Made by a program: the position numbers and the translations under genes. This document shows, one piece after another, positions 1 through 64,000 of a stretch of 64,000 nt of DNA. The notes under the pieces were generated by a model, which did no database searches, was not told where the DNA came from, and saw only the letters and a program-made list of their open reading frames with translations. Source of the stretch: Pseudorhodoferax soli (lineage in GTDB: Bacteria > Pseudomonadota > Gammaproteobacteria > Burkholderiales > Burkholderiaceae_C); the NCBI RefSeq assembly GCF_003337555.1, contig NZ_QPJK01000006.1, positions 248,001 through 312,000 of the forward strand. The letters run 5' to 3'. How positions within the stretch are numbered: the first letter of the stretch is position 1; every line of letters starts with the position of its first letter.

Positions 1-241
1 TGGCGAACTCGACCAGCCGGCGCGAGATGCCGCCGGTTTCCATGAGGTTGCCGGCCAGGATGAAGAACGGGATGGCGGCCAGCGGAAACTTGTTGATGGC
101 GCCGAACATCTCCTTCACGGAGATCAGCATGTTGGCGTTGGCGACCTGGATGCCGAGCACGGAGGCCAGGCCGATCGAGACGGCGACCGAAATGGTGAGT
201 GCGAAGCACAGCACCATGGTGGAGATCATGACGGTGGTCAC
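1..241 (-). CDS. dctM: TRAP transporter large permease DctM (5' part, runs off the window)
   Basis: Only the N-terminal 80 or so residues are in the window. The protein begins with a hydrophobic helix, followed by the conserved DctM stretch ending in PFFILAGNLMETGGISRRLVE, which is typical of the 12-TM subunit that moves the substrate with sodium. I chose the GTG at 241 because AAGGA lies seven bases upstream; an in-frame ATG at 229 is the alternative. It follows dctQ by 18 bases, giving the usual dctP-dctQ-dctM order. The substrate cannot be told from sequence; TRAP systems usually carry organic acids. Confidence 0.9.
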   Translation of the reverse strand, partial: MTTVMISTMVLCFALTISVAVSIGLASVLGIQVANANMLISVKEMFGAINKFPLAAIPFFILAGNLMETGGISRRLVEFA

Positions 242-259
242 GGGGCAGTCCTTGTTGTT

Positions 260-754
260 TTATTGGGCGGTGTCGAGTTCATTGCGCTGCGGGTCGAGCC
301 AGTTGGCCACGATGCCGAACACGCAGAACAGGCCGCCGACGGGCATGGCCAGGTAGGCCCAGAACATCGACAGGCTCTCCAGCCCGGCCATGGTCTGCAC
401 GCGGCCACGCACGGCGTAGTCCCAGCCCCACCAGACGATGACGCCGATCAGCGCCAGTGCTGCCAGCGCCACGAAGGTGTCGAGCACGCGGCGCAGGCGC
501 GGCGGGCTCCAGCGGTACAGCACGTCCACACTGACCATGGCGCCCTGGCGGAACGCGATGGGAATGCCCAGGAAGACCATCCAGATCAGCGCGAAGCGGA
601 TCAGCACCTCGGTCCACTCGGCCGGTTGCTCCAGCACGAAGCGGGTCAGGATCTGGAACACGCCGAGCGCGGCCGCCACGACCAGCATGGCGCAGGCGGC
701 GACGAGGGCGGTGAAGGAGGTGGCGCGTTCGACGCGCAGGAACAGTTGTCGCAT
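260..754 (-). CDS. dctQ: TRAP transporter small permease DctQ
   Basis: A 164-residue inner-membrane protein with four predicted hydrophobic segments (about residues 13-35, 48-66, 90-112 and 128-150). It matches the DctQ family in length and in the motif around EWTEVLIRFALIWMVFLG. DctQ pairs with DctM to form the membrane part of a tripartite ATP-independent periplasmic transporter. It lies between dctP and dctM, and a terminator-like hairpin separates it from dctP, so it probably receives less transcription than the binding protein. The family assignment is firm; the substrate is unknown. Confidence 0.92.
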   Translation of the reverse strand: MRQLFLRVERATSFTALVAACAMLVVAAALGVFQILTRFVLEQPAEWTEVLIRFALIWMVFLGIPIAFRQGAMVSVDVLYRWSPPRLRRVLDTFVALAALALIGVIVWWGWDYAVRGRVQTMAGLESLSMFWAYLAMPVGGLFCVFGIVANWLDPQRNELDTAQ

Positions 755-776
755 GGGCAGGCCCGAAGAAAAAGAA

Positions 777-797
777 ATGCCCGCAGACCGCGGGCAT
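777..797 (-). terminator. Rho-independent terminator or attenuator between dctP and dctQ
   Basis: Read on the minus strand, an 8-bp perfect stem (ATGCCCGC / GCGGGCAT) with a 5-base loop is followed by a T-rich tract (TTCTTTTTC). It starts 20 bases after the dctP stop codon and ends upstream of dctQ. This position suggests partial termination, which would make more binding protein than permease. Confidence 0.75.
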
Positions 798-816
798 GGG
801 GATCAGCGCGCGGCGA

Positions 817-1788
817 TCACTGCGTGGCGCGGATCTTGTCGAGCGCGGCCTTGGTGAATTCCTTCTCGAACTGGGCGTTCACGGGCGCCAGCGCTGCCAC
901 GAACTTGGCCTTGTCCAGGTTGTCGATCACGGTCATGCCTTTGGCGCGCAGGTCGGCCACGCCCTTGGCATCGTCTTCGTCGACACGTGCGCGGTTGGCC
1001 TTGGTGCCTTCCTTGGCGGCATCGACGAAGGCCTGCTTGTCGGCGGCGCTGAGCTTGTCGAACGAGGCCTTGTTCATCACGAAGATGGCGGGCGAGTAGA
1101 CGTGGCCGGTCAGCGACAGGTGCTTTTGGACTTGCTCGAACTTGGCCGAGATGATGACCGACAGCGGGTTCTCCTGGCCGTCGACGGTGCCCTGCTGCAA
1201 CGCCGTGAACACCTCGGGGAAGGCCATGGGCGTGGTGATGATGCCGAAGCCCTTGTAGGCGGCGATGTGCACCGGGTTCTCCATGGTGCGCATCTTCAGG
1301 CCCTTGAGGTCTTCGGGGGCCTTGATGTCGCGCTTGGAGTTGGTCATGTGGCGAAAGCCGTTCTCGGCCCAGGCCAGCGCCTTGAAGCCCTTGGCATCGA
1401 ACTTGGCCAGCAGGTCCTGGCCGATCGGGCCGTCCAGCACCGCGCGGGCATGGGCCTTGTCGCGGAACAGGAAGGGCACGTCGAGGATCTTGGTCTCGGG
1501 CACGAAGTTGGGGATCGGGCCGCTGGAAGAGAAGGCCAGTTCCTGGGTGCCGAGTTGCACCGCCTCGATCGACTCGCGTTCGCCGCCGAGCGAGCCGTTG
1601 TAGAAGGTCTGGACCTTGTAGCGGCCGGCGGTGCGCTTCTCGACTTCCTTGGCGAAGGTGTCGATGGCGATGCCCTGGTGCGAGTTCTGGGCCGTCGAGA
1701 TGCTGATCTTCATGGTGGTCTGCGCCATGGCGGCGCAGGCCAGGCCCAGACCCAGCGCGAGGCCGGCGGCGATACGGTTGAGTTGCAT
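817..1788 (-). CDS. dctP: TRAP transporter periplasmic solute-binding protein DctP
   Basis: A 323-residue exported protein that captures the substrate in the periplasm for the DctQM permease. It starts with a signal peptide (residues 1-23, MQLNRIAAGLALGLGLACAA then MAQ). Family hallmarks follow, including FYNGSLGGERESIEAVQLGTQ and the later stretch GLKMRTMENPVHIAAYKGFG, where the Arg is the usual carboxylate-binding residue. I start at 1788 rather than the ATG at 1812 because the signal peptide begins there and GGGAG lies nine bases upstream. It is the first gene of the dctPQM operon. The TRAP class is certain; the ligand is not. Confidence 0.93.
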   Translation of the reverse strand: MQLNRIAAGLALGLGLACAAMAQTTMKISISTAQNSHQGIAIDTFAKEVEKRTAGRYKVQTFYNGSLGGERESIEAVQLGTQELAFSSSGPIPNFVPETKILDVPFLFRDKAHARAVLDGPIGQDLLAKFDAKGFKALAWAENGFRHMTNSKRDIKAPEDLKGLKMRTMENPVHIAAYKGFGIITTPMAFPEVFTALQQGTVDGQENPLSVIISAKFEQVQKHLSLTGHVYSPAIFVMNKASFDKLSAADKQAFVDAAKEGTKANRARVDEDDAKGVADLRAKGMTVIDNLDKAKFVAALAPVNAQFEKEFTKAALDKIRATQ

Positions 1789-1810
1789 GGACTCTATCTC
1801 CCTGAGGTAC

Positions 1811-1840
1811 AAAAAAGTACGGCGCCATGTGGCGCCGCAT
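1811..1840 (-). terminator. Rho-independent terminator after the AGCS symporter gene
   Basis: On the minus strand, CGGCGCC-ACAT-GGCGCCG is followed by TAC and six T residues. It lies about 55 bases past the symporter stop codon and just before the dctP ribosome-binding site, so it separates the two units. Confidence 0.8.
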
Positions 1841-1895
1841 TCACGAGCCGCGCGACTATGCCTGAGCAGCGCGCGTTTGTACCTCGGGATTTGTA

Positions 1896-3362
1896 CTACG
1901 ACTTTTGCTTGCCGGCCGCGATCTGGCGCTGGCGGATCTCACGCCACAGGTCGGCGTTCTTGATGCCCAGCGCGTCCGGGTCGAAGATCGGGTCCTTGCC
2001 TTCCTTCTTCTGCTTCTCGTAGTCGCGCAGGCAGGCCAGCGCAGGCTTCTGCAGGATCAGGATGGCGATGATGTTGAGCCAGGCCATCAGGCCAACACCC
2101 ACGTCGCCCATGTCCCAGGCCAGCCCGGCGCTGCGCACCGCACCGTAGGTGACAGCCACCAGGATGGCGATCTTCAGCACGAAGCTCATCCACGGCCGGT
2201 GCACCTTGCGGTTGATGTAGGCGATGTTGGTCTCGGCCATGTAGTAGTAGGCGATGATGGTCGTGAAGGCGAAGAACATCAGCGCGACCGCCACGAAGCT
2301 GGCGCCGAAGCCTGGCAGCACCGTCTCGACCGCCGCCTGCGTGTAGCCGGCGCCGGCCTCCATGCCGGGCAGCTTGTTGACCAGCATCGCGCCGTCCGGC
2401 CCCTTGACGTTGTACATGCCGGTGGACAGCACCATGAAGGCCGTGGCCGAGCAGACGAACAGCGTGTCGATGTAGACCGAGAAGGCTTGCACGTAACCCT
2501 GCTTGGCCGGGTGCGACACCTCGGCGGCGGCGGCCGGGTGCGGGCCGGTGCCCTGGCCGGCTTCGTTCGAATACACGCCGCGCTTGACGCCCCATTCCAC
2601 CGCCAGGCCCAGCACGGCGCCGAAGCCTGCCTCCAGGCCGAAGGCGCTCTTGAAGATCAGCGCGATCATGCCGGGGATCTGTGCGGAGTTGAGCACCACG
2701 ATCACCAGTGCCACGAGGATGTAGCCCAGTGCCATGAACGGCACGACGACCTCGGCGAAGCCGGCGATGCGCTTGACGCCGCCGAAGATGATGAAGCCCA
2801 ACGCGATGACCAGCACGGCGGCGCTGACGGCCGGCGCCACACCCCAGGCGTTGTTGATGGCAGAGGCGATGCTGTTGGACTGCACGCCCGGCAGCAGCAG
2901 CCCGGTGGCGATGATGGTGGACACCGCGAAGATCCACGCGTACCACTTCTGGCCCATGGCCTTCTCGATGTAGTAGGCGGGGCCGCCACGGTACTGGCCG
3001 TTGTCGTCGACCTCCTTGTAGATCTGGCCCAGCGTGGATTCGATGTAGGCCGTGGAGGCGCCCAGGAAGGCCACCATCCACATCCAGAACACGGCGCCCG
3101 GCCCGCCGAAGGTGATGGCCGTGGCCACGCCGGCGATGTTGCCGGTGCCCACGCGGCCCGACAGCGACATGGCCAGTGCCTGGAACGAGGAGACGCCGGC
3201 CGGCGATTTCTCTCCCTTGAACATCAGCCTGAGCATTTCCTTGAAGCCGCGCACCTGCATGAAGCGCGTGCGGATCGAGAAATACAGGCCGACGCCCAGG
3301 CACAGGTAGATCAGTGCCTTGCTCCAGATGATGGCGTTCAATGTGCTGACGATTTCGGTCAC
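1896..3362 (-). CDS. Sodium:alanine symporter, AGCS family
   Basis: A 488-residue integral membrane protein with about 10-11 hydrophobic helices. The family signature is clear: SLSGRVGTGNIAGVATAI near the N-terminus and the stretch around GVKRGVYSNEAGQGTGPHP near the middle. AGCS proteins import alanine, glycine or related amino acids with sodium. The open frame extends further upstream, but that part is antisense to the neighbouring region. The GTG at 3362 has GGAGG seven bases upstream and gives a family-length N-terminus. It is a single-gene unit bounded by terminators at 3444-3466 and 1811-1840. Confidence 0.92.
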   Translation of the reverse strand: MTEIVSTLNAIIWSKALIYLCLGVGLYFSIRTRFMQVRGFKEMLRLMFKGEKSPAGVSSFQALAMSLSGRVGTGNIAGVATAITFGGPGAVFWMWMVAFLGASTAYIESTLGQIYKEVDDNGQYRGGPAYYIEKAMGQKWYAWIFAVSTIIATGLLLPGVQSNSIASAINNAWGVAPAVSAAVLVIALGFIIFGGVKRIAGFAEVVVPFMALGYILVALVIVVLNSAQIPGMIALIFKSAFGLEAGFGAVLGLAVEWGVKRGVYSNEAGQGTGPHPAAAAEVSHPAKQGYVQAFSVYIDTLFVCSATAFMVLSTGMYNVKGPDGAMLVNKLPGMEAGAGYTQAAVETVLPGFGASFVAVALMFFAFTTIIAYYYMAETNIAYINRKVHRPWMSFVLKIAILVAVTYGAVRSAGLAWDMGDVGVGLMAWLNIIAILILQKPALACLRDYEKQKKEGKDPIFDPDALGIKNADLWREIRQRQIAAGKQKS

Positions 3363-3443
3363 TTGTTGTCCTCCGGTTTGAAGCGTGAACACTAGCAAAG
3401 ACCGTGCCCTTCCGTGTATACGGATTTGCGCGGAGCCGATACG

Positions 3444-3466
3444 AAAAAGGCGCCTTGCGGCGCCTT
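3444..3466 (-). terminator. Rho-independent terminator after ETF-QO
   Basis: On the minus strand, AAGGCGCC-GCAA-GGCGCCTT is an 8-bp stem followed by a run of T residues. It lies about 20 bases after the ETF-QO stop codon. Confidence 0.85.
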
Positions 3467-3484
3467 CGAACGGAATCTGCGGTT

Positions 3485-5185
3485 TCACATGCCCGCGTAG
3501 TTCGGCCCGCCACCGCCCTCGGGAGTGACCCAGACGATGTTCTGCGTCGGGTCCTTGATGTCGCAGGTCTTGCAGTGCACGCAGTTCTGCGCGTTGATCT
3601 GCAGGCGGTCCTTCTGTGTGGCGTCGTCCTTCACGAACTCGTAGACGCCGGCCGGGCAGTAGCGCGCCTCGGGGCCGGCGTACTTCGCCAGGTTCACGTT
3701 GACGGGCACGCTGGGGTCCCTGAGGGTCAGGTGCGCCGGCTGGTGCTCGTTGTGGTTGGTGTTGCTGATGAACACGCTGGAGAGCTTGTCGAACGTCAGC
3801 TTGCCGTCTGGCTTGGGGTAGACGATGGGCTTGCACTCGGCCGCCGGCTTGAGCATGGCGTGGTCGGGCTGCGTGCGGTGCAGCGTCCAGGGCATCTTGC
3901 CCTTGAGCACGTACTGCTCGAAGCCGTTCATGAGGGTGGCCACCGTGAGCCCCTTCTTGAACCAGTTCTTGAAGTTGCGGTCCTTGTTGAGCTCGGTGTA
4001 GAGCCAGCTCTTCTCGAAGGCCTCGGGGTAGGCGCTGAGTTCGTCGTGCTGGCGGCCGGCCTGCACGGCGTCATAGGCGGCTTCGGCCGCCAGCATGCCG
4101 GTCTTGATGGCGGCGTGGCTGCCCTTGATGCGGCCGACGTTGAGGTAACCGGCCTCGCAGCCGATCAGCGCGCCGCCCGGGAACACCGTCTTGGGCAGCG
4201 ACAGCAGGCCGCTGGCGTTGATCGCGCGCGCGCCATAGGCCAGGCGCTTGCCGTGCTTGATGCCATGGGCCTCGTCGCCTTCCAGGTACCAGCGGATGTT
4301 CGGGTGCGTCTTCCAGCGCTGCATCTCCTCGAACGGGCTCAGGTAGGGGTTGCTGTAGCCCAGGCCGGTGATGAAGCCGAGTGCGACCTGGTTGTTGTCC
4401 AGGTGGTAGAGGAAGGCGCCGCCATAGGTGTTGTTCTCCAGCGGCCAGCCGGCGCTGTGCAGCACCAGGCCGGGCTGGTGGCGCGCGGGATCGATCTCCC
4501 AGAGTTCCTTGACGCCCAGGCCGAAGCTCGGTGGGTCGCGGCCTTCGTCGAGCTTGTAGCGCGCGATCAGCTGGCGGCCGAGGTGGCCGCGCGCGCCTTC
4601 GGCGAACACGGTGTACTTGCCGTGCAGTTCCATGCCGATCTGGAACTCGTCGGTCGGCTCGCCGTCCTTGCCCACGCCCAGGTTGCCGGTGGCCACGCCC
4701 TTGACGGAGCCGTTCTCGTTGTAGAGCACTTCGGCTGCGGCGAAGCCCGGGAAGATCTCCACGCCCAGGGCCTCGGCCTGCTCGGCCAGCCACTTGACGA
4801 CGAAGCCCAGGCGCACGATGTAGTTGCCGTGGTTCTGGAAGCAGCCCGGCAGCAGGAAGTTGGGCGTGCGCACGCCGCCCTTCTCGGACAGGAACATGAA
4901 AGCGTCGTCGGTGACGGGCTGGGTCAGCGGCGCGCCCTTTTCCTTCCAGTCGGGGATCAGCTCGGTCAGTGCGCGCGGGTCCATGATGGCGCCCGACAGG
5001 ATGTGGGCGCCGGGCTCGGAACCCTTCTCAAGCACCACGACGGAAATGTCGTTGCCTTTCTCTGCCGCCAGTTGCTTCAGGCGGATCGCCGTGGCCAGGC
5101 CGCCGGGGCCGCCGCCGACGACGACCACGTCGTATTCCATGGCTTCGCGCGGGCCGTACTTGGCCAGGATCTCTTCGTTCGTCAT
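3485..5185 (-). CDS. etfD: Electron transfer flavoprotein-ubiquinone oxidoreductase
   Basis: A 566-residue enzyme that passes electrons from ETF (fed by acyl-CoA and other dehydrogenases) to ubiquinone at the inner membrane. The N-terminal FAD-binding fold is seen at about residues 18-40 (VVVVGGGPGGLATAIRLKQL). The C-terminus has the 4Fe-4S ligand pattern YCPAG followed by NCVHCKTCDIKDP. Length agrees with ETFDH/FixC-type enzymes from mitochondria and proteobacteria. It is divergent from an SDR/thioesterase pair and is followed by a strong terminator, so it is monocistronic. The assignment is firm. Confidence 0.96.
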   Translation of the reverse strand: MTNEEILAKYGPREAMEYDVVVVGGGPGGLATAIRLKQLAAEKGNDISVVVLEKGSEPGAHILSGAIMDPRALTELIPDWKEKGAPLTQPVTDDAFMFLSEKGGVRTPNFLLPGCFQNHGNYIVRLGFVVKWLAEQAEALGVEIFPGFAAAEVLYNENGSVKGVATGNLGVGKDGEPTDEFQIGMELHGKYTVFAEGARGHLGRQLIARYKLDEGRDPPSFGLGVKELWEIDPARHQPGLVLHSAGWPLENNTYGGAFLYHLDNNQVALGFITGLGYSNPYLSPFEEMQRWKTHPNIRWYLEGDEAHGIKHGKRLAYGARAINASGLLSLPKTVFPGGALIGCEAGYLNVGRIKGSHAAIKTGMLAAEAAYDAVQAGRQHDELSAYPEAFEKSWLYTELNKDRNFKNWFKKGLTVATLMNGFEQYVLKGKMPWTLHRTQPDHAMLKPAAECKPIVYPKPDGKLTFDKLSSVFISNTNHNEHQPAHLTLRDPSVPVNVNLAKYAGPEARYCPAGVYEFVKDDATQKDRLQINAQNCVHCKTCDIKDPTQNIVWVTPEGGGGPNYAGM

Positions 5186-5338
5186 GTGGGCTGTCTCGTT
5201 CGTGGATGGGGGCGCCCGCGCGCGGCCAGCCGCGCGCGGGAAAACCCGGGGATTCTATGCACAGGCCAGCGCGTGCCCGCTCACCTGCGCGACAGTCACA
5301 ATGGGCGGCATCCCAGCAGTGCATCACAAGAGGCATCC

Positions 5339-6121
5339 ATGGCATACAGCATCGATCTATCGGGCCGCGTGGCCCTGGTCACGGGGGCGTCGAGCGGGCT
5401 CGGCATGCAGTTCGCGCAGGTGCTCGCGCGTGCTGGCGCGGCGGTGGTGCTGGCCAGCCGGCGCATGGAGCGGCTCAAGCAGCTGCGCGCACGCATCGAG
5501 GGCGAGGGCGGCGACGCGCACGTGGTCGAACTCGACGTGACCGACCTGCACTCCATCCGCGCGGCCGTGGCGCATGCGGAGACGGAAGTCGGCTCCATCG
5601 ACATCCTGGTCAACAACTCCGGCGTGAGCACCACGCAGCGGCTGCAGGACGTGCAGGAGGACGACTACGACGAGATGTTCGACACCAATGTCAAGGGCTC
5701 CTTCTTCGTCGCGCAGGAGGTCGGCAAGCGCATGCTGGCCAGGGCGCGGGGCGCGGCGCCGGGCAGCTGGACGGGCGGGCGGATCATCAACGTGGCCTCG
5801 ATGGCCGGCATCAAGGCGATGCCGCAGATCGGCGTGTACAGCATGACCAAGGCGGCCGTGGTGCACATGACGCGGGCGATGGCACAGGAGTGGGGGCGCT
5901 TCGGCATCAACGTGAACGCGCTGTGCCCGGGCTACATCGACACCGAGCTCAACCACGCGCACTGGCAGACCGAACAGGGCAAGAAGCTGATCCAGACCTT
6001 GCCGCGCAAGCGCGTGGGCAAGCCCCAGGACCTGGACGCGCTGATCGTGCTGCTGGCCAGCGACCAGAGCCACTTCGTGAACGGCGCCGTGATCGCGGCC
6101 GACGACGGCTTCGCGGCCTGA
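5339..6121 (+). CDS. Short-chain dehydrogenase/reductase (SDR)
   Basis: A 260-residue classical SDR. It has the cofactor motif TGASSGLG (residues 15-22), the NNSG motif, the catalytic Ser in NVASMAG and the YSMTK active-site pair. The FabG-like end NGAVIAADDG is also present. I start at the ATG at 5339, which follows an AGAGG-type site; the longer open frame upstream is antisense to ETF-QO. It is followed after 4 bases by an acyl-CoA thioesterase gene, so a role on a 3-hydroxyacyl or related acyl substrate is plausible, but the substrate is not shown by sequence. Confidence 0.9.
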   Translation: MAYSIDLSGRVALVTGASSGLGMQFAQVLARAGAAVVLASRRMERLKQLRARIEGEGGDAHVVELDVTDLHSIRAAVAHAETEVGSIDILVNNSGVSTTQRLQDVQEDDYDEMFDTNVKGSFFVAQEVGKRMLARARGAAPGSWTGGRIINVASMAGIKAMPQIGVYSMTKAAVVHMTRAMAQEWGRFGINVNALCPGYIDTELNHAHWQTEQGKKLIQTLPRKRVGKPQDLDALIVLLASDQSHFVNGAVIAADDGFAA

Positions 6122-6125
6122 CGCC

Positions 6126-6548
6126 ATGCGGATCGCCATTCCCGAACGCAAGAAGCTGGTCTACGAGACGCGCATCGCCATGCGCTGGGGCGACATGGAC
6201 GCCATGGGCCACCTCAACAATGCGAACTACTTCCGCTACATCGAGACGGCGCGCGTGGACTGGTTCCAGGCGATGGGCTGCATGGCCAACGGCCGCGGCG
6301 CCGGGCCACTGATCGTCAACGCGTTCTGCAACTTCTACGCGCAGCTGCAGTACCCGGGCGAGGTGCTGGTGAAGCTCTACGCCAGCGACCCGGGGCGCAC
6401 CACCTTCGAGACCTGGGCCACGCTGGCACGCACCGATGCGCCGGACGTGGTCTGCGCCGAGGGCGGCGGCACCACCATGTGGGTGGACTACGAGGTGGGC
6501 AAGGCGGCTACGCTGCCGGACTGGCTGCGCGAGACCGTCGCCGGCTGA
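6126..6548 (+). CDS. Acyl-CoA thioesterase, hotdog fold (4HBT/YbgC-like)
   Basis: A 140-residue single-domain hotdog protein. The family motif is RWGDMDAMGHLNNANYFRY near residues 20-38, with the catalytic Asp in GDMDAMGH. Such enzymes hydrolyse acyl-CoA thioesters such as 4-hydroxybenzoyl-CoA or medium-chain acyl-CoA. It starts 4 bases after the SDR stop, so the two are almost certainly co-transcribed. It ends convergent with the AhpD-like gene, only 4 bases away. The fold is certain; the substrate is unknown. Confidence 0.9.
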   Translation: MRIAIPERKKLVYETRIAMRWGDMDAMGHLNNANYFRYIETARVDWFQAMGCMANGRGAGPLIVNAFCNFYAQLQYPGEVLVKLYASDPGRTTFETWATLARTDAPDVVCAEGGGTTMWVDYEVGKAATLPDWLRETVAG

Positions 6549-6552
6549 GCCC

Positions 6553-7143
6553 TTACTTCTTCGCCTTGGGCACGCGGCCCATCAGGTAGAACTCTGGATT
6601 GGGCTGCATGCCGCTGAAGCTGGCCATGCGGTTGGACAGGCCGAAGAAGGCCGTGATGGCGCCGATGTCCCAGGCGTCTTCATCCGTGAAGCCATGCGCG
6701 GCCAGTGCGGCGAAGTCGGCGTCGTCGATGGCGTGCGAGCGTTCGCAGACCTTCATCGCGAAGGCCAGCATGGCGTGCTGGCGCGGCGTGATGTCGGCCT
6801 TGCGCCAGTTCACCGCCACCTGGTCGGCCACCAGCGGCTTTTTCTCGTAGATGCGCAGCAGCGCACCGTGCGCCACCACGCAGTACAGGCACTGGTTGGC
6901 CGCGCTGGTGGTGGTGACGATCATCTCGCGGTCGCCCTTGCTCAAAGGGCTGCTGCGGCCCACGCTCTCAGGGTCCATCAGCGCGTCGTGGTAGGCGAAG
7001 AAGGCGCGCCACTCGGCCGGCCGGCGCGCCAGCGCGAGGAACACGTTGGGGATGAAGCCGGCCTTCTCCTGCACTTCCAGGATCTTGGCGCGCAGGTCGT
7101 CGGGCAGCTGGTCGAGGTCGGGCAACGGGTAGCGCTGGGGCAT
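6553..7143 (-). CDS. AhpD-like peroxidase-related protein (carboxymuconolactone decarboxylase family)
   Basis: A 196-residue protein with the AhpD-type redox motif CLYCVVAHG (CxxC followed by H), embedded in the helical bundle typical of the uncharacterised peroxidase-related subfamily. I start at the ATG at 7143, preceded by AAGGAG at a 7-base distance; the longer open frame runs into eutC antisense sequence. Family members reduce peroxides or detoxify reactive species. It lies downstream of eutBC on the same strand with a 55-base gap, but no functional link to ethanolamine use is shown. Confidence 0.85.
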   Translation of the reverse strand: MPQRYPLPDLDQLPDDLRAKILEVQEKAGFIPNVFLALARRPAEWRAFFAYHDALMDPESVGRSSPLSKGDREMIVTTTSAANQCLYCVVAHGALLRIYEKKPLVADQVAVNWRKADITPRQHAMLAFAMKVCERSHAIDDADFAALAAHGFTDEDAWDIGAITAFFGLSNRMASFSGMQPNPEFYLMGRVPKAKK

Positions 7144-7198
7144 GGGTGGTCTCCTTGGTCGGGAGCGGTTGTACCACCCGCGCCGGTCGGGCCGCGCT

Positions 7199-7993
7199 TC
7201 AGCCCGGCAACGGCGGCGCCGGTGGCGCGCCGCTGTCGAGCACCGCCAGGTCGCTCTCGTCCTTGAGTTCCACGCCGCTGAGCCCGCGGCGCAGCGACTC
7301 GCGCACCAGCCAGGCCAGCTTGAACGCCGCCGCCGCATAGGACAGGCCCTGCGGGCGCACGTTGGAGATGCAGTTGCGCTGGGCGTCGTGGCGCCCGCGG
7401 CGGGGGCCATGCGTGAGATAGATGCCCAGGCTGTCGGGCGAGGACAGGCCGGGGCGTTCACCGATCAGCATGGCGGACAGGCGCGCCCCGAAGGCCTCGC
7501 CGATCTCATCGGCGAGCGCAACGCGCGCCTGCGTGGCGATGACCACCGGCGCCAGCCGCAGTCCGGCCGGCAGCTGCGGGCGCAGGGCCGCGAGCAACGG
7601 CAGCGCATGGCGCGCCACGGCCAGGGAGGACAGGCCGTCGCCGACCACGAGGCACAGGTCGCAGCCGCCCGCCGCCTCGGCGCGCAGGCGCTGGGCGTCG
7701 CCGGCGTCCAGCTGGCGGCCGAGGTCTGGGCGGCGCAGGTAGGTGGCGCGGTCGGGCGCGCCGCTGCGCACGGTGCGGCTGTCCCAGCCGCCGGCCTGCA
7801 GGTCGCGCTCCAGCGCCCCGGTGTCGAGCGCGGCATGGATGGCATCGCGCGCCATGGCATGCGCCCAGCCGAAGCGCAGCGTCTCGTCCGTGGGCATGCC
7901 CTGGCCCGCCCGGCCCAGCGCGAGGCGCGCGGGCGTGGCGGCGCGCCAGTCCTGCCAGGGATCGTCGGTCACGGCAGGCGCGGGCGCACTCAT
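7199..7993 (-). CDS. eutC: Ethanolamine ammonia-lyase small (light) subunit
   Basis: A 264-residue subunit that, with EutB, forms the adenosylcobalamin-dependent lyase splitting ethanolamine into acetaldehyde and ammonia. Recognisable features are the B12-pocket stretch VVGDGLSSLAV and ISNVRPQGLSY near the C-terminus. Its start overlaps the end of eutB by 4 bases (ATGA-type), giving translational coupling. No microcompartment genes accompany it, so this is the short proteobacterial eut arrangement. Confidence 0.96.
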   Translation of the reverse strand: MSAPAPAVTDDPWQDWRAATPARLALGRAGQGMPTDETLRFGWAHAMARDAIHAALDTGALERDLQAGGWDSRTVRSGAPDRATYLRRPDLGRQLDAGDAQRLRAEAAGGCDLCLVVGDGLSSLAVARHALPLLAALRPQLPAGLRLAPVVIATQARVALADEIGEAFGARLSAMLIGERPGLSSPDSLGIYLTHGPRRGRHDAQRNCISNVRPQGLSYAAAAFKLAWLVRESLRRGLSGVELKDESDLAVLDSGAPPAPPLPG

Positions 7994-9390
7994 GCCTGTG
8001 CCTCCAGCGCGGCCAGGCCGCCCATGCCCTGCAGCAAGCGGTTGGCAGCACCGGGCAAGAGCCGCCCGTCGCCGTCCGCCAGCTGCATGCGCGCGAGCCA
8101 GGCCTCGAACTCGGGCGCGCGTTTCAGGCCCATGGTCTCGCGCACGAATAGCGCGTCGTGGAACGAGGTGCTCTGGTAGTTCAGCATCACATCGTCGGCG
8201 CCGGGCACGCCGATGACGAAGTTCACCCCGGCCGCGGCCAGCAGCACCAGCAGCGTGTCCATGTCGTCCTGGTCGGCCTCGGCATGGTTGGTGTAGCAGA
8301 CGTCCACGCCCAGTGGCAGGCCCAGCAGCTTGCCGCAGAAGTGGTCTTCCAGGCCGGCGCGGATGATCTGCTTGCCGTCGTACAGGTATTCCGGGCCGAT
8401 GAAGCCGACCACGGTGTTGACCAGCAGCGGCCGGTAGCGGCGGGCCAGCGCATAGGCGCGCGCCTCGCAGGTCTGCTGGTCCACGCCGTGGTGGGCGCCG
8501 GCAGACAGCGCGCTGCCCTGGCCGGTCTCGAAGTACATGACGTTGTCGCCCAGCGTGCCGCGGCCCAGTGCGCGCGCGGCGGCGCAGGCTTCGTCCAGCA
8601 GTTCGGGCGTGACGCCGAAGGACTGGTTGGCCTTCTCGGTGCCGGCGATGGACTGGAACACGAGGTCGACCGGCGCGCCGGCCTCCATGAGCCGCAGCGT
8701 GTTGGTCACATGCGTGAGCACGCAGCTTTGCGTGGGGATCTGGAAGCGGGCGATGACCTCGTCCAGCAGGTGCAGCAGGCGCCCCAGCACCGGCAGGCTG
8801 TCAGAGGCCGGGTTCAGGCCGATCACCGCATCGCCCGCGCCGTAGAGCAGGCCGTCCAACGTCGAAGCCGCCACACCGCGCAGGTCGTCCGTGGGATGGT
8901 TGGGCTGCAGCCGCACGGCCAGCCGGCCCGGCAGGCCGATGGTGTTGCGAAAGCGGGTGACGACGCGGCACTTGCGCGCCACGGCGATCAGGTCCTGGTT
9001 GCGCATGAGCTTGGAGACCGCCGCCACCATCTCGGGCGTGAGGCCGGGCGCCAGGGCGGCCAGGGTCTCGCCGTCTGCGCCATCGCAGAGCAGCCAGTTG
9101 CGCAGTTCGCCCACCGTGAGCGAGGCCACCGGCGCGAACGCAGTGGCGTCGTGCTGGTCGATGATGAGCCGGGTGATGTTGTCGTCTTCGTAGGGAACCA
9201 GTGCCTCGTTCAGGAACTGCGTGAGCGGCGTGTCGGCCAGCACATGGCGCGCTGCCATGCGCTGCTGGGCCGTGGCCGCGCCGATGCCGGCCAGGTAGTC
9301 GCCCGAGCGCGCCGGGCTGGCGCAGGCCAGCACCTGGCGCAGGTCGTCGAAGGCGAAGACCTGTTGGGCCAGCGTGGTGCGGTAGCGCAT
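7990..9390 (-). CDS. eutB: Ethanolamine ammonia-lyase large (heavy) subunit
   Basis: A 466-residue TIM-barrel subunit carrying the active site for the B12-dependent cleavage of ethanolamine. Family stretches are clear: DDLRGVAASTLDGLLYGAGD, DLVFQSIAGTEKAN and CYTNHAEADQDDMD. Length agrees with other EutB proteins (about 450-465). It follows the ethanolamine permease gene by one base and overlaps eutC, so uptake and cleavage are made together. The acetaldehyde dehydrogenase needed next is not in the window. Confidence 0.97.
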   Translation of the reverse strand: MRYRTTLAQQVFAFDDLRQVLACASPARSGDYLAGIGAATAQQRMAARHVLADTPLTQFLNEALVPYEDDNITRLIIDQHDATAFAPVASLTVGELRNWLLCDGADGETLAALAPGLTPEMVAAVSKLMRNQDLIAVARKCRVVTRFRNTIGLPGRLAVRLQPNHPTDDLRGVAASTLDGLLYGAGDAVIGLNPASDSLPVLGRLLHLLDEVIARFQIPTQSCVLTHVTNTLRLMEAGAPVDLVFQSIAGTEKANQSFGVTPELLDEACAAARALGRGTLGDNVMYFETGQGSALSAGAHHGVDQQTCEARAYALARRYRPLLVNTVVGFIGPEYLYDGKQIIRAGLEDHFCGKLLGLPLGVDVCYTNHAEADQDDMDTLLVLLAAAGVNFVIGVPGADDVMLNYQSTSFHDALFVRETMGLKRAPEFEAWLARMQLADGDGRLLPGAANRLLQGMGGLAALEAQA

Positions 9391-9391
9391 G

Positions 9392-10795
9392 TCAGTCGGT
9401 TCCTGAGAGCAGCTTATCGTGCGCAGCCGCAGCGCGTTGGTCGGCCGTCAGCCGGAAGTAGGCGTAGGCCAAGGCCATCAGCACGCAGAACAGCACCGTC
9501 AACAGGGTGTTGAACCAGACCATGGCGCCCAGGCAGACCAGGCCCAGCCCGAGCGCGATGGCCGGGAACACGGGATAGAACGGCGCACGGTAGGGCCGGT
9601 GCAGGTGCGGCTCGCTGGCGCGCAACTTGAACAGCGCGGCCATGGAGACGAGGTACATGACGATGGCGCCGAGCACGGCCATGGTGACGATGTTGGCCGT
9701 CAGCGTCTGGCCGCCGAAGCTGATCCACTCGTCGCTGAAGATGGCCGCCACACCGACCACGCCGCCGGCCACGAGCGCACGGTGCGGCGTGTCGAAACGC
9801 GGGCTCAGCGCGGCGAAGTAGCGCGGCAGGTAGCCGGCGCGGGCCAGCGCGAAGATCTGGCGGGAGTAGCCCATGATGATGCCGTGGAACGAGGCGATGA
9901 GCCCGAACAGCCCGATCCACACCATCATGTGCAGCCAGCCGCTGGAGGCACCCACCACGGCCTTCATGGCCTGCGGCAGCGGGTCGTTGATGTTGGCAAG
10001 CGTGCGCCAGTCGCCCACGCCGCCTGCGAACACCATCACGCCGAAAGCCAGTACGACCAGCGTGACGATGCCCGTGGTGTAGGCCATGGGGATGGTGCGG
10101 TGCGGATCGCGCGCCTCCTCGGCCGCCATGGCCGCGCCCTCGATGGCCAGGAAGAACCAGATCGCGAACGGGATCGAGGCGAAGATGCCGGCCACGGCCT
10201 TGCCGTCCAGCACGCTGCCACCGGCCCAGCCGTTGGCGACGAAGTTGGCCATGGACCAGCCCGGCGCCACCACGCCCATGAACACCAGAAGTTCGAAGAT
10301 CGCCAGCAGCGTGACGAACAGCTCGAAGGTGGCGGCGATGCTGACGCCCACCCAGTTCAGCGCGATGAAGACCACGTAGGCGCCCAGCGCGATCATCTTG
10401 GGATCGATGCCTGGGAACTGCACATTGAGGTAGGCGCCGATGGCCAGCGCGATGGCCGGCGGCGCGAACACGAACTCCACCAGCGTGGCGAAGCCGGCGA
10501 TGAAGCCGCCCGTGGGCCCGAATGCGCGCCGCGCATACGCGAAAGGGCCGCCGGCATGCGGGATCGCCGTGGACAGTTCGGTGAAGCTGAAGATGAAGGT
10601 GGTGTACATGGCTGCGACCAGCACCGTGGCCACCAGGAAGCCCAGTGTGCCGGCGGTGTTCCAGCCGTAGCTCCAGCCGAAGTACTCGCCCGAGATGACC
10701 AGGCCCACGGCGATGCCCCACAGCTGCAGCGGCCCCAGGACCTTCTTGAGATGGCCCGAGGTGGGGGCGGCGGCGGAGGAGGGGATGGCGCTCAT
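9392..10795 (-). CDS. eat: Ethanolamine permease (APC superfamily)
   Basis: A 467-residue amino acid-polyamine-organocation transporter with about 12 hydrophobic helices. Conserved features include GIAVGLVISGEYFGWSYGWN near the N-terminus and FAYARRAFGPTGGFIAG. It is placed as the first gene of the eut operon, one base before eutB, which supports ethanolamine as substrate. I start at the ATG at 10795, where the family N-terminus begins; the frame upstream is not protein-like. It is divergent from the AraC regulator across about 170 bases. Confidence 0.92.
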   Translation of the reverse strand: MSAIPSSAAAPTSGHLKKVLGPLQLWGIAVGLVISGEYFGWSYGWNTAGTLGFLVATVLVAAMYTTFIFSFTELSTAIPHAGGPFAYARRAFGPTGGFIAGFATLVEFVFAPPAIALAIGAYLNVQFPGIDPKMIALGAYVVFIALNWVGVSIAATFELFVTLLAIFELLVFMGVVAPGWSMANFVANGWAGGSVLDGKAVAGIFASIPFAIWFFLAIEGAAMAAEEARDPHRTIPMAYTTGIVTLVVLAFGVMVFAGGVGDWRTLANINDPLPQAMKAVVGASSGWLHMMVWIGLFGLIASFHGIIMGYSRQIFALARAGYLPRYFAALSPRFDTPHRALVAGGVVGVAAIFSDEWISFGGQTLTANIVTMAVLGAIVMYLVSMAALFKLRASEPHLHRPYRAPFYPVFPAIALGLGLVCLGAMVWFNTLLTVLFCVLMALAYAYFRLTADQRAAAAHDKLLSGTD

Positions 10796-10967
10796 CGCAG
10801 TGGGGCTCGACGTGGAGCAGGTGAGGAGGATGGACCGATTGCACCCGTGCCGCCGGGCCGCCGCTATCCGCTTTCGGAAAATCTGCGCCCCGCGGTCGCA
10901 GCAGCGGGCGGCTGGCGTGGCATCGGTCTTGCGTCTACCCTTGCATGGATGCCTGGGAGAAGCGCGG

Positions 10968-11984
10968 ATGACAAGCCGACCCGCCATGGGCGCCGCCTAC
11001 AGCGTGCGCCGCAGCGCCGACGTGGACGAGCACGCCGGCCATCTGTCCTCCTGGCGCCAGGAGTACGACCAGTTGTCGTGCGGCCACTTCACCGGGATGG
11101 TGCGCGAGCTCTGGCTGCACGCCCCGCGGCTGCAGGTGTTCCACGAGTTCACGGACCAGCAGACCAGCCAGCGCTGCCGGCCGTGGCCGGGCTCCGTGTG
11201 GTTCGGCATCCCCGATGGTCTGGGCGAAGGGGAAGGCCTGCTGCACTTTTGCGGGCGGCTGCAGCCCGGCGAGCGCCCGCGCACCCTCATGGCCGCGCGG
11301 GCCGACGCCGGCTTTGCCCTGCGCACGCCGCAGCGCTTCGGCATCTATGGCGTGGTGCTGGAGGAAGCCTGGCTCGCCGCGCGCTGCGACGCCTTGGGCC
11401 TGACGCCACTGCTGCAGGGGCGGGCCGAAGTCTGTGCGGGCGCGCTCTCGCCGCACCGGCATGCGGCGCTGTGCCAGACCATCGAATCCATGCTGGCGCT
11501 TGGGGCCAGCGACGAGGCGGCCCAGCCCTGGGGGCTGCGCGCCATGCACGTGCTGGCCGGCCAGCTGCTGCGGCTCCTGGCCCAGTGCTGTGACGACGCC
11601 GCATGGCAGGGCCCACCGGCCAGTGCGCAGCGGCGCCTGGCCGAGGTCATGGCCGCGCGCGACATGGCGGCCGAACCGTTCAACCACATGCTGTCGGTGG
11701 AGGACCTGTGCGCGCGGCTGCACCTCACGCCGCGCACGCTGCACAACCACTTCCTCGGCACCGTGGGCGTCTCACCGGCGGACTTCCTGCGCTCCGTGCG
11801 GCTCAACGCCTGCCGGCGGCGGCTGCGCGGCACGGCCGCCGAGCAGCTGCACGTGCAGGATGTGGCCGCGCAGTGGGGCTTCTTCCACATGGGCCGCTTT
11901 GCCCAGGCCTACAAGGAGCTCTTCGGCGAGCTGCCCTCGCAGACGCTGCGCCTGTCGCGCCGGGCCGCGCCGCTCAGCGCGTGA
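10968..11984 (+). CDS. AraC-family regulator, EutR-like
   Basis: A 338-residue protein with an N-terminal sensor half and a C-terminal AraC double helix-turn-helix (about residues 240-335), seen in LSVEDLCARLHLTPRTLHNHF and the second-helix region VAAQWGFFHMGRFAQAYKELFGE. It starts at the ATG at 10968 after GGGAG. Its divergent position next to the ethanolamine permease/eutBC operon suggests it activates that operon when ethanolamine (with B12) is present, as known for EutR. The 3' end overlaps the converging PAS-LuxR gene by 11 bases. Confidence 0.85.
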   Translation: MTSRPAMGAAYSVRRSADVDEHAGHLSSWRQEYDQLSCGHFTGMVRELWLHAPRLQVFHEFTDQQTSQRCRPWPGSVWFGIPDGLGEGEGLLHFCGRLQPGERPRTLMAARADAGFALRTPQRFGIYGVVLEEAWLAARCDALGLTPLLQGRAEVCAGALSPHRHAALCQTIESMLALGASDEAAQPWGLRAMHVLAGQLLRLLAQCCDDAAWQGPPASAQRRLAEVMAARDMAAEPFNHMLSVEDLCARLHLTPRTLHNHFLGTVGVSPADFLRSVRLNACRRRLRGTAAEQLHVQDVAAQWGFFHMGRFAQAYKELFGELPSQTLRLSRRAAPLSA

Positions 11985-12540
11985 CGAGCCGGTGCACCAG
12001 CTCGGCCGTGGAGCCCGCACCGTACTTGCGCATCACGCGCGCACGGTAGATCTCCACCGTGCGGTGGCTGATGCCCAGCACGCGGCCGATCTCCTTGGCC
12101 GTGAGGCCCTGCATGACCTGGGCTGCGATCTCGCGCTCGCGCGGCGTGAGGCTGGCGTGCACGCTGCGGCGCGCGCTCAGGTCCTCGAAGCTCCAGATGC
12201 CGGCAGCGTGCGGCGCAGTGCGGTCGAAGGCGCGGCCCGTGACATGGCACCAGAAGGCCTCGCCCTTCAGGCGGCCATCCACGCGCCGCATGATGCGGTC
12301 GTCGGCGTAGTGGCCCTTGGCGTTCATGATGGGCGTGATGCGCTCACCGGTGCGCTCGTACTCGTCGGCGCTGGGGTAGAGCACGCGGAACGACTGGCCG
12401 ACGAGCTGCTCGCGCGCGGCGCCGAACATCTCGCACAGATGCCGGTTGCAGTCCACAATCGTCCGCTCGCGCGACACCACCAAGCCGATGGGCGCCAGAT
12501 CGAATGCCAGCCGGTAGTCGATGTCCATCGGGATTCTCAT
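11974..12540 (-). CDS. PAS-LuxR regulator of the divergent scoAB operon
   Basis: A 188-residue cytoplasmic regulator. Residues 5-115 form a PAS domain (DLAPIGLVVSRERTIVDCNR is a typical PAS start), and residues 128-188 form a LuxR/FixJ-type helix-turn-helix (LTPREREIAAQVMQGLTAKE, then HRTVEIYRARVMRKYG). The scoA start lies only 64 bases away on the other strand, with a perfect inverted repeat between them, so autoregulation and control of CoA-transferase genes is the simplest reading. The effector sensed by the PAS domain is unknown. An in-frame ATG at 12528 is an alternative start. Confidence 0.88.
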   Translation of the reverse strand: MRIPMDIDYRLAFDLAPIGLVVSRERTIVDCNRHLCEMFGAAREQLVGQSFRVLYPSADEYERTGERITPIMNAKGHYADDRIMRRVDGRLKGEAFWCHVTGRAFDRTAPHAAGIWSFEDLSARRSVHASLTPREREIAAQVMQGLTAKEIGRVLGISHRTVEIYRARVMRKYGAGSTAELVHRLVTR

Positions 12541-12548
12541 TAGGAAAA

Positions 12549-12570
12549 ACTACGTACTCCGCTACGTAGT
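12549..12570. promoter_or_regulatory. Inverted repeat, likely operator of the PAS-LuxR regulator
   Basis: ACTACGTA, six bases, TACGTAGT: two perfect 8-base arms. It lies in the 64-base gap between the PAS-LuxR start and scoA, a position that could control both directions. The size and symmetry fit a dimeric LuxR-type binding site. Confidence 0.65.
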
Positions 12571-12604
12571 ATCGTTCCGCGGTCCGAACCCATAGGAGGC
12601 ACCC

Positions 12605-13417
12605 TTGAACAAAATCTATCCTTCCGCCGAGGCGGCGCTGAAGGGCATCGTCCAGGACGGCCAGCTGCTGGCCGTGGGCGGCTTCGGCCTGTGCGGCATC
12701 CCCGAGGCGCTGATCGAGGCGCTCAAGGATTCCGGCGTGAAGAACCTGACCGTGATCTCCAACAACGCGGGTGTCGACGGCTTCGGCCTGGGCAAGCTGC
12801 TGGAGACGCGCCAGATCAAGAAGATGATCGCCAGCTACGTGGGCGAGAACAAGGAGTTCGAGCGCCAGTACCTGGCCGGCGAGCTGGAGCTGGAGTTCAC
12901 GCCCCAGGGCACGCTGGCCGAGAAGCTGCGCGCCGGCGGCGCCGGCATCCCGGCTTTCTTCACCAAGACCGGTGTCGGCACCCTGGTGGCCGAGGGCAAG
13001 GAGCTGCGCGAGTTCGACGGCGAGACCTATGTGATGGAGCGCGCGCTGCTGCCCGAGGTCGCGCTGGTCAAGGCCTACGCGGCCGACAAGTCCGGCAACC
13101 TGCAGTTCCGCCGCACGGCGCGCAACTTCAACCCGGCCGCCGCGATGGCCGGCAAGATCTGCGTGGTCGAGGTCGAGAAGATCGTCGAGACCGGCGAGAT
13201 GGACCCGGACGCCGTGCACCTGCCCGGCATCTACGTGCACCGCATCGTGCTCAATGCCACGCCCGAGAAGCGCATCGAGAAGCGCACGCTGCGCGCCGCC
13301 GTGCCCGTGGACGCAGCCGCCGCAAAAGTCGAAGCCCAGGCCGTGATCGCCCAGGCCGCGGCCGTGGACGAGGTGCCGGTGCCCAAGGTGCCTGTCAACA
13401 AGCAAGCAGGAGTCTGA
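12605..13417 (+). CDS. scoA: 3-oxoacid (succinyl-CoA:acetoacetate) CoA-transferase subunit A
   Basis: A 270-residue alpha subunit of the two-chain CoA-transferase that activates acetoacetate or a related 3-oxo acid with CoA from succinyl-CoA. The family features are [17 protein letters not shown] near the N-terminus and [21 protein letters not shown]. The start is TTG at 12605, backed by AGGAGG five bases upstream. The C-terminus has an extra Ala/Val-rich tail of about 40 residues compared with typical subunit A chains (about 230 residues). scoB follows directly. Confidence 0.94.
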
Positions 13418-13419
13418 AC

Positions 13420-14058
13420 ATGCCCTGGACCCAAGACCAGATGGCCGCGCGTGCGGCGCAAGAACTGGAAGACGGCTTCTACGTGAACCTCGGGATCGGC
13501 ATCCCGACCCTGGTGGCCAACTTCGTCCCGGCCGACAAGGAAGTCTGGCTGCAGAGCGAGAACGGCATGATGGGCATCGGCCCGTTCCCGACCGAGGACG
13601 AGGTCGACGCCGACCTCATCAACGCCGGCAAGCAAACCGTCACCACGCTGCCGGGCACCTCGATCTTCGGCAGCCACGAGAGCTTCGCGATGATCCGCGC
13701 CGGCAAGATCAACCTGTCCATCCTGGGCGCGATGCAGGTCAGCGCCGAAGGCGACCTGGCCAACTGGATGATTCCGGGCAAGATGGTCAAGGGCATGGGC
13801 GGCGCCATGGACCTGGTGGCCGGGGTGAAGCGCGTGATCGTGCTGATGGAGCACGTCGCGAAGAAGAAGGACGGCACCGAGGACCTCAAGATCCTGCCCA
13901 AGTGCACCCTGCCGCTGACCGGCGTGGGCGTGGTAGACCGCATCATCACCGACTTGGCCGTCATGGACGTGACGCCCGGGGGCCTGAAGGTCGTGGAGAT
14001 GGCGCCTGGCGTCACGCGCGAAGCGCTGCAGGCCAAGACCGGCGTCCAACTCATCTGA
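13420..14058 (+). CDS. scoB: 3-oxoacid CoA-transferase subunit B
   Basis: A 212-residue beta subunit. It has [17 protein letters not shown] and the motif [10 protein letters not shown], whose Glu is the catalytic residue that carries CoA in this family. AGGAG lies seven bases before the ATG at 13420, two bases after the scoA stop. With scoA it forms the heterodimeric or heterotetrameric enzyme for ketone-body or 3-oxoacid use. The next gene, tilS, starts 2 bases later, so it is probably read from the same transcript. Confidence 0.95.
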
Positions 14059-14060
14059 GC

Positions 14061-15014
14061 TTGTTCACCGAGGCGATCGCCGCCTTCGCGCCGCGGCTGC
14101 CGCTGGCCGTGGCCTACAGCGGCGGCGCCGATTCATCGGCGCTGCTGCGCGCCTGCGCAGCCCGCTGGCCCGGCCAGGTGCACGCCGTGCATGTGCACCA
14201 CGGCCTGCAGGCCGCTGCCGACGGTTTCGAGACCCACTGCAAAGACACCTGCGCCGCGCTCGGCGTGCCGCTGGCCGTGGCGCGTGTGCAGGCGCGCCAT
14301 GCGCGCGGCCAGAGCCCCGAAGACGCTGCCAGGCGTGCGCGTTACGCAGCGATTGCCGAGGTCGCGGCGCGCAGCTGGGGCGAGGGCGGGCCGCGCGACG
14401 TGGCGTTGGCCCAGCATGCGGACGACCAGGTCGAGACCATTTTGCTCGCGCTGTCGCGTGGTGCCGGCCTGCCGGGCCTGGCGGCCATGCCGGCCCAGTG
14501 GGAGTGGGGCGGCCTGCGCTTTCACCGGCCGCTGCTGCGCGTGCCGGGCGCAGAACTGCGCACCTGGCTTGCTGAACAGGGCGCAGCCTGGGTCGAAGAC
14601 CCCAGCAATGCCGACCCTGCCTACCTGCGCAACGGCATCCGCGCCGAACTGCTGCCGGTGCTGCAACGGCTGTTTCCGGCCTTTCGCAGTACCTTCGCGC
14701 GCAGCGCCGCGCACGCGGGCGAGGCGCAGGAGCTGCTGCGCGGCCTCGCCGAGCAAGACCTGCGGGCCACCGGCATCCCCCCCGCCATCGCAGCGCTGCA
14801 GGCGCTGCCGCGCGCGCGCCAGGCCAATGCGCTGCGCCACTGGCTGGCCGAGGCCCACGCAACGGCCCCGAGTGCGGTGCAACTGGCCGAACTGCTGGAC
14901 CAGATCGACGCCTGCCGCACCCGTGGCCACCGCCTGCACCTGAAGGTCGGGGCCGGTTTCGTGCGGCGCAGTGGCGCGTTGCTCGATTGGTACAATCCCG
15001 CGCTTTCGAGTTGA
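14061..15014 (+). CDS. tilS: tRNA(Ile)-lysidine synthetase
   Basis: An N-type ATP-pyrophosphatase that changes C34 of the CAU-anticodon tRNA-Ile to lysidine. The PP-loop AYSGGADSSALLRA is near residue 15, and further family motifs are VHVHHGLQ, AQHADDQVETILLALSRGAGL and LRNGIRAELLP. The start is uncertain: TTG at 14061 gives 317 residues and lies two bases after the scoB stop; the open frame continues upstream only inside scoB. It lacks much of the C-terminal domain of the 430-residue E. coli enzyme, as is common in beta-proteobacteria. It is essential in most bacteria. Confidence 0.9.
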   Translation: MFTEAIAAFAPRLPLAVAYSGGADSSALLRACAARWPGQVHAVHVHHGLQAAADGFETHCKDTCAALGVPLAVARVQARHARGQSPEDAARRARYAAIAEVAARSWGEGGPRDVALAQHADDQVETILLALSRGAGLPGLAAMPAQWEWGGLRFHRPLLRVPGAELRTWLAEQGAAWVEDPSNADPAYLRNGIRAELLPVLQRLFPAFRSTFARSAAHAGEAQELLRGLAEQDLRATGIPPAIAALQALPRARQANALRHWLAEAHATAPSAVQLAELLDQIDACRTRGHRLHLKVGAGFVRRSGALLDWYNPALSS

Positions 15015-15077
15015 CACACTGCAGGGGCGTCGCCGGCCGACAGCCGAGCCCGGACAGGGCGCCTCCCACCACTATCC

Positions 15078-16349
15078 ATGGCACTCATCGTTCATAAATA
15101 CGGCGGCACGTCGATGGGCTCGACCGAGCGCATCCGCAACGTCGCCAAGCGCGTGGCCAAGTGGGCCCGCGCCGGCCACCAGATGGTGGTGGTTCCCAGC
15201 GCCATGAGCGGGGAGACCAACCGGCTGCTGGGCCTGGCCAAGGAGCTGGCGCCGGCCAAGCCTGCCGAGGCCTATCACCGCGAACTCGACATGCTGGCCG
15301 CCACCGGCGAGCAGGCCTCCTCCGCGTTGCTGGCGATTGCGCTGCAATCCGAAGGCGTGCAGTCGGTCAGCTACGCTGGCTGGCAGGTGCCGATCCGCAC
15401 CAACAACGCGTACACCAAGGCCCGCATCGAGTCCATCGATGACGACCGTGTGCGCGCCGACCTCCAGTCCGGCAAGGTCGTCATCGTGACGGGCTTCCAG
15501 GGCGTGGACGAGGACGACAACATCACCACGCTGGGCCGTGGCGGCAGCGACACCTCGGCCGTGGCCGTGGCCGCGGCGCTGAAGGCCCAGGAGTGCCTGA
15601 TCTACACCGACGTGGACGGCGTCTACACCACCGACCCGCGCGTGGTGCCCGAGGCCCGCCGCCTGCAGACCGTCAGCTTCGAGGAGATGCTGGAGATGGC
15701 CTCCATGGGCTCCAAGGTGCTGCAGATCCGCTCGGTGGAATTCGCCGGCAAGTACAAGGTGCCGCTGCGCGTGCTGTCCAGCTTCACGCCCTGGGACATC
15801 GACCTGGACGAGGAAGCCAAGTCGGGCACGCTGATCACTTTCGAGGAAGACGAGCAAATGGAACAAGCCATCGTGTCGGGCATCGCGTTCAACCGCGACG
15901 AAGCCAAGATCTCCGTCCTGGGTGTGCCGGACAAGCCGGGCATCGCCTACCAGATCCTGGGCGCCGTGGCCGACGCCAACATCGAGGTCGACGTCATCAT
16001 CCAGAACGTCAGCAAGGACGGCAGGACCGACTTCAGCTTCACGGTCCACCGCAACGACTATGCGAAGACGATCGACCTGCTGAAGGAAAAGGTCCTGCCC
16101 GGCCTGGGCGTGCAGGAAGTCGTGGGCGACGCCAAGATCTGCAAGGTGAGCATCGTGGGCATCGGCATGCGCAGCCACGTGGGCGTGGCCAGCAAGATGT
16201 TCCGCTGCCTGTCGGAAGAGGGCATCAACATCCAGATGATCTCCACCAGCGAGATCAAGACCTCGGTCGTGCTCGACGAGAAGTACATGGAACTCGCGGT
16301 GCGCGCATTGCACCGGGTTTTCGATCTGGACCAGCCCGCAGCGGCCTGA
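15078..16349 (+). CDS. lysC: Aspartate kinase
   Basis: A 423-residue monofunctional aspartokinase, first step of the aspartate pathway to lysine, methionine and threonine. The kinase domain starts with VHKYGGTSMGS, includes GFQGVDEDDNITTLGRGGSD, and is followed by two ACT domains (about residues 265-400) that bind lysine/threonine for feedback. Length and order fit the ACT-containing type of Burkholderiales and Pseudomonas. It follows tilS by 63 bases and is followed by tRNA-Ser. Confidence 0.97.
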   Translation: MALIVHKYGGTSMGSTERIRNVAKRVAKWARAGHQMVVVPSAMSGETNRLLGLAKELAPAKPAEAYHRELDMLAATGEQASSALLAIALQSEGVQSVSYAGWQVPIRTNNAYTKARIESIDDDRVRADLQSGKVVIVTGFQGVDEDDNITTLGRGGSDTSAVAVAAALKAQECLIYTDVDGVYTTDPRVVPEARRLQTVSFEEMLEMASMGSKVLQIRSVEFAGKYKVPLRVLSSFTPWDIDLDEEAKSGTLITFEEDEQMEQAIVSGIAFNRDEAKISVLGVPDKPGIAYQILGAVADANIEVDVIIQNVSKDGRTDFSFTVHRNDYAKTIDLLKEKVLPGLGVQEVVGDAKICKVSIVGIGMRSHVGVASKMFRCLSEEGINIQMISTSEIKTSVVLDEKYMELAVRALHRVFDLDQPAAA

Positions 16350-16373
16350 TTCGCATTAAATCCGTGCCATAAT
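16346..16373 (+). promoter_or_regulatory. Possible promoter for tRNA-Ser
   Basis: A CATAAT hexamer at 16368-16373 lies 14 bases before the tRNA 5' end, with a weak -35-like CTGATT at 16346-16351 and 16-base spacing. The -35 match is poor, so this is tentative. Confidence 0.35.
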
Positions 16374-16387
16374 GGCCGGGTTTTCCA

Positions 16388-16480
16388 GGAAACGTGACCG
16401 AGTGGCCGAAGGTGCTCCCCTGCTAAGGGAGTATGGGGTGTAGAGCCTCATCGAGGGTTCGAATCCCTCCGTTTCCGCCA
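16388..16480 (+). tRNA. tRNA-Ser (anticodon GCU)
   Basis: A 93-base gene with acceptor arms GGAAACG and CGTTTCC pairing perfectly, a D-arm, an anticodon stem CTCCC/GGGAG with loop CTGCTAA (anticodon GCT in DNA), a long class II variable arm and a T-arm with GGTTCGAATCC. The 3' end GCCA is encoded (discriminator G plus CCA). A terminator follows 10 bases later. The DNA downstream changes from dense core genes to sparse accessory genes, so this tRNA may be the attachment site of an island. Confidence 0.97.
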
Positions 16481-16490
16481 AACAGCAAGC

Positions 16491-16516
16491 AAAAACGGGC
16501 CTTCGGGCCCGTTTTT
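16491..16516 (+). terminator. Rho-independent terminator after tRNA-Ser
   Basis: AAAAACGGGCC, loop TTCG, GGCCCGTTTTT: an 11-bp stem with a T tract. The symmetry of A and T runs allows action in both directions. Confidence 0.9.
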
Positions 16517-17355
16517 CATTTCTACCCACCATTGCGCCCCCCATTCGAAGAGCCGGCGTCTTGATGTTCTGCGCGTCGAACAAGATCCGGGTCGCCTGCT
16601 CCAGTTGGTGGACGTGGTCCTGGGTGAGGTGGGCGTGCAAACCGATCCCTAAATATCCGGGCTTCCAGCCGCCCGTCGCGCTGAAGCGTTGCGCAAGGAG
16701 CTTGGCGATCTGAGTCGCGCTGGCACGATACAGGACGCAGACCGGCTCACAGGCTGATTAGGCTGGAGGACCAGGTGCTGGGGCTGCAGAAGGGAGTGCG
16801 ACAGCGAAGCCGGTGCGCCATGCCATCGCGCTTCAAGCTGCGCTCTTGCTCGTCGATGTTGGCCACACCCCCGGTCAGCTCCTTTACCTCAACTGGCCAC
16901 AGAAAGTCGTCGTCGATGGATTGGGTGCCGTCATCGTTGCTTCAGTGGTCTCCAGGCCGGCCCATCGACGCGGCGCGGATCTCCACCGCACGGCGCAGTC
17001 AGGTAAGGTTGCCTTTGGACGCGTATCGCTTGTGATCGTCTGAGCCTGGCCGGGTCGGCGCAGTGTTGCTAGGCACATAGGTTTGCCTCATCGCGCTGTT
17101 TACGTAGGTTCTTGCCACGACAGCTGTAGCCGGATTGGGCGCAACTTCAGGGATGCTTGCGGTGCGATCGTTCATGCAGGAGCCTTTGCGATGTATGTTC
17201 TCCAGGGTACACCAGGGGAACGACAGTATCGAAAGGCCGCCTTAGCCGACCGCCGCAAGCACTCTCGGATTGAGCATAGGCAGTGCTGTCAATCGGCGCC
17301 CCCGCAAATTAATCTTTTTGCGTCTGTTCCCGGGCGGCCGTGGCGCGCAGCTCGC
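16517..17355. other. Low-coding stretch after the tRNA; one coding-like fragment
   Basis: No complete gene is recognised here. On the minus strand, 16757 down to about 16520 stays open and reads like protein (ATQIAKLLAQRF, then GGWKPGYLGIGLHAHLTQD and QATRILFDAQNIKTPALR), but the frame has no clear start and runs straight through the tRNA antisense strand before stopping at 16356. I read it as the truncated end of an unidentified gene cut at the tRNA. A second minus-strand patch at about 16800-16890 (ELTGGVANIDEQERSLKR) also looks coding but is broken by stops. The rest holds nothing I can name. Confidence 0.4.
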
Positions 17356-17559
17356 TCACTGCGTCTTCAAGACCGGGCACCAGCTCCAGGCTTTGCAACG
17401 CAAGGAGCAGGATCTGCGTATTGAGCACTTGTCTGCATGCATGGCCAGCAGATGGCCGATCAGATCGCTGCCCAACTGCTGGAGCTTATCGTTCAAATCG
17501 GCATCTGCCACGACAGCGCGGCATTGCTCCAGACAAGCTCGGGTGCCCGGTGTAAGCAT
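17356..17559 (-). CDS. Small hypothetical protein, Cys-rich
   Basis: A 67-residue open frame, not recognised. The first 45 residues look like a helical protein (CLEQCRAVVADADLNDKLQQ, LGSDLIGHLLAMHADKC) with a CxxxC pair, while the tail is Cys/Arg-rich and less convincing; it could be a frameshifted end. It lies on the same strand as the next small gene and the PYP-like gene. Coding status is uncertain. Confidence 0.35.
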   Translation of the reverse strand: MLTPGTRACLEQCRAVVADADLNDKLQQLGSDLIGHLLAMHADKCSIRRSCSLRCKAWSWCPVLKTQ

Positions 17560-17611
17560 GGGCCGGACTATAGGCGCCCGAGGGGGTTTTTGTCAGGTGG
17601 CCTAGACGGTT

Positions 17612-17800
17612 TCAGTCGGCCCGTCGCGTGTCACGCGTCGGTGTCGCGAGCTTCGTCCGCAGCTGCTGCACTGCAACGGTGAGCCGGCGAGTCAGCTCAG
17701 GTGGCACCGATCGGCCCGCATTCGCGCACGCCCGGACCTCTGCCGTTGCTTCGTTGACCCGCCGAACTGCTGTATCCAGTTCCTCAGCTTCCTTGTCCAT
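17612..17800 (-). CDS. Small hypothetical protein
   Basis: A 62-residue, charged, helix-rich open frame (MDKEAEELDTAVRRVNEATA at the start). It has no transmembrane segment or cysteine motif. The composition is protein-like and the frame has a clean ATG and stop, but I recognise no family. It sits 175 bases downstream of the PYP-like gene on the same strand, so it might share its transcript. Confidence 0.4.
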   Translation of the reverse strand: MDKEAEELDTAVRRVNEATAEVRACANAGRSVPPELTRRLTVAVQQLRTKLATPTRDTRRAD

Positions 17801-17975
17801 TCAACCATCCTGGCGCCTGCCAGCTGATCGGGATGTAAGAGCGCATGCCCTGAGAGCTGTCAGTCGAACAACTGCGTTGACGAGCCAACCCTGTGGCTTT
17901 CTCACAAACGCTGGCCGTGCAGCGAGGAACGCTTTGCAGGTGGCTGCAGTAGACGGCAACGCCGGCTGGACTGCT

Positions 17976-18374
17976 CTATCGGTGCACGACGATGTAGCTC
18001 AGCTGCGCCTGCGGCGTCCAGATGAGACGCAAGCGAACTCCGGTCGGCTTCATGCGCAGCGTCAGCACGTAGTCGATCTCTACGTCCAGGGGTTCTCTGC
18101 TGGTCGCCGCGTCTGCAAATCGCTGAGCGACCAAGTAATTGTTCATGCACGGGGCGACGCTTTCGAACACGTGTTTGCCCAACACGCGTTCGCGCGACAG
18201 GCCCGCAGCCGCTGATTCCGGGTGGTTGTAGACGCGCACCATGCCTTCCTGATCGAAGCCGATGACACCGACGTCGAGGTGATCCACCTCAGCGTTTTCT
18301 AGCAGGTGGACTGCTTGATCGGTGTCCGAGGGCAGGCGGCCATGGCACGCAGCTTGGTCGTAGTTATGGTCCAT
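17976..18374 (-). CDS. Photoactive yellow protein (PYP)-like PAS protein
   Basis: A 132-residue cytoplasmic PAS protein. From memory of Halorhodospira PYP, the alignment keeps the chromophore-site residues at identical spacing: Tyr49, Glu53 and Cys76 here match Tyr42, Glu46 and Cys69 of PYP (all offset by 7). The Cys sits in the same context (FESVAPCMN against FKDVAPCTD). The end of the domain (MKPTGVRLRL) also fits PYP strand 4 (MTPTKVKVHM). The Thr50 and Arg52 equivalents are Ala and Leu. I use the ATG at 18374, giving PYP-like length; an upstream start at 18401 is possible. No tyrosine ammonia-lyase or coumarate-CoA ligase is in the window, so chromophore binding is unproven and a non-photoactive role is possible. 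Confidence 0.7.
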   Translation of the reverse strand: MDHNYDQAACHGRLPSDTDQAVHLLENAEVDHLDVGVIGFDQEGMVRVYNHPESAAAGLSRERVLGKHVFESVAPCMNNYLVAQRFADAATSREPLDVEIDYVLTLRMKPTGVRLRLIWTPQAQLSYIVVHR

Positions 18375-18630
18375 ATGGCCATAGGGCAATCGGGGTGCCA
18401 ACCCTTCACCGCCGAGGAAAACGTACCGACCTTTCGTCGGCGCCTCTCAACCTGACCCTGTACTACCAGCCTGCGGAAGTCACCTTTCTCGACAGCCTCT
18501 GCTGCACCAGTGACCAATCCCTTGGCATGCGAGAGCAATGGATGTCGGCGGTTTCCGAGGCGATCGGCCGTTTGGGCCATAGACTTCTGTCTAGGGTTGT
18601 GGGGGCGCTACATATTGCGCTCTGGCGCCG

Positions 18631-18975
18631 TCACCGCGCTGGCGGCTGGTGTAGCGGCGCCAAGCTTGCAAACCATTCGGCGTAAGGCGTGTTCTTGACC
18701 AACATCCGGTTGTAGTCAGGCGAGCCATCGGCCCACCACACGGGGCCTCGTTCGCCGAGGCCGCGTTTCGCATCCTCGACCTGCTGGCGTGCGGCGGCTC
18801 GGCCGTGGTCTGGAGCACCTCGGCGCAACGCCCGGCGCGCCTCCATCAGCTTCTTCACGAGCGCTTCTCGCCGGTCCGCGCCAAGCCCTGGATCGGACGC
18901 TCGCCACAGGCGTCCTCGCACGACCAGGTAGCGCCCGTCAGGCGTCCTGGGTGCGACGCCAGTGGCCTGTTCCAT
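18631..18975 (-). CDS. Conserved small hypothetical protein
   Basis: A 114-residue, basic, soluble protein with a recognisable conserved pattern: PDGRYLVVRGRLWRASDP near the start, an Ala/Arg-rich central helix, then GERGPVWWADGSPDYNR followed by LVKNTPYAEWF. I recall this pattern from many proteobacterial hypothetical proteins, often near stress genes, but no function is known. The frame is intact and has a clear start. It lies 257 bases upstream of the PYP-like gene on the same strand. Confidence 0.7.
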   Translation of the reverse strand: MEQATGVAPRTPDGRYLVVRGRLWRASDPGLGADRREALVKKLMEARRALRRGAPDHGRAAARQQVEDAKRGLGERGPVWWADGSPDYNRMLVKNTPYAEWFASLAPLHQPPAR

Positions 18976-19387
18976 ACGGCCTCACAGCATTTGGATGGTC
19001 TCCCCCGGGGATGGCCGCTTTACCGCGCGCCGTCTCTTCGCGCGACGGTCCGGCCAGGGATTCACGCACTTGCTGCTCATGCTCCGTTGCGGCCGCCCCC
19101 GGTCTCCAAGGGGGGATTTTCAGCAACTGGCGTGCCCAACAACGCGCCGGCACATCCTGAACGCAGTCGGCATGAATACAGCGACGCCGACGCGGCCGAG
19201 CAGGATGGACTCGGTTCCGCTCGGACTGCACGCAGACCAGCATCCGCAATCCAAACAAGAACCGTCGCAGTAGCGCTTGCGGCATTCTGCATGTCTTGGT
19301 CGCTGCCCGACGCGTCATCGGCGCAGCGTCCCACGCCCGCGCGCTTAGGGCCCACCAGACTCCACACCTCACCACACAAAGGCTTCC
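18976..19387. other. Stretch without a recognised gene
   Basis: Open frames exist on both strands but none has a protein-like composition that I recognise. It probably contains the promoters of the divergent pair 18631-18975 (minus) and DUF3597 (plus). The bases just before 19388 (ACACAAAGGCTTCC) contain an AAGG-type ribosome-binding site for the DUF3597 gene. Confidence 0.5.
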
Positions 19388-19816
19388 ATGAGCATTCTCA
19401 GCAACATCTTCGGAAAACTCTTTCCCTCATCGCACGCCGCAAACGCCCCAGCGCCGTCGGCCCCTTCTGCCCCCGCCGCGCCGGCCTCCCTCGGTACTGC
19501 TCCTGGAGCGACGACTGCGGCACCCGCGCAGGCACCTTCGACTGCGCAACCCCTGTCTGAAGTCGATGTCGGACAGATGCTGGACGGCATGGCCGCGGCG
19601 TCCAGCGAAAAGCTGAACTGGAAGACGTCCATTGTCGATCTGCTCAAGCTGCTGCAACTGGACAGCTCGCTGGCGGCGCGCAAGGATTTGGCGAAGGAGC
19701 TGCACTACACGGGTGATACCAACGATTCCGCAGCCATGAACATCTGGCTGCATCGGCAGGTCATGAACAAGGTGGCAGCCAATGGCGGCAAAGTGCCAGC
19801 CGACCTCAAGGACTGA
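19388..19816 (+). CDS. DUF3597 domain protein
   Basis: A 142-residue protein. After a short N-terminal segment (MSILSNIFGKLF) comes an Ala/Pro-rich linker (about residues 15-55), then the DUF3597 domain, with the strongly conserved WKTSIVDLLKLLQLDSSLAA, RKDLAKELHYTGDT and the end NGGKVPADL. The family has no known biochemical function. It resembles LysM-less relatives often induced by osmotic or general stress. The gene is divergent from its left neighbour and converges with a DUF3606 gene. Confidence 0.88.
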   Translation: MSILSNIFGKLFPSSHAANAPAPSAPSAPAAPASLGTAPGATTAAPAQAPSTAQPLSEVDVGQMLDGMAAASSEKLNWKTSIVDLLKLLQLDSSLAARKDLAKELHYTGDTNDSAAMNIWLHRQVMNKVAANGGKVPADLKD

Positions 19817-19835
19817 GCTCGCCGAAAGGCTGAAC

Positions 19836-20021
19836 TCATCTACTTGACTGCATCAGGTGCTGTTCCACCGCGTCGGCGCTGGTCCCGACCGCTTTGACGG
19901 CTTCCTTCAGCTTCTCGGGTGTTACGTTGAACTTCGTCGCCCAGCCGCGCAGTTCGTAGTCTTCGTTGACGTTGATGCGCTGCCGATCTGTTCCACCGGC
20001 CTTGGTCTTGTCGTCTGCCAT
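19836..20021 (-). CDS. DUF3606 domain protein
   Basis: A 61-residue protein of the DUF3606 family, seen from RQRINVNEDYELRGWATKF followed by a short helix pair ending in DAVEQHL. I choose the ATG at 20021; the much longer open frame upstream is antisense to ligD. Members are small, conserved, frequently found beside catalase, Ku/LigD and other stress genes; their function is unknown. It converges with the DUF3597 gene, 19 bases away. Confidence 0.85.
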   Translation of the reverse strand: MADDKTKAGGTDRQRINVNEDYELRGWATKFNVTPEKLKEAVKAVGTSADAVEQHLMQSSR

Positions 20022-20366
20022 GTTTGCTCGCTTCATGGTGTTCGCGGAACATCCCGCCCCACTAGAGTGGCTGTGGCGTGCACCTCGCGACACCGGCGTA
20101 GCGCCCAATTGGCTGCAGAAAAGAACCGACGGAAGGCCGTCGGCCAAAATGCCGACAGCAGGCGCGTGTTGCCGCTGACATCGTGCCGACCTGACGAGAG
20201 AGATCTTGCTGGCGCGCCTATGCCTGAAACGACCCTGATGGCCTCGTCCGGTTCTTTGTGCTCGAGGCACTGGGCGCTTCCGGCCGAGGGGGTCCCTGGG
20301 CACTACAGCGACGGACAGCTGTCGCCGAGTTGTCTCTGCAAGTCGTGACATCCTGCTTCCCGCGCC
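20022..20366. other. Intergenic stretch between the DUF3606 and ligD genes
   Basis: No gene is seen. It must hold the promoters of the divergent DUF3606 and ligD genes. I found no clear inverted repeat or strong sigma-70 hexamer pair by eye. Confidence 0.5.
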
Positions 20367-23300
20367 ATGCGTGTTGCCACTTGGAACATCAACAACGTTA
20401 TCAAGCGGCTGGACCTCCTGCTTGGCTGGCTTGAGCGTGCCCAGCCAGATGTCGTCGCGCTCCAGGAACTGAAGACGCCCACGGCCGCCTTCCCGACCAG
20501 GGCGCTGGCGGATGCGGGCTATCAGAGTCTCGTGGTAGGCCAGCGCACGTGGAACGGCGTGGCACTCCTGGCTCGAGGCCAAGAGCCGTTGCCGGTCGTG
20601 ACCTCTCTGCCGGGGGACGCGAAAGACAAGGAAGCGCGTTACGTGGAGGCCGCCATCAACGGTGTGCTGTTCGCCTGCCTGTACCTGCCCAACGGCAATC
20701 CGCAACCGGGCCCCAAGTTCGACTACAAGCTGCGCTGGTTCGAGCGAATGCGCCAGCGGGCAGATGTGCTGTGGAGTTCGGGCCAGCCCGTCGTGCTCAT
20801 GGGGGACTGGAACGTGGTGCCTACGGACGCCGACATCTACAAGCCCGACACCTGGCGCGACAACGCGCTGTTGCAGCCCGAACCGCGTGAAGCCTATGCC
20901 GCGATCCTTTCCCAGGGCTGGACCGACGCACTGCGGGCCGTCAATCCCAAAAAGAAGTTCTTCACGTTCTGGGACTACCGCCGCAAGCGCTGGGAGCGCG
21001 ATGCGGGCCTGCGCATCGACCACATTCTGGTCAGCGCATCGCTGCAGGTCGTCGATGCCGGTGTGGACCGCGAGGAGCGTGGGCAGGAGGGCGCCAGCGA
21101 CCATGCGCCGGTGTGGGCCGAAGTCCGTGCCGCCGCGGCCAAACGTGCGAGGCGCTTCACTGCCAAACCAGTGCGGCCCCAAGTCAACGAGCCGCCCAGC
21201 CGGGCCGCGGGCAAGCCAAAGGCGCCGGCAGCAGAAGCCTCGGCCAGCCAGCCGCTCGCACGCTACAACGCCAAGCGCGATTTCACGAAGACCGCCGAAC
21301 CGACTGGCGCGCTGCCGCCGAGCACCGCGAAACGCGACCAGGGCCTGGTGTTCGTCATCCAGAAGCACTGGGCTTCCCGGCTGCACTACGACGTGCGGCT
21401 CGAACTCGATGGCGTGATGGTCTCCTGGGCCGTCCCCAAAGGTCCCTCATTCGACCCTGCCCGCAAGCAGATGGCCATCCACGTCGAGGACCACCCCATC
21501 GACTACAACACCTTTGAGGGTGCCATACCCAAGGGTGAGTACGGCGGTGGCAAGGTCATCGTCTGGGACCAGGGCACCTGGGAGCCGGTGGGCGATCCGC
21601 GCGAGGCGCTGGCCAAGGGCAAGCTGATGCTGCACTTCCATGGACAGAAGCTGGCCGGCCTGTGGGAGTTCGTCCGCATCTCCAAGCCTGGCGCCAAGAA
21701 GCAGGACCAGTGGATATTCTTCAAGAAGCGCGGCGACGCCTGGGCCCGGCCCAGCACCGAGTACGACGTCATCGCAGCGCTGCCGGACAGTGTGGTGGCG
21801 CAGCCGCTGGGGCTGGCCGAAGAGCGCGAGCCACACCGGGTTCGCGCAGCACCGCCTGTCGCCACTGCAGCTGACTTGCAGCAGGCGCGTAAAGCCCCTC
21901 TGCCGGCAAAGTTGGTGCCGCAGCTGGCGACCCTGGTCTCCTCGGTACCCTCTGGCAAGTGGGTGGTCGAGTCCAAGTTCGATGGATACCGCCTGCTGGC
22001 GAGGATCAACGGCAGTGAGGTTCGGCTCTTCACACGCAACGGCCACGACTGGACCGACAAGCTCGCCCCCATCGCACAAGCCATCGCGGAGTTCGGGCTT
22101 GAGAGCGCGTGGCTGGACGGTGAAATCGTGGTCCTGAACGATGCCGGCCTGCCGGACTTCAACCGCCTGCAGAACGCCATTGACAACGCGCGCACCCGGG
22201 ACATCGAGATGTTCGTCTTCGATGCCCCCTACCTGGGCGGCATGGACCTGCGCGAGGTGCCGTTGGCCAGCCGCCGCGCGGCGCTCAAGCAGTTGTTCGA
22301 AGAACGCGGGGAAGGCATCGTCCGATTCAGCCAGTCGTTCGACGTGATGCCCGGCCAGCTGCTGGACGCCGCCTGCCAGATGGGTATGGAAGGTGTCATG
22401 GTCAAACGCGCGGACGCGCCCTACACCGCGGGCCGGTCCGAGGCCTGGCTCAAGCTCAAGTGCCAGCACCGCCAGGAGTTCGTGGTGGTCGGCTTCACCG
22501 AGCGTGCTGGCGCCAGCAAGGAGGTGGGCAGCCTGCTGCTCGGCTACCACGAGGGACCGGAGCTGCGCTTTGCGGGCTCGGTCGGAACAGGATGGGGGTC
22601 GGCAACTGCCCGAGAGCTGAAGGCAATGCTGACCAAGCTGCTGGTCAAGCAGCCGGCCGTTGCTCCGGAGGATGCGAAGCCGGGGCGGTGGTCGAAGCGC
22701 GCTGCTGGCTCGGAGCGCTGGGTGCAACCGACGGTGGTCGTGGAGGTGGCGTTTTCCGAGTGGACACCCGACCGGCGGGTGCGCCATGCCGTGTTCCGCG
22801 GCGTGCGCACGGACAAGCCGGCGGCCCTCATCGTGCGCGAGCGCGCAAAGGCCATGGGCAGTGGCGTTCCGGCGAAGACGGCGCCGAAGACCCCCGGCTT
22901 GAAGGTAACCAACCCCGAACGTGTCATCGACGCATCCACCGGGCTGCGCAAGGTCGACCTGGTGCGCTACTACGAAAGCGTGGCCGAATGGATGCTGCCG
23001 CATCCGAAGGGACGGCCAACGTCACTGGTACGCGGCCCGACCGGCGTCACTGGCGAACTGTTCTTTCAGAAGCACGACGACAAGTTGTCCATCCCACACG
23101 TTCGCAACCTTCCCGCAGACCTTTGGCCAGGGCACGCGGAACTGCTGGAAGTGCCGAATGCGCAGGCGCTCGTCGCCTGCGCCCAGATGAACGTCATCGA
23201 ATTCCACACATGGAACTCGCTTGCGAAGAACATCGACAGGCCGGACCGCATCGTGTTCGATTTGGACCCTGGCGAAGGGGCGCCTTGGCAGCACGTCCAG

Positions 23301-23777
23301 GAAGCCGCGGTGCTCGTCCGGTCGATGCTGGAACAGCTCGGGCTCGAATGCTGGCTGAAGACTTCCGGAGGCAAAGGGCTGCATGTCGTCGTTCCCCTGG
23401 CCCCGCGGCTGGACTACGACACGGTCAAGGACTTCTCGCAATCGGTGGTGCAGCACCTGGCGCGCACCATCCCTTCGCGCTTCGTGGCCAAGAGCGGCCC
23501 GAAGAACCGGGTCGGCAAGCTCTTCGTGGATTACCTGCGCAATGGCCACGGGGCCACCACCGCGACGGCGTTCTCGGCGCGCTCACGACCGGGCTTGGGT
23601 GTTTCCATGCCCATTGCATGGGAGCAGCTGGGGGAGCTGAAAAGCGGTGCGCAATGGACCATCGCGACGGCGCGCGAGTACCTCAGTTTCCAGCAGGCCG
23701 ATCCGTGGTCAGGCTATTGGAAGAAGCGCCAATCCCTGACGGCCGCCATGCGTCTCTTGGCTGGGGCTACGAGCTGA
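20367..23777 (+). CDS. ligD: DNA ligase D with an N-terminal exonuclease III-like domain (four-domain fusion)
   Basis: A 1136-residue repair enzyme. Residues 1-255 are an ExoIII/AP-endonuclease fold with the full metal/catalytic set: WNIN (N7), LQELK (E34), Y106 in YLPNG, GDWN (D147, N149), RIDH (D218) and SDHAPV (D245, H246). A Pro/Ala/Lys linker (256-300) leads to the 3'-phosphoesterase domain (about 320-460; H340, D342, H372). The ATP-dependent ligase domain follows (about 515-815; ESKFDGYR with Lys537, EGVMVK, WLKLK). Last is the primase-polymerase domain (about 845-1125; DLDPG with D965/D967, SGGKGLHV). The order PE-LIG-POL is that of Pseudomonas LigD; the added nuclease is the unusual part. 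No Ku gene is in the window. It probably processes and seals double-strand breaks or oxidised ends. Confidence 0.95.
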   Translation: MRVATWNINNVIKRLDLLLGWLERAQPDVVALQELKTPTAAFPTRALADAGYQSLVVGQRTWNGVALLARGQEPLPVVTSLPGDAKDKEARYVEAAINGVLFACLYLPNGNPQPGPKFDYKLRWFERMRQRADVLWSSGQPVVLMGDWNVVPTDADIYKPDTWRDNALLQPEPREAYAAILSQGWTDALRAVNPKKKFFTFWDYRRKRWERDAGLRIDHILVSASLQVVDAGVDREERGQEGASDHAPVWAEVRAAAAKRARRFTAKPVRPQVNEPPSRAAGKPKAPAAEASASQPLARYNAKRDFTKTAEPTGALPPSTAKRDQGLVFVIQKHWASRLHYDVRLELDGVMVSWAVPKGPSFDPARKQMAIHVEDHPIDYNTFEGAIPKGEYGGGKVIVWDQGTWEPVGDPREALAKGKLMLHFHGQKLAGLWEFVRISKPGAKKQDQWIFFKKRGDAWARPSTEYDVIAALPDSVVAQPLGLAEEREPHRVRAAPPVATAADLQQARKAPLPAKLVPQLATLVSSVPSGKWVVESKFDGYRLLARINGSEVRLFTRNGHDWTDKLAPIAQAIAEFGLESAWLDGEIVVLNDAGLPDFNRLQNAIDNARTRDIEMFVFDAPYLGGMDLREVPLASRRAALKQLFEERGEGIVRFSQSFDVMPGQLLDAACQMGMEGVMVKRADAPYTAGRSEAWLKLKCQHRQEFVVVGFTERAGASKEVGSLLLGYHEGPELRFAGSVGTGWGSATARELKAMLTKLLVKQPAVAPEDAKPGRWSKRAAGSERWVQPTVVVEVAFSEWTPDRRVRHAVFRGVRTDKPAALIVRERAKAMGSGVPAKTAPKTPGLKVTNPERVIDASTGLRKVDLVRYYESVAEWMLPHPKGRPTSLVRGPTGVTGELFFQKHDDKLSIPHVRNLPADLWPGHAELLEVPNAQALVACAQMNVIEFHTWNSLAKNIDRPDRIVFDLDPGEGAPWQHVQEAAVLVRSMLEQLGLECWLKTSGGKGLHVVVPLAPRLDYDTVKDFSQSVVQHLARTIPSRFVAKSGPKNRVGKLFVDYLRNGHGATTATAFSARSRPGLGVSMPIAWEQLGELKSGAQWTIATAREYLSFQQADPWSGYWKKRQSLTAAMRLLAGATS

Positions 23778-23808
23778 CCGACACCGGGTGCCAATGTTCC
23801 AGTGAAGG

Positions 23809-24240
23809 TCAGTTCGCGAGTTCGATTCCGTGCCGACGCATGACTGCGACCAGTTGCTCTTTGTCCGGTGGGCCACCGCTGCCCAACACGCCGGCCACAT
23901 CTTCGAAGTAAGCCGGCCCGATGTTGGCCGGCGAGAACACCACCAGCGCCCGGGCCGGCACGTCACCCGGATTGGAGAAGTGGTGCACGCTGCCGCGCGG
24001 CGAGAAGCAGTGGTCGCCGGCCTGTAGCACGCGGACCTCGCCGTCCACCCGGTAGGTGAGGCAACCTTCAAGCACACGGATGGTTTCGTCGACGTCGGCG
24101 TGGCGATGCGGCGGCGGAACATTGGCTTGAGGCTGAACGATCATCTCTGCCATTGCCATGTGGCCCTCAGTGTCCTCACCGTCGACCAGAAACTGCATCG
24201 ACAACGAGCCGATGGGTATGAGCGAGCGTGAAGAGCGCAT
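23809..24240 (-). CDS. Cupin-domain protein
   Basis: A 143-residue single-domain cupin. The metal-site motif is PPPHRHADVDETIRVLEGC (two His and a Glu), and the second motif, PRGSVHHFSNPGD, supplies the third His. Function within the cupin superfamily cannot be read from sequence; enzymes, isomerases and small-molecule sensors share this fold. It is divergent from a MarR regulator with a perfect palindrome between them, so it is likely a target of that regulator. The start is set at 24240; an internal ATG (MQFLVDGED) is possible. Confidence 0.85.
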   Translation of the reverse strand: MRSSRSLIPIGSLSMQFLVDGEDTEGHMAMAEMIVQPQANVPPPHRHADVDETIRVLEGCLTYRVDGEVRVLQAGDHCFSPRGSVHHFSNPGDVPARALVVFSPANIGPAYFEDVAGVLGSGGPPDKEQLVAVMRRHGIELAN

Positions 24241-24262
24241 TGCGTGGACTCGTGGACTTGAA

Positions 24263-24277
24263 GTAAAGTCACTTTAC
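24263..24277. promoter_or_regulatory. Perfect palindrome between cupin and marR, likely MarR operator
   Basis: GTAAAGT-C-ACTTTAC: two perfect 7-base arms around one base. It sits 23 bases from the cupin start and 4 bases before the MarR start. The AT-rich arms and central position fit a MarR dimer site that would repress both genes. Confidence 0.7.
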
Positions 24278-24280
24278 CTT

Positions 24281-24799
24281 ATGGTCAAAGTGCGTCAAGC
24301 CCCTGCTTCTCAGTTTCCCGACGACGCCAGACCTCACGATCCTCTCATCGGTGCAAGACTGCGCTACCTGTTAACAGCGGTGGAGGCCCGGATCGAGCAG
24401 GCACTCTGGGATGCTGGCTTCGATGACCTCCACCGAGCCCATTTCAAGGTATTTCGGTTTCCTCCCCCAGAGAACGAGCGGCCGGTCGACCTGGCAAGCC
24501 GCGCGGGGATGACCAAACAGGCCATGAACTACCTGCTCGCACAACTCGAGCAGCAGGGCTACCTCCATCGGGCACCTGCCGCAGTTGGGCTGTCCAAGCG
24601 AATATCGGTGACCGAGAAAGGCTGGCAGGTGGTGCGCGTTCAGCGCGCGACAGTACGTGCCATCGAAAGCGACTGGAGCGCCGTCGTCGGCAAGGAGAGG
24701 TTTGCAGCGTTCTACGAAGTGTTGAGCGAGCTGGCCGATACGCACCGCGTAGACGTGAGGCCTGCCCCCCGCGCAAAACAAGGTGACGTAAGCAACTGA
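24281..24799 (+). CDS. MarR-family transcriptional regulator
   Basis: A 172-residue winged-helix regulator. The DNA-binding part includes RPVDLASRAGMTKQAMNYLL, LAQLEQQGYLHR and the wing LSKRISVTEKG, as in MarR proteins. I start at the ATG at 24281, right after the palindrome; the open frame upstream overlaps the divergent cupin gene. MarR proteins usually repress a neighbouring gene until a small phenolic or oxidising ligand binds. The neighbouring cupin is the obvious target. Confidence 0.85.
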   Translation: MVKVRQAPASQFPDDARPHDPLIGARLRYLLTAVEARIEQALWDAGFDDLHRAHFKVFRFPPPENERPVDLASRAGMTKQAMNYLLAQLEQQGYLHRAPAAVGLSKRISVTEKGWQVVRVQRATVRAIESDWSAVVGKERFAAFYEVLSELADTHRVDVRPAPRAKQGDVSN

Positions 24800-24849
24800 G
24801 GTCTCCTTCCGGGCAAGTTTTGATAGCTGGATTGATATACAGTACGCGG

Positions 24850-26967
24850 ATGCTGTCCGCGCCCGTCCGTACCGATCCTGCGTCCGAGCCCATTCCCACT
24901 ACCGCCAGGCGCCTCGACCCGTTCGCCGACCTGAATCCGGCCCAGCGCGAGGCCGTGCAGCACGGCACCGAGGCCGAGCCGGACCTGCGACCGCTCCTGG
25001 TGATTGCCGGCGCCGGCTCCGGCAAGACCAACACGCTGGCGCACCGGGTCGCCAAACTGATCCTGCACGGCGCCGATCCCCAGCGCATGCTCCTGCTCAC
25101 CTTCTCGCGCCGCGCTGCACAGGAGATGGAGCAGCGCGTAGCCGGCGTCCTGCGCCGCGTGCTGGGTGGCACCACGACCCCTACCGCCTTGCCCTGGTCG
25201 GGCACCTTCCACAGCATTGGCGCGCGTCTGTTGCGCGAGTACGCGGGGCGCATCGGCCTGGAGACCAACTTCACCATCTCTGACCGCGGCGATGCCGAGG
25301 ACCTGCTGGGACTTGTGCGCAATGACCTGGGCCTGACCCAAACCAAGAACCGCTTCCCCCAGAAGGGAACCTGCTTGGCGATCTACTCGCGTGTGGTCAA
25401 CACCCAGGCGCCGTTGGCCGAGGTGCTGCAGCAGAATTTCCCATGGTGCAGCGCCTGGGAGGACGAGCTGCGCAGGCTCTTCGGTGCATACGTGCAAGCC
25501 AAGCAGGAGCAGAACGTGCTCGACTACGACGACCTGCTGCTGTTCTGGTCCGAGATGATGGGCGAGCCCAGCTTGGCCACAGAGGTCGGCGCCGCTTTCG
25601 ATCACGTCCTGGTCGACGAATACCAGGACACGAACCGGCTGCAGGCCGCGATCCTGCTGGGCCTCAAGCCTGAAGGCACGGGTGTCACCGTGGTGGGCGA
25701 CGACGCGCAGTCGATCTATGCCTTCCGTGGCGCGACAGTGCGCAACATCCTGGACTTCCCGCACCAGTTCCGCCAGCCAGCGCGCAGTGTGGCCCTGGAG
25801 CAGAACTACCGCTCCATCCAGCCCATCCTCGCGGTCTCCAACGCCGTCATCGCGGCGGCCAGCGAGCGCCACGCAAAGACCCTGTGGACGGACCGGGCCG
25901 GCGCGCAGCTGCCGCAGCTCGTCAGCGTGCCGGATGAGGCCAGCGAGGCACGCTGGGTGGCTGACCGCATCCTGCAGCACCGCGAGGCAGGCCTCACGCT
26001 CAAGTCGCAGGCAGTGCTGTTCCGCACGTCCTCGCATAGTGCCGTGCTGGAGCTGGAACTGACCCGGCGCAACATCCCCTTCGTAAAGTTCGGCGGACTG
26101 AAGTTCCTCGAGGCTTCTCACGTGAAGGACTTGCTGGCGATTCTGCGCTTCGCGCAGAACCCGCGCGGACGGCTTGCCGGGCTGCGCACGCTGCAGCTGA
26201 TGCCGGGCATTGGACCGGTCACGGCCACGCGCGTGCTCGAAGCCATCGAGCAGGCAGCCGATCCCCGTGACGCTGTGCAGGCCTTCGAGCCGCCGGCGGC
26301 CGCGGCGGGCGAATGGGCCGCCTTCGTGGAACTGTTCCAGGCGATGCACAAGAGCAGCGGCAGCTCGACCTGGCCTGCCGAGGTGGGCCTTGCCAAGCGT
26401 TGGTACCTCCCGCAGCTCGAACGCCTGCACGACGATTCTGAGGCGCGCCGCGCCGACGTCGAAAACCTGGAGCGCATGGCTTCGGGTTACGCCGACCGCG
26501 AACGCTTTCTGACCGAGCTGACGCTTGATCCGCCGGACGCCACCAGCGATCAGTCCGGGCCGCCGGGACGTGACGAGGACTACCTGATCCTCTCGACCAT
26601 CCATTCGGCCAAGGGTCAAGAATGGAAGGCAGTGTTCCTGCTGCGCGCTGTCGACGGTTGCATCCCATCGGACCTGGGCACTGGCAGCACTTCAGAGATC
26701 GACGAGGAGCGCCGGCTGCTCTACGTGGCGTTGACGCGCGCCAAGGATCATTTGCATGTGATGACACCGCACCGCTTCTACATCACCCAGCAGGGCTCGA
26801 TGGGCGACCGCCATGTTTACGCAGCGCGTACGCGTTTCATCTCTGACGCTTTGCTGCCGCAGTTCGAGAGCATCACGTGGCCGCTGGCTTCAGTGGACCC
26901 TGCCAGGAGAGCGCCGCAGACCGTGGTGATGCAGATACGCGACCGAGCGAAGTCGGCATGGCGGTGA
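24850..26967 (+). CDS. ATP-dependent DNA helicase, UvrD/Rep family (SF1A)
   Basis: A 705-residue helicase with all superfamily 1A motifs: LNPAQREAV, Walker A AGAGSGKT (residues 53-60), LTFSRRAAQEM, Walker B VDEYQDTN, GDDAQSIYAFRGA, LEQNYRS, STIHSAKGQEW and YVALTRAKDHLHV. It is similar in size to UvrD/Rep/PcrA but lacks a long C-terminal tail. Translation could begin at TTG 24820, but the ATG at 24850 is more likely. It sits two genes from the LigD fusion on the same strand; helicases of this type often accompany ligD in bacterial NHEJ-type loci, so a repair role is likely. Confidence 0.92.
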   Translation: MLSAPVRTDPASEPIPTTARRLDPFADLNPAQREAVQHGTEAEPDLRPLLVIAGAGSGKTNTLAHRVAKLILHGADPQRMLLLTFSRRAAQEMEQRVAGVLRRVLGGTTTPTALPWSGTFHSIGARLLREYAGRIGLETNFTISDRGDAEDLLGLVRNDLGLTQTKNRFPQKGTCLAIYSRVVNTQAPLAEVLQQNFPWCSAWEDELRRLFGAYVQAKQEQNVLDYDDLLLFWSEMMGEPSLATEVGAAFDHVLVDEYQDTNRLQAAILLGLKPEGTGVTVVGDDAQSIYAFRGATVRNILDFPHQFRQPARSVALEQNYRSIQPILAVSNAVIAAASERHAKTLWTDRAGAQLPQLVSVPDEASEARWVADRILQHREAGLTLKSQAVLFRTSSHSAVLELELTRRNIPFVKFGGLKFLEASHVKDLLAILRFAQNPRGRLAGLRTLQLMPGIGPVTATRVLEAIEQAADPRDAVQAFEPPAAAAGEWAAFVELFQAMHKSSGSSTWPAEVGLAKRWYLPQLERLHDDSEARRADVENLERMASGYADRERFLTELTLDPPDATSDQSGPPGRDEDYLILSTIHSAKGQEWKAVFLLRAVDGCIPSDLGTGSTSEIDEERRLLYVALTRAKDHLHVMTPHRFYITQQGSMGDRHVYAARTRFISDALLPQFESITWPLASVDPARRAPQTVVMQIRDRAKSAWR

Positions 26968-27603
26968 TGCTCCCGCGGCAGCGACGCACGGTCAATGATG
27001 CGAAGCGGCTGCACCTCGCCCGAGTACGTTCTGACCTCCCTGATCGCGAGTCGTAGTGCGCCCCGATTGCGTGCGGCCATGCTTGCATTACCGTGCTGGT
27101 CGCAAGCCGAGTCTGCGCTGCCAAGTACTTCACGGTCCCAGGCGCGTAGCCGATTCGAAACGGCCATGATTCGCCACAGTTGCGATGTCGGCAGCAGGTC
27201 GGCACGGGTGGCTTACCCGTGCTGTCGACACAACGCTCGGTCGGGGGGCAGGGCAGGTCGATGGCATCTGGGCAAGCTAGCATGCACCACGAGCGCTCTG
27301 GCGCCACGACCTTGATGCCATCGACAGTTTTAAGAAACGCATTCGCGAAACGCCAATGTCCCGCCACGCAGCGCATTCGTTGCTGGAAGGCCGCCGCGGA
27401 GAGAGAGCGGGCACTGAGACATTTCTCTCCACGCAGAACTGGCCGATGGACTCAGGCGCATGCTCACTCTTCGAGCAACAAGACGCGCGGTTGGTTTCTA
27501 CACTGCACCAATGAACCTTAGGCCATCAGGAGTGCCACTCTGATGGCTGTGACGCGATTGAGGTGTACCTCGTAGATGGGCGCGAGGCAAACGTTGCGCT
27601 TGG
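26968..27603. other. Stretch without a recognised gene
   Basis: A 636-base gap between the helicase (plus) and the histidine kinase (minus), which converge here. Open frames of 60-170 codons occur on both strands but their translations are rich in Arg, Ser and Cys with no family pattern. I see no terminator hairpin that convinces. Confidence 0.5.
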
Positions 27604-30300
27604 TCAGTCGCGGCAACCGGCACGTGCGCGTTCAATTGCATGTACGAGTGCCTGCGGGTCGATCGGCTTGACGAGGTGGACGTCAAAACCTGCTGCGCGC
27701 GAACGTTCGCGGTCAGCCGTCTGACCCCAGCCCGAGAGTGCCAGCACCGTCATACGCCGCCCCCAGTCGTGCTCGCGCAGTGCGCGGCACAGTCCGTAGC
27801 CGTCCATGCGCGGCATGCCCAGGTCCAGCACCGCAATGTCCGGCCGCGTGGCTTCGGCCTGCGCCAGGCCCTCCACCCCGTCGTAGGCTGTGGACACCTC
27901 GTAACCCATGCTGCTCATCACGTCGGCCAGCGTGTCGGCGCCGTCGCGTTGGTCGTCCACGATCAGCAGGCGCCCGGAGCGGCTGCCGTCGACCGTGCTC
28001 GTGTCCGCCGATGCGAGCTCAGGCCCCGCCAGGGGCAACCGCACCACGAACTCACTGCCATGACCCAGTCCAGGGCTGCTGGCCTGCACCGTGCCGTGGT
28101 GCAGCGCTGTCAGCTGCTGTACCAGTGACAGACCAATGCCCAGTCCGCCGTGTCCACGCTCTGACGGCGTGCCGCCTTGGTAGAAGAGCTCGAACACGCG
28201 CTGCAACTGGTCGGCTGCGATGCCAATGCCTTGATCAAGGACGCGAACCACCGCGTGCTCTCCCATGCCAAGCAGCGATAGTTCAACCGGCCTTCCGCGC
28301 GCCGAGTAGCGCGCTGCGTTCGTCAGCAGATTGGAGAAGATCTGGACCAGCCGCACCTCATCTCCCAAGATACGCACAGGGATTTCTGGCAGGTCCAGGG
28401 TGAGCGTGTGCGCATCGGCCTGCAATGCTGCATGCGTGCTTTCGCAAGCCGCGCGTAGCACATCCTGCAGGACAAGCGGCGCCAGACTCAGTTCCAACTT
28501 GCCACGGGTGATCCGGCTGACGTCCATCAGGTCGTCGATCATCCTCGCCAGGTGCGTGACCTGCCGACCGATGACTGCGGCATGGCGCTGCAGACGGGCT
28601 TCGTCCTGACCGCCGCGGCGGATGAGTTCCGCTGCGCTGCGAATGGGCGCCAGCGGGTTTCGCAGTTCGTGCGCGAGAGTCGCCAGGAATTCGTCCTTGC
28701 GCTGGTCCGCCTCCAACAAAGCGGCCTCGGCGCGCTTGCGAGCCGTGATGTCGCGGCGCGTTCCCCAGGCGCGAACCAAGCTGCCGTCCTCGACCACGCC
28801 CAGGAAGGTGGAGGCGAACCATTCGGGTTGTCCGTTCGGTGCGACGACCAACCATTCGCCTTCTCCGCTGCGGTAACCAGCCTGGACCAGCTTGTCCAGG
28901 TGAAGCTGCACCCGTGGGTCGGCCGCATCGAACATCCACCCCAGACCACGGCCCACCGCCGCTTCCGGCTCCGCCAGGCCGTGCATGCGGGCGAACACCG
29001 AGTTGCACTCAGCCAGCCGCCCTTGAGCAAACAGGGCATTGATCTGCTCCCCGGGCGCCATCTGCAGGTCCACCGGCGGTTGGAACTCCATGCGCCAGAT
29101 GCCTTCACTGGTGCTGGCGAGGAATCCGCGGTAGCGCTCCTCGCTTTCGCGCAGCCGGCGCTCCTGCTCGATGCGCAGGCTGACGTCCTGAAACAGGATG
29201 GCCACCTGCAGGTCTTGTCCTTCACCGATGGGCGAGGCGAACACGTCGAACCAGCGGCCCATCGCGCTTGACCCGTGCGTGAAGCGCACGGGCTCGCGCG
29301 TGATGCCGACCTTGCCGTAGGTCTGGAACCAGAACTCCTCCAGATTGGGGACCAACTCACGTGCAGTGCGCCCGACCGGCTCGACCAGCCCGGTTTGGCG
29401 CTCGAACACCGCGTTGCACTCCAAGAAGCGGTAGTCCGCGGGGCGTGCCTGGTCATCCAAAAGTATCTGAACGACGCAAAAGCCCTGGTCAATGGAGGCA
29501 AGAAGGCGGCCGTAGCGCTGGTTGGAACGCCGTAGAGCTTGTTCCACCTCGCGCCGTTCGTGGATGTCAGTGACAGAACCGGCGAAGCCCAGGAATTCGC
29601 CGTTTGGCCCCAGCCGCGGCTGGCCAGCATCCACCACCCAGCTGTAGCTGCCATCGGGACGGCGCACGCGATGCTCCAGCGAGAAGGCGCATCGCTGCTC
29701 CGTGGCCCGCACAAAGGCCTCATGGGCTGCCAGGCGCTCTTCCGGGTGCACAGTCTCCAGCCAGCCGAACCCAAGGCCCGCGGCCTCTGGCATACCGGTG
29801 AACCGGCTCCAGCCGCGAGACAGAAAAGAACACAACCCGTCCGCCTCCGTGCTCCAAAGCATTGCTGGCGCGGAGTCCGCGAACTCCCGAAGCTGCTGCT
29901 GGGCGGTGATGGCGGATGTCACGTCCAGCGTGATGCCGTCAAACTGGATGGCCACCCCCTCGTCCGAAAACACTGCGCGCCCGACCGCGTGGATCCACTT
30001 CTCCTGGCCCTGCGGCCCGACCGTCCGGTACACCTCATCGAACGGTCGGCGATCCTCCACGGTACGCGTTACTGCTTGTCGTACCCGCTCTCGGTCGTCC
30101 ACGTGCAGCCGTGCGAAAAACAGTTCGGCCGTCGGATGTGCGTCTTGGGGTAGATGAAAATGGGCTTTGGTGTTGTCGTTCCAGATCAGATCGCCAAGGG
30201 GTAGCGGGTTGAGCCAGACACCGACCCCGGCCGTCCGCACAGCGGCGTCGAGGCGATCGGACGGACGGGTCGATTGAGGCTGTTGCTGTTTAGACATCAA
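27604..30300 (-). CDS. Hybrid sensor histidine kinase with four PAS segments and a receiver domain
   Basis: An 898-residue cytoplasmic kinase with no transmembrane segment. About four PAS/PAC units lie at residues 18-135, 138-255, 260-378 and 385-522. A HisKA domain follows with the phosphorylated His544 (FLATLAHELRNPLAP), then a HATPase with N661 (SNLLTNAARYS), DQGIGI and GGLGIGLSLV. The C-terminal receiver (778-895) has D782/D783, the phospho-acceptor D826 (VLDLGMP) and K878. The layout matches cytoplasmic hybrid kinases with stacked PAS sensors. No output regulator is adjacent, so its partner is unknown. Confidence 0.93.
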   Translation of the reverse strand: MMSKQQQPQSTRPSDRLDAAVRTAGVGVWLNPLPLGDLIWNDNTKAHFHLPQDAHPTAELFFARLHVDDRERVRQAVTRTVEDRRPFDEVYRTVGPQGQEKWIHAVGRAVFSDEGVAIQFDGITLDVTSAITAQQQLREFADSAPAMLWSTEADGLCSFLSRGWSRFTGMPEAAGLGFGWLETVHPEERLAAHEAFVRATEQRCAFSLEHRVRRPDGSYSWVVDAGQPRLGPNGEFLGFAGSVTDIHERREVEQALRRSNQRYGRLLASIDQGFCVVQILLDDQARPADYRFLECNAVFERQTGLVEPVGRTARELVPNLEEFWFQTYGKVGITREPVRFTHGSSAMGRWFDVFASPIGEGQDLQVAILFQDVSLRIEQERRLRESEERYRGFLASTSEGIWRMEFQPPVDLQMAPGEQINALFAQGRLAECNSVFARMHGLAEPEAAVGRGLGWMFDAADPRVQLHLDKLVQAGYRSGEGEWLVVAPNGQPEWFASTFLGVVEDGSLVRAWGTRRDITARKRAEAALLEADQRKDEFLATLAHELRNPLAPIRSAAELIRRGGQDEARLQRHAAVIGRQVTHLARMIDDLMDVSRITRGKLELSLAPLVLQDVLRAACESTHAALQADAHTLTLDLPEIPVRILGDEVRLVQIFSNLLTNAARYSARGRPVELSLLGMGEHAVVRVLDQGIGIAADQLQRVFELFYQGGTPSERGHGGLGIGLSLVQQLTALHHGTVQASSPGLGHGSEFVVRLPLAGPELASADTSTVDGSRSGRLLIVDDQRDGADTLADVMSSMGYEVSTAYDGVEGLAQAEATRPDIAVLDLGMPRMDGYGLCRALREHDWGRRMTVLALSGWGQTADRERSRAAGFDVHLVKPIDPQALVHAIERARAGCRD

Positions 30301-30642
30301 CGGATTTTGTCCTTCGCGACACCGTGGGCGGAGGCCACCCTAGTGCAACCTCGGCGCGAGGATCGCCGCTGCCGAAGCCAGCAGCATCGAACCCTACCGA
30401 TGACTTGTCGTGCCCTGACAGAGAAGCCGGCCGCGCAGACCGTGGACGACGACGAGGCGTTACTGCCCTGAACTATGGCTCTCGACGAGCCAGAGCGCGT
30501 GGCTCGCGTCGGCTCCAACGCCGCAGGATGGGAGTGGGGGCGATCTGCGCGCGGGCGCATTACCGGGCCGCCCGTTCGCAGCGCCGTCAAACGTGCTGCT
30601 GCAAACGGCCGTCGGATGGACCACAGGGATCCAACTCAAACA
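30301..30642. other. Stretch without a recognised gene
   Basis: A 342-base gap upstream of the histidine kinase and downstream of the PA2169-type gene, both on the minus strand. No protein-like frame is seen; it should contain the kinase promoter. Confidence 0.5.
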
Positions 30643-31203
30643 TCAGGACGCAGCACGTGCCGCGTTGCGAAGATCACGAATCTGATCGTGGTTGCGCTGC
30701 GCGCCATCTGCCTGACGCTGCACCAGCTCCCGCACGTCCGCGGGAAGGTCTGCTTTCAACGCCTTGCGGTACCGCGCGATCGCAGTGTCCTCGCCACGCT
30801 CGCACGATTCGAGGATGGACAATTCGCTGTCGGCTCCCACGGTTCCCTTGACTGCAACCCAGCCCCGGTGCAATGCGCCGGCGGCCGTGCCGCCCGAAGC
30901 GGGTTCGCCGCCGTAGCGCCGGATCAACTGCATCAGTTCTTCACCGGCCTGTCGGCACCCCTCGGCGCGCGCAGCGAACAACTGCTTGGCCTTCGAGGTC
31001 TCGACTTGCTCGGCGCAGGTCTTGAAGCCGTATTCACCGTCACGCGAGTTCTCCAGAAGATCATTCAGCACATCGACCACATCGCTGCGATCGATCCCTT
31101 CGCTGCGGACGATGTTGTCACCTCTGCTCTCGGTGGTGGGAAGGTCGAGGTCCGTGGCCTGCGCCAATGTGCCTGCCAGCGTGGGATCGTTGCTCGTTGC
31201 CAT
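30643..31203 (-). CDS. PA2169-type four-helix-bundle protein (DUF2383)
   Basis: A 186-residue soluble protein. After about 35 loosely conserved residues comes the ferritin-like DUF2383 bundle: VLNDLLENSRDGEYGFKTC, the segment ELMQLIRRYGGEP, HRGWVAVKGT, and SILESCERGEDTAIARY. The Glu/His/Cys placement is typical of the PA2169 group. Function is unknown; members are often general-stress-induced and appear with DUF3606, DUF421 and cardiolipin synthase genes, all of which occur in this window. Monocistronic as far as can be seen. Confidence 0.88.
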   Translation of the reverse strand: MATSNDPTLAGTLAQATDLDLPTTESRGDNIVRSEGIDRSDVVDVLNDLLENSRDGEYGFKTCAEQVETSKAKQLFAARAEGCRQAGEELMQLIRRYGGEPASGGTAAGALHRGWVAVKGTVGADSELSILESCERGEDTAIARYRKALKADLPADVRELVQRQADGAQRNHDQIRDLRNAARAAS

Positions 31204-32076
31204 GAGTGTTCTCTCGTCAATGCATGCCCGGTGGGCGGAATGCGGAGTCTTTGGTTGCGACGTGTTTCGGCGGGTAGGCCGTGCCTGCCGCCATATGTAG
31301 GTGAGGGCGCCGACACCTGACGCGCCGTCATCAGCCTCGGGGCTGCCAAGGCGTGGCTTCCAGCTCGGTACGGTCCTGCAGATCAGGGCGTGTGCCTGAT
31401 ACCGCGGCCGTTCATTGGTAGCTGGCCCTCGGAGCGTCTACCCCGGCTCTCACGGGTCCGTTCCGGCGCGCACCAGTGGTGCCATCGCTTCTGCGAGCGT
31501 GCGAGATGCACCGAGGCAGCAGGCCAGAACCGCCGAAGATCGGCGGCGTGGCCGGAGGCTCGGGCGACTGCATGGCAGTCTTGACCCGAGAAGCCTGACG
31601 GCGTGTTGGCGGCCAAAGCGCTTCTGCGCCCCCATCACTGGGCGCACTTGGCACAGCCGGTGGCGCCAACGGAGCACCTCGATGGCCGTGGCGGTTTGTC
31701 TGCGTTCGGCACGCGGGGTGGCCAGATCAGCAACAATCACCTCGCGCGTTCCGTCGATCTCTGTGCGGGTCAAGGCCATTGCATCGATGAGCTTCTTGAT
31801 GGCATCAAGGTGGTCAGAGTTCATCGTGTCTGTTTGCCTGCTGGGTGCCCATGCCATCGGGAAGTGCACCCCGCTAATCACGGGCGCAAGACACCGACGC
31901 TTGGACGATGGTCTCGAAGGAGGAACAATCGTCCGGTCCGGCGGCGGGAAAGGCGGGGCGATGAATCGGCCTGGGCGAAGGCCTACGTTAAAGCTGCAGC
32001 AAGGCTGCTGCGGCAGGCTCACTTCAACGGACAAGCCCCGCAGACCGGGGCAGTTCAGCCGACAGGGCGCAAAGGT
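31204..32076. other. Long stretch with no firm gene
   Basis: An 873-base gap between the PA2169-type gene and the phospholipase D gene. Apart from one weak frame listed separately (31450-31824), frames on both strands lack recognisable family patterns. It may hold decayed DNA and the PA2169-type promoter. Confidence 0.5.
31450..31824 (-). CDS. Weak hypothetical frame, possibly a broken small gene
   Basis: A 124-codon frame. The first 55 or so residues look like a real helical protein (MNSDHLDAIKKLIDAMALTR, TEIDGTREVIVADLATPRAE) while the rest is Arg/Ser/Leu-rich and reads like non-coding translation. This suggests a short gene with a damaged or frameshifted 3' half. I recognise no family. 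Confidence 0.25.
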   Translation of the reverse strand: MNSDHLDAIKKLIDAMALTRTEIDGTREVIVADLATPRAERRQTATAIEVLRWRHRLCQVRPVMGAQKRFGRQHAVRLLGSRLPCSRPSLRPRRRSSAVLACCLGASRTLAEAMAPLVRAGTDP

Positions 32077-33348
32077 TCACAGCATCTCGTTGAACAAATA
32101 GGCCGCGTTGTCCTTGAGCTTGTGCCAAGTCCCGCGGTGCTGCCAATCGTGCAGGTTAATCTCTTGTGCGCGGGCCACATATTTCTCAAACACTCCGTCC
32201 AACTGCTGCGCGGTGGCCTCGTCGGTGATAGCGAGTGTGATCTCGTCATTGATCTCGAACGAGCGGTCATCGAAATTGCTGGACCCGATGGCGCTCCAGC
32301 AACTGTCGATCGTCATGACCTTCTGGTGCAGCAGCGTGTGGGGGTACTCGAACAGCCGCACGCCGCACTTCAGCAGTTTCTCAAAGTTGCGGTGGCCGGC
32401 GTGCTGCACCATGGGGTTGTCCGACCCAGCGGTCGAGGGCATGAGCACCCGCACGTCGACACCGCGCTTCACGGCTGCGCCGAATGCGTCGATCGCTTCG
32501 GGCTCGGGGATGAAGTAGGGGTTCTGGATCCAGATGCGACGTCGGGCCAGGCAGATGACGCCGTGATGCAGGATCTTCACCGCGGGCGCCGACCGATGCG
32601 GCTTGGCAAACGCTGCATGAATGACAATCTGGCCGACCTGCTCCAAGTGCGGAAAGACGTCATTTCCCAGGAACAATTCACCCGTGTGCCCTGCCCAGTT
32701 CTCGCTGAACGCGCTCTGGACGCTGTGGACGATGGGGCCGTGCAGCCGGACGCTGAGGTCGGCGTAGTGCTCCTTGTCCTGTGCATCGCCGAGCCAGCTG
32801 TCGACGATGCAATGACCACCGACGAACGCCTCCCGCCCGTCGATGATCAACATCTTGCGGTGGGTCCTATCGTTCAAGACCCCGATGTTGACAAAGGCAC
32901 GCTTGTGGAAAAACTCCACTCTGCAACCAGCTTCGCGCATCTGTGCAATCGTTGCCTTGCCTGCGTCTTTGGAGCCATCGGCGTCCAGCATCACGCGCAC
33001 CTTGCAACCTCCGCGGGCCTTGGCCGACAGTGCTTCTGCAAGGCGCTGCCCCAACGCGCCTTGTTTCCACAGAAAGGTTTCGAAATGGACGGTCTGCTTT
33101 GCCGCAGAGATGCTGTCCAGCACCACGTCGAAGAAGGCGCCGTTCTCGAGAAGCTGCACCCGGTTACCTCCTAACATCGTACCCAAGGTCAAACCAGCGA
33201 TGGATGGGGCGAGACGGCTGATGGGCGTCTGGCACTCCACGCGCAAAGTGGGTGCACGATGCCGCCGGATGGACCAGATGACCGCTGCGAGCACGATGCA
33301 AGCGACCACAGACAGCAGGAGGTAAACCCACTGCGAACTGCTGGACAT
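32077..33348 (-). CDS. Cardiolipin synthase-like phospholipase D protein
   Basis: A 423-residue membrane-anchored protein: one N-terminal transmembrane helix (about residues 7-26), then two PLD domains. The HKD motifs are H163-K165-D170 (HRKMLIID) and H341-K343-D348 (HQKVMTID), each followed by the usual Gly/Ser-Asn signature (AFVGG; IGSSNFDDRS). Such enzymes join two phosphatidylglycerols into cardiolipin, or act as related phospholipases. It is closer to the ClsB/YbhO type in having a single anchor and no double-helix N-terminus. Single gene; promoter presumably in 33349-33912. Confidence 0.9.
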   Translation of the reverse strand: MSSSSQWVYLLLSVVACIVLAAVIWSIRRHRAPTLRVECQTPISRLAPSIAGLTLGTMLGGNRVQLLENGAFFDVVLDSISAAKQTVHFETFLWKQGALGQRLAEALSAKARGGCKVRVMLDADGSKDAGKATIAQMREAGCRVEFFHKRAFVNIGVLNDRTHRKMLIIDGREAFVGGHCIVDSWLGDAQDKEHYADLSVRLHGPIVHSVQSAFSENWAGHTGELFLGNDVFPHLEQVGQIVIHAAFAKPHRSAPAVKILHHGVICLARRRIWIQNPYFIPEPEAIDAFGAAVKRGVDVRVLMPSTAGSDNPMVQHAGHRNFEKLLKCGVRLFEYPHTLLHQKVMTIDSCWSAIGSSNFDDRSFEINDEITLAITDEATAQQLDGVFEKYVARAQEINLHDWQHRGTWHKLKDNAAYLFNEML

Positions 33349-33912
33349 GATGTTCTCCTCCTTTGACGGGGCGCTTCAAGGTAGACCACTTGCTACGTGA
33401 GTCAGGGCAGATGACGAGTGCGCCAAGTCGGACTTCCACCGTTGTGGCCAGCTTGGCTCGGTCGGCCAGTGTGCCTCAGCCTGTTGGGGCCAGGATTGAC
33501 CGTCGGCTGAGGCGTTGGACGATAGGGTCATCCATTTCAATGTCTAGCAGTGACCGCCCGAGCTCTGCAGTGCGAGGCTGTCGTCTTCCATATACAGGGA
33601 TCAATGCAATGGCGTTGGGACAACTACCTTGTCGACGGCTTGGATGGAGTTAAAGGGCGTTTGTAACTCACGGAAGACTCGGAGCCGCTGATCGGGGCCC
33701 AAGTGGAATTCTCCAAACGCATCGCACGATACCAAAGCGCATGATTGACAGACGCCTGCATACCGTGTCGCCAAGCCTTGGACGTCTGGTCGTTGCTTGC
33801 CTTCAGCACAGCGAACTTACTCTTCGTCACGCCGCCAGTGCCACTCAAGCATAAAGATCGCACTGCTTCTGTCGATAACGAGCTTTTGCAATAGCACTCG
33901 GCGTTCTTCGCG
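33349..33912. other. Intergenic region between divergent PLD and MCP genes
   Basis: No gene is recognised in these 564 bases. Base composition is visibly less GC-rich than in the flanks, especially from about 33640 to 33910. It must contain the divergent promoters. Confidence 0.5.
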
Positions 33913-35454
33913 ATGAAAAACTGGAAGTTGTCGACCCTTCTCGGGTCTGGGTTCGCAGTCATGGCAGCATTGATCGTGCTTTTAGGTGCCGTGTCTCTGG
34001 GGCGTATCGGAAGCATTTCCGATGAAGTGAACGCCACAATGGATGTGACTTATCCCATGGTTGCAACGCTCAACGACATCGCCATCCTCAACGCAGCGAA
34101 CTCGCAGGCGCTACGTGACCTGGTTCTCCTGGATCCTTCGAGCCAAGCACCTGTCCTCAATGCCATGAGCGCGAGGACCAAGGAAATCGATCAGAAAATG
34201 TCGCAGGTCACCGGGAAGATCCGCTCCACCGAGGACAAAGCGAGTTTCGCAAAACTGCAAACAGCCCGTCAGGACTACATAGCGCCCAGGGACAAAGTGC
34301 GGTCCCTCGCGGCCGAGGGGAACCAGGCCGCGGCGACCGCGGCCCTGTTTGGAGACTTTGCGCAGAAGCAGTCGGCCTACCAGAAGGCACTCGACGATTT
34401 CATCACGCAGCAGGAAGCGTCGATGGAAGAAGCGGTTGGCAAGATAGACCAATTGAGCGAATCCACGCTTCTCATCGTTGGCGGTTTTCTTGTGGGCTCG
34501 TTGACGTTTGCCCTGGCGACCGCAGTGCTTACTGTGCGCTCAATTGCGCGTCCGGTGAGAGAAGCGGTCGGCGCGGCGCAAGCGATTGCGAGCGGGGATT
34601 TATCTCGGCCCATCTTGGCTGACGGTCAAAGCGAAACTGCGCAACTTCTCGCCGCACTTGCGGCCATGCAGTCCAACCTTGCCTCGATCGTCGGAGAGGT
34701 TCGACACAATGCCGAAGGCGTTTCCGTGGCCAGCACGCAGATTGCGCATGGAAACAATGATCTTTCCAGTCGCACCGAAAGCCAAGCCAGCGCTCTACAG
34801 GAGACCGCGGCATCGATGGAGCAGCTCAATGCGACGGTCAAGCAGAACGCGGCCAATGCACGCCAGGCGGACCAGCTCGCTCAAAGTGCATCCGCGACTG
34901 CCATGCAGGGAGGCGCATCTGTCGAAGAAATCGTTGAGACGATGCAGGGCATCAACGAAAGCTCGAAGAAGATTGCCGACATCATCGGCGTGATCGACGG
35001 TATTGCTTTTCAAACCAACATACTTGCATTGAACGCAGCGGTCGAAGCCGCTCGAGCAGGGGAGCAGGGGCGCGGGTTTGCGGTTGTTGCTTCGGAAGTC
35101 CGGTCGCTGGCTCAGCGGAGTGCGGGAGCAGCCAAGGAAATCAAGGCGCTCATCTCAGAAAGCGTCGAGCAAGTCGAAGGCGGGACCGTTCTCGTCAACA
35201 AGGCTGGCCTGACGATGAACGAAGTTGTCGCGTCGATCCGCCGGGTGACCGACATCGTGGGAGAGATCAGCTCTGCGAGCTCGGAGCAGGCTGCCGGGGT
35301 CGGGCAGGTCGGCGAAGCGATCGTGCAAATGGATCAGGCGACGCAGCAGAATGCCGCCCTGGTTGAAGAAAGCGCTGCTGCGGCGCAAAGCTTGAAGGAA
35401 CAGGCGCAGCACCTGGTGCAAGCTGTTTCCGTTTTCAGGCTGGCCAGCAGCTAG
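33913..35454 (+). CDS. Methyl-accepting chemotaxis protein
   Basis: A 513-residue transmembrane chemoreceptor. TM1 is at about residues 10-30, followed by a periplasmic four-helix-bundle sensor domain (about 31-185), TM2 at about 187-209, HAMP (about 210-262) and the long signalling coiled coil with the conserved hairpin [20 protein letters not shown] and [19 protein letters not shown]. It lacks a C-terminal NWETF-type tether. The ligand is unknown. The signalling half is near-identical in style to the second MCP at 40266-41837, while the sensor halves differ. Confidence 0.94.
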
Positions 35455-35626
35455 GTGGTCGCAAGCTTCGCCAACAGCCGTAGGATTGCGGAGCGCTTCC
35501 AACCGGCCTGCCTCGTGTCCATGGTTGGGAACAATCGACGCGGGGCTCGGTCCTCTCAGTGTGGATCAGCAATCGGTGGAGATCAGGCCGCTTTCCATTC
35601 TGTGCCACTAGGCGTAACCATCGACC

Positions 35627-36322
35627 ATGCTGACGACTTTCGATCCTGCTCGCATCTTCCTCAAAGACCTGCCGCTCACGTTTCTCGGTGAAGTCGCGCT
35701 GCGGAGCCTGTTCGCATATTGCGCCGTCTTCCTGTTTCTCAAGCTCAGCGGCCGCCGAGGCATCCGCCAGCTCTCGCTCTTCGAACTTGTCGTCATCTTG
35801 ACCCTTGGCTCTGCCGCGGGAGATGTGTCGTTCTACGAGGACGTCCCGCTCCTGCCGGTGGCGATGGTGTTTCTGACCCTGCTCGCGGTGTATCGCCTGA
35901 CAACCATGGCGATGGCGCACAGCAAGCGGTTCGAGAGTTGGATGGATGGCAAGCCCGTGACGGTCATCGAAGACGGGCTGTACAAGCTGGAGTCGCTGGA
36001 GGGGCTCAACATGTCGTCGTCCGAGCTGTTTATGGAGCTTCGGCAGCGAGGCGTGGAACATCTCGGCCAAGTCAGGCTGGCAATCCTGGAGACTGATGGA
36101 GACGTGAGCCTGTATTTCTTCGAGGCTGAGGATGTGCGCGCTGGGCTGTCGGTGTTACCGCCCGAACACCGAGAGGTGGTTCAAGAACCGACGTCGCAGG
36201 GTCTGTACTGCTGTGTCCGTTGCGGCCTTCCCGTCGAACTGAACGCCGGCGAGACCGCGCACTGTTCTCGTTGTCGCCATGACACCTGGACGAAAGCGCT
36301 TACGCGTCCGCGAGTGCAGTGA
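35627..36322 (+). CDS. DUF421 membrane protein with a C-terminal zinc-ribbon-like tail
   Basis: A 231-residue protein. The N-terminal half has three hydrophobic helices (about residues 20-40, 50-64 and 75-95) and the DUF421/YetF signature GRRGIRQLSLFELVVILTLG. The soluble YetF-type domain follows (KPVTVIEDG, LNMSSSELFMELRQRGVE). The C-terminus adds two Cys pairs, C196-x2-C199 and C213-x2-C216 (CCVRCG, CSRCRH), which look like a small zinc ribbon not present in plain YetF. Function is unknown; members are often linked to spore or stress genes. It follows the MCP by 172 bases and may have its own promoter. Confidence 0.88.
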   Translation: MLTTFDPARIFLKDLPLTFLGEVALRSLFAYCAVFLFLKLSGRRGIRQLSLFELVVILTLGSAAGDVSFYEDVPLLPVAMVFLTLLAVYRLTTMAMAHSKRFESWMDGKPVTVIEDGLYKLESLEGLNMSSSELFMELRQRGVEHLGQVRLAILETDGDVSLYFFEAEDVRAGLSVLPPEHREVVQEPTSQGLYCCVRCGLPVELNAGETAHCSRCRHDTWTKALTRPRVQ

Positions 36323-36821
36323 TCGGCGCGCTCGGGGCCAAAAAAAACACGCGCCACATGATGGGTGGGAGGTCTCGTTCACCCAGCGTGGATCGGGCGG
36401 TGCCAACGCGCAGCCCGTTGTGGTGCGCGTCTGGACTGGCCGTCCGCGATCGTCTGACCACCAGATCACCAGCGGTGAGGGCTGAAGGTCAGCTTCGCTG
36501 ACCCCCTGGCACCAGAGCGTGGCTTTCGCGCCCGACAAGCCGCATCGCTGACAACGTTGAGCGGACATGCGCGACGGCCCGTGCAACCGTTGGATCGCTC
36601 TGCGGGTCGGTGTGGCGTTTGAAGCCGGTGCTGCTGCCAAGCGCCGGCCGGCCACCGCAGTGCCTCACAACTCTGTCGGCCCCATGCGGTCGCCCGTGAT
36701 TTCCTTGGATTCAGACAGCCCATGCCAAGGGATCGGCCACTTCGAGTGGTTGCGTGTGGCCCGGTGCTGCGTCTGACCTTCCTAGGGTATGTCCTGCTGG
36801 ATTTTGGAATCTGAGGCTTGA
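36323..36821. other. Stretch without a recognised gene
   Basis: About 500 bases between the DUF421 gene and the control region of the NCS1 permease. Frames on either strand are not protein-like. No terminator with a clear T tract was seen after the DUF421 gene. Confidence 0.5.
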
Positions 36822-36870
36822 TTGCATCCGTTTATTGGATACAAAATACGAACGCAATAAACGGACGCAA
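36822..36870. promoter_or_regulatory. Imperfect inverted repeat upstream of the NCS1 permease, likely GntR control site
   Basis: Left arm TTGCATCCGTTTATTG (36822-36837) and right arm CAATAAACGGACGCAA (36855-36870) are inverted repeats with one mismatch over 16 bases and a 17-base spacer. Within it, TTGGATACAA (36835-36844) is close to the TTGTATACAA-type palindrome known for FCD-type GntR regulators. It lies 40 bases before the permease start. The gntR gene at the end of this cassette is the natural candidate to bind it. Confidence 0.6.
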
Positions 36871-36910
36871 TGCACGTTCGACCAGCCCAACCACCCTTCA
36901 AAGGACGACC

Positions 36911-38413
36911 ATGAGCACTGCTACCGTCAGTCAGGTACCGGGGGAGACAAGCGCAGCCGGGGCGAGCCCGGCACATGCAGGCCACGCCGCCAGCAATGCA
37001 GCCATCAAGCCGGACTACCACCCGCGGCTGACCAACGAGGACCTGGCCCCGCTCAAGCGGCAGACTTGGGGCCAGTACAACATCTTCGCGTTCTGGATGG
37101 CCGACGTACACAGCGTTGGCGGCTACATCACTGCTGGCAGCCTCTTCGCGCTGGGCCTGACCAGCTGGCAGGTGCTGGTGGCGCTGCTGGTCGGCATCCT
37201 GATCGTGCAGTTCTTCTGCAACCTGGTGGCCAAGCCCAGCCAGCAGACCAGCACGCCGTACCCGGTGATCTGCCGCGCTTCCTTCGGGGTGTTGGGCGCC
37301 AATATCCCGGCGATCATCCGCGGTTTGATCGCCGTGGCCTGGTACGGCATCCAGACCTATCTGGCGTCCAGCGCGGTCATGATCCTGGCGCTGCATTTCT
37401 TCCCGCAATGGGCGCCCTACGCCGATGTGGCGCAGCACGGCTTCGTTGGCCTTTCCGCGCTCGGCTGGGCCGCGTTCATGGTCATGTGGGTTCTGCAGGC
37501 CTTCGTCTTCTGGCACGGCATGGAAGCCATCCGCAAGTTCATCGACTGGGCGGGCCCGGGCGTCTACGTGGTCATGGCCATCCTGTGCGGATGGCTGGTC
37601 TGGAAGGCCGGCTGGGACAAGATCGACCTGAACCTGGGTGGTGTCAAGTTCCAGGGCTGGGACGCGGTTCCCGTGATGCTGTCGGCCATCGCACTGGTGG
37701 TGAGTTACTTCAGCGGGCCAATGCTGAATTTCGGCGATTTCTCCCGCTATGGCAAAAGCTTCGACGCGGTGAAGAAGGGCAACTTCTGGGGTCTGCCAGT
37801 CAACTTCGTGTTCTTCTCACTGTTGACCGTGATCACCACGGCCGCCACGCTGCCGGTGTTCGGCGAGCTCATCACCGATCCGGTGCACACGGTCGGCAAG
37901 ATCGACAGCACGACGGCCGTGGTGCTGGGCGCGCTGACCTTCATGATCGCGACCGTGGGCATCAACATCGTGGCCAACTTCGTGTCGCCGGCGTTCGACT
38001 TCTCAAATGTGGCGCCGCAGCACATCAGCTGGCGCACCGGGGGCATGATCGCTGCCGTCGGCTCCATCTTCCTGACGCCCTGGAACCTGTACAACAACCC
38101 GCAGGTGATCCACTACACGCTGGACGTGCTCGGTTCCTTCATCGGTCCCCTGTTCGGCATACTGATCGCTGACTTCTACATCGTGCGCAAGCAGCGCGTG
38201 AACGTCGACGCGCTCTACACCATGAGCGAGAAGGGCGAGTACTGGTACAGCAACGGCTACAACATGAAGGCTGTCTGGACGATGGTGCCTGCGGCTTTGA
38301 TTCCGATCCTGTGCGTGATCGTGCCCGCGTTGCGTGGTGGTGCCAACTACGCCTGGTTCATCGGCATGGGACTGGGCTTCGTGATCTACACCGCCCTGAA
38401 CCGCAAGAGCTGA
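36911..38413 (+). CDS. NCS1-family permease (hydantoin/allantoin/nucleobase type)
   Basis: A 500-residue transporter with about 12 hydrophobic helices, of the nucleobase-cation-symport-1 family (Mhp1, PucI, CodB). Features are PLKRQTWGQYNIFAFWMADV near the start, NFGDFSRYGKSF, and IADFYIVRKQ near the end. The ATG at 36911 has AAAGGA six bases upstream; the frame upstream lies in the regulatory region. With the racemase and GntR genes downstream on the same strand, it most likely imports a hydantoin, allantoin or related ring compound. Confidence 0.9.
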   Translation: MSTATVSQVPGETSAAGASPAHAGHAASNAAIKPDYHPRLTNEDLAPLKRQTWGQYNIFAFWMADVHSVGGYITAGSLFALGLTSWQVLVALLVGILIVQFFCNLVAKPSQQTSTPYPVICRASFGVLGANIPAIIRGLIAVAWYGIQTYLASSAVMILALHFFPQWAPYADVAQHGFVGLSALGWAAFMVMWVLQAFVFWHGMEAIRKFIDWAGPGVYVVMAILCGWLVWKAGWDKIDLNLGGVKFQGWDAVPVMLSAIALVVSYFSGPMLNFGDFSRYGKSFDAVKKGNFWGLPVNFVFFSLLTVITTAATLPVFGELITDPVHTVGKIDSTTAVVLGALTFMIATVGINIVANFVSPAFDFSNVAPQHISWRTGGMIAAVGSIFLTPWNLYNNPQVIHYTLDVLGSFIGPLFGILIADFYIVRKQRVNVDALYTMSEKGEYWYSNGYNMKAVWTMVPAALIPILCVIVPALRGGANYAWFIGMGLGFVIYTALNRKS

Positions 38414-38418
38414 ACACC

Positions 38419-39156
38419 ATGCGCATCCTCGTCATCAACCCCAACACCACGGCCAGCATGACGGCCAAGATCGGCGAGGCTGCGCGTGCCGTGGCACGGC
38501 GGGGCAGCGAGGTCACCGCCGTCAGCCCCGTGATGGGTCCGGCGTCGATCGAGAGCCACTACGACGAGGCGCTGGCGGTGCCGGGATTGCTGCAGTGCAT
38601 TGCACAGGGTGAACGCGAGGGTGTGGACGGCTATGTGATCGCCTGCTTCGGCGATCCCGGACTGAAGGCTGCCCGTGAGCTGGCGCGCGGCCCGGTGGTT
38701 GGCATCGCCGAGGCGGCCATGCACCTGGCGAGCATGGTTGGCACGCGCTTTTCGGTCGTCACCACGCTCGCCCGCACCATCGGTCAAGCCCGCCACCTGG
38801 CCGAGGCCTATGGCATGGAGCGCTTCTGCGCGAATGTGCGCGCGTGCGAACTGCCTGTTCTGGAGCTTGAGGAACCGGGCTCCAATGCGCGAGAGCGCAT
38901 CGTGGCCGAGTGCCGGCGTGCGCTGGACGAGGATGGCGCAGACAGCATCGTACTGGGCTGCGCCGGCATGGCCGACTTGTGCGCCCACATCCAGCAGACG
39001 CTTGCCGTGCCCGTGATTGACGGCGTGGCTGCCGGTGTGCAGATGGTTGAATCGCTCGTTGCCCTGGGCCTGCGTACCAGCAAGCGCGGCGAGCTGGCGC
39101 GCCCGTTGCCCAAGTCCATGGCCGGGCTGCTCGCGGGCTTCACACTTGCGCCCTGA
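38419..39156 (+). CDS. Asp/Glu/hydantoin racemase family protein (hydantoin or allantoin racemase)
   Basis: A 245-residue racemase of the HyuE/HpxA type. It starts with MRILVINPNTTASMT and has the two catalytic cysteines in ACFGDPGLKA and VLGCAGMADL. Such enzymes interconvert enantiomers of 5-substituted hydantoins or of allantoin so that a stereospecific hydrolase can act. It starts 5 bases after the permease stop, so both are translated from one mRNA. No hydantoinase or allantoinase is in the window, so the enzyme's partner must be elsewhere. Confidence 0.88.
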   Translation: MRILVINPNTTASMTAKIGEAARAVARRGSEVTAVSPVMGPASIESHYDEALAVPGLLQCIAQGEREGVDGYVIACFGDPGLKAARELARGPVVGIAEAAMHLASMVGTRFSVVTTLARTIGQARHLAEAYGMERFCANVRACELPVLELEEPGSNARERIVAECRRALDEDGADSIVLGCAGMADLCAHIQQTLAVPVIDGVAAGVQMVESLVALGLRTSKRGELARPLPKSMAGLLAGFTLAP

Positions 39157-39205
39157 AACTCTGCTGTCGGTGCGGCTACGCTGGCCGCTGGGCCACAATC
39201 CGGCC

Positions 39206-39931
39206 ATGCCGCGCGCTCCGAAGTCTGAAAACGCCACCGCACCAGCTGCCGCTTCGGCCGACAAGCCGCAGTCGATCGAGGACATTGCCCAGGGCATTGC
39301 TGTGGCCATCCTGGAAAAGCGCTTGCCACCGGGCACCTGGCTGCGCGAGGAGGCGCTGGGCCGCGTCTACGGTGTGAGCCGCACCAAGGTACGCGCTGCC
39401 TTGCTGATGCTGTCCAAGGATCGGCTGATCGAGATGATTCCCGACAAGGGCGCTTTCGTCAGCAAGCCCACGGTGCAGGAGGCGCGCGAGGTGTTTGCTG
39501 TGCGCAGAATCCTCGAGGCCGAGGTCGTGCGGCTGTTCATTGCCAAGGCCGGCCCGGCAGACTATGCGAAGCTGGAGCAGCACATCGTCATGGAACACCA
39601 GGCGGCACGGCGCAGCACCGGCATGCGCGAAGAGCTGTTGGGCGACTTCCACGTGGCGCTGGCCAAGGCCACGGGCAATCAAACTCTGACCGAAATGGTG
39701 CACGAGCTGGTCGCGCGCAGCGCCCTGATTGCCATGCTGTACCAGTCGTCGAACGACCCGCATTGCTCCAGCGACGAGCATGCCGATTTTCTGCGCCTGT
39801 GCCGCCAGGGCAAGGTGGCGGCCGCCGTGACCAGCATGACCGAGCACCTGGACCGGATCGAAGCCAGCCTCCAGCTCGGCACGGTGCAGCCGGGCCGGCC
39901 CATGGACTTGATCAAGGCTTTGTTGGCTTGA
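39206..39931 (+). CDS. GntR-family regulator, FCD type
   Basis: A 241-residue regulator with an N-terminal winged helix (about residues 25-90: LEKRLPPGTWLREEALGRVYGVSRTKVRAAL in outline) and an FCD ligand domain (about 100-230). The metal-site residues Asp/His appear as LLGDFHVALAKATGN and DEHADFLRL. It is 49 bases downstream of the racemase gene on the same strand and probably controls the permease-racemase operon through the repeat at 36822-36870. FCD regulators normally release DNA when the pathway substrate binds. Confidence 0.88.
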   Translation: MPRAPKSENATAPAAASADKPQSIEDIAQGIAVAILEKRLPPGTWLREEALGRVYGVSRTKVRAALLMLSKDRLIEMIPDKGAFVSKPTVQEAREVFAVRRILEAEVVRLFIAKAGPADYAKLEQHIVMEHQAARRSTGMREELLGDFHVALAKATGNQTLTEMVHELVARSALIAMLYQSSNDPHCSSDEHADFLRLCRQGKVAAAVTSMTEHLDRIEASLQLGTVQPGRPMDLIKALLA

Positions 39932-40265
39932 GCTTTTCGGTCGGCTTGGTTTACAGGCGGCTGCGCCGTCCTGACGCAGAGGATCATCCAGCGCGGCGCC
40001 GGCTTTTGCAACCCGTCCCTGGGTCGCGATCCAGCTCCGGATTTACCGACCGACTTGCTCCATCGGTTCAGTCAAGGCATGCCGACGGCGCCGATTGCGA
40101 AGTTCGACGTAGCGGTCACGGCTCAAGGCCGATCCCCTTGCGCAAACATCAACTACTGCCCGGGTTGGCCGCGGTTCGCCGTCGCACGTAAAGCGCGCTG
40201 TGATGTTGGTCAGCGTCAACTGGCGTGCGTATGAACCGCCGCAGGCGGGGGCCGACGGCAGGGCG
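39932..40265. other. Convergent intergenic stretch
   Basis: About 330 bases between gntR (plus) and the second MCP (minus). No protein-like frame and no convincing terminator hairpin was seen. Confidence 0.5.
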
Positions 40266-41837
40266 TTAGACCCTCAGTTCCTGCTCCAATGCATGGACTG
40301 GTTCTGCCGAAGACAGTTTGAACACGGCTACGGTCCGGACCAGGTCCAGCGCCTGCGATTTCAGGCTGGAAGCGGCGGCCGCCATTTCCTCGACCAATGC
40401 CGCATTTTGCTGGGTGGACTGGTCCATGTGGGTGACCGCTTCTCCGACTTGCGCCACGCCCGCGGTTTGCTCGTTGCTGGCCGCGGAGATCTCACCGACC
40501 AGTGTGCTCACGCTCTGGATCGATGAGACCACCGCCGCCATGGTGGCCCCGGCCTGATCGACCAACACCGTTCCCTGTTCCACCCGATTGACGCTGGAGT
40601 GGATGAGTCCCTTGATCTCCCGGGCCGCATCGGCGCTGCGCTGCGCGAGGGAGCGCACCTCACTGGCCACGACAGCGAATCCACGACCCTGCTCGCCGGC
40701 GCGCGCGGCTTCTACAGCGGCATTCAAGGCGAGGATGTTGGTCTGAAAAGCGATGCCGTCGATGACGCCGATGATGTCCGCAATGCGGCGACTCGATTCG
40801 TTGATCCCCTGCATGGTCGCCACAACCTGGGTGACCACTTCGCCACCTTGCGTTGCGACCTTAGAGGCCTCTACTGCCAGCTGACTGGCATGACGTGCAG
40901 TGTCCGCGTTCTGGCGAACGGTCGCACCAAGCTGCTCCATGCTGGCCGCCGTCTGCTCCAGGGCACTCGCTTGCTGCTCCGTGCGTGTGGACAAGTCGTT
41001 GTTGCCCTGAGCGATCTCGGCGCTGGCGGTCGAAACTGCGTCGGAGCCCTGGCGTACATGGGAGACCACGACCGCAAGGCTTGTCCGCATGCGCTCCATG
41101 GCTTGTAGAAGCTGCGCAGTCTCATCGCTGCCAGAGGTCTGCATGTTTCGGGTGAGGTCGCCGCGGGCGAAGTCGTTTGCTGCGGCAACCGCTACGGCCA
41201 GAGGGCGCGTCACCGACCTGGCCAGGACAGCGGCCAGCAGGGCGCCCAGCGCAATGGCCAGTGCACCGAGCGCGCTCAGCACGATCTTGCTGTTGCGCGC
41301 ATTGCGGCCGATCTCGGCATTCATCGCATCGATGCTACGGCGCTGGTACTCCAGCACCTGGGTCAAGGCGTTGACGTAGGCCGGCCCAGCGACCACGAAC
41401 TGGGTTTCGTAAATGCGGTCGGCTTCTACGGCATTGCCAACTCGCTTGGCGGCCATCATGGGATCGCGCGCCGCCAGGTATGCCTTGCGGGCTTCGCCAA
41501 AACGGTCGAGGAGCGGCCGCTCGCCTTCGGAGATCGGAAACGCTTCCAGCGCCTTGACGATTTCGTTGCCACGTGCGGTGGAGGCCTTGGCCTCGTCACT
41601 GAACAAGGCTTCCAGCGCGGGATCCGCACTCTTGGCAATTGCTTTGCCTCTCGTCACGCCGACCGCCACCGCCCGCAGCTGTTCAGCCAGCAAGCGCTCT
41701 TTGGCGAGCGGGGTGGCCATCATCTCCGCCACTGCATCGGAGGTTGCATCCAGGCGCCACAAGCTCAAAAGCAAGATTGCGGCGAGGAGGGCGAGAACGA
41801 CGCCAAAGCTTGCCGCGAGCCGAGTACCAAGGCGCAT
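40266..41837 (-). CDS. Methyl-accepting chemotaxis protein
   Basis: A 523-residue chemoreceptor. TM1 is at about residues 8-28, the periplasmic helical sensor domain at about 29-185, TM2 at about 186-207, HAMP to about 262, then the signalling domain with [20 protein letters not shown] and [19 protein letters not shown]. The sensor domain resembles the HBM/4HB class. It is encoded beside the hydantoin/allantoin-type cassette, so sensing of a related compound is possible but unproven. Confidence 0.94.
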
Positions 41838-42235
41838 ATTGATTGAGCTGAATGCTCACAAAGAGGTATGCGACGCAGTATGGCATCTCCTGGGGCAGGC
41901 GAACTTGACAGTTGCCGGCACTCGACAAGCGGACGCATGGCAGGCCCGAGCGGCGCTTCTCATTCCCTTCTTCTCTGCAGGCAGCGCCAGCATCGGCCGT
42001 GCTGCTCAGGCGCATTTCGTCGACCGGTCCTAGACGTGCGACATGTTCAGGGATGAAGCTCAACCTGGCTTGAATGAGCTCGGCGACTTCATGCCGCTCC
42101 CGACTACGTCGACCGTGAGGCTCTGAGGTTGTCTACCGCACACGTGCGACTCAGCCCCAAGGCCAGCGATGTACGGTGAGCGGGGAAACTGTTGCACTGG
42201 AGCACAGCGCTGCTAGGCTGAGGGTTGGAGGGCCT
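41838..42235. other. Intergenic stretch, possible left edge of the conjugation module
   Basis: About 400 bases between the divergent MCP and the small membrane protein gene. No gene is recognised. GGAGG occurs just before 42236 as the ribosome-binding site of the next gene. Confidence 0.5.
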
Positions 42236-42571
42236 ATGCGAAAACTCGTGTTTCTCCTGTTCTTCGTCATTGGCATCGGCTTGGGGTGGCTGTCCGCCCG
42301 GCAGGACCCTATCGGTCTACAGGTCGGCATGATGCTGGTGGGCGCTCTGTTTGGCGGTGCCATCGGTGGAGGGCTGTCGCAGATCGGGGCGCGGAACCCT
42401 CGACTTCGACGTCTACCGACGGAAGAGGAGCTCAATCCGATTCCTGGAATGGGACTGTCTGGCCGAGACATGGCAGCGAACTACTGCCGTGACAAAGGCC
42501 ATCTGCCGTTCGTGAAGCCGCCACGCGCTGAGCATGGGACACGCATGCTGGACGCGGACAAGAGAGTTTGA
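42236..42571 (+). CDS. Small membrane protein beside the tra operon
   Basis: A 111-residue protein with two hydrophobic segments (residues 4-20, KLVFLLFFVIGIGLGWL, and about 28-46, GMMLVGALFGGAIGGGL) and a charged C-terminal half. The ATG at 42236 has GGAGG seven bases upstream. It converges with traG, with 4 bases between the stops. I do not recognise a family. Its place at the end of the conjugation operon suggests it belongs to the same element, perhaps in entry exclusion or envelope adjustment, but this is only a guess from position. Confidence 0.6.
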   Translation: MRKLVFLLFFVIGIGLGWLSARQDPIGLQVGMMLVGALFGGAIGGGLSQIGARNPRLRRLPTEEELNPIPGMGLSGRDMAANYCRDKGHLPFVKPPRAEHGTRMLDADKRV

Positions 42572-42575
42572 CCGG

Positions 42576-45347
42576 TCACTTCTTTAGGACGTCTTTAATG
42601 GCGCGTGTGGCGTCATCGAGCAAAGGTGCGGCATCCACTTGCACCTGATCGATCGTACGTTTGAGAAGCGGCCGCTGTGAAGCAAGCGTGCCGTCCGGAG
42701 TTCTGCTCGTTTCGGCTTGATCGTCGAATCGACTCCGCTCCTCGGCCACCTGTCCTCGAATTCGAACCCCTTGGGTACGAACGCCATCTCTGAGACCCGA
42801 TGGTTTTCTTGTAGAGGTCTCAGGGCTTGGCTCCCCTTGGAAGCCTCGAACCTGCGCTTGCTCATCCTGGTGGCGCTGCGCGAGGTCCGGAGAAAGCGCG
42901 CTATCGCCCGCCTGGCGACGGTGCAGCGCGGCCGGTGCGTTGAAGTTCGTTGGCAGAGACGTTCCGTCGGAGAACACCTGCTGCGGCTTCAGCGACTGAC
43001 GGGCCAGCTCGGAGTCCATCAGGACCTGGGCAGAGGCACTGCCGCCGCCGTACTGCTCGGCGTAGCGTGTGAACATGCGCAGGTTGTGCGGGTCCTGCGC
43101 GATGTCGATGGCAATCGCGTCGCCGCGCTCATAGGCGACCGACACGCGCTCTGCAAAGGCCGTGCGTTCGGTCAGAGCGGCGTCAGCCCTCTCCGTCCGA
43201 GATGCTGACGAAGCCAAGCGCGCAGACAGCTCCTGCGATTCGCGCGCGTCGTTTGTCATGACATGCACTAGGCTTGTGTCACGCGTAATCCGGTCGCCGA
43301 ATTGTCGAAAGGCGGCGATCTGTTCGCTGGTCATAGAGGACAGGGCGCGCTGCTCCTCCCTGGTCAGCCCGCTGCTGTAGTTCTTGTCGACGTTGACGTT
43401 GCCTTGCATTCCGGCGATCCCTAGGCCCAGGCCGATATGCGCTCCAGCGCCCAACGCTATTCGGGCGATTTGACCTTGCGCCAACCCAGTCGAGTCGGCG
43501 ATGCTCCGACTGATCTGGTCCAGCTGGTTCAGCGATTCTCCCAATTGCTCGTAGCTTGATGATGACGACCCGCTGCTGCTGCGCGTCGCCCGCAGCTTGT
43601 TCATCCCCTTGCTGAACGCGTCCGCCAGCACCGTCGAGCGCTCCTGGCTGGCCGCAACCGACTCGCTGCGCGCGGCATCCACCTGGCGGCTGGCATCCTG
43701 CACATCCTGCTCCGAGACCCGCATGGACACCACGCGTGAGGCGAATCCCTGGTTGCGCAGCAGGCTGACGGCCGTGCGCCCGCTCAATGCGTTCGAGGAG
43801 AAGGTGTTGCCCGATAGATCGTGCTGCCAGCTGCCCATGAAGGCCGAGGTGCGGTTCGGCGCCAGCTGCAACTGGTCCATGGACACATTGCCAAGGGAGG
43901 TGTTCCCGACGCTGGAAGCCGCGGTGGATCCGGTGACGGCCGCCTGCAGTCCCGACAGTCCGCCGACCAGTGCGGTGCCGAAGTTCTCCATGCGCTTCAA
44001 TGCCGCCCAGGCAATGAACGGAATGCTGATGGCCAGGTAGCCGACGATGGCTTCGCCGGACACGGCCGGGGCGTAGATGACCGATGCGGTCTGGAGTGCC
44101 AGAGCCCTGCCGCCGGTGCCCAGGTCCGCCGCCGCCGCCAGGTCGGAAGCCGCGTAGATGGACGCCATGTAGTTCAGGATGGCGTAGAGCGGTGGCCACA
44201 GCTGGATCCAGATCAGCACGCTGGCGTAGCCCTTGAAGGCCATGAGAGTCTCTCGCCCGCTCGTGAGCATGAGCAGCAGCACGAACAGTGGGAACAGGGC
44301 GTAGGCGATGGCTTCGATCACGTTGCGGAACACGGGGAGGGCTTGCTCCGCCACCTTGCCGTTGTTGAGCCAGGCCGCGTTCATCTGGGCGAGGGCCTGG
44401 GCCCGGCCGACCGCCAGCACCATCGCGGCAGGGTCGTTGACCTTCTGGCCGACGATCCGGCCGCTGTCGTCGAGGGCATTGAGCATGGCGTTCTGGCGGA
44501 TGAGGTCGGCCGCCGTCGCCGAGGCGTTGGCGATCCCGTTCTTCAGGTAGGCCTGCTGGACCTGGGCGGCGATGACGCCGGCGGCCGCCGATCCGGGCAG
44601 CGTGGGGTTCATCTGGAACGCGAGGCGACCCTGCAGGCGCTGCAGCTGCGCTGGCATCCGTCCGTTCAGGCTTCGGTAGACCTCGGGGCAGGTCGCCACA
44701 TCGACGGTGCCGGCGGAACCGGCCACGGTGCTGAAGCGCGCGGGGTTCGGCGTGGACATCAGCGGCCAGACGTCCTCAGACGCCGAGAACACGGCGGGAT
44801 CCAGGCTGCCGTCGACCAGGTCGTAGGTCGTGCAGTTGTGGATGAAGTTCACGAGGTCCGTCCGAAACCCAGGGTCCTGGAACACGAGGTGACCGGTCTC
44901 GCGGATCAGGCGATTGCCGAACATCAGGCCGTTGCGCTGGTAGGCCAGTTCTGCCGGAAGCGCCCCAGATCCGGGGATGACCTGGAAGGCTGTCTCGAAG
45001 AGGCCGGTCAACGTGTGGCCGATGGTGCTGGTCAGGCTGCCCAGCGCGGCGGCGCCGAACGGCACATTGGCGACGACCTTGACGGCCGAACCGCCGGTCC
45101 GGTCGATGATGCCGACCGTGACCTTGGGCACGATCAGCACGCCAAAGACCAGCACGACCGAGGCGAGCCATTTCCACCCCTGGAGTTTTTCCGGGGCGAA
45201 GGCGTAGGCGATCAGGGCCGCGACGAAGCCGCAGAAGGCGACCGCCGCCAGCGCCGCGGCGTAGTCGTGCGAGCCATGGATCGCTGCGGCGGCATTGAAG
45301 ATGCCGAAGAGGCTGTCAGCGTTCTGGTAGGCATAGATCTCCCACAT
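42576..45347 (-). CDS. traG: Conjugal transfer protein TraG (mating-pair stabilisation)
   Basis: A 923-residue inner-membrane protein of the F-type TraG family. It opens with MWEIYAYQNADSLFGIFNA, has hydrophobic helices in the first 75 residues and again at about 330-440, then a long soluble periplasmic/cytoplasmic C-terminal region rich in Gln, Ser and charged residues. F TraG works in pilus assembly with its N-terminus and in mating-pair stabilisation and entry exclusion with its C-terminus. It is the last gene of the operon, 21 bases after traH. Confidence 0.92.
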   Translation of the reverse strand: MWEIYAYQNADSLFGIFNAAAAIHGSHDYAAALAAVAFCGFVAALIAYAFAPEKLQGWKWLASVVLVFGVLIVPKVTVGIIDRTGGSAVKVVANVPFGAAALGSLTSTIGHTLTGLFETAFQVIPGSGALPAELAYQRNGLMFGNRLIRETGHLVFQDPGFRTDLVNFIHNCTTYDLVDGSLDPAVFSASEDVWPLMSTPNPARFSTVAGSAGTVDVATCPEVYRSLNGRMPAQLQRLQGRLAFQMNPTLPGSAAAGVIAAQVQQAYLKNGIANASATAADLIRQNAMLNALDDSGRIVGQKVNDPAAMVLAVGRAQALAQMNAAWLNNGKVAEQALPVFRNVIEAIAYALFPLFVLLLMLTSGRETLMAFKGYASVLIWIQLWPPLYAILNYMASIYAASDLAAAADLGTGGRALALQTASVIYAPAVSGEAIVGYLAISIPFIAWAALKRMENFGTALVGGLSGLQAAVTGSTAASSVGNTSLGNVSMDQLQLAPNRTSAFMGSWQHDLSGNTFSSNALSGRTAVSLLRNQGFASRVVSMRVSEQDVQDASRQVDAARSESVAASQERSTVLADAFSKGMNKLRATRSSSGSSSSSYEQLGESLNQLDQISRSIADSTGLAQGQIARIALGAGAHIGLGLGIAGMQGNVNVDKNYSSGLTREEQRALSSMTSEQIAAFRQFGDRITRDTSLVHVMTNDARESQELSARLASSASRTERADAALTERTAFAERVSVAYERGDAIAIDIAQDPHNLRMFTRYAEQYGGGSASAQVLMDSELARQSLKPQQVFSDGTSLPTNFNAPAALHRRQAGDSALSPDLAQRHQDEQAQVRGFQGEPSPETSTRKPSGLRDGVRTQGVRIRGQVAEERSRFDDQAETSRTPDGTLASQRPLLKRTIDQVQVDAAPLLDDATRAIKDVLKK

Positions 45348-45368
45348 GCCGGTACCGCCTGATCGGCT

Positions 45369-46835
45369 TCAGCGCGTCCGGTAGGCCGCCTGATGGCCCA
45401 GCATGTCCATGACGTGCTGCGGCATGCTGGAACGCAACTGGCGCTCCAACTGCTCCAGGTGGCTGGCTACAGCGCGGAACGAGCCGACCTTCTGGTACAG
45501 CAGGCTCTTCTCCTGCGAGAGCTGCAGCACCATGGCCTGGGCGCGCTGACGGATCTGGGCCGCCTGCTCGCGCTGGGACTGCTGCAGCGTGTAGTCCTTG
45601 GCCAGGGCCGCCAGACCCACTCGGAGATTGCGCTCCAGGAACACGTAAGCGTAGTCGGCAGCGATGACGTCCCGGTACTGTGCGATCAGGCTGTCGGCCA
45701 GGCCTGAGCCGGGGATGCTGGCGCCGATCGACAGCATGCGGTAGACCGGCTCGGTGGTCTGGTTCACGAAGCCGACCTCGGCCGACTCGTTCGGGATCGC
45801 CGTGCGCGTCGCGATGCGATCGGCGATGGAGCGCATCAGTGTTTCCACGCGGGCCGTGAAGGGCACGTGGTGGTAGTCCGTGTCCAGCGCCACAGCATTG
45901 CACTCCGTGTAGTCGTTGCAGCGAAGGAGGTGCTGCACGACCTGGTTGCCGCCGGTGGCGGCCTGGCCGTAGAGCAGCTGGGTGATGGACGTCAGGGTTG
46001 GAGGGACAGGGTCGGGATCGCGCCCAGACTCTTCCGGGTGGTAGATGATGGTGCCGACCATGCTCATGATGAGTTCGCGCTCGGCATCGCCGAGCGTCGC
46101 GCCGGCATGCTGCAACGCCTTCCAGGTCAGGTTGCCCACGAAGGGCGCCTTGTTGCGGACATTCGGATCGGTGGACGCCCGTGCGCTGGACAGGATCGAT
46201 GCGCGGTCCGTGGCGCAGCGCCTGCGCGCCGCGTCCCGGTCGCTTTCCAGTCCCATCTCCATGGCCAGGTCCGCGCAGCTTTCCTGGGTGCTGTAGCCGA
46301 CGGATTCGGCTGCGGTGCTGACCAGGGCCTTGGCCGTCTCGCAGGAGTTCATGCGCGCGTTGTTGATCCAGGTTTCCAGGCCCTTGGCCCACTTGGTCAG
46401 ACCGCCGAGCAAGGGAGAGACGGCCTCCAGCGCCAGCTGGAACGCGATGCCGGGCAGGGCGGCCGTGATGTTGCGCAGCATGTTCTTGAACTCCTCTGCG
46501 GAGATGTGGCTGAAGCTGCCACCGAACACGTCGATCCCGCCGCAGCCGGCCTTGGCGCTCGGGAACTGGATGGCCGCGAGCTGGTAGACCTTGTTGGGCG
46601 AGCGCATCATCAGGCTGCCACCCGTGTAGGTGTTGTAGGTCTGGCCGCGGAACGCGCCCGGTGCCGTGTAGTTCCCGATCGCCCCCAGCTGGTTGAACAT
46701 GTCGTTCACTTCGCTGTTGAGATCGGCTTGGCTTGGGGCCGGTACCACCAGCAGGAGGGCGCCGGCCAGGGCAAGGACGCGCTGTGGCCGTGAAGGTGGG
46801 ACGGGCGCGCGGCGGGCAGGGTGCCAGCGGATCAT
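45369..46835 (-). CDS. traH: Conjugal transfer protein TraH
   Basis: A 488-residue exported protein of the TraH family, required for F-pilus extension. A long signal peptide (about 1-37, RPQRVLALAGALLLVVPAPS then QA) is followed by the TraH core: LNSEVNDMFNQLGAIGNYT, SLMMRSPNKVYQLAAIQFPS and AGCGGIDVFGGSFSHIS. A helical, Gln-rich C-terminus suggests a coiled coil at about 410-460. It lies between traF and traG, as in F and SXT-type elements. Confidence 0.94.
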   Translation of the reverse strand: MIRWHPARRAPVPPSRPQRVLALAGALLLVVPAPSQADLNSEVNDMFNQLGAIGNYTAPGAFRGQTYNTYTGGSLMMRSPNKVYQLAAIQFPSAKAGCGGIDVFGGSFSHISAEEFKNMLRNITAALPGIAFQLALEAVSPLLGGLTKWAKGLETWINNARMNSCETAKALVSTAAESVGYSTQESCADLAMEMGLESDRDAARRRCATDRASILSSARASTDPNVRNKAPFVGNLTWKALQHAGATLGDAERELIMSMVGTIIYHPEESGRDPDPVPPTLTSITQLLYGQAATGGNQVVQHLLRCNDYTECNAVALDTDYHHVPFTARVETLMRSIADRIATRTAIPNESAEVGFVNQTTEPVYRMLSIGASIPGSGLADSLIAQYRDVIAADYAYVFLERNLRVGLAALAKDYTLQQSQREQAAQIRQRAQAMVLQLSQEKSLLYQKVGSFRAVASHLEQLERQLRSSMPQHVMDMLGHQAAYRTR

Positions 46836-46844
46836 GGGTTCCTC

Positions 46845-47702
46845 CTAGGGCAGCACCAGCTGCCGGACGGCTCCGGGAAGCAGGGCCTGGCTCTGCGGCG
46901 ACGTGACGATCGTGATGCGTTCGAGCAGCTGAGATTCGGACAGCACACCGAAGCCGATCGGCGTGATGGTCCCGCTGGCGGGCTGGGCCAGGAACACGGC
47001 CGGGACCTGGCTGACCTGCAGGGCGGTGGCGATGCCGTTGTCCTGTCGCGCCTGCGGGAACGATGGCAGCAGCCCTCCGTCCAGGCCGATGGCCACAACC
47101 TGGACGCCATAACGCGCTTCGAAGGCCTTGAGGATGGGCGCGAACGCATGGCAGTAAGGGCAGTCGGAGCGGTAGAAGAAGAACAGCACATGGTCGCGGC
47201 CCAGCGCAGCGACCGTGCTGGCGCGCTCGGTCTGCTGCTGTCGCTCGAAGACGTCCAGCGCTGTCGCGTTGACGGGTCGGCCATGCAAGGTGGGGTCCAG
47301 TGAAGGCGTCGCCCAGGCCACCCGCTGGGCCACGTCGGCGAAGTACGAAGCACGGCCGACGACCTGCATCTCCAGCTCCATGTAGCGCCGCACGTTGTCT
47401 TCAGTCGGGCGCATGATCGCGATGTTGCGGCTGTCCTCCAGCGCCCTCTGCATGCGCTCGAAGTCGATGAGCTCCGCAGGACGCTGCGGCGCGGATGCGC
47501 CTGCGCGCGGCGCGGTCGGCGGGTCCTCCTGCTCCAGCTCCGGCTCCAGCGGCGGCGCTTCATAGAAGTGCCAGCCACGCCAGGCGTCGGTCCAGTACGC
47601 CGCCGGTGGCCTTTCTGGAGGCGCAAGAGGCGGTTGCTGCGCTGTCGCCGCTGTGGCGGCCAGAGCGAGCAGCATCGACAGGGTGCGTGGACGCAGGACC
47701 AT
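46845..47702 (-). CDS. traF: Conjugal transfer protein TraF, thioredoxin-like
   Basis: A 285-residue periplasmic protein. A signal peptide (1-21) precedes an N-terminal segment common to TraF, then a thioredoxin fold with an intact active site C181-P-Y-C184 (FFFYRSDCPYCHAF) and a cis-Pro stretch (VSQVPAVFL). F-plasmid TraF has lost this CxxC, so the copy here may be a working disulfide oxidoreductase or isomerase for the cysteine-rich TraN, TraU and TraH. It starts 10 bases after the preceding small gene. Confidence 0.92.
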   Translation of the reverse strand: MVLRPRTLSMLLALAATAATAQQPPLAPPERPPAAYWTDAWRGWHFYEAPPLEPELEQEDPPTAPRAGASAPQRPAELIDFERMQRALEDSRNIAIMRPTEDNVRRYMELEMQVVGRASYFADVAQRVAWATPSLDPTLHGRPVNATALDVFERQQQTERASTVAALGRDHVLFFFYRSDCPYCHAFAPILKAFEARYGVQVVAIGLDGGLLPSFPQARQDNGIATALQVSQVPAVFLAQPASGTITPIGFGVLSESQLLERITIVTSPQSQALLPGAVRQLVLP

Positions 47703-47712
47703 CAGCGGCCAA

Positions 47713-48093
47713 TCACGACAGCGAGCGCGGCGGCAGCCCGTCGAGACAGTAGTCGATGCCGAACGCGATGGTCTGGCGGCGCGGTGCCTTCGCCTCGGGC
47801 AGCTGAACCCCCTCTTGCCAGAACACCACCTGGAGCCGGCTGCAGCCAGGCTGCTGGTAGCGCTTCTCGGTCGAGACGTCGATGTGGGTCGGCGAGCTGG
47901 CCCCGAAATGCCGCGTGATGGCGCTGGCGGTCTCGCCGGTCAGCACGCCATGGGCCTTTCCGTCGTCGGCCTGCAGGGCGGCCAGCAGGACCGGTCGGGC
48001 GTCGGGGACCGGTGTTCGCACCGGTTCCGCGCGGACGGGCGTCAGGGCGAGCAGGGCGCTCAGCTGGACCGCGAGGATGATGAGGCGTCTCAT
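47713..48093 (-). CDS. Small exported protein between traN and traF
   Basis: A 126-residue protein, not recognised. It has a signal peptide (residues 1-22, RRLIILAVQLSALLALTPVRA) and a mature domain with two cysteines (C84 in QPGCSRLQ and C116 in FGIDYCLDG), likely a disulfide. Its ATG overlaps the traN stop by 4 bases, so it is translated with the operon. Position suggests a role in the outer part of the transfer machinery or in TraN maturation; this is inference only. Confidence 0.75.
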   Translation of the reverse strand: MRRLIILAVQLSALLALTPVRAEPVRTPVPDARPVLLAALQADDGKAHGVLTGETASAITRHFGASSPTHIDVSTEKRYQQPGCSRLQVVFWQEGVQLPEAKAPRRQTIAFGIDYCLDGLPPRSLS

Positions 48094-50483
48094 GGGCAGC
48101 GTCCTTCTCCGTAGTAGCAGTCGGCCGCGCGGTTCGCGTTGCCGCTCTGGATCGTGCCGAGGTTGGGCAGCGTCGGCACGATGGAGGCGTAGAACTCGCT
48201 GAGGTCCATCCGCCCGAAATCGAGTTGCTGCAGCTGGGCCACCGTGAAGCCTGAACAGTCGGGCGCCCGGGCGCTGCCCCAGCCTTTGCCGAACTGCAGA
48301 CGACCCTGCTGCTGGATGATGCGGGCCAGCGCCGAGTTGAAGCAGCACTTGTTGGTCGTGTGCGTGATGCAGGACACGCACCTGCCCAGCACCCGGATGC
48401 AGGACGAGCAGTAGGTGCCCACGGCATGGCACAGCCCCGCACCTTCCTTCATGGCCAGCTTGCCTTCTTCCTCGTCGCACGCCATCGCCGACATCACGAC
48501 GTAGATCACGATGGCGATGACCAGGCTCCAGGGGTCGAAGGCCACGACCATGCTTTCCCCGGCGTACAGGACGGAGGATCCCGCCGGCAGTGCCGTCCCG
48601 TTCACGGCCACGGTGACGCCATAGCTGGTGAAGGTGCCGTTGAAGCCGCCGTTCAGGAGCAAGGCCCGCATGCCGTGGTACAGGAACTCGCGGTTGCCGG
48701 CGTTCATGAGCGCGTCAAAGACCAGCCGGGAGCCGACCCCGAAGACGCTCTGGTTGGACATGCCGCGGCCGGCGTTGTCCGACGTGCAGCAGTTCTTGAG
48801 CAAACGGTCGCGACAGCGGTTGGGTTCGCCCTTAAAGACTTGCAGCAGGTCGGTGTCCAGGTAGACGCCAGCCTCGCGTGCGGCCTCCAGAAAGCTCATT
48901 GCGCGCGCGAAGTCGGTGTCGGCGGTACGGGCGGTGTTGAAGCAGCTGCCGGCGACGCAGAAGACGTCGGCTGGACAGTTGCGTGCCCTGGCCGCTGTGA
49001 TGGGCGCCACAGGGCAGTCGTATGTTCGCTCCATGTGCGTGCAGTGGCCCGTGGCCGCATCGGTTTCGCGGCAGACAGACGCACCCGGCGTGCAGCCGGC
49101 GGCGGCGAGCGGCGCGCACTCGTCGGATGGCTGGCCGAACTGGCAGCTCAGCGCGGTCGCATACCGCCAGCAGGCGCGCGTGACCGGAAAGCCTTCGATA
49201 TCGCGTGTGGCCGGTCCTTCAACACAGCGCGCCGCCGCGGCCACGAAACACCGATCGCCGAAGGTGGCGGGGCATTGGTCGTCCCAGCGGTCGGCTTCGG
49301 TGACTGTCGTGTGCGGTCGTTCGAAGCGCAGCGCCATGTGGGGGACGGGGCCATGCCGCGGGTTCAGTTGGTAGCCCGTGATCTGCCGCAGGCTGTGCTG
49401 GCGCCAGAAGTGGCTGCGGATCGCGCCTGTCGGGTCGTACCCCGCCGCGTCGTTCGCCTGCGCACTGGGCGTGAAGCAACGCGAGGGATCGAGGGTTGCC
49501 GTGGTGGGCAGCTGGTCGACCGGAAACTGCAGGATCTGGTCGCCGGACAGAGCCCCTGCCGGGCAGGCCGCATAGCGGGGCAGGAAGGGGGGCTCGTCCT
49601 GGCACACCGTGGGACCATCACCCTCGGACGTACAGACCTGGCGCAGGGGCGCGGCCACGTAGGCCGTCAGCTGGCAGTCGTTGCCGTCGCAGCGGTTGTT
49701 GGCAAGCCAGACCTGCCGGCCGTCGGCCAGCGAGTGGACCGACTCCGGGAAGGATGCAGCTGTGCCCACATCGGCATCGAAGAAGGCCAGCGGCGTACCG
49801 CGGTCTGTCAGGCGCATGCGCTGGCGGGACGCCGGCTGGTCTGGCCTGCACTGCACGGCCAGGCTGAGCCCGCCAAGGCTGGTTTGCGCGAACCACGCGC
49901 CTGGGGAACAACTGCTGCTGCGGGCGACGTCGACAGCCAGCGTGCGCGCGCACGATTGGGCGGTCGCGCCGCTGTACTGGCGGCAGACGCGTGGCTCTGT
50001 GGAGGGCGTGGACACCGCGTCGACCTGGCATCCGCTGTAGAAGCTGGCGATGTCCTCCAGCTTCGAGGCCGGGTTGCCGGCGATGCGGCGCGCATCCATC
50101 ACGGCCGGGTGGTACGGCGAGACGCCCTCGCGTGGCGCATGGGCCGAGGCCCGGGCACCCAGCAGGGCCTGGCATACCGGATCGGCGGGCGTGAGGGCAC
50201 AGGCACTCAGCCGTGCATCGCTGGCGCCGAACAGGCTGGACTTGCCGTAGTGGCTTCGCTCGGGCGGGGTCGCGGTGTAGCCCGGCACCACGTTCTGGGC
50301 ACTTGGCGCTTCGAGGCTGTTCCGAACGGTCGGCTGCACGGCCCGGCCGGCGGCAAGTCCCTCGGCATGCGCAGCCTGCGCCGCCTGCAGCCCGGGGTCG
50401 GCGCGGACTGGCGTCGCCACGAGCGCGACCAGCGTGTACCAGACGACGGTGCGCCGCAACAGGGGGCGAAGCGCGTTGTGCAT
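48090..50483 (-). CDS. traN: Conjugal transfer protein TraN (mating-pair stabilisation, outer membrane)
   Basis: A 797-residue Cys-rich exported protein. After a signal peptide (about 1-28) come many paired cysteines, including CRDRLLKNCCTSDNAGRG and CSSCIRVLGRCVSC near the C-terminus, the hallmark of TraN. TraN is the outer-membrane protein that contacts the recipient surface; its middle part varies between elements. Start set at the ATG at 50483, seven bases after the trbC stop region; the upstream frame has no signal peptide. The high Cys load explains DsbC and Trx-like TraF in the same operon. Confidence 0.92.
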   Translation of the reverse strand: MHNALRPLLRRTVVWYTLVALVATPVRADPGLQAAQAAHAEGLAAGRAVQPTVRNSLEAPSAQNVVPGYTATPPERSHYGKSSLFGASDARLSACALTPADPVCQALLGARASAHAPREGVSPYHPAVMDARRIAGNPASKLEDIASFYSGCQVDAVSTPSTEPRVCRQYSGATAQSCARTLAVDVARSSSCSPGAWFAQTSLGGLSLAVQCRPDQPASRQRMRLTDRGTPLAFFDADVGTAASFPESVHSLADGRQVWLANNRCDGNDCQLTAYVAAPLRQVCTSEGDGPTVCQDEPPFLPRYAACPAGALSGDQILQFPVDQLPTTATLDPSRCFTPSAQANDAAGYDPTGAIRSHFWRQHSLRQITGYQLNPRHGPVPHMALRFERPHTTVTEADRWDDQCPATFGDRCFVAAAARCVEGPATRDIEGFPVTRACWRYATALSCQFGQPSDECAPLAAAGCTPGASVCRETDAATGHCTHMERTYDCPVAPITAARARNCPADVFCVAGSCFNTARTADTDFARAMSFLEAAREAGVYLDTDLLQVFKGEPNRCRDRLLKNCCTSDNAGRGMSNQSVFGVGSRLVFDALMNAGNREFLYHGMRALLLNGGFNGTFTSYGVTVAVNGTALPAGSSVLYAGESMVVAFDPWSLVIAIVIYVVMSAMACDEEEGKLAMKEGAGLCHAVGTYCSSCIRVLGRCVSCITHTTNKCCFNSALARIIQQQGRLQFGKGWGSARAPDCSGFTVAQLQQLDFGRMDLSEFYASIVPTLPNLGTIQSGNANRAADCYYGEGRCP

Positions 50484-50487
50484 CGCG

Positions 50488-51159
50488 TCAAGGCCGCAGA
50501 CGCGCCAGGAAGAGATCCGTCTCGGCCCGAAAGCCTGGCGCCGCACGCTGCATGTGCGCAAGTGCGTAGTCCACGCTCACGTCACCCGACACCTGGAGGT
50601 AGTCCTCGGGCGGTGCGCAGCTGCCGGCCGCGCAAGGCTGTGGCCGGGTTCCATCGCGCAACAGCACGAAGCTCGGAACACGCGTGATGCCAAAGCGGTC
50701 GAAAGCCGGTGGATCCACCTGCACGGCAATGGCACGCGTGCCGATCAGCGCTTGCAGCTGCGCGACGGTCTGGCGCAGCGAGCCGTCGGCGAAACCGCGC
50801 AGCACCACGCTGGCACCGGCACGTGCCGCCTGGTCGAGCAGCCGCTCCAGCGTCGGCCGCGGAACGGTGAGGCTGATGAAGATGATCAGCCCAGGGCGGC
50901 GTTGCAGGCCAGGGAACCCGGTGTGGCTCTCGGTCGTCGCGGCGTAGCCACGCGCGAGCGCCTCCAGATCGGGGACCGGCTGCGTCAGTGGCTTCGGCAG
51001 TGCGTCGATGCTGGGCGTCGCCTGCGCTGGGCGCTTAGGGGCGGCCTGCGCATGCACCAGGACCGCGGCCGCCAGCAGATGAGCGCCCACCAGGCTGCCG
51101 ATCCCAGGCCGGGGCTTTGCCGCGCCCGCTTGGCATGCTCGGCGATCAGTAGCCGACAC
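50488..51159 (-). CDS. trbC: Conjugal transfer pilus assembly protein TrbC
   Basis: A 223-residue periplasmic protein of the type-F TrbC family, used in pilus assembly. The conserved core is LIIFISLTVPRPTLERLLDQ, ASVVLRGFADGS and RFGITRVPSFVLL; the last two look like a thioredoxin-like half. The start is the GTG at 51159 because AAGGA lies six bases upstream; a signal-peptide core follows at residues 22-38. It overlaps the end of traU by 14 bases and is followed 4 bases later by traN. Confidence 0.88.
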   Translation of the reverse strand: MSATDRRACQAGAAKPRPGIGSLVGAHLLAAAVLVHAQAAPKRPAQATPSIDALPKPLTQPVPDLEALARGYAATTESHTGFPGLQRRPGLIIFISLTVPRPTLERLLDQAARAGASVVLRGFADGSLRQTVAQLQALIGTRAIAVQVDPPAFDRFGITRVPSFVLLRDGTRPQPCAAGSCAPPEDYLQVSGDVSVDYALAHMQRAAPGFRAETDLFLARLRP

Positions 51160-52165
51160 AGCAGTTCCTTTTGCGAAAGAGCATGAAGCCGAAGTCCTCG
51201 CCCTGCACCGGATACTCCTTCCCGGCACCCCACAGTGCGGTGGTGCGCCCGAAGGGCTGGCAGCAGCGGCCAGCCTCCTTGGTGGTGTTGGGGATCGGGT
51301 ACGTGAGCTGGGTCTTGTAGGCCGTCTTGTCCATGACCGGCTCGAAATACGGACCGCACAGCCCGGCCTGGCCGTGCCAGCCCCAGGCGATGAGCTCACG
51401 GTGCATCTTGGCCGCCAGCCGCTGCGCGATCAGGGTGGACGTGCGCACGCCGCCCATGTGGTACGGCACACGGCCATTCATGGGGTGGACGCTGCCCTGG
51501 CAGCCGGCGCACCAGAACAGCTCACGGATGCCGAAGCCGGCCGTGGCCGCCACGCAATCGGCCGCGCAGGACGCCACGGCCACCGGGTTGGCGAACAGCA
51601 TGGCGTCGGGGTGCAGGATCAGGCTCAGTTCGTCGTCGGCCCACAGGGGATCGACCTCGGTCAGGTACGCGAGGTCGAAAGAGCCCTGTTCCAGGCACGG
51701 AAAGTCCGTGACGACGGCCAGGTAGTGGAGGATGGGGTTCGTGTACCAGTGCGCCTGGTAGAAGCTGCCACCGTCGCCGTCGCCCTCGGCGCGTGTGAAG
51801 CGGGCCGCCTCGGGCGCAGGCAAGCCAGGATTGAGGTCGATCCCGCCCAGCGCGCTCAGGCAGAACGGCTTGCGCACCACCTCCACATGCCGGGCCGGCT
51901 CCCAGAAGCCGACCGACAGGCCGATGACCGGGTTGGCGCCGCAGGTGCACAGCGGGCTGGGCGGGTTGTCCAGGTCTTCCTGGTCGCCGAAGTTGCCGAT
52001 GCGCGCGCCGCCGATGCTGATGGGCAGGATGCAGCTCCAGCAGATGTCGGTGATCGGGTTCGGGAAGCGGCCCGTGCAGGTGGTGGCCGCTGCGCGGCCT
52101 GCAGCGATGGCCAGCACCATCGCCACGAGCACGTGCAACCATCGGGGCAACGGCGGGTGGGTCAT
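51146..52165 (-). CDS. traU: Conjugal transfer protein TraU
   Basis: A 339-residue exported Cys-rich protein of the TraU family, needed for DNA transfer and pilus formation in F-type systems. A signal peptide (1-27) is followed by TGRFPNPITDICWSCILPIS and a C-terminal CCQPFGRTTALWGAGKEYP. More than a dozen cysteines indicate multiple disulfides. Its start overlaps traW by 4 bases and its end overlaps trbC by 14, so expression is tightly coupled. Confidence 0.95.
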   Translation of the reverse strand: MTHPPLPRWLHVLVAMVLAIAAGRAAATTCTGRFPNPITDICWSCILPISIGGARIGNFGDQEDLDNPPSPLCTCGANPVIGLSVGFWEPARHVEVVRKPFCLSALGGIDLNPGLPAPEAARFTRAEGDGDGGSFYQAHWYTNPILHYLAVVTDFPCLEQGSFDLAYLTEVDPLWADDELSLILHPDAMLFANPVAVASCAADCVAATAGFGIRELFWCAGCQGSVHPMNGRVPYHMGGVRTSTLIAQRLAAKMHRELIAWGWHGQAGLCGPYFEPVMDKTAYKTQLTYPIPNTTKEAGRCCQPFGRTTALWGAGKEYPVQGEDFGFMLFRKRNCCVGY

Positions 52166-52794
52166 GGCTGCACCGCCAGCTCGTCGACGCGCAGGAATCG
52201 GCCATCCTGGGAAACGAGTGCTGGCACCTGGGCGATGCCCAGTCGGCGCGTGAGGAGGCCGAGCTGGTCATAGAAGACGTGCACCTGCCAGGCTTGCGTC
52301 AGGTCCATGTACGAGCCACCGGTCAGGATGGGCTTGAACTTGCCGGGCATCTGGACCATCAGGCCCCGTGCCTGGCGGACCTGGCGCGGATCGCGGGCGT
52401 CGAAGAACAGCAACTGCCGCGACAGCGCCACCACGTCCAGCGGGTTCGCGCGCGTGCCGGCGGCGAAGAGAAGTTCGCCCTTTGGGCCGAGGATGTTCTG
52501 GGTCAGCGTGATGCTCGGGTCGACATGGAAGCTGCGCGCCGCTGTGGTCGTCCGCACGCCATCGATTGGGGTGGGATGGCGAACCGCCTCGCTGCTGCGC
52601 GCACTGGCTTCCTGATCCAACCGGGCCAGTTCGCCGGACAGCCACTTCTCACGCAGCCGCTGTTCGATCATCTGCAGCAGATGGGGCTCGGCGATGCGGT
52701 AGGTCGGGCCGATCGTGCCCAAGTCTGCAGCGATGCATGCGGTTGCCACCAACTGCGTGGCGCACAGGGCGGCAGTGCAGATCCGGCGGTTCAT
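52162..52794 (-). CDS. traW: Conjugal transfer protein TraW
   Basis: A 210-residue periplasmic protein required for pilus assembly. A signal peptide (about 1-23) is followed by the TraW core: DLGTIGPTYRIAEPHLLQMI, SITLTQNILGPKGELLFAAG and RQLLFFDARDPRQV. It ends with ALVSQDGRFLRVDEL, which resembles the thioredoxin-like end of TraW/TrbC partners. Overlaps of 4 bases join it to the preceding small gene and to traU. Confidence 0.94.
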   Translation of the reverse strand: MNRRICTAALCATQLVATACIAADLGTIGPTYRIAEPHLLQMIEQRLREKWLSGELARLDQEASARSSEAVRHPTPIDGVRTTTAARSFHVDPSITLTQNILGPKGELLFAAGTRANPLDVVALSRQLLFFDARDPRQVRQARGLMVQMPGKFKPILTGGSYMDLTQAWQVHVFYDQLGLLTRRLGIAQVPALVSQDGRFLRVDELAVQP

Positions 52795-53165
52795 GGCGCC
52801 ACCTGCGCGTTGCAGTCCATCTGCGCGACGAGCCGCAAGCGTGTCGCGTCGTCATGCGTGGCCACGGCGCGTACCAGGCCCATCAGCAACGGATCGCCGC
52901 CATCGCGCGCCAGGGCCCGCCGCAGCGCCGTGGCGTCCAAGGCGAGGCCGCAGCGAAGCCGGACGGCGGCAAGGTAGGTCCGTGCGGCCTGTTCGGCCGC
53001 CGGCGAGATTTGCCGGAGAAGCGAGAGGTAATCGGCAAGTTGCTGCTCTCCAAACGCCTGCACGTTGTGCGCGGGTGCGCCTTGCGCTGGGCTGGTCTGG
53101 GCGGACGCCGGAGGGATCGCGCCCGCGGACGCCAGCAACGCGACGCAGAGATGGTCCGCTCTCAT
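52791..53165 (-). CDS. Small exported protein between the signal peptidase and traW
   Basis: A 124-residue protein, not recognised. A signal peptide (about 1-22, VALLASAGAIPPASA) is followed by a helical domain with QQLADYLSLLRQISPAAEQA and two cysteines (C72 in LRCGLAL and C119 in MDCNAQ). It overlaps traW by 4 bases and lies 10 bases after the signal peptidase gene. Possibly an element-specific replacement for a small F-type assembly factor; function is unknown. Confidence 0.75.
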   Translation of the reverse strand: MRADHLCVALLASAGAIPPASAQTSPAQGAPAHNVQAFGEQQLADYLSLLRQISPAAEQAARTYLAAVRLRCGLALDATALRRALARDGGDPLLMGLVRAVATHDDATRLRLVAQMDCNAQVAP

Positions 53166-53175
53166 GGCCGGATCC

Positions 53176-53751
53176 TCAGAACAGCGGCACGACGATGCCG
53201 AGCATCTGTTCGGACCTGACAAGGCCGCTTTCGCTGTAGCGCGAGTCGAAACTGTCGGCAGCCATGCCCTGCACGAAGTAATGGTCAGCGGCAATCACCT
53301 GGGGCGGGATCGGCGTCAGGGGACGGCGGTCGAATGCGTGCGTCTTGGCCAGGCCGACGGCGTTGCCGTTGACCTGTACGAGCCGGTCCCGCACCGTGAC
53401 CACGTCGCCTGGCAGCCCGCAGACGCGTTTGAACAAGGGCTGCCCGCGCAGCCCCGGATAGCGCATCTGCCCTGGGCCATCGAAACGGAAGACGATGAGG
53501 TCGCCGTGCCGGGGTGGGCCACCGCCGCGCTGCATCCACGCCACGTGGTAGGGCAGGCTGGGGCTCCAGTTGAAGAGCAGTGGCAGCCGCGGTGTGGGGT
53601 CAACGAAGAGCCGCACGTAGGCCAAGACCCAGACGGCAAGGATCGGCGCGTAGAGGTACCAGCGTTGGCGCGAATGGGCCAGAAGTCCTGGCAGATCGAA
53701 GATCCGGCGGCGCGGTGTTGTCTCTGTGTAGAGACCTGCACTGGCGTTCAT
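53176..53751 (-). CDS. Conjugation signal peptidase, S26 family
   Basis: A 191-residue inner-membrane peptidase. One N-terminal transmembrane helix (about residues 32-50) is followed by the S26 catalytic pair: Ser65 in SPSLPYHV and Lys108 in LFKRVCGLPGDVVTV. GDLIVFRF is the second S26 box. In F-type elements of the SXT/R391 class a similar enzyme processes the pilin precursor. It overlaps the TrbI-like gene by 4 bases. I avoid naming it traF because that symbol belongs to the thioredoxin-like gene here. Confidence 0.88.
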   Translation of the reverse strand: MNASAGLYTETTPRRRIFDLPGLLAHSRQRWYLYAPILAVWVLAYVRLFVDPTPRLPLLFNWSPSLPYHVAWMQRGGGPPRHGDLIVFRFDGPGQMRYPGLRGQPLFKRVCGLPGDVVTVRDRLVQVNGNAVGLAKTHAFDRRPLTPIPPQVIAADHYFVQGMAADSFDSRYSESGLVRSEQMLGIVVPLF

Positions 53752-54113
53752 GGCAGTCCTACCTTCTGGCGCAAGGCCGGTGTCAGGTTCAGCACATGGG
53801 GGCCGCCGATCACCGCCGTCCTCAGCACCACGAGGCAGCCGCACTCCCGGGGCAGTTCGTCCAGCGCGACTGGCAGCCGCTGGGAGAACGCGCGCGCCAT
53901 CTTGAGTGCCTCCTCGCGCTCTTGCTCGCTGCCGGTTGCGACGAGCAACTGGGTGAACTGCGCCTCCTTGGCGCGGTAGATCTCGGACAGGTCCACGGCG
54001 CCGATGGCGAGCGCCGGTCGCAGGATCCATCGGTCGTACGCTGCCAAGCTGGCCGCCACAAGCAGGGCGATGGCCCCGAACGCGACCACGTACCGTGGCG
54101 TTTGCGAATTCAT
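53748..54113 (-). CDS. trbI: TrbI-like conjugation protein
   Basis: A 121-residue protein with one N-terminal transmembrane helix (about residues 9-27, VAFGAIALLVAASLAAYD) and a periplasmic helical part. Position just before the signal peptidase and traW is that of TrbI, which affects pilus outgrowth and retraction in F. Sequence likeness is weak, so the name rests on length, topology and gene order. I take the ATG at 54113; an upstream frame to 54185 is less likely. It overlaps the signal peptidase gene by 4 bases. Confidence 0.65.
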   Translation of the reverse strand: MNSQTPRYVVAFGAIALLVAASLAAYDRWILRPALAIGAVDLSEIYRAKEAQFTQLLVATGSEQEREEALKMARAFSQRLPVALDELPRECGCLVVLRTAVIGGPHVLNLTPALRQKVGLP

Positions 54114-54876
54114 CGAGCAGTCGCGGCGATGGCGTGCCGGAAGATGGACGCAGGCTGGGGCGCTGCACACAGCTCGTTCGAGCACGTGTGCGCGCGAGTC
54201 GCTCTGGGGTGGGCGATGGCCGGGTCGTCGATCTCGTTGTCGACCGCGTGGAGCTTCTGGGAACCGCTTGCGTCGTGCGGCTCGGCCGGGGTGCTACGGT
54301 GTGTCGGATCGCAAGGTGCATTGCTCAACATGGCGTCGGTCCTCATGTCGGTTCGATCAGCCCTGATGAACCAGGCTGTGATCGAAGCGTAGGTGCCGGT
54401 CTTCGCGGCGTCGAGACGCAATAGGCAGTAGAAACAGCGGGCTTTCGCACCTAGTTCCGTGGTCTTGCCAGGGCGGGCTTGCCGTTCTCCCCATGGTTGC
54501 CCCTGCCGGCGATGCATGGGCTTGCTGCGAGGCGGCAGTTGAATGGCCGACCGCTCGGTGCACCATGTCTTTTCTGCAGGTGCCGCAGGGTTTTGCGGGC
54601 AGCAGGTCGTGTGAACCCGACCGATTGCTTTGCGCCGGCTGGATCGCCCTGCCGCTACCGCACGTCCAATGCTTCAGGAGTGGAATTCGAGAGCCTGCCG
54701 GCCATGGGCGTCGAAGCGCATGGGCTGTGGTCAGGCTGCTGCCGGCTCAGCACTGCAGCCGGGTGATGACGGCGAATCCACCCGCACGGAGCATGGCCTG
54801 CCGGCCCTCTGGCAGCCATGTGCTGCCTATCGGGTGCCCGCTGGTTGGGATGGTGCAGCCAATAGAGGCGGCAACC
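54114..54876. other. Non-coding insertion in the tra operon next to the AbiE remnant
   Basis: About 760 bases between the TrbI-like gene and the AbiEii remnant. A minus-strand frame ending at 54110 (ATGA overlap with the TrbI-like start) stays open to 54517, but its translation is not protein-like beyond that overlap. The stretch interrupts an otherwise tightly packed operon, so it probably came in with the AbiE module and has decayed. Confidence 0.5.
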
Positions 54877-54984
54877 TTATCGCTCCAAGCCATAGTGGGT
54901 CAGCACCAGGTTGAACTCTTGCCTGGTGATGTCGGCGCGCTGCCTCAAGCGTGCCCGGATGGAGACAGCCAGGCTGCGGCGCAT
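54877..54984 (-). pseudogene. AbiEii toxin remnant (N-terminus only)
   Basis: The first 35 codons resemble the start of AbiEii-type nucleotidyltransferase toxins (MRRSLAVSIRARLRQRADIT, then RQEFNLVLTHYGLER). The frame then hits a TAA. The following DNA does not contain the catalytic nucleotidyltransferase region in any frame I checked, so the toxin is truncated to about 10% of its normal length. It begins just inside the end of the AbiEi frame, the normal abiEi-abiEii overlap. Confidence 0.7.
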
Positions 54985-55609
54985 GCGGCGACACTTTCCA
55001 GATAGGGCCGCATGACGTTGGCCACGCGGTCCACCCTGGCGTGGTGCCAGAGAGCATCCATCGCCAACTTGTGTTGCGACCATCCATCGTGCAGCGCTTC
55101 AGTGCAACGTCCAGGCCGACCTTGTTGCGGTACCTGAAGCAGTCGACCACCGTCTTGGCCGCGTTGAACACGGGGACATCCACGCCGTCGATCTGGACTC
55201 GCTCGATGCCATCGGCCAGCGCCGCCCCCTGACATCCGCACCACGCGCAGGGCGGGCTGGTCCAGCCGGGGTGTGGGCGAGTGATGGGGAATCGCCATCC
55301 AGACCTCCAAAGGTGCTTGCGTGCCGATGCCATGGACGCGCAGTGCCGACAGCAGGCACTCCACACCGCGCGGCACGCGCAGGGCCACCTCGGCCAGCGA
55401 CCGATGCTCGCTGAGCGCACGTCCAGGCAGGCTGTAGACGCCGCGGGCGACCCGCTCAAGCTTGCCGGCTGCAAGCAGCCTGCTGAGCAACACCGTCGGC
55501 AGGCCTTGCCAGCCAGGTCACGCGCGCGCAGCAGTGGCCGGCGTCCGGCGAGCGCCAGCACTGCTTGTTGGAGCGTCGGGCTTGATCCCGTGTCCGAAGA
55601 TCGTTGCAA
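54945..55609 (-). pseudogene. AbiEi antitoxin/regulator pseudogene with three frameshifts
   Basis: Joining frames gives a recognisable AbiEi protein: a start with ALAGRRPLLRARDLAGK, a winged-helix part (LLSRLLAAGKLERVARGVY), then GVECLLSALRVHGIGTQAPL, ADGIERVQIDGVDVPVFNAA, KTVVDCFRYRNKVGLDVAL and RVANVMRPYLESVA. The reading frame shifts at about 55503 (one base missing), at the run of five C (plus strand) at 55225-55229 (one base extra), and at about 55100 (one base missing). Antitoxins of this family repress their own operon and neutralise AbiEii. It cannot make a full protein unless these are sequencing errors. Confidence 0.8.
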
Positions 55610-55705
55610 TATCTAGTCGTTTGTCAATAAATGGCCAGGAACAGAAACACATGCGGATGGGAGGTGCGCCAGACCTTGCGCGTACGTCCGGATGCGCACG
55701 ACCGG

Positions 55706-58279
55706 TCACAGCGACAGTCCTCGTTGGCGCAGCAGCTCGCCGATGGCCTCGTCGATCGACAGGCCCTGCGCACGCAAGGCATCGATCGGCGCGTTGTCCT
55801 CCAGCTTGTTGGAAAACAGCAGGTGCGTTGCCGGGTCCAGGATGTTGCGGGCCACCCCTTCGCCGACAGGCGAGGAGATGTACAGCTCGGAAAAAGCGCC
55901 CGCCTCGGTGCGCAATGAACCCAGCAGTCGCTTCTTGGGCTCGTCCATGGACAGGCGCCCCTTGCGGTCCAGCATCTCGATCGATTCTGGCTTCTGCCGC
56001 AGGAGGAACACCCAGTCGGAACAGTTGAAGGCCGCCTCCATCTGGGCCGAGCCGTAGTAGTCGTCTGCGCTCTGCGTCCCCGTCCCCAGCGCCCCCCCAT
56101 ACTTGCGTGCACGCCTGGCCGCCTCCTCGACGACGGCTGCCTTGACCGGGTCGTCGGCGCCGATGTCGCCCAGCTGCTGCTTGAGCTCGTCGATGAAGAG
56201 CACCTTGCGCCGATCGCGGGTGAGGTACATCTCGCCCGTAATCTGGTGCAGCAGCAGGATGTTGACCACGGCGTGCAGGTCCGGGCGCCGCTTGAGTTCC
56301 TCGTTCTCGATGACGATGAAGTCGTTGCTGAAGTCGACATTGGCATGGCCCTCGAAGTAGCGCTCGTACTGACCGCCGCGCGCGTAAGGGTTCAGCATGA
56401 TGGCCAGGTCCTTGATGCGCTGGTCGTTGACGATGCCGAGTTCCGGGATCGAGCCGGTCTTGAAGGCGTCGCGCAGCGCCGTGATGGTCAGGTCCTGCCC
56501 GTGGCTGCGCCACAGCTGCAGCACCATGGCGGAGATCGCCTTGTACTGGACCTCCTGGAGCTGGTGCTGCATCGAGGCCATCTTGGCGATGCCGGGCACC
56601 AGCATGTCGATGTCTTCATGGATGTCCCGCACGATCGTGAACGGGTTGAGGCAGATCTTCACATCCGGCCGGAACTCGATGTAGGTGCCGCGCGCCTTGC
56701 GGCACAGCTTCTCGAAGCTGCGGCCCAGGTCCAGCATCCAGACCTTGGCCCCGATGGCGCGGTAGGACCAGGCCATCTCGTTCATGAGCACCGACTTGCC
56801 CGAGCCGGGCGCGCCGATGATCGCGAAGTTGTAGTTGCCCAGGTCGTTGTCGAACAGGTCCAGCGTCATGAGCTGGCCACGCCGGCCACCGAACACCAGG
56901 GCAGGCGTGCGGGTGCCGCGCCATTCCGCGATGAGTGGGGCCATGTGGATCGCGTTGGTGATCAGCTTGCGCGTGACACGGCGCATCTTGGCCAAGTCCT
57001 TGTGCATGCGTGGGCTCAGTGTCATGGGCAGGCTGGCGAGCAGGGCCTGGCGGTGCATGTAGGTGTCGGCATTGAGCTGAAAACCGCGGGCACGCCAGAT
57101 CGCGTTCGCCGCCTCATGGGCTGCGGCAGCCTTCTCCGGGCGCGAGAAGATCGCCAGCTGGTGGTACATGCTGACCAGGCCACCGCCCTTGTCGATGGCG
57201 TTGGCCGCGGCCGACCAGTCGTCCAGCTTCTTGCGCACATCGGGCATCACATCGGCCATCTTGGAGCGCGCGTTCTGCGTTGCGCGCACGTGGTTGGCCG
57301 TCACGACCGACTTGGTGGCGTTCGGATCCAGCATGTGCACGCCCAGCGTGATCAGGAAGGGCGCGCTGTACTGCAGCGCCGGCTGCATGAGGTCGCCGAT
57401 CAAGGAGCCCATCTGCCACAGGGCAAACTCTTCCGGGAAGCTCTTGATGCTGTAGAAGCGCGCTTCGAGCACCTCCTGGCTGGTCTCCTTCCACAGTGTC
57501 AGCCCAGTGGGGTGCGGGTCCTGGATGGTGTCGAAGTCCACGATCTGGTCGCGGATCTCGCGCCCGTCGTCGTAGTGCAATTGGCGGTCGTCGTCGAAGT
57601 TGAGGTCCGGATGGTCGGAATGCGCGATGCGGTCGGGGTTCGTGAAGAGTGCGCACCAGTTGATGAGGGCGGTGGCGTCGCAGACGCGGTTGGGCAGCAT
57701 GGCCGAACGCAGCGTGGCGCCGATGGAGTCGCGCAGGTTGAGCAGGGCCTCCCTCTGGCCGAGGTCCTCGGCATTTCCGGGAACCGTCAGGCTCAGCATG
57801 AGCCGGAAATCCCGCAGGGTGTAGTGAAAGCCCGCCGTGAGCGATTCCTGGGTGCCGCGCAGCAGGTGCTGCACACGCTGGCGCGCCAGCTTGCGGAACA
57901 GGTTCTCGTCGGGGACGGGGTGCCCCCAGGGCTTGGCGCGCTCGGCCTGGTCGGCGTCCTCCACGCGCAGGTTGGTGTACTGGCGCAGCTGCTGGCGCAC
58001 GTGCGGAGACGCGAAGAGGTGGAACTGCAGGCCGGTCGCGGGAGGGCAGTTCGCGTACAGGGAGACGAGGACCTCCGCCATGCGTTCGTCCGCGCCCGCC
58101 TGGGGCATGACCTCCAGCATGAAGCCCATGCCGTCGCGGTTGACGAAGATGCACTCCTGCGCCAGGTAGCCGGAGTAGGGCAGCCAACCGGCGAACTGTT
58201 CGGAGGGCGATGGCGCCTCGGTGGTCCAGGGCCAGAGCCGATGTTCGCCAGCAGGGCGGGGAGTGGAAGCTGCCTGCAT
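55706..58279 (-). CDS. traC: Conjugal transfer ATPase TraC (VirB4 type)
   Basis: An 857-residue ATPase that powers pilus assembly at the inner membrane. The N-terminal TraC domain has FAGWLPYSGYLAQECIFVNR; the ATPase domain has Walker A GAPGSGKS (residues 489-496) and Walker B VLFIDE (about 693-698), followed by arm motifs such as GGALGTGTQSADDYYGS. I start at the ATG at 58279; the frame upstream overlaps traV antisense. Its end is 97 bases before the AbiEi remnant, which separates it from the next tra gene. Confidence 0.95.
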   Translation of the reverse strand: MQAASTPRPAGEHRLWPWTTEAPSPSEQFAGWLPYSGYLAQECIFVNRDGMGFMLEVMPQAGADERMAEVLVSLYANCPPATGLQFHLFASPHVRQQLRQYTNLRVEDADQAERAKPWGHPVPDENLFRKLARQRVQHLLRGTQESLTAGFHYTLRDFRLMLSLTVPGNAEDLGQREALLNLRDSIGATLRSAMLPNRVCDATALINWCALFTNPDRIAHSDHPDLNFDDDRQLHYDDGREIRDQIVDFDTIQDPHPTGLTLWKETSQEVLEARFYSIKSFPEEFALWQMGSLIGDLMQPALQYSAPFLITLGVHMLDPNATKSVVTANHVRATQNARSKMADVMPDVRKKLDDWSAAANAIDKGGGLVSMYHQLAIFSRPEKAAAAHEAANAIWRARGFQLNADTYMHRQALLASLPMTLSPRMHKDLAKMRRVTRKLITNAIHMAPLIAEWRGTRTPALVFGGRRGQLMTLDLFDNDLGNYNFAIIGAPGSGKSVLMNEMAWSYRAIGAKVWMLDLGRSFEKLCRKARGTYIEFRPDVKICLNPFTIVRDIHEDIDMLVPGIAKMASMQHQLQEVQYKAISAMVLQLWRSHGQDLTITALRDAFKTGSIPELGIVNDQRIKDLAIMLNPYARGGQYERYFEGHANVDFSNDFIVIENEELKRRPDLHAVVNILLLHQITGEMYLTRDRRKVLFIDELKQQLGDIGADDPVKAAVVEEAARRARKYGGALGTGTQSADDYYGSAQMEAAFNCSDWVFLLRQKPESIEMLDRKGRLSMDEPKKRLLGSLRTEAGAFSELYISSPVGEGVARNILDPATHLLFSNKLEDNAPIDALRAQGLSIDEAIGELLRQRGLSL

Positions 58280-58286
58280 GGCGTCC

Positions 58287-58943
58287 TCAGGGATGCTGGC
58301 CGGGAACGGCCATGGGGCGGTTGAAGCTGGGAAAGCTGCCAAAGGGCGAGGCACCAGAGCCGCGCGGCAGTCCATCGGCTGCGGGCTCGGCGGCAGCACC
58401 CGGCACAGCCGTCGGCGCGGCGGCGTCCGGCGCCGCAGCAGGCGGTGGCCGCAGCGGCTGGTGGCGGTCGCGAATCCGCTGGCGCACATGTTCGAGCTGC
58501 CAGCGTCCGCCGTCGACCTGGACGTAGACATAGCCCTGGTCCCAGAGGTCCCCGTCGGCGTCCTCCCAAGGTTTCGTCCACAGGCGCAGCACGCGCGCGG
58601 GTGATCGCAGCGGGGCGCCGGCCCCGCCTTCCCTGATGGCGTCGGCCAGGCCGGGGCTGGCCGGCACGGGGCGCGGCGGCGTACCGTCCCCGTTGGCAGC
58701 CGATGCGCTTTCGGCTGATGCGGCGGATGCGGCCGCCTGCCTTGCGGTGGATGCGGAGGGCGCGCCGCGTTGGCTGGGCAGCTTGTCGTGCACGGCATTC
58801 GCGTAGGTGCCCGAGACCGAGTCGCAGGCCACACCGTCAGGCGCCGCGCACGCGTACCTGGAGCCGCCGTCCAGCCCCGACATGTTGACGCAGCCGGCCA
58901 GGGGCACACCCAGCATCAGCAGGTGGCGGATCACGGCTGCCAC
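58287..58943 (-). CDS. traV: Conjugal transfer lipoprotein TraV
   Basis: A 218-residue outer-membrane lipoprotein, the VirB7-like member of the F-type core complex with TraK and TraB. The lipobox is PLAGC with Cys18, followed by the TraV signature [20 protein letters not shown] and TYANA. The C-terminal third is Pro/Ala-rich. It overlaps the end of dsbC by 13 bases and precedes traC by 7 bases. Confidence 0.92.
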
Positions 58944-59785
58944 TCCAGCGTGCGCGGCGCGGCAGCAACGGGTCGTGCGCCTTTTGCAGCGCCCTCCAGG
59001 CGGCTCAGGATGACGCTGCGGTCGATGTAGCCGTCGGTCCGGCTGCCATCGGACCAGATCAAGGTCGGTGTGCCGTTGACGCGCAGAGACCGCGCCAGCG
59101 AGAGATTGCGCCCGACCGGGTGTTCACAGTGCGCGTTCGGCCGCTGTGCGCTAGCGTCTCCGCGCAGCATCCACTGGTGCCAGGCCTCATTGCGTTCGTC
59201 GGCGCACCAGATCGCCACGGGACGCGCCTCCCCCAGGAAAGGGACCAGAAAGGTGTGGACCGTGACGTCCTCCACCGTGGCGAGTTCGGCCTCCAGCCGT
59301 TTGCAGAAGCCGCAGTTCGGGTCGCTGAACACCGCGACATGGCGTGTGCCGTTGCCGCGCCGCACCGTGATCGCGTCGGCCAGCGGAAGCTGGTCGAAGG
59401 CCACCGACGGCGCGTCGGCCTGCTGTACGGTCGCAGGGGCGGTATCCGAGGTGGCGTGTCCCTCGCCCGCCCGCTGCGCGAGCTTCGGCCCGGTGAGGTC
59501 GCGCATGGCCTGGGTGTCGAACAGGCGGCCAAAAAGGAAAATGCGCGGGTTGGCGGAAGCGACGTAGGCCACGTTGCCGTTCATCCAGACCTCGTAGAGT
59601 CCGGGCACCTCGGTCGTCGCGACTTCGTTGAACCGGGTTCCAGGATGGGCGGCGCGCAGGGTGGCGAGCAGGCGGGCCGCATCGGCATCGGCTGCCGCCG
59701 GCAGGGCTGCGAGGAGAGAGGCGGTCAAGGCCAGGGCGGCCGGGTACCGGCGGACCGGGCGGCTGCGTTCAATAGCTTTGGTCAT
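58931..59785 (-). CDS. dsbC: DsbC-type disulfide isomerase of the conjugation operon
   Basis: A 284-residue periplasmic thioredoxin-fold protein. A signal peptide (about 1-35) leads to a DsbC-like dimerisation domain ([19 protein letters not shown]) and the catalytic domain with C158-G-F-C161 ([13 protein letters not shown]) and the cis-Pro loop [11 protein letters not shown]. It likely shuffles disulfides in TraN, TraU and other Cys-rich transfer proteins. It overlaps traB by 17 bases and traV by 13. Confidence 0.92.
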
Positions 59786-61190
59786 CGGTCGGCTCCTGGT
59801 ATCGGCTGTCGGCTGCGCCGGCGCGGCGCATGCCGGTTTGGGCGATCGCGGTCATCGGCGCCTCGATGCGCACGCCCTTCGTGATCACGACGTCGATCTG
59901 ACGGGCCGCATCGACCTCGATCACAGGGAAGGTGTTTTCGGCCAGCTTGATGTAGTACTGCGCGAGGCGGTCCAGCGCCTTGCCGACGCCGCTGCCCAGG
60001 CCGGCGCGGTAGGCGTCGGCGTTGCTGTCGGTGCTCGCGACCGTGCCCAGCGGCGAGTTGCTGTAGCTCGTGTTCGCCGTCGCCAGACCCTGTCCGATGC
60101 CACTGACCACGCCTGCGAGCAGTGCGTTGGCCAGCATCTGGCCTTGCTTGGTGACAAGGCGTCCGCGCATGCCGACCTTGCCGTCCTCGCCGTACACCGT
60201 TCCCTGGATGCGCACTTCCAGCGTGGCGCCGTCGGCCCGCACGCAGGACAGGCTCTCGGTGCGCAGGTAGGCGCGTTCGGAGCTGATGTCACCATAGCCG
60301 GCGGCGACGACGAAGCACTCGCGGTACTCGCCACGGAACTGGTTGGGCAGCACGCTGTTGTCCGATAGCCGAATCAGGACGGGATGCGGGTTGGACTGGG
60401 ACTGGCCTCCGGTCGGGGCGTCCAGGCCGCCCAACAAGATGCCGCGCGTGAAGCTGACGGGCAGGAAGGTGGCGATGGTCTGAGGCGACCCACCGCGGCT
60501 ACGCTCCGCATCGGTGCTCTTGCTCGCACCGGAGGCGTTGGAAGAAGGAGCATGGCGGTCGACCAACGAGACCCGTGCGATGGTCGGCACCGGCGGCTCG
60601 GTGCGCGCCGCAGACGCGGGAAGCTGCAGCGGCGGCGGCGCGGCGCCGGATGCCGGTTGCATGGGCCTGGCCGGCAGCGCCGCCGCTGGCGGCATGGTAA
60701 TCGGGGTTGCGGGAGTTCCGGACTGTGCTGGCGCCGGCGTCGGCGTCGGCGTCGGCATCGCGGGCGGCGCGGTTGCGGGCCCGCGGGTCAGGCGCTGTTC
60801 GATCTCCGCGAACCGCTGCATGGTGCGCGACTCGAACGCCTGGCGGTCCTTGTTGAGCCGGCCTTGCTCCTCTCGCTCGGACTCGTACTGGGCCAGCTTG
60901 CGGCCAGCCTGGCCGACCCACTGGTCGAGCGCCGTGACCTGGCCTCCGGGGGGCATCACGCCCATGTTGGTCACGCCGCCCGCATGCGTGGCCTCCTGGC
61001 CGGCGCTGCGCTTCGATGGTGCGTCCTCGGACAGGGCGAAGACGATCCACAGCAGCGCGATGCCACCCGCGACGATGGCGCCCAGCAGGACGAATTGGCG
61101 CTGACGTGGAGAAAGACGCCCGAGCAGGCCCTCACTGGAGCGCGGGCGGCGCAAAGGATGCGGGCCGGCAGGCGGCTGGTGGTCTGTCAT
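59769..61190 (-). CDS. traB: Conjugal transfer protein TraB (VirB10-like)
   Basis: A 473-residue envelope-spanning protein. A transmembrane helix (about residues 33-53) is followed by a short coiled coil (about 90-130), a Pro-rich spacer (about 138-215) and the C-terminal VirB10-like beta domain ([52 protein letters not shown]). It joins TraK and TraV in the core complex. The ATG at 61190 overlaps the traK stop by 4 bases (ATGA). Confidence 0.95.
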
Positions 61191-62131
61191 TCGGCGCCCT
61201 CGCGACGCAACACGTAGACGCTCGTGGCCTCTCCTGGCGCCAGGTTGTGGTGCTCGATGGCGATCCCTGCGATTTCGCCGTTCTCCCGTCCTGCGGGACG
61301 GTCGAACTCCTGCTCCGCAAGGACCATCGGTGCGGCACCGATGTTCTGGAGCGCGTACTTCTCCCCGACGAATCCCCGGCCTTCGTACCGTCGCGCGAGG
61401 GTGAAGCGGGTCTGCGCCCAGAGCTGCAGCGGTCTGTGCGTGTCCTCCACGCGGACGTCCGGCGGAACGCGGTCTGACGCCATCGCCACGAGCAGCGCCT
61501 TCATGGTGCGCACGTGGTTCGGCGCTGGACCTGCGGCGAGCGCCTCGCCGGCGGATCGCCGCAGTGCGCGCGGCGTCCTGTCCCGGATCACGATGGTGTC
61601 GGCAGGGGTGTCTGCCCGGCGCAGCAGCAGCGTGTAGGTGGCCGTTGCCGAGGACACGAAAAGGTTGATCGGACGCAGGCCATCGCCGACGGGACGCAGG
61701 TAGATCTCTCCCTTGTCGCGATCGCAGGCGACGGTCACGTCGCCTGCCGGATTGCTGGGCGGCGTGCCAAGCGGCCCGGTCGCGGAAGGCGCGGACGCGG
61801 CGGTGTTGCCTGCACCACCGACGCCGCATTGGCTGGAGTGGATGTTGCCGAACACGTCCGTGATGGCCGCGCCTTCGATGCGGACCCGGGTGGGCTCCCT
61901 GCTGGAGACGATGGCCTCCGCGGCGACGCCATCGCGCGCCTCCACGAGCTGCAGTGCCAGTGCAGGGAGACCGCCGCAGCACGCCGCGGCTGCCATCGCT
62001 TGCGCAGCGAACTGGGTCGTGCGTCGCCGCCACGGGCGCGGTACCTGCACCGGGCCGCAGCCGGGTCGCCGCGGATGGCCGCTGGGCGGCAGATGCGCCC
62101 CGCCTGCGGGCAGGGCCTTACTTGACGGCAT
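61187..62131 (-). CDS. traK: Conjugal transfer protein TraK (VirB9-like, secretin type)
   Basis: A 314-residue periplasmic/outer-membrane protein of the core complex. The ATG at 62131 is preceded by AGGAGG six bases upstream and overlaps traE by 14 bases; this gives a long, Pro/Arg-rich n-region before the hydrophobic core QAMAAAACCGGLPALALQ. The TraK domain follows: TRVRIEGAAITDVFG, GEIYLRPVG, PINLFVSSATATYTLLL. The C-terminal half has ALQNIGAAPMVLAEQEF, typical of VirB9-like folds. Confidence 0.92.
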   Translation of the reverse strand: MPSSKALPAGGAHLPPSGHPRRPGCGPVQVPRPWRRRTTQFAAQAMAAAACCGGLPALALQLVEARDGVAAEAIVSSREPTRVRIEGAAITDVFGNIHSSQCGVGGAGNTAASAPSATGPLGTPPSNPAGDVTVACDRDKGEIYLRPVGDGLRPINLFVSSATATYTLLLRRADTPADTIVIRDRTPRALRRSAGEALAAGPAPNHVRTMKALLVAMASDRVPPDVRVEDTHRPLQLWAQTRFTLARRYEGRGFVGEKYALQNIGAAPMVLAEQEFDRPAGRENGEIAGIAIEHHNLAPGEATSVYVLRREGAE

Positions 62132-62684
62132 AGGCGACCTCCTGGAAACCAAGGACGTGCAGCCGCGCGCCTGCATGGCCGAAGTCGATGCGGTAGGCCT
62201 TCAGATCATGGGCCGTCTCGTGGCCGTTCACGAGCGTGCGCAGCCTGCCGCGCACGACAAGCGATTGCTGCTCTTCGCTGGCGACCAACTGCTGGGGCGC
62301 GAACGATGTGGCGGCGTTGATGCGCTTGAGCCGCTCCGCCTCCACCTCTTGCCGTGCTTTCAACGCACCGTGCTGCGCCGGGTCCACGTAGCCGAGCAGC
62401 ATCTCCTTCTTCCATTCGATGGAGTTCGGCGTGACGTCCAGGACCAGCCAGGCGATGAAGCTGCCCATCTGCTCGAGGTATTCGCCGGAGGCCCGGCCGC
62501 CTTCCACCCAGAACGTCTTGTTCAGGACGGGGGGCACGACCACGGTCCGAACCGAGCCGAGCAGCATGACGATGGTCGACAGGGCCAGGATCAGGCAGCC
62601 CGTCAGTCCACCGATTGCCAGTGCCTGACCCTGGTTGCGCCGGCGCAGGTCGCGCAGGTCGGTGTTGAGGCGGGCGTAGTCCAT
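62118..62684 (-). CDS. traE: Conjugal transfer protein TraE (VirB5/VirB8-like)
   Basis: A 188-residue inner-membrane protein. One N-terminal transmembrane helix (about residues 22-44, AIGGLTGCLILALSTIVMLL) is followed by a periplasmic domain with the TraE core KTFWVEGGRASGEYLEQMGS and VDPAQHGALKARQEVEAERL. It sits between traL and traK, as in F and SXT elements, and overlaps traK by 14 bases. Confidence 0.95.
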   Translation of the reverse strand: MDYARLNTDLRDLRRRNQGQALAIGGLTGCLILALSTIVMLLGSVRTVVVPPVLNKTFWVEGGRASGEYLEQMGSFIAWLVLDVTPNSIEWKKEMLLGYVDPAQHGALKARQEVEAERLKRINAATSFAPQQLVASEEQQSLVVRGRLRTLVNGHETAHDLKAYRIDFGHAGARLHVLGFQEVAYAVK

Positions 62685-62694
62685 CTGGCGCCTC

Positions 62695-62994
62695 CTAGCC
62701 CACCATGCGCCGCAGATGGGACGGGGGGGTGGCCTGCATGGAGGTGGCCGGGCTGGTGGGCAGATGCCAGTAGAGCCAATGGATGGCGAAGGACGGATGC
62801 TTGTCGGCCTTCAGGCGGGCGATCCACCGGGACAGGGCGACGCCGATGGCCGCACAGAGCGCGAAGGTGGTCTTGCTCGAGGTCAGGTAGCCGACGAAGA
62901 ACATGAAGAGGACCGGGGCCGCCACGTCGATGTCCCAGAAGCCGATCTTCCAGCTGTCGTCGAGGCGGCGCGGGATGTAGGTATCGGTGCGCAT
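62695..62994 (-). CDS. traL: Conjugal transfer protein TraL
   Basis: A 99-residue inner-membrane protein, VirB3-like. It begins with TDTYIPRRLDDSWKIGFWDI, the standard TraL N-terminus, and has two hydrophobic helices (about residues 24-60). It carries the family end KHPSFAIHWLYWHLP. It lies 10 bases before traE and 21 bases after the pilin gene. Confidence 0.95.
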   Translation of the reverse strand: MRTDTYIPRRLDDSWKIGFWDIDVAAPVLFMFFVGYLTSSKTTFALCAAIGVALSRWIARLKADKHPSFAIHWLYWHLPTSPATSMQATPPSHLRRMVG

Positions 62995-63015
62995 GGGCGT
63001 CCTTCGCGCTGTGCG

Positions 63016-63375
63016 TCAGACGACGGCGCCCATGATGGCGCCCGCGATCACCAGGCCGACGGCGCCGAAGATGGCCATGCCGATGTAGAAGAGCACAGGC
63101 CCGAAGTTCCTCAGCGCCGACAGGCTGATGAGGGCGACGACGAAGCCGATGAAGCCCACCAGTGCCTTGATGGCCGGGCCCAGGTCGGCCAGTTGGGTCA
63201 AGGCGGACGTCATGGGGCCGGTGATGCCGGTGAACGCCACGAGATCGAGCGCATGTCCGGGCACCGCGACCGCCAGGCCCAGGAGGGCCAGGGCGAACAG
63301 ACAGAGGCAGCCCACAAGCCTGCGGCCAGGCAGCGGCGCGAACTTGGGCATGCGGGAGACGGTGGTGGCTTGCAT
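63016..63375 (-). CDS. traA: Conjugative pilin precursor TraA
   Basis: A 119-residue propilin. The leader is long (about residues 1-42, ending VPGHA), then a short mature subunit with two hydrophobic helices (about 67-85 and 93-117), as in F-pilin. AGGAG lies six bases before the ATG at 63375. The S26 peptidase at 53176-53751 is the likely processing enzyme. Identity to known pilins cannot be measured by eye; name rests on size, two-helix layout and position before traL. Confidence 0.85.
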   Translation of the reverse strand: MQATTVSRMPKFAPLPGRRLVGCLCLFALALLGLAVAVPGHALDLVAFTGITGPMTSALTQLADLGPAIKALVGFIGFVVALISLSALRNFGPVLFYIGMAIFGAVGLVIAGAIMGAVV

Positions 63376-63451
63376 GGGCAACTCCTGAAGGTGGGGAAGC
63401 GAGTCGGAGAGGGTCACTGAACGGAGACCGGAGGCATGCATGGCATGGCCG

Positions 63452-63790
63452 TCACGGTGGCCCCTGAGGCACGGCGTCCGGGAACACTGCCGCCCTCGTT
63501 GGAGCGCTTGCGGTCGGACGCGCCGCTTGCGTCGCGTGTCCGCTGTGCGCGGACGGGGAGTGCAGAGCTTGTGCGCCCCGGAAGGCCTTGGGCGTTGCGA
63601 CGGGGCAGGACCGCGCCTCGCACAACCGAAACGAAGCCAGCGCTCCATTGCCCTGCTGCGCGGCACGCCACGAAGGCGTCTGAGGCGCTGCGGCAGGCGG
63701 CTCGACTTGCGAGGGGCCGCCCGCGCATCCGATCTGGAGCAGCGGGACCGCGCATGCGACGGCGCGTGCCGGCCATGTGGCGGTCATCAT
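63452..63790 (-). CDS. Small lipoprotein upstream of the pilin gene
   Basis: A 112-residue predicted lipoprotein with a lipobox-like LLQIGC after a short signal sequence. The mature part has two cysteines in FRLCEARSCPVATPK and a low-complexity Ala/Ser/Pro tail. Its ATG overlaps the stop of the lytic transglycosylase gene by 4 bases (ATGA). I recognise no named family, but the CxxxxC-PxPTPK-like motif recurs in small lipoproteins of conjugative elements. It may help anchor the pilus machinery to the cell wall. Confidence 0.65.
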   Translation of the reverse strand: MMTATWPARAVACAVPLLQIGCAGGPSQVEPPAAAPQTPSWRAAQQGNGALASFRLCEARSCPVATPKAFRGAQALHSPSAHSGHATQAARPTASAPTRAAVFPDAVPQGPP

Positions 63791-64000
63791 GGCGAGACCC
63801 TCACCGCGGTGATGGCGCCGGCAGGGCGCGGCATCGCGCGTGGAACCACTGGTGCGGAAACGATGGCGTCCGCCGGGAGGCTTCGGTACACCTTCCAGGC
63901 ATAGGTGGCACGTGCGCGTGTGCAGGCCTCGCCCTTGAGCTGGGTGCACGCGGCGTTGTAGGCTCCCACGGCGTCCCAGTTCCTGCCGTGTCGTGCGAAC
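63787..64000 (-). CDS. Lytic transglycosylase (SLT domain), C-terminal part only
   Basis: The last 70 codons of a gene that starts outside the window. The visible part reads FARHGRNWDAVGAYNAAC followed by TRARATYAWKVYRSLPADA, matching the end of SLT-type transglycosylases (the AVGAYN motif lies in the active-site domain of VirB1-like enzymes). Such enzymes open the peptidoglycan for assembly of the transfer apparatus and usually stand at the head of the operon. It overlaps the lipoprotein gene by 4 bases. Confidence 0.75.
   Translation of the reverse strand, partial: FARHGRNWDAVGAYNAACTQLKGEACTRARATYAWKVYRSLPADAIVSAPVVPRAMPRPAGAITAVRVSP

What the first reader, a model, noticed from the sequence alone, without database searches (positions are those of the whole stretch)
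20367..23777. Exonuclease III-like domain fused to the N-terminus of DNA ligase D
One uninterrupted 1136-codon frame joins a complete ExoIII/AP-endonuclease domain (all usual catalytic residues present) to phosphoesterase, ligase and polymerase domains. Known LigD layouts are PE-LIG-POL (Pseudomonas) or POL-PE-LIG (mycobacteria). A built-in AP endonuclease would let one protein cut abasic sites, trim 3' ends, fill and seal. This could link base-excision repair to end joining. I do not know of a characterised protein with this exact layout, though I cannot search for one.
Basis: partly seen in the sequence, partly recalled or inferred. Interest (0 to 1): 0.78.

Follow-up and report, generated by a model that had tools for sequence, protein, structure and literature searches.

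The report
DNA ligase D with extra nuclease
A bacterium makes one long DNA-repair protein that joins an end-cleaning nuclease to the usual three-part DNA-break-sealing enzyme; relatives carry the same fusion, and it seems to have arisen more than once, so it is a real but apparently undescribed variant of a known repair machine.

Summary
Window 20367-23777 (+) is one 1136-codon frame: ExoIII-family (EEP) domain, 3'-phosphoesterase (PE), ligase and polymerase, active-site motifs intact. It is no one-off: all 6 held species of the genus (probably Pseudorhodoferax) carry 1-3 such fusions besides one conventional LigD each. So do 12 of 399 sampled genomes of the family (two imperfect), two Pseudomonas and a third genome grouping with them. 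Trees force several gains or losses; adjacent or overlapping xth-ligD pairs look like precursors. Two fused proteins lack PE. The EEP part is under purifying selection like the rest; the linker drifts. The 'AP endonuclease' reading is not secured: the domain is nearest to Neisseria NExo, a 3'-phosphatase/exonuclease without AP-endonuclease activity, and has Leu168 where AP endonucleases tested beside NExo have Gly or Ser. Most likely it is a built-in 3'-end healer that frees blocked ends for filling and sealing; no activity was measured. My searches found no paper describing it. A small DUF3606 gene accompanies 9 of 10 fusions in the genus and 0 of 6 conventional LigDs. Verdict: a new variant of a known kind, of moderate interest.

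The parts
20367..23777 (+). EEP-LigD fusion gene, 1136 aa, one frame, ATG start
20367..21128 (+). ExoIII-family (EEP) nuclease domain, residues 1-254, catalytic residues present; N109 and L168 are the specificity positions
   Evidence: model of residues 1-258 pLDDT 91.2, best fold match NExo Z 34.9
21129..21254 (+). low-constraint linker, residues 255-296; one start-like codon (GTG 269) and no ATG
   Evidence: linker dN/dS 0.32-0.99 against 0.08-0.17 for EEP in the same five pairs
21255..21731 (+). LigD 3'-phosphoesterase (PE) domain, residues 297-455, six catalytic positions (recalled from the family) intact
21918..22829 (+). ATP-dependent ligase (LIG) domain, residues 518-821, K537-x-D-G motif
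22902..23765 (+). primase-polymerase (POL) domain, residues 846-1133 (TIGR02778 846-1089; alignment to 2fao runs to 1133), D965/D967/D1055
19836..20021 (-). DUF3606 gene (about 61 aa) diverging from the fusion gene; frequent neighbour of EEP-LigD fusions, function unknown

Best explanation
The gene encodes a four-part LigD in which a third-class ExoIII-family nuclease serves as an extra, built-in 3'-end-healing module. Proposed course: at a broken or gapped DNA end with a blocked 3' terminus (3'-phosphate, phosphoglycolate, the sugar remnant left by AP lyases, or a mismatched base), the EEP domain hydrolyses the block with metal-ion chemistry (D147/H246) and leaves a 3'-OH. PE handles ribonucleotide or residual 3'-phosphate ends, POL fills the gap, and LIG seals the nick. 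This would serve Ku-directed end joining, and possibly Ku-free gap repair for copies like the window's that have no Ku nearby. Shown here: the architecture, intact active sites, purifying selection, recurrence, links to Ku/LigD loci, and the sequence and fold class of the EEP domain. Inferred: enzymatic activity, substrate range and pathway. AP-site incision is possible but is not the favoured main activity.
For: Four sets of active-site residues in one frame. EEP dN/dS 0.08-0.17 in the five pairs compared, in the range of PE/LIG/POL (0.05-0.33), with the linker at 0.32-0.99. 22 of 23 fused proteins keep all nine EEP positions checked; the exception is Mycetohabitans rhizoxinica B12. The class is nearest to NExo by phmmer (178 bits, against 129 for E. 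coli ExoIII and 76 for NApe) and by fold (Z 34.9, 1.9 A over 254; NApe chains 30.0-30.4). N109 and L168 are present in all 23 fused EEPs. Two EEP-fused LigDs lack PE altogether (L209 in the own family; L059 Pseudomonas UBA1879), and two PE-less LIG-POL LigDs have an EEP gene 490 bp (L034 = L249) or 617 bp (L055) away. Eight loci of one family (f91, probably Rhizobiaceae) hold ligD, ku and EEP within about 5 kb. Published precedent: ExoIII/XthA/EndoIV clean 3' ends ahead of mycobacterial Prim-PolC and LigC1 in reconstituted repair and bind LigC1 (PMC5663958, passages); LigD has 5'-dRP lyase and can finish BER after an AP endonuclease (PMC4770248, passages).
Against: No activity was measured. 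PE, which already removes 3'-phosphates in classical LigD (recalled), is retained with intact residues in 21 of 23 fused proteins, so EEP is not simply a replacement. In the survey the link between PE absence and EEP linkage is not significant (2 of 13 linked against 3 of 101 unlinked, Fisher p = 0.099). The window copy has no Ku within the 64 kb window, so its place in end joining is inferred from relatives. The cell also has two stand-alone xth genes that could do the same chemistry. The A. fulgidus AP endonuclease ties with NExo in fold. The architecture is rare: in an order-level sample of 300 genomes only the own genome showed it (two candidates scored per genome). The full-length structure model failed (pLDDT 53.5), so nothing is known of how the domains cooperate.
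Confidence: 0.66

Rival explanations
1. The EEP domain is chiefly an AP endonuclease, making the fusion a single-chain short-patch base-excision repair enzyme.
For: It scores above the curated cut-off of the exodeoxyribonuclease III models. E. coli ExoIII, an NExo orthologue, has all activities (PMC6294502, passages). The A. fulgidus AP endonuclease fold is as close within the error (Z 34.1) and has Cys, not Gly/Ser, at the gate position. LigD's 5'-dRP lyase and gap filling would complete BER (PMC4770248, passages).
Against: Leu168 at the position where NExo His167 blocks AP sites, against Ser in E. coli XthA and Gly in the own NApe-like xth; Asn109 as in NExo, not Ser as in the NApe type. F201 stands in the place of E. 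coli W212, though human APE1 has Phe there too (recalled), so this counts little. The own genome already has a NApe-like xth (C4).
Confidence: 0.17
2. The EEP domain works mainly as a 3'-5' exonuclease that resects ends to create gaps or microhomology for POL-mediated joining, and not as an end healer.
For: NExo and ExoIII are 3'-5' exonucleases on double-stranded DNA (passages); POL acts on 3' overhangs and gaps (recalled).
Against: Strong exonuclease was the less useful partner in LigC-dependent repair, EndoIV being better (PMC5663958, passages). No direct evidence here.
Confidence: 0.12
3. The fusion is an incidental read-through of neighbouring xth-ligD genes, kept neutrally, with EEP adding nothing to LigD.
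For: Adjacent or overlapping pairs exist (G375 C4; M. endofungorum B5, 20 bp overlap), and M. rhizoxinica B12 carries a fusion with a decayed EEP (D147 to N, D218 to E, D245 not kept).
Against: 22 of 23 fused proteins keep the EEP positions checked. Strong purifying selection on EEP and not on the linker. Retained in 10 copies across 6 of 6 species of the genus.
Confidence: 0.05

Closest known systems
LigD of the PE-LIG-POL kind, as in Pseudomonas aeruginosa (solved parts 2fao POL, 2lj6/3n9b PE; the species is recalled)
   Same: Residues 293-1133 follow the same domain order with the catalytic motifs; PRK05972 model 1118.9 bits, cut-off 895.
   Different: A complete ExoIII-family domain precedes PE. 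Two relatives have EEP-LIG-POL with no PE.
NExo of Neisseria meningitidis (PDB 2jc4, 6fk4, 6fk5; PMC6294502)
   Same: Best sequence and fold match; same catalytic residues; N108 equivalent kept.
   Different: Stand-alone protein. H167 is Leu168 here. The window class has 15 class positions (among them N111-P112-x-P114-G115, A167-L168, F201) not shared by NExo, E. coli XthA or the two other own xth genes.
E. coli exonuclease III (XthA)
   Same: Same family; the window domain is over the TIGR00195 cut-off.
   Different: Ser at the L168 position, Gln at N109, Trp at F201; stand-alone.
Mycobacterial LigC / Prim-PolC working with ExoIII, XthA and EndoIV in base-excision repair (PMC5663958)
   Same: Same set of activities (3'-end cleaning, Prim-Pol filling, ATP-dependent ligation) brought together by protein contacts (passages).
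   Different: Separate proteins of the LigC branch, not one chain.
xth-ligD (and ku) gene neighbours in Mycetohabitans, Sphingobium and family f91 (probably rhizobia)
   Same: Same gene partners side by side, overlapping, or within about 5 kb.
   Different: Not fused.

Membership tests
[quoted passage not shown]
Bacterial LigD (NHEJ ligase) | genomic link to Ku | tested here: inconclusive
   No Ku in the 64 kb window; Ku adjacent to the sister copy on C3 and to several fused relatives
Bacterial LigD (NHEJ ligase) | Ku-stimulated end joining activity | not testable with these tools
   needs purified protein
Exonuclease III / EEP nuclease family | full-length domain over the curated cut-off with N7, E34, Y106, D147, N149, D218, D245, H246 | tested here: met
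   fold confirmed, Z 31-35 to NExo, A. fulgidus AP endonuclease and ExoIII
NExo-type 3'-phosphatase | Asn at position 108 and His at 167 (NExo numbering) | tested here: not met
   Asn kept (N109) but His replaced by Leu168; it is a separate class resembling NExo
NApe/ExoIII-type AP endonuclease | Gly or Ser at the NExo-H167 position | tested here: not met
   L168; A. fulgidus enzyme has Cys there, so the feature does not define every AP endonuclease
NApe/ExoIII-type AP endonuclease | incision of native AP sites | not testable with these tools
   needs assay

The most novel reading that the evidence does not exclude
EEP-LigD is a recurrent single-chain repair machine that carries a blocked 3' end through to a sealed strand: cleaning by a third ExoIII class, filling and ligation. 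The nuclease has let PE be discarded in at least two lineages. The module includes a tiny conserved partner (DUF3606), so NHEJ and single-strand-break/base-excision repair merge in one protein in Comamonadaceae and Pseudomonas.
Probability: 0.33. Interest if true: 0.72.

Novelty: new variant of a known kind. Interest (0 to 1): 0.52.

Why it matters
Bacterial LigD is the textbook single-protein end joiner, and whether it also works in base-excision or single-strand-break repair is an open question. A natural fusion to a 3'-end-processing nuclease, kept by selection in several species and apparently formed more than once, hints that 3' cleaning is a limiting step of LigD repair. It gives a one-polypeptide system in which healing, filling and sealing can be tested together. 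The PE-less versions offer a clean test of whether the extra nuclease can replace PE. The DUF3606 neighbour is a new candidate accessory gene.

Tried and rejected
1) 'EEP simply replaces PE': in the survey of 114 LIG+POL loci PE is missing in 2 of 13 EEP-linked and 3 of 101 unlinked loci (p = 0.099; one unlinked locus with PE in a neighbouring frame was counted as having PE), and PE stays intact in 21 of 23 fused proteins. Kept only as a lineage-level hint. The two further PE-less cases (L059, L055) came from an EEP-directed scan and are not in that count.

2) 'Unique to this genome' and 'assembly error': rejected by the second copy on another contig and the relatives.

3) 'Single origin': in the LIG+POL tree (71 rows, 20 fused; three imperfect fusions left out) the label needs 5 changes, all forced by well-supported branches; in the EEP tree (93 rows: 23 fused, 13 near, 57 alone; near-duplicate loci were dropped beforehand) fused against near needs 4. 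Gains and losses cannot be told apart fully. The EEP-tree bootstrap had not settled, and support inside the Comamonadaceae clade is weak.

4) Full-length structure prediction gave pLDDT 53.5 and pTM 0.33 and was not used; the EEP domain alone is good (91.2).

5) DUF3597 as a linked gene: 2 of 20 fused loci, 1 of 109 survey loci, 0 of 66 EEP loci of the genome-contig scan, dropped. The DUF3606 count used an out-of-frame query and is void; one search replaces it.

7) Separate translation of LigD from an internal start: no ATG between codons 145 and 351. GTG 269 has no Shine-Dalgarno-like stretch; GTG 328 has a weak AGGG before it. Not excluded.

8) Plasmid records: 1589 match the protein, 14 of them over at least 80% of its length; I opened four of the listed records, and one, M. 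rhizoxinica B12, is a single fused gene.
Full report
Observation. The frame 20367..23777 (+) exists as described and encodes 1136 residues from an ATG. NCBIfam places an exodeoxyribonuclease III domain at 1-254, LigD PE at 297-455, LIG at 518-821 and POL from 846, each over its curated cut-off, and Pfam agrees. Catalytic sets of all four domains are present.

Where it lies. The window is part of an 8.16 Mb genome (C6:248001-312000). Four genomes of the same genus have contigs whose lengths equal those of named records: Pseudorhodoferax aquiterrae, Pseudorhodoferax sp. Leaf274, Pseudorhodoferax sp. Leaf267, and a strain filed as Variovorax boronicumulans. The organism is therefore most likely a Pseudorhodoferax (Comamonadaceae); this is an inference. 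The genome holds four ExoIII-family places: two stand-alone xth genes (C1, C4) and two EEP-LigD fusions (window and C3:93501-96884, 79% identical). It also holds a conventional LigD without EEP (C2) and three Ku genes, one beside the C3 fusion, one beside the C2 LigD and one with no LigD in its 3.5 kb locus; none is in the window.

Spread. In the genus, 6 of 6 genomes have at least one full-length fusion (10 copies in all), and all 6 also have one conventional LigD. In 399 sampled genomes of the family (matches to E 1e-100, at most four candidates scored per genome), a fused frame appears in 12. Eleven have the match running through EEP and PE, two of these imperfect (G354 frame break, G438 internal deletion); the twelfth, G482, is EEP-LIG-POL. 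In an order-level sample of 300 genomes only the own genome showed it (two candidates scored per genome). In 398 sampled genomes of the phylum (E 1e-90, at most four candidates) the fused genomes seen were the own one, G482 and G914; of the other long frames I checked two, which were not fused (G972, G1042). They include Acidovorax, Ottowia, Pseudomonas sp. M47T1 (four domains) and Pseudomonas UBA1879 (EEP-LIG-POL, no PE). Altogether I compared 23 distinct fused frames: 17 with four domains and all checked residues, 2 without PE (L209, L059), 1 cut by a contig end (L043), 1 with an internal deletion (L151), 1 broken frame (L150) and 1 with a decayed EEP (L156).

Origins. A tree of LIG+POL (71 rows) needs at least 5 changes of the fused label, all forced by well-supported branches. 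The main Comamonadaceae group, G482, a clade of two Pseudomonas and G914, and Mycetohabitans B12 fall apart. In the EEP tree (93 rows) the fused EEPs of the own family form one 26-row clade (19 fused, 1 beside Ku, 6 alone of which two are one locus; 100/100) on a long stem. The two Pseudomonas ones nest with stand-alone Pseudomonas xth genes. Possible precursors are visible. M. endofungorum B5 has xth and ligD overlapping by 20 bp. G375 has both a fusion and a separate adjacent pair whose open frames overlap. Sphingobium has ligD and xth side by side, and eight loci of family f91 have xth, ligD and ku within about 5 kb. M. rhizoxinica B12 shows a fusion in which EEP has lost catalytic residues, so fusion by itself is no proof of function.

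Constraint. Nei-Gojobori dN/dS for EEP is 0.083 against the nearest relative and 0.110-0.167 in the other four pairs, in the range of PE, LIG and POL (0.051-0.331). The linker is 0.32-0.99. EEP is therefore kept by selection as part of the fusion.

What kind of nuclease. The domain's best solved relatives are NExo (178 bits), A. fulgidus AP endonuclease (139) and E. coli ExoIII (129); NApe scores 76. A confident model of residues 1-258 (pLDDT 91.2, pTM 0.91) matches NExo at Z 34.9 (1.9 A over 254), the A. fulgidus enzyme at 34.1 (a tie), ExoIII at 31.2 and NApe chains at 30.0-30.4. In the NExo study, passages of which I read, H167 blocks AP sites while Gly or Ser there confers AP activity, though slow in H167G, so other determinants exist; N108 favours 3'-phosphatase activity (PMC6294502). 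The window has L168 and N109 at these positions. Of 94 EEP rows aligned (near-duplicates and the window's own copy included), 93 have both residues; the exception is the own C4 gene, a NApe-like xth that the row filter let in. Fifteen positions set the class apart from E. coli XthA, NExo and the two other own xth genes. So the fused domain belongs to a third ExoIII class, found as a stand-alone gene in Proteobacteria, Bacteroidota and a few others. Its determinants favour 3'-end cleaning, and AP incision is uncertain.

How it most likely works. A blocked 3' end is opened by EEP, PE trims what EEP leaves, POL fills and LIG seals. Published precedents for separate proteins doing this are the LigC/Prim-PolC complex with ExoIII, XthA and EndoIV (PMC5663958, passages) and LigD completing BER after an AP endonuclease (PMC4770248, passages). 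Loss of PE from two EEP-fused LigDs suggests overlap with PE. In the survey of 114 LIG+POL loci the association is only suggestive (2 of 13 against 3 of 101, p = 0.099). That survey took the listed matches with both LIG and POL, the own three LigDs, G482 and G914 among them; matches to one domain only, and rows the output did not list, were left out.

A neighbour. A DUF3606 gene diverges from the fusion 345 bp upstream. In the genus, 9 of 10 fusions have a DUF3606 gene within 3.2 kb (20 to 370 bp in six; in G667 it is in two pieces) against 0 of 6 conventional LigDs (positions; Fisher p = 0.0009; the loci are related, so this is not a true probability). The tenth fusion starts 2 kb from a contig end. 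More widely it is 13 of 20 fused loci, 4 of 109 survey LigD loci and 0 of 66 EEP loci of the genome-contig scan, a few of which are themselves fused or near Ku or LigD (flanks differ between sets, and the survey set is mostly from more distant taxa).

Literature. Ten searches of an open-access library listed no description of an ExoIII-LigD fusion; I saw passages of five papers and only the listing of the rest. The 2020 survey of bacterial NHEJ mentions 20 additional domains in Ku and LigD proteins in a supplementary table that I could not open (PMC7719229, passages). The one fused protein whose annotation I saw, that of M. rhizoxinica B12, is filed simply as 'DNA ligase D'.

Verdict. This is a new variant of a known kind: a recurrent four-part LigD with a built-in NExo-like 3'-end nuclease.

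Noticed in passing
window 19836-20021 (-): DUF3606 small gene diverging from the fusion; found within 3.2 kb of 9 of 10 EEP-LigD fusions of the genus and none of 6 conventional LigDs; also annotated between a ligase and Ku in Sphingobium RAC03.
   Followed up: partly
L209 3512-6349 (+); L059 5983-8874 (+): EEP-LIG-POL proteins without PE, in the own family and in Pseudomonas UBA1879.
   Followed up: partly
L156 3842-7528 (+) (Mycetohabitans rhizoxinica B12); L157 (M. endofungorum B5): Fused gene with decayed EEP (D147 to N, D218 to E, D245 not kept) next to a sister species with overlapping xth and ligD genes.
   Followed up: partly
L048 4783-6807 (+), Paracidovorax valerianellae: Ku frame followed 4 bp later by a stand-alone EEP of the fusion clade with no LigD in the 12.8 kb locus: a possible split of the fusion.
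   Followed up: no
L330 5192-7012 (+) and L331 4990-6810 (-): 607-aa LigD-like LIG-POL proteins without PE and with a shortened POL match in two same-phylum genomes, no EEP within about 5 kb.
   Followed up: no
L150 3819-6179 (-), G354: Frame break between LIG and POL in an otherwise good EEP-LigD; sequencing error or decay not resolved.
   Followed up: no
window 24820-26967 (+): UvrD/Rep-type helicase gene downstream of the fusion, after a MarR-type regulator and an opposite-strand cupin gene.
   Followed up: no
window 19388-19816 (+): DUF3597 gene upstream; also upstream of ligD in Mycetohabitans rhizoxinica B12, but rare at other LigD loci.
   Followed up: yes
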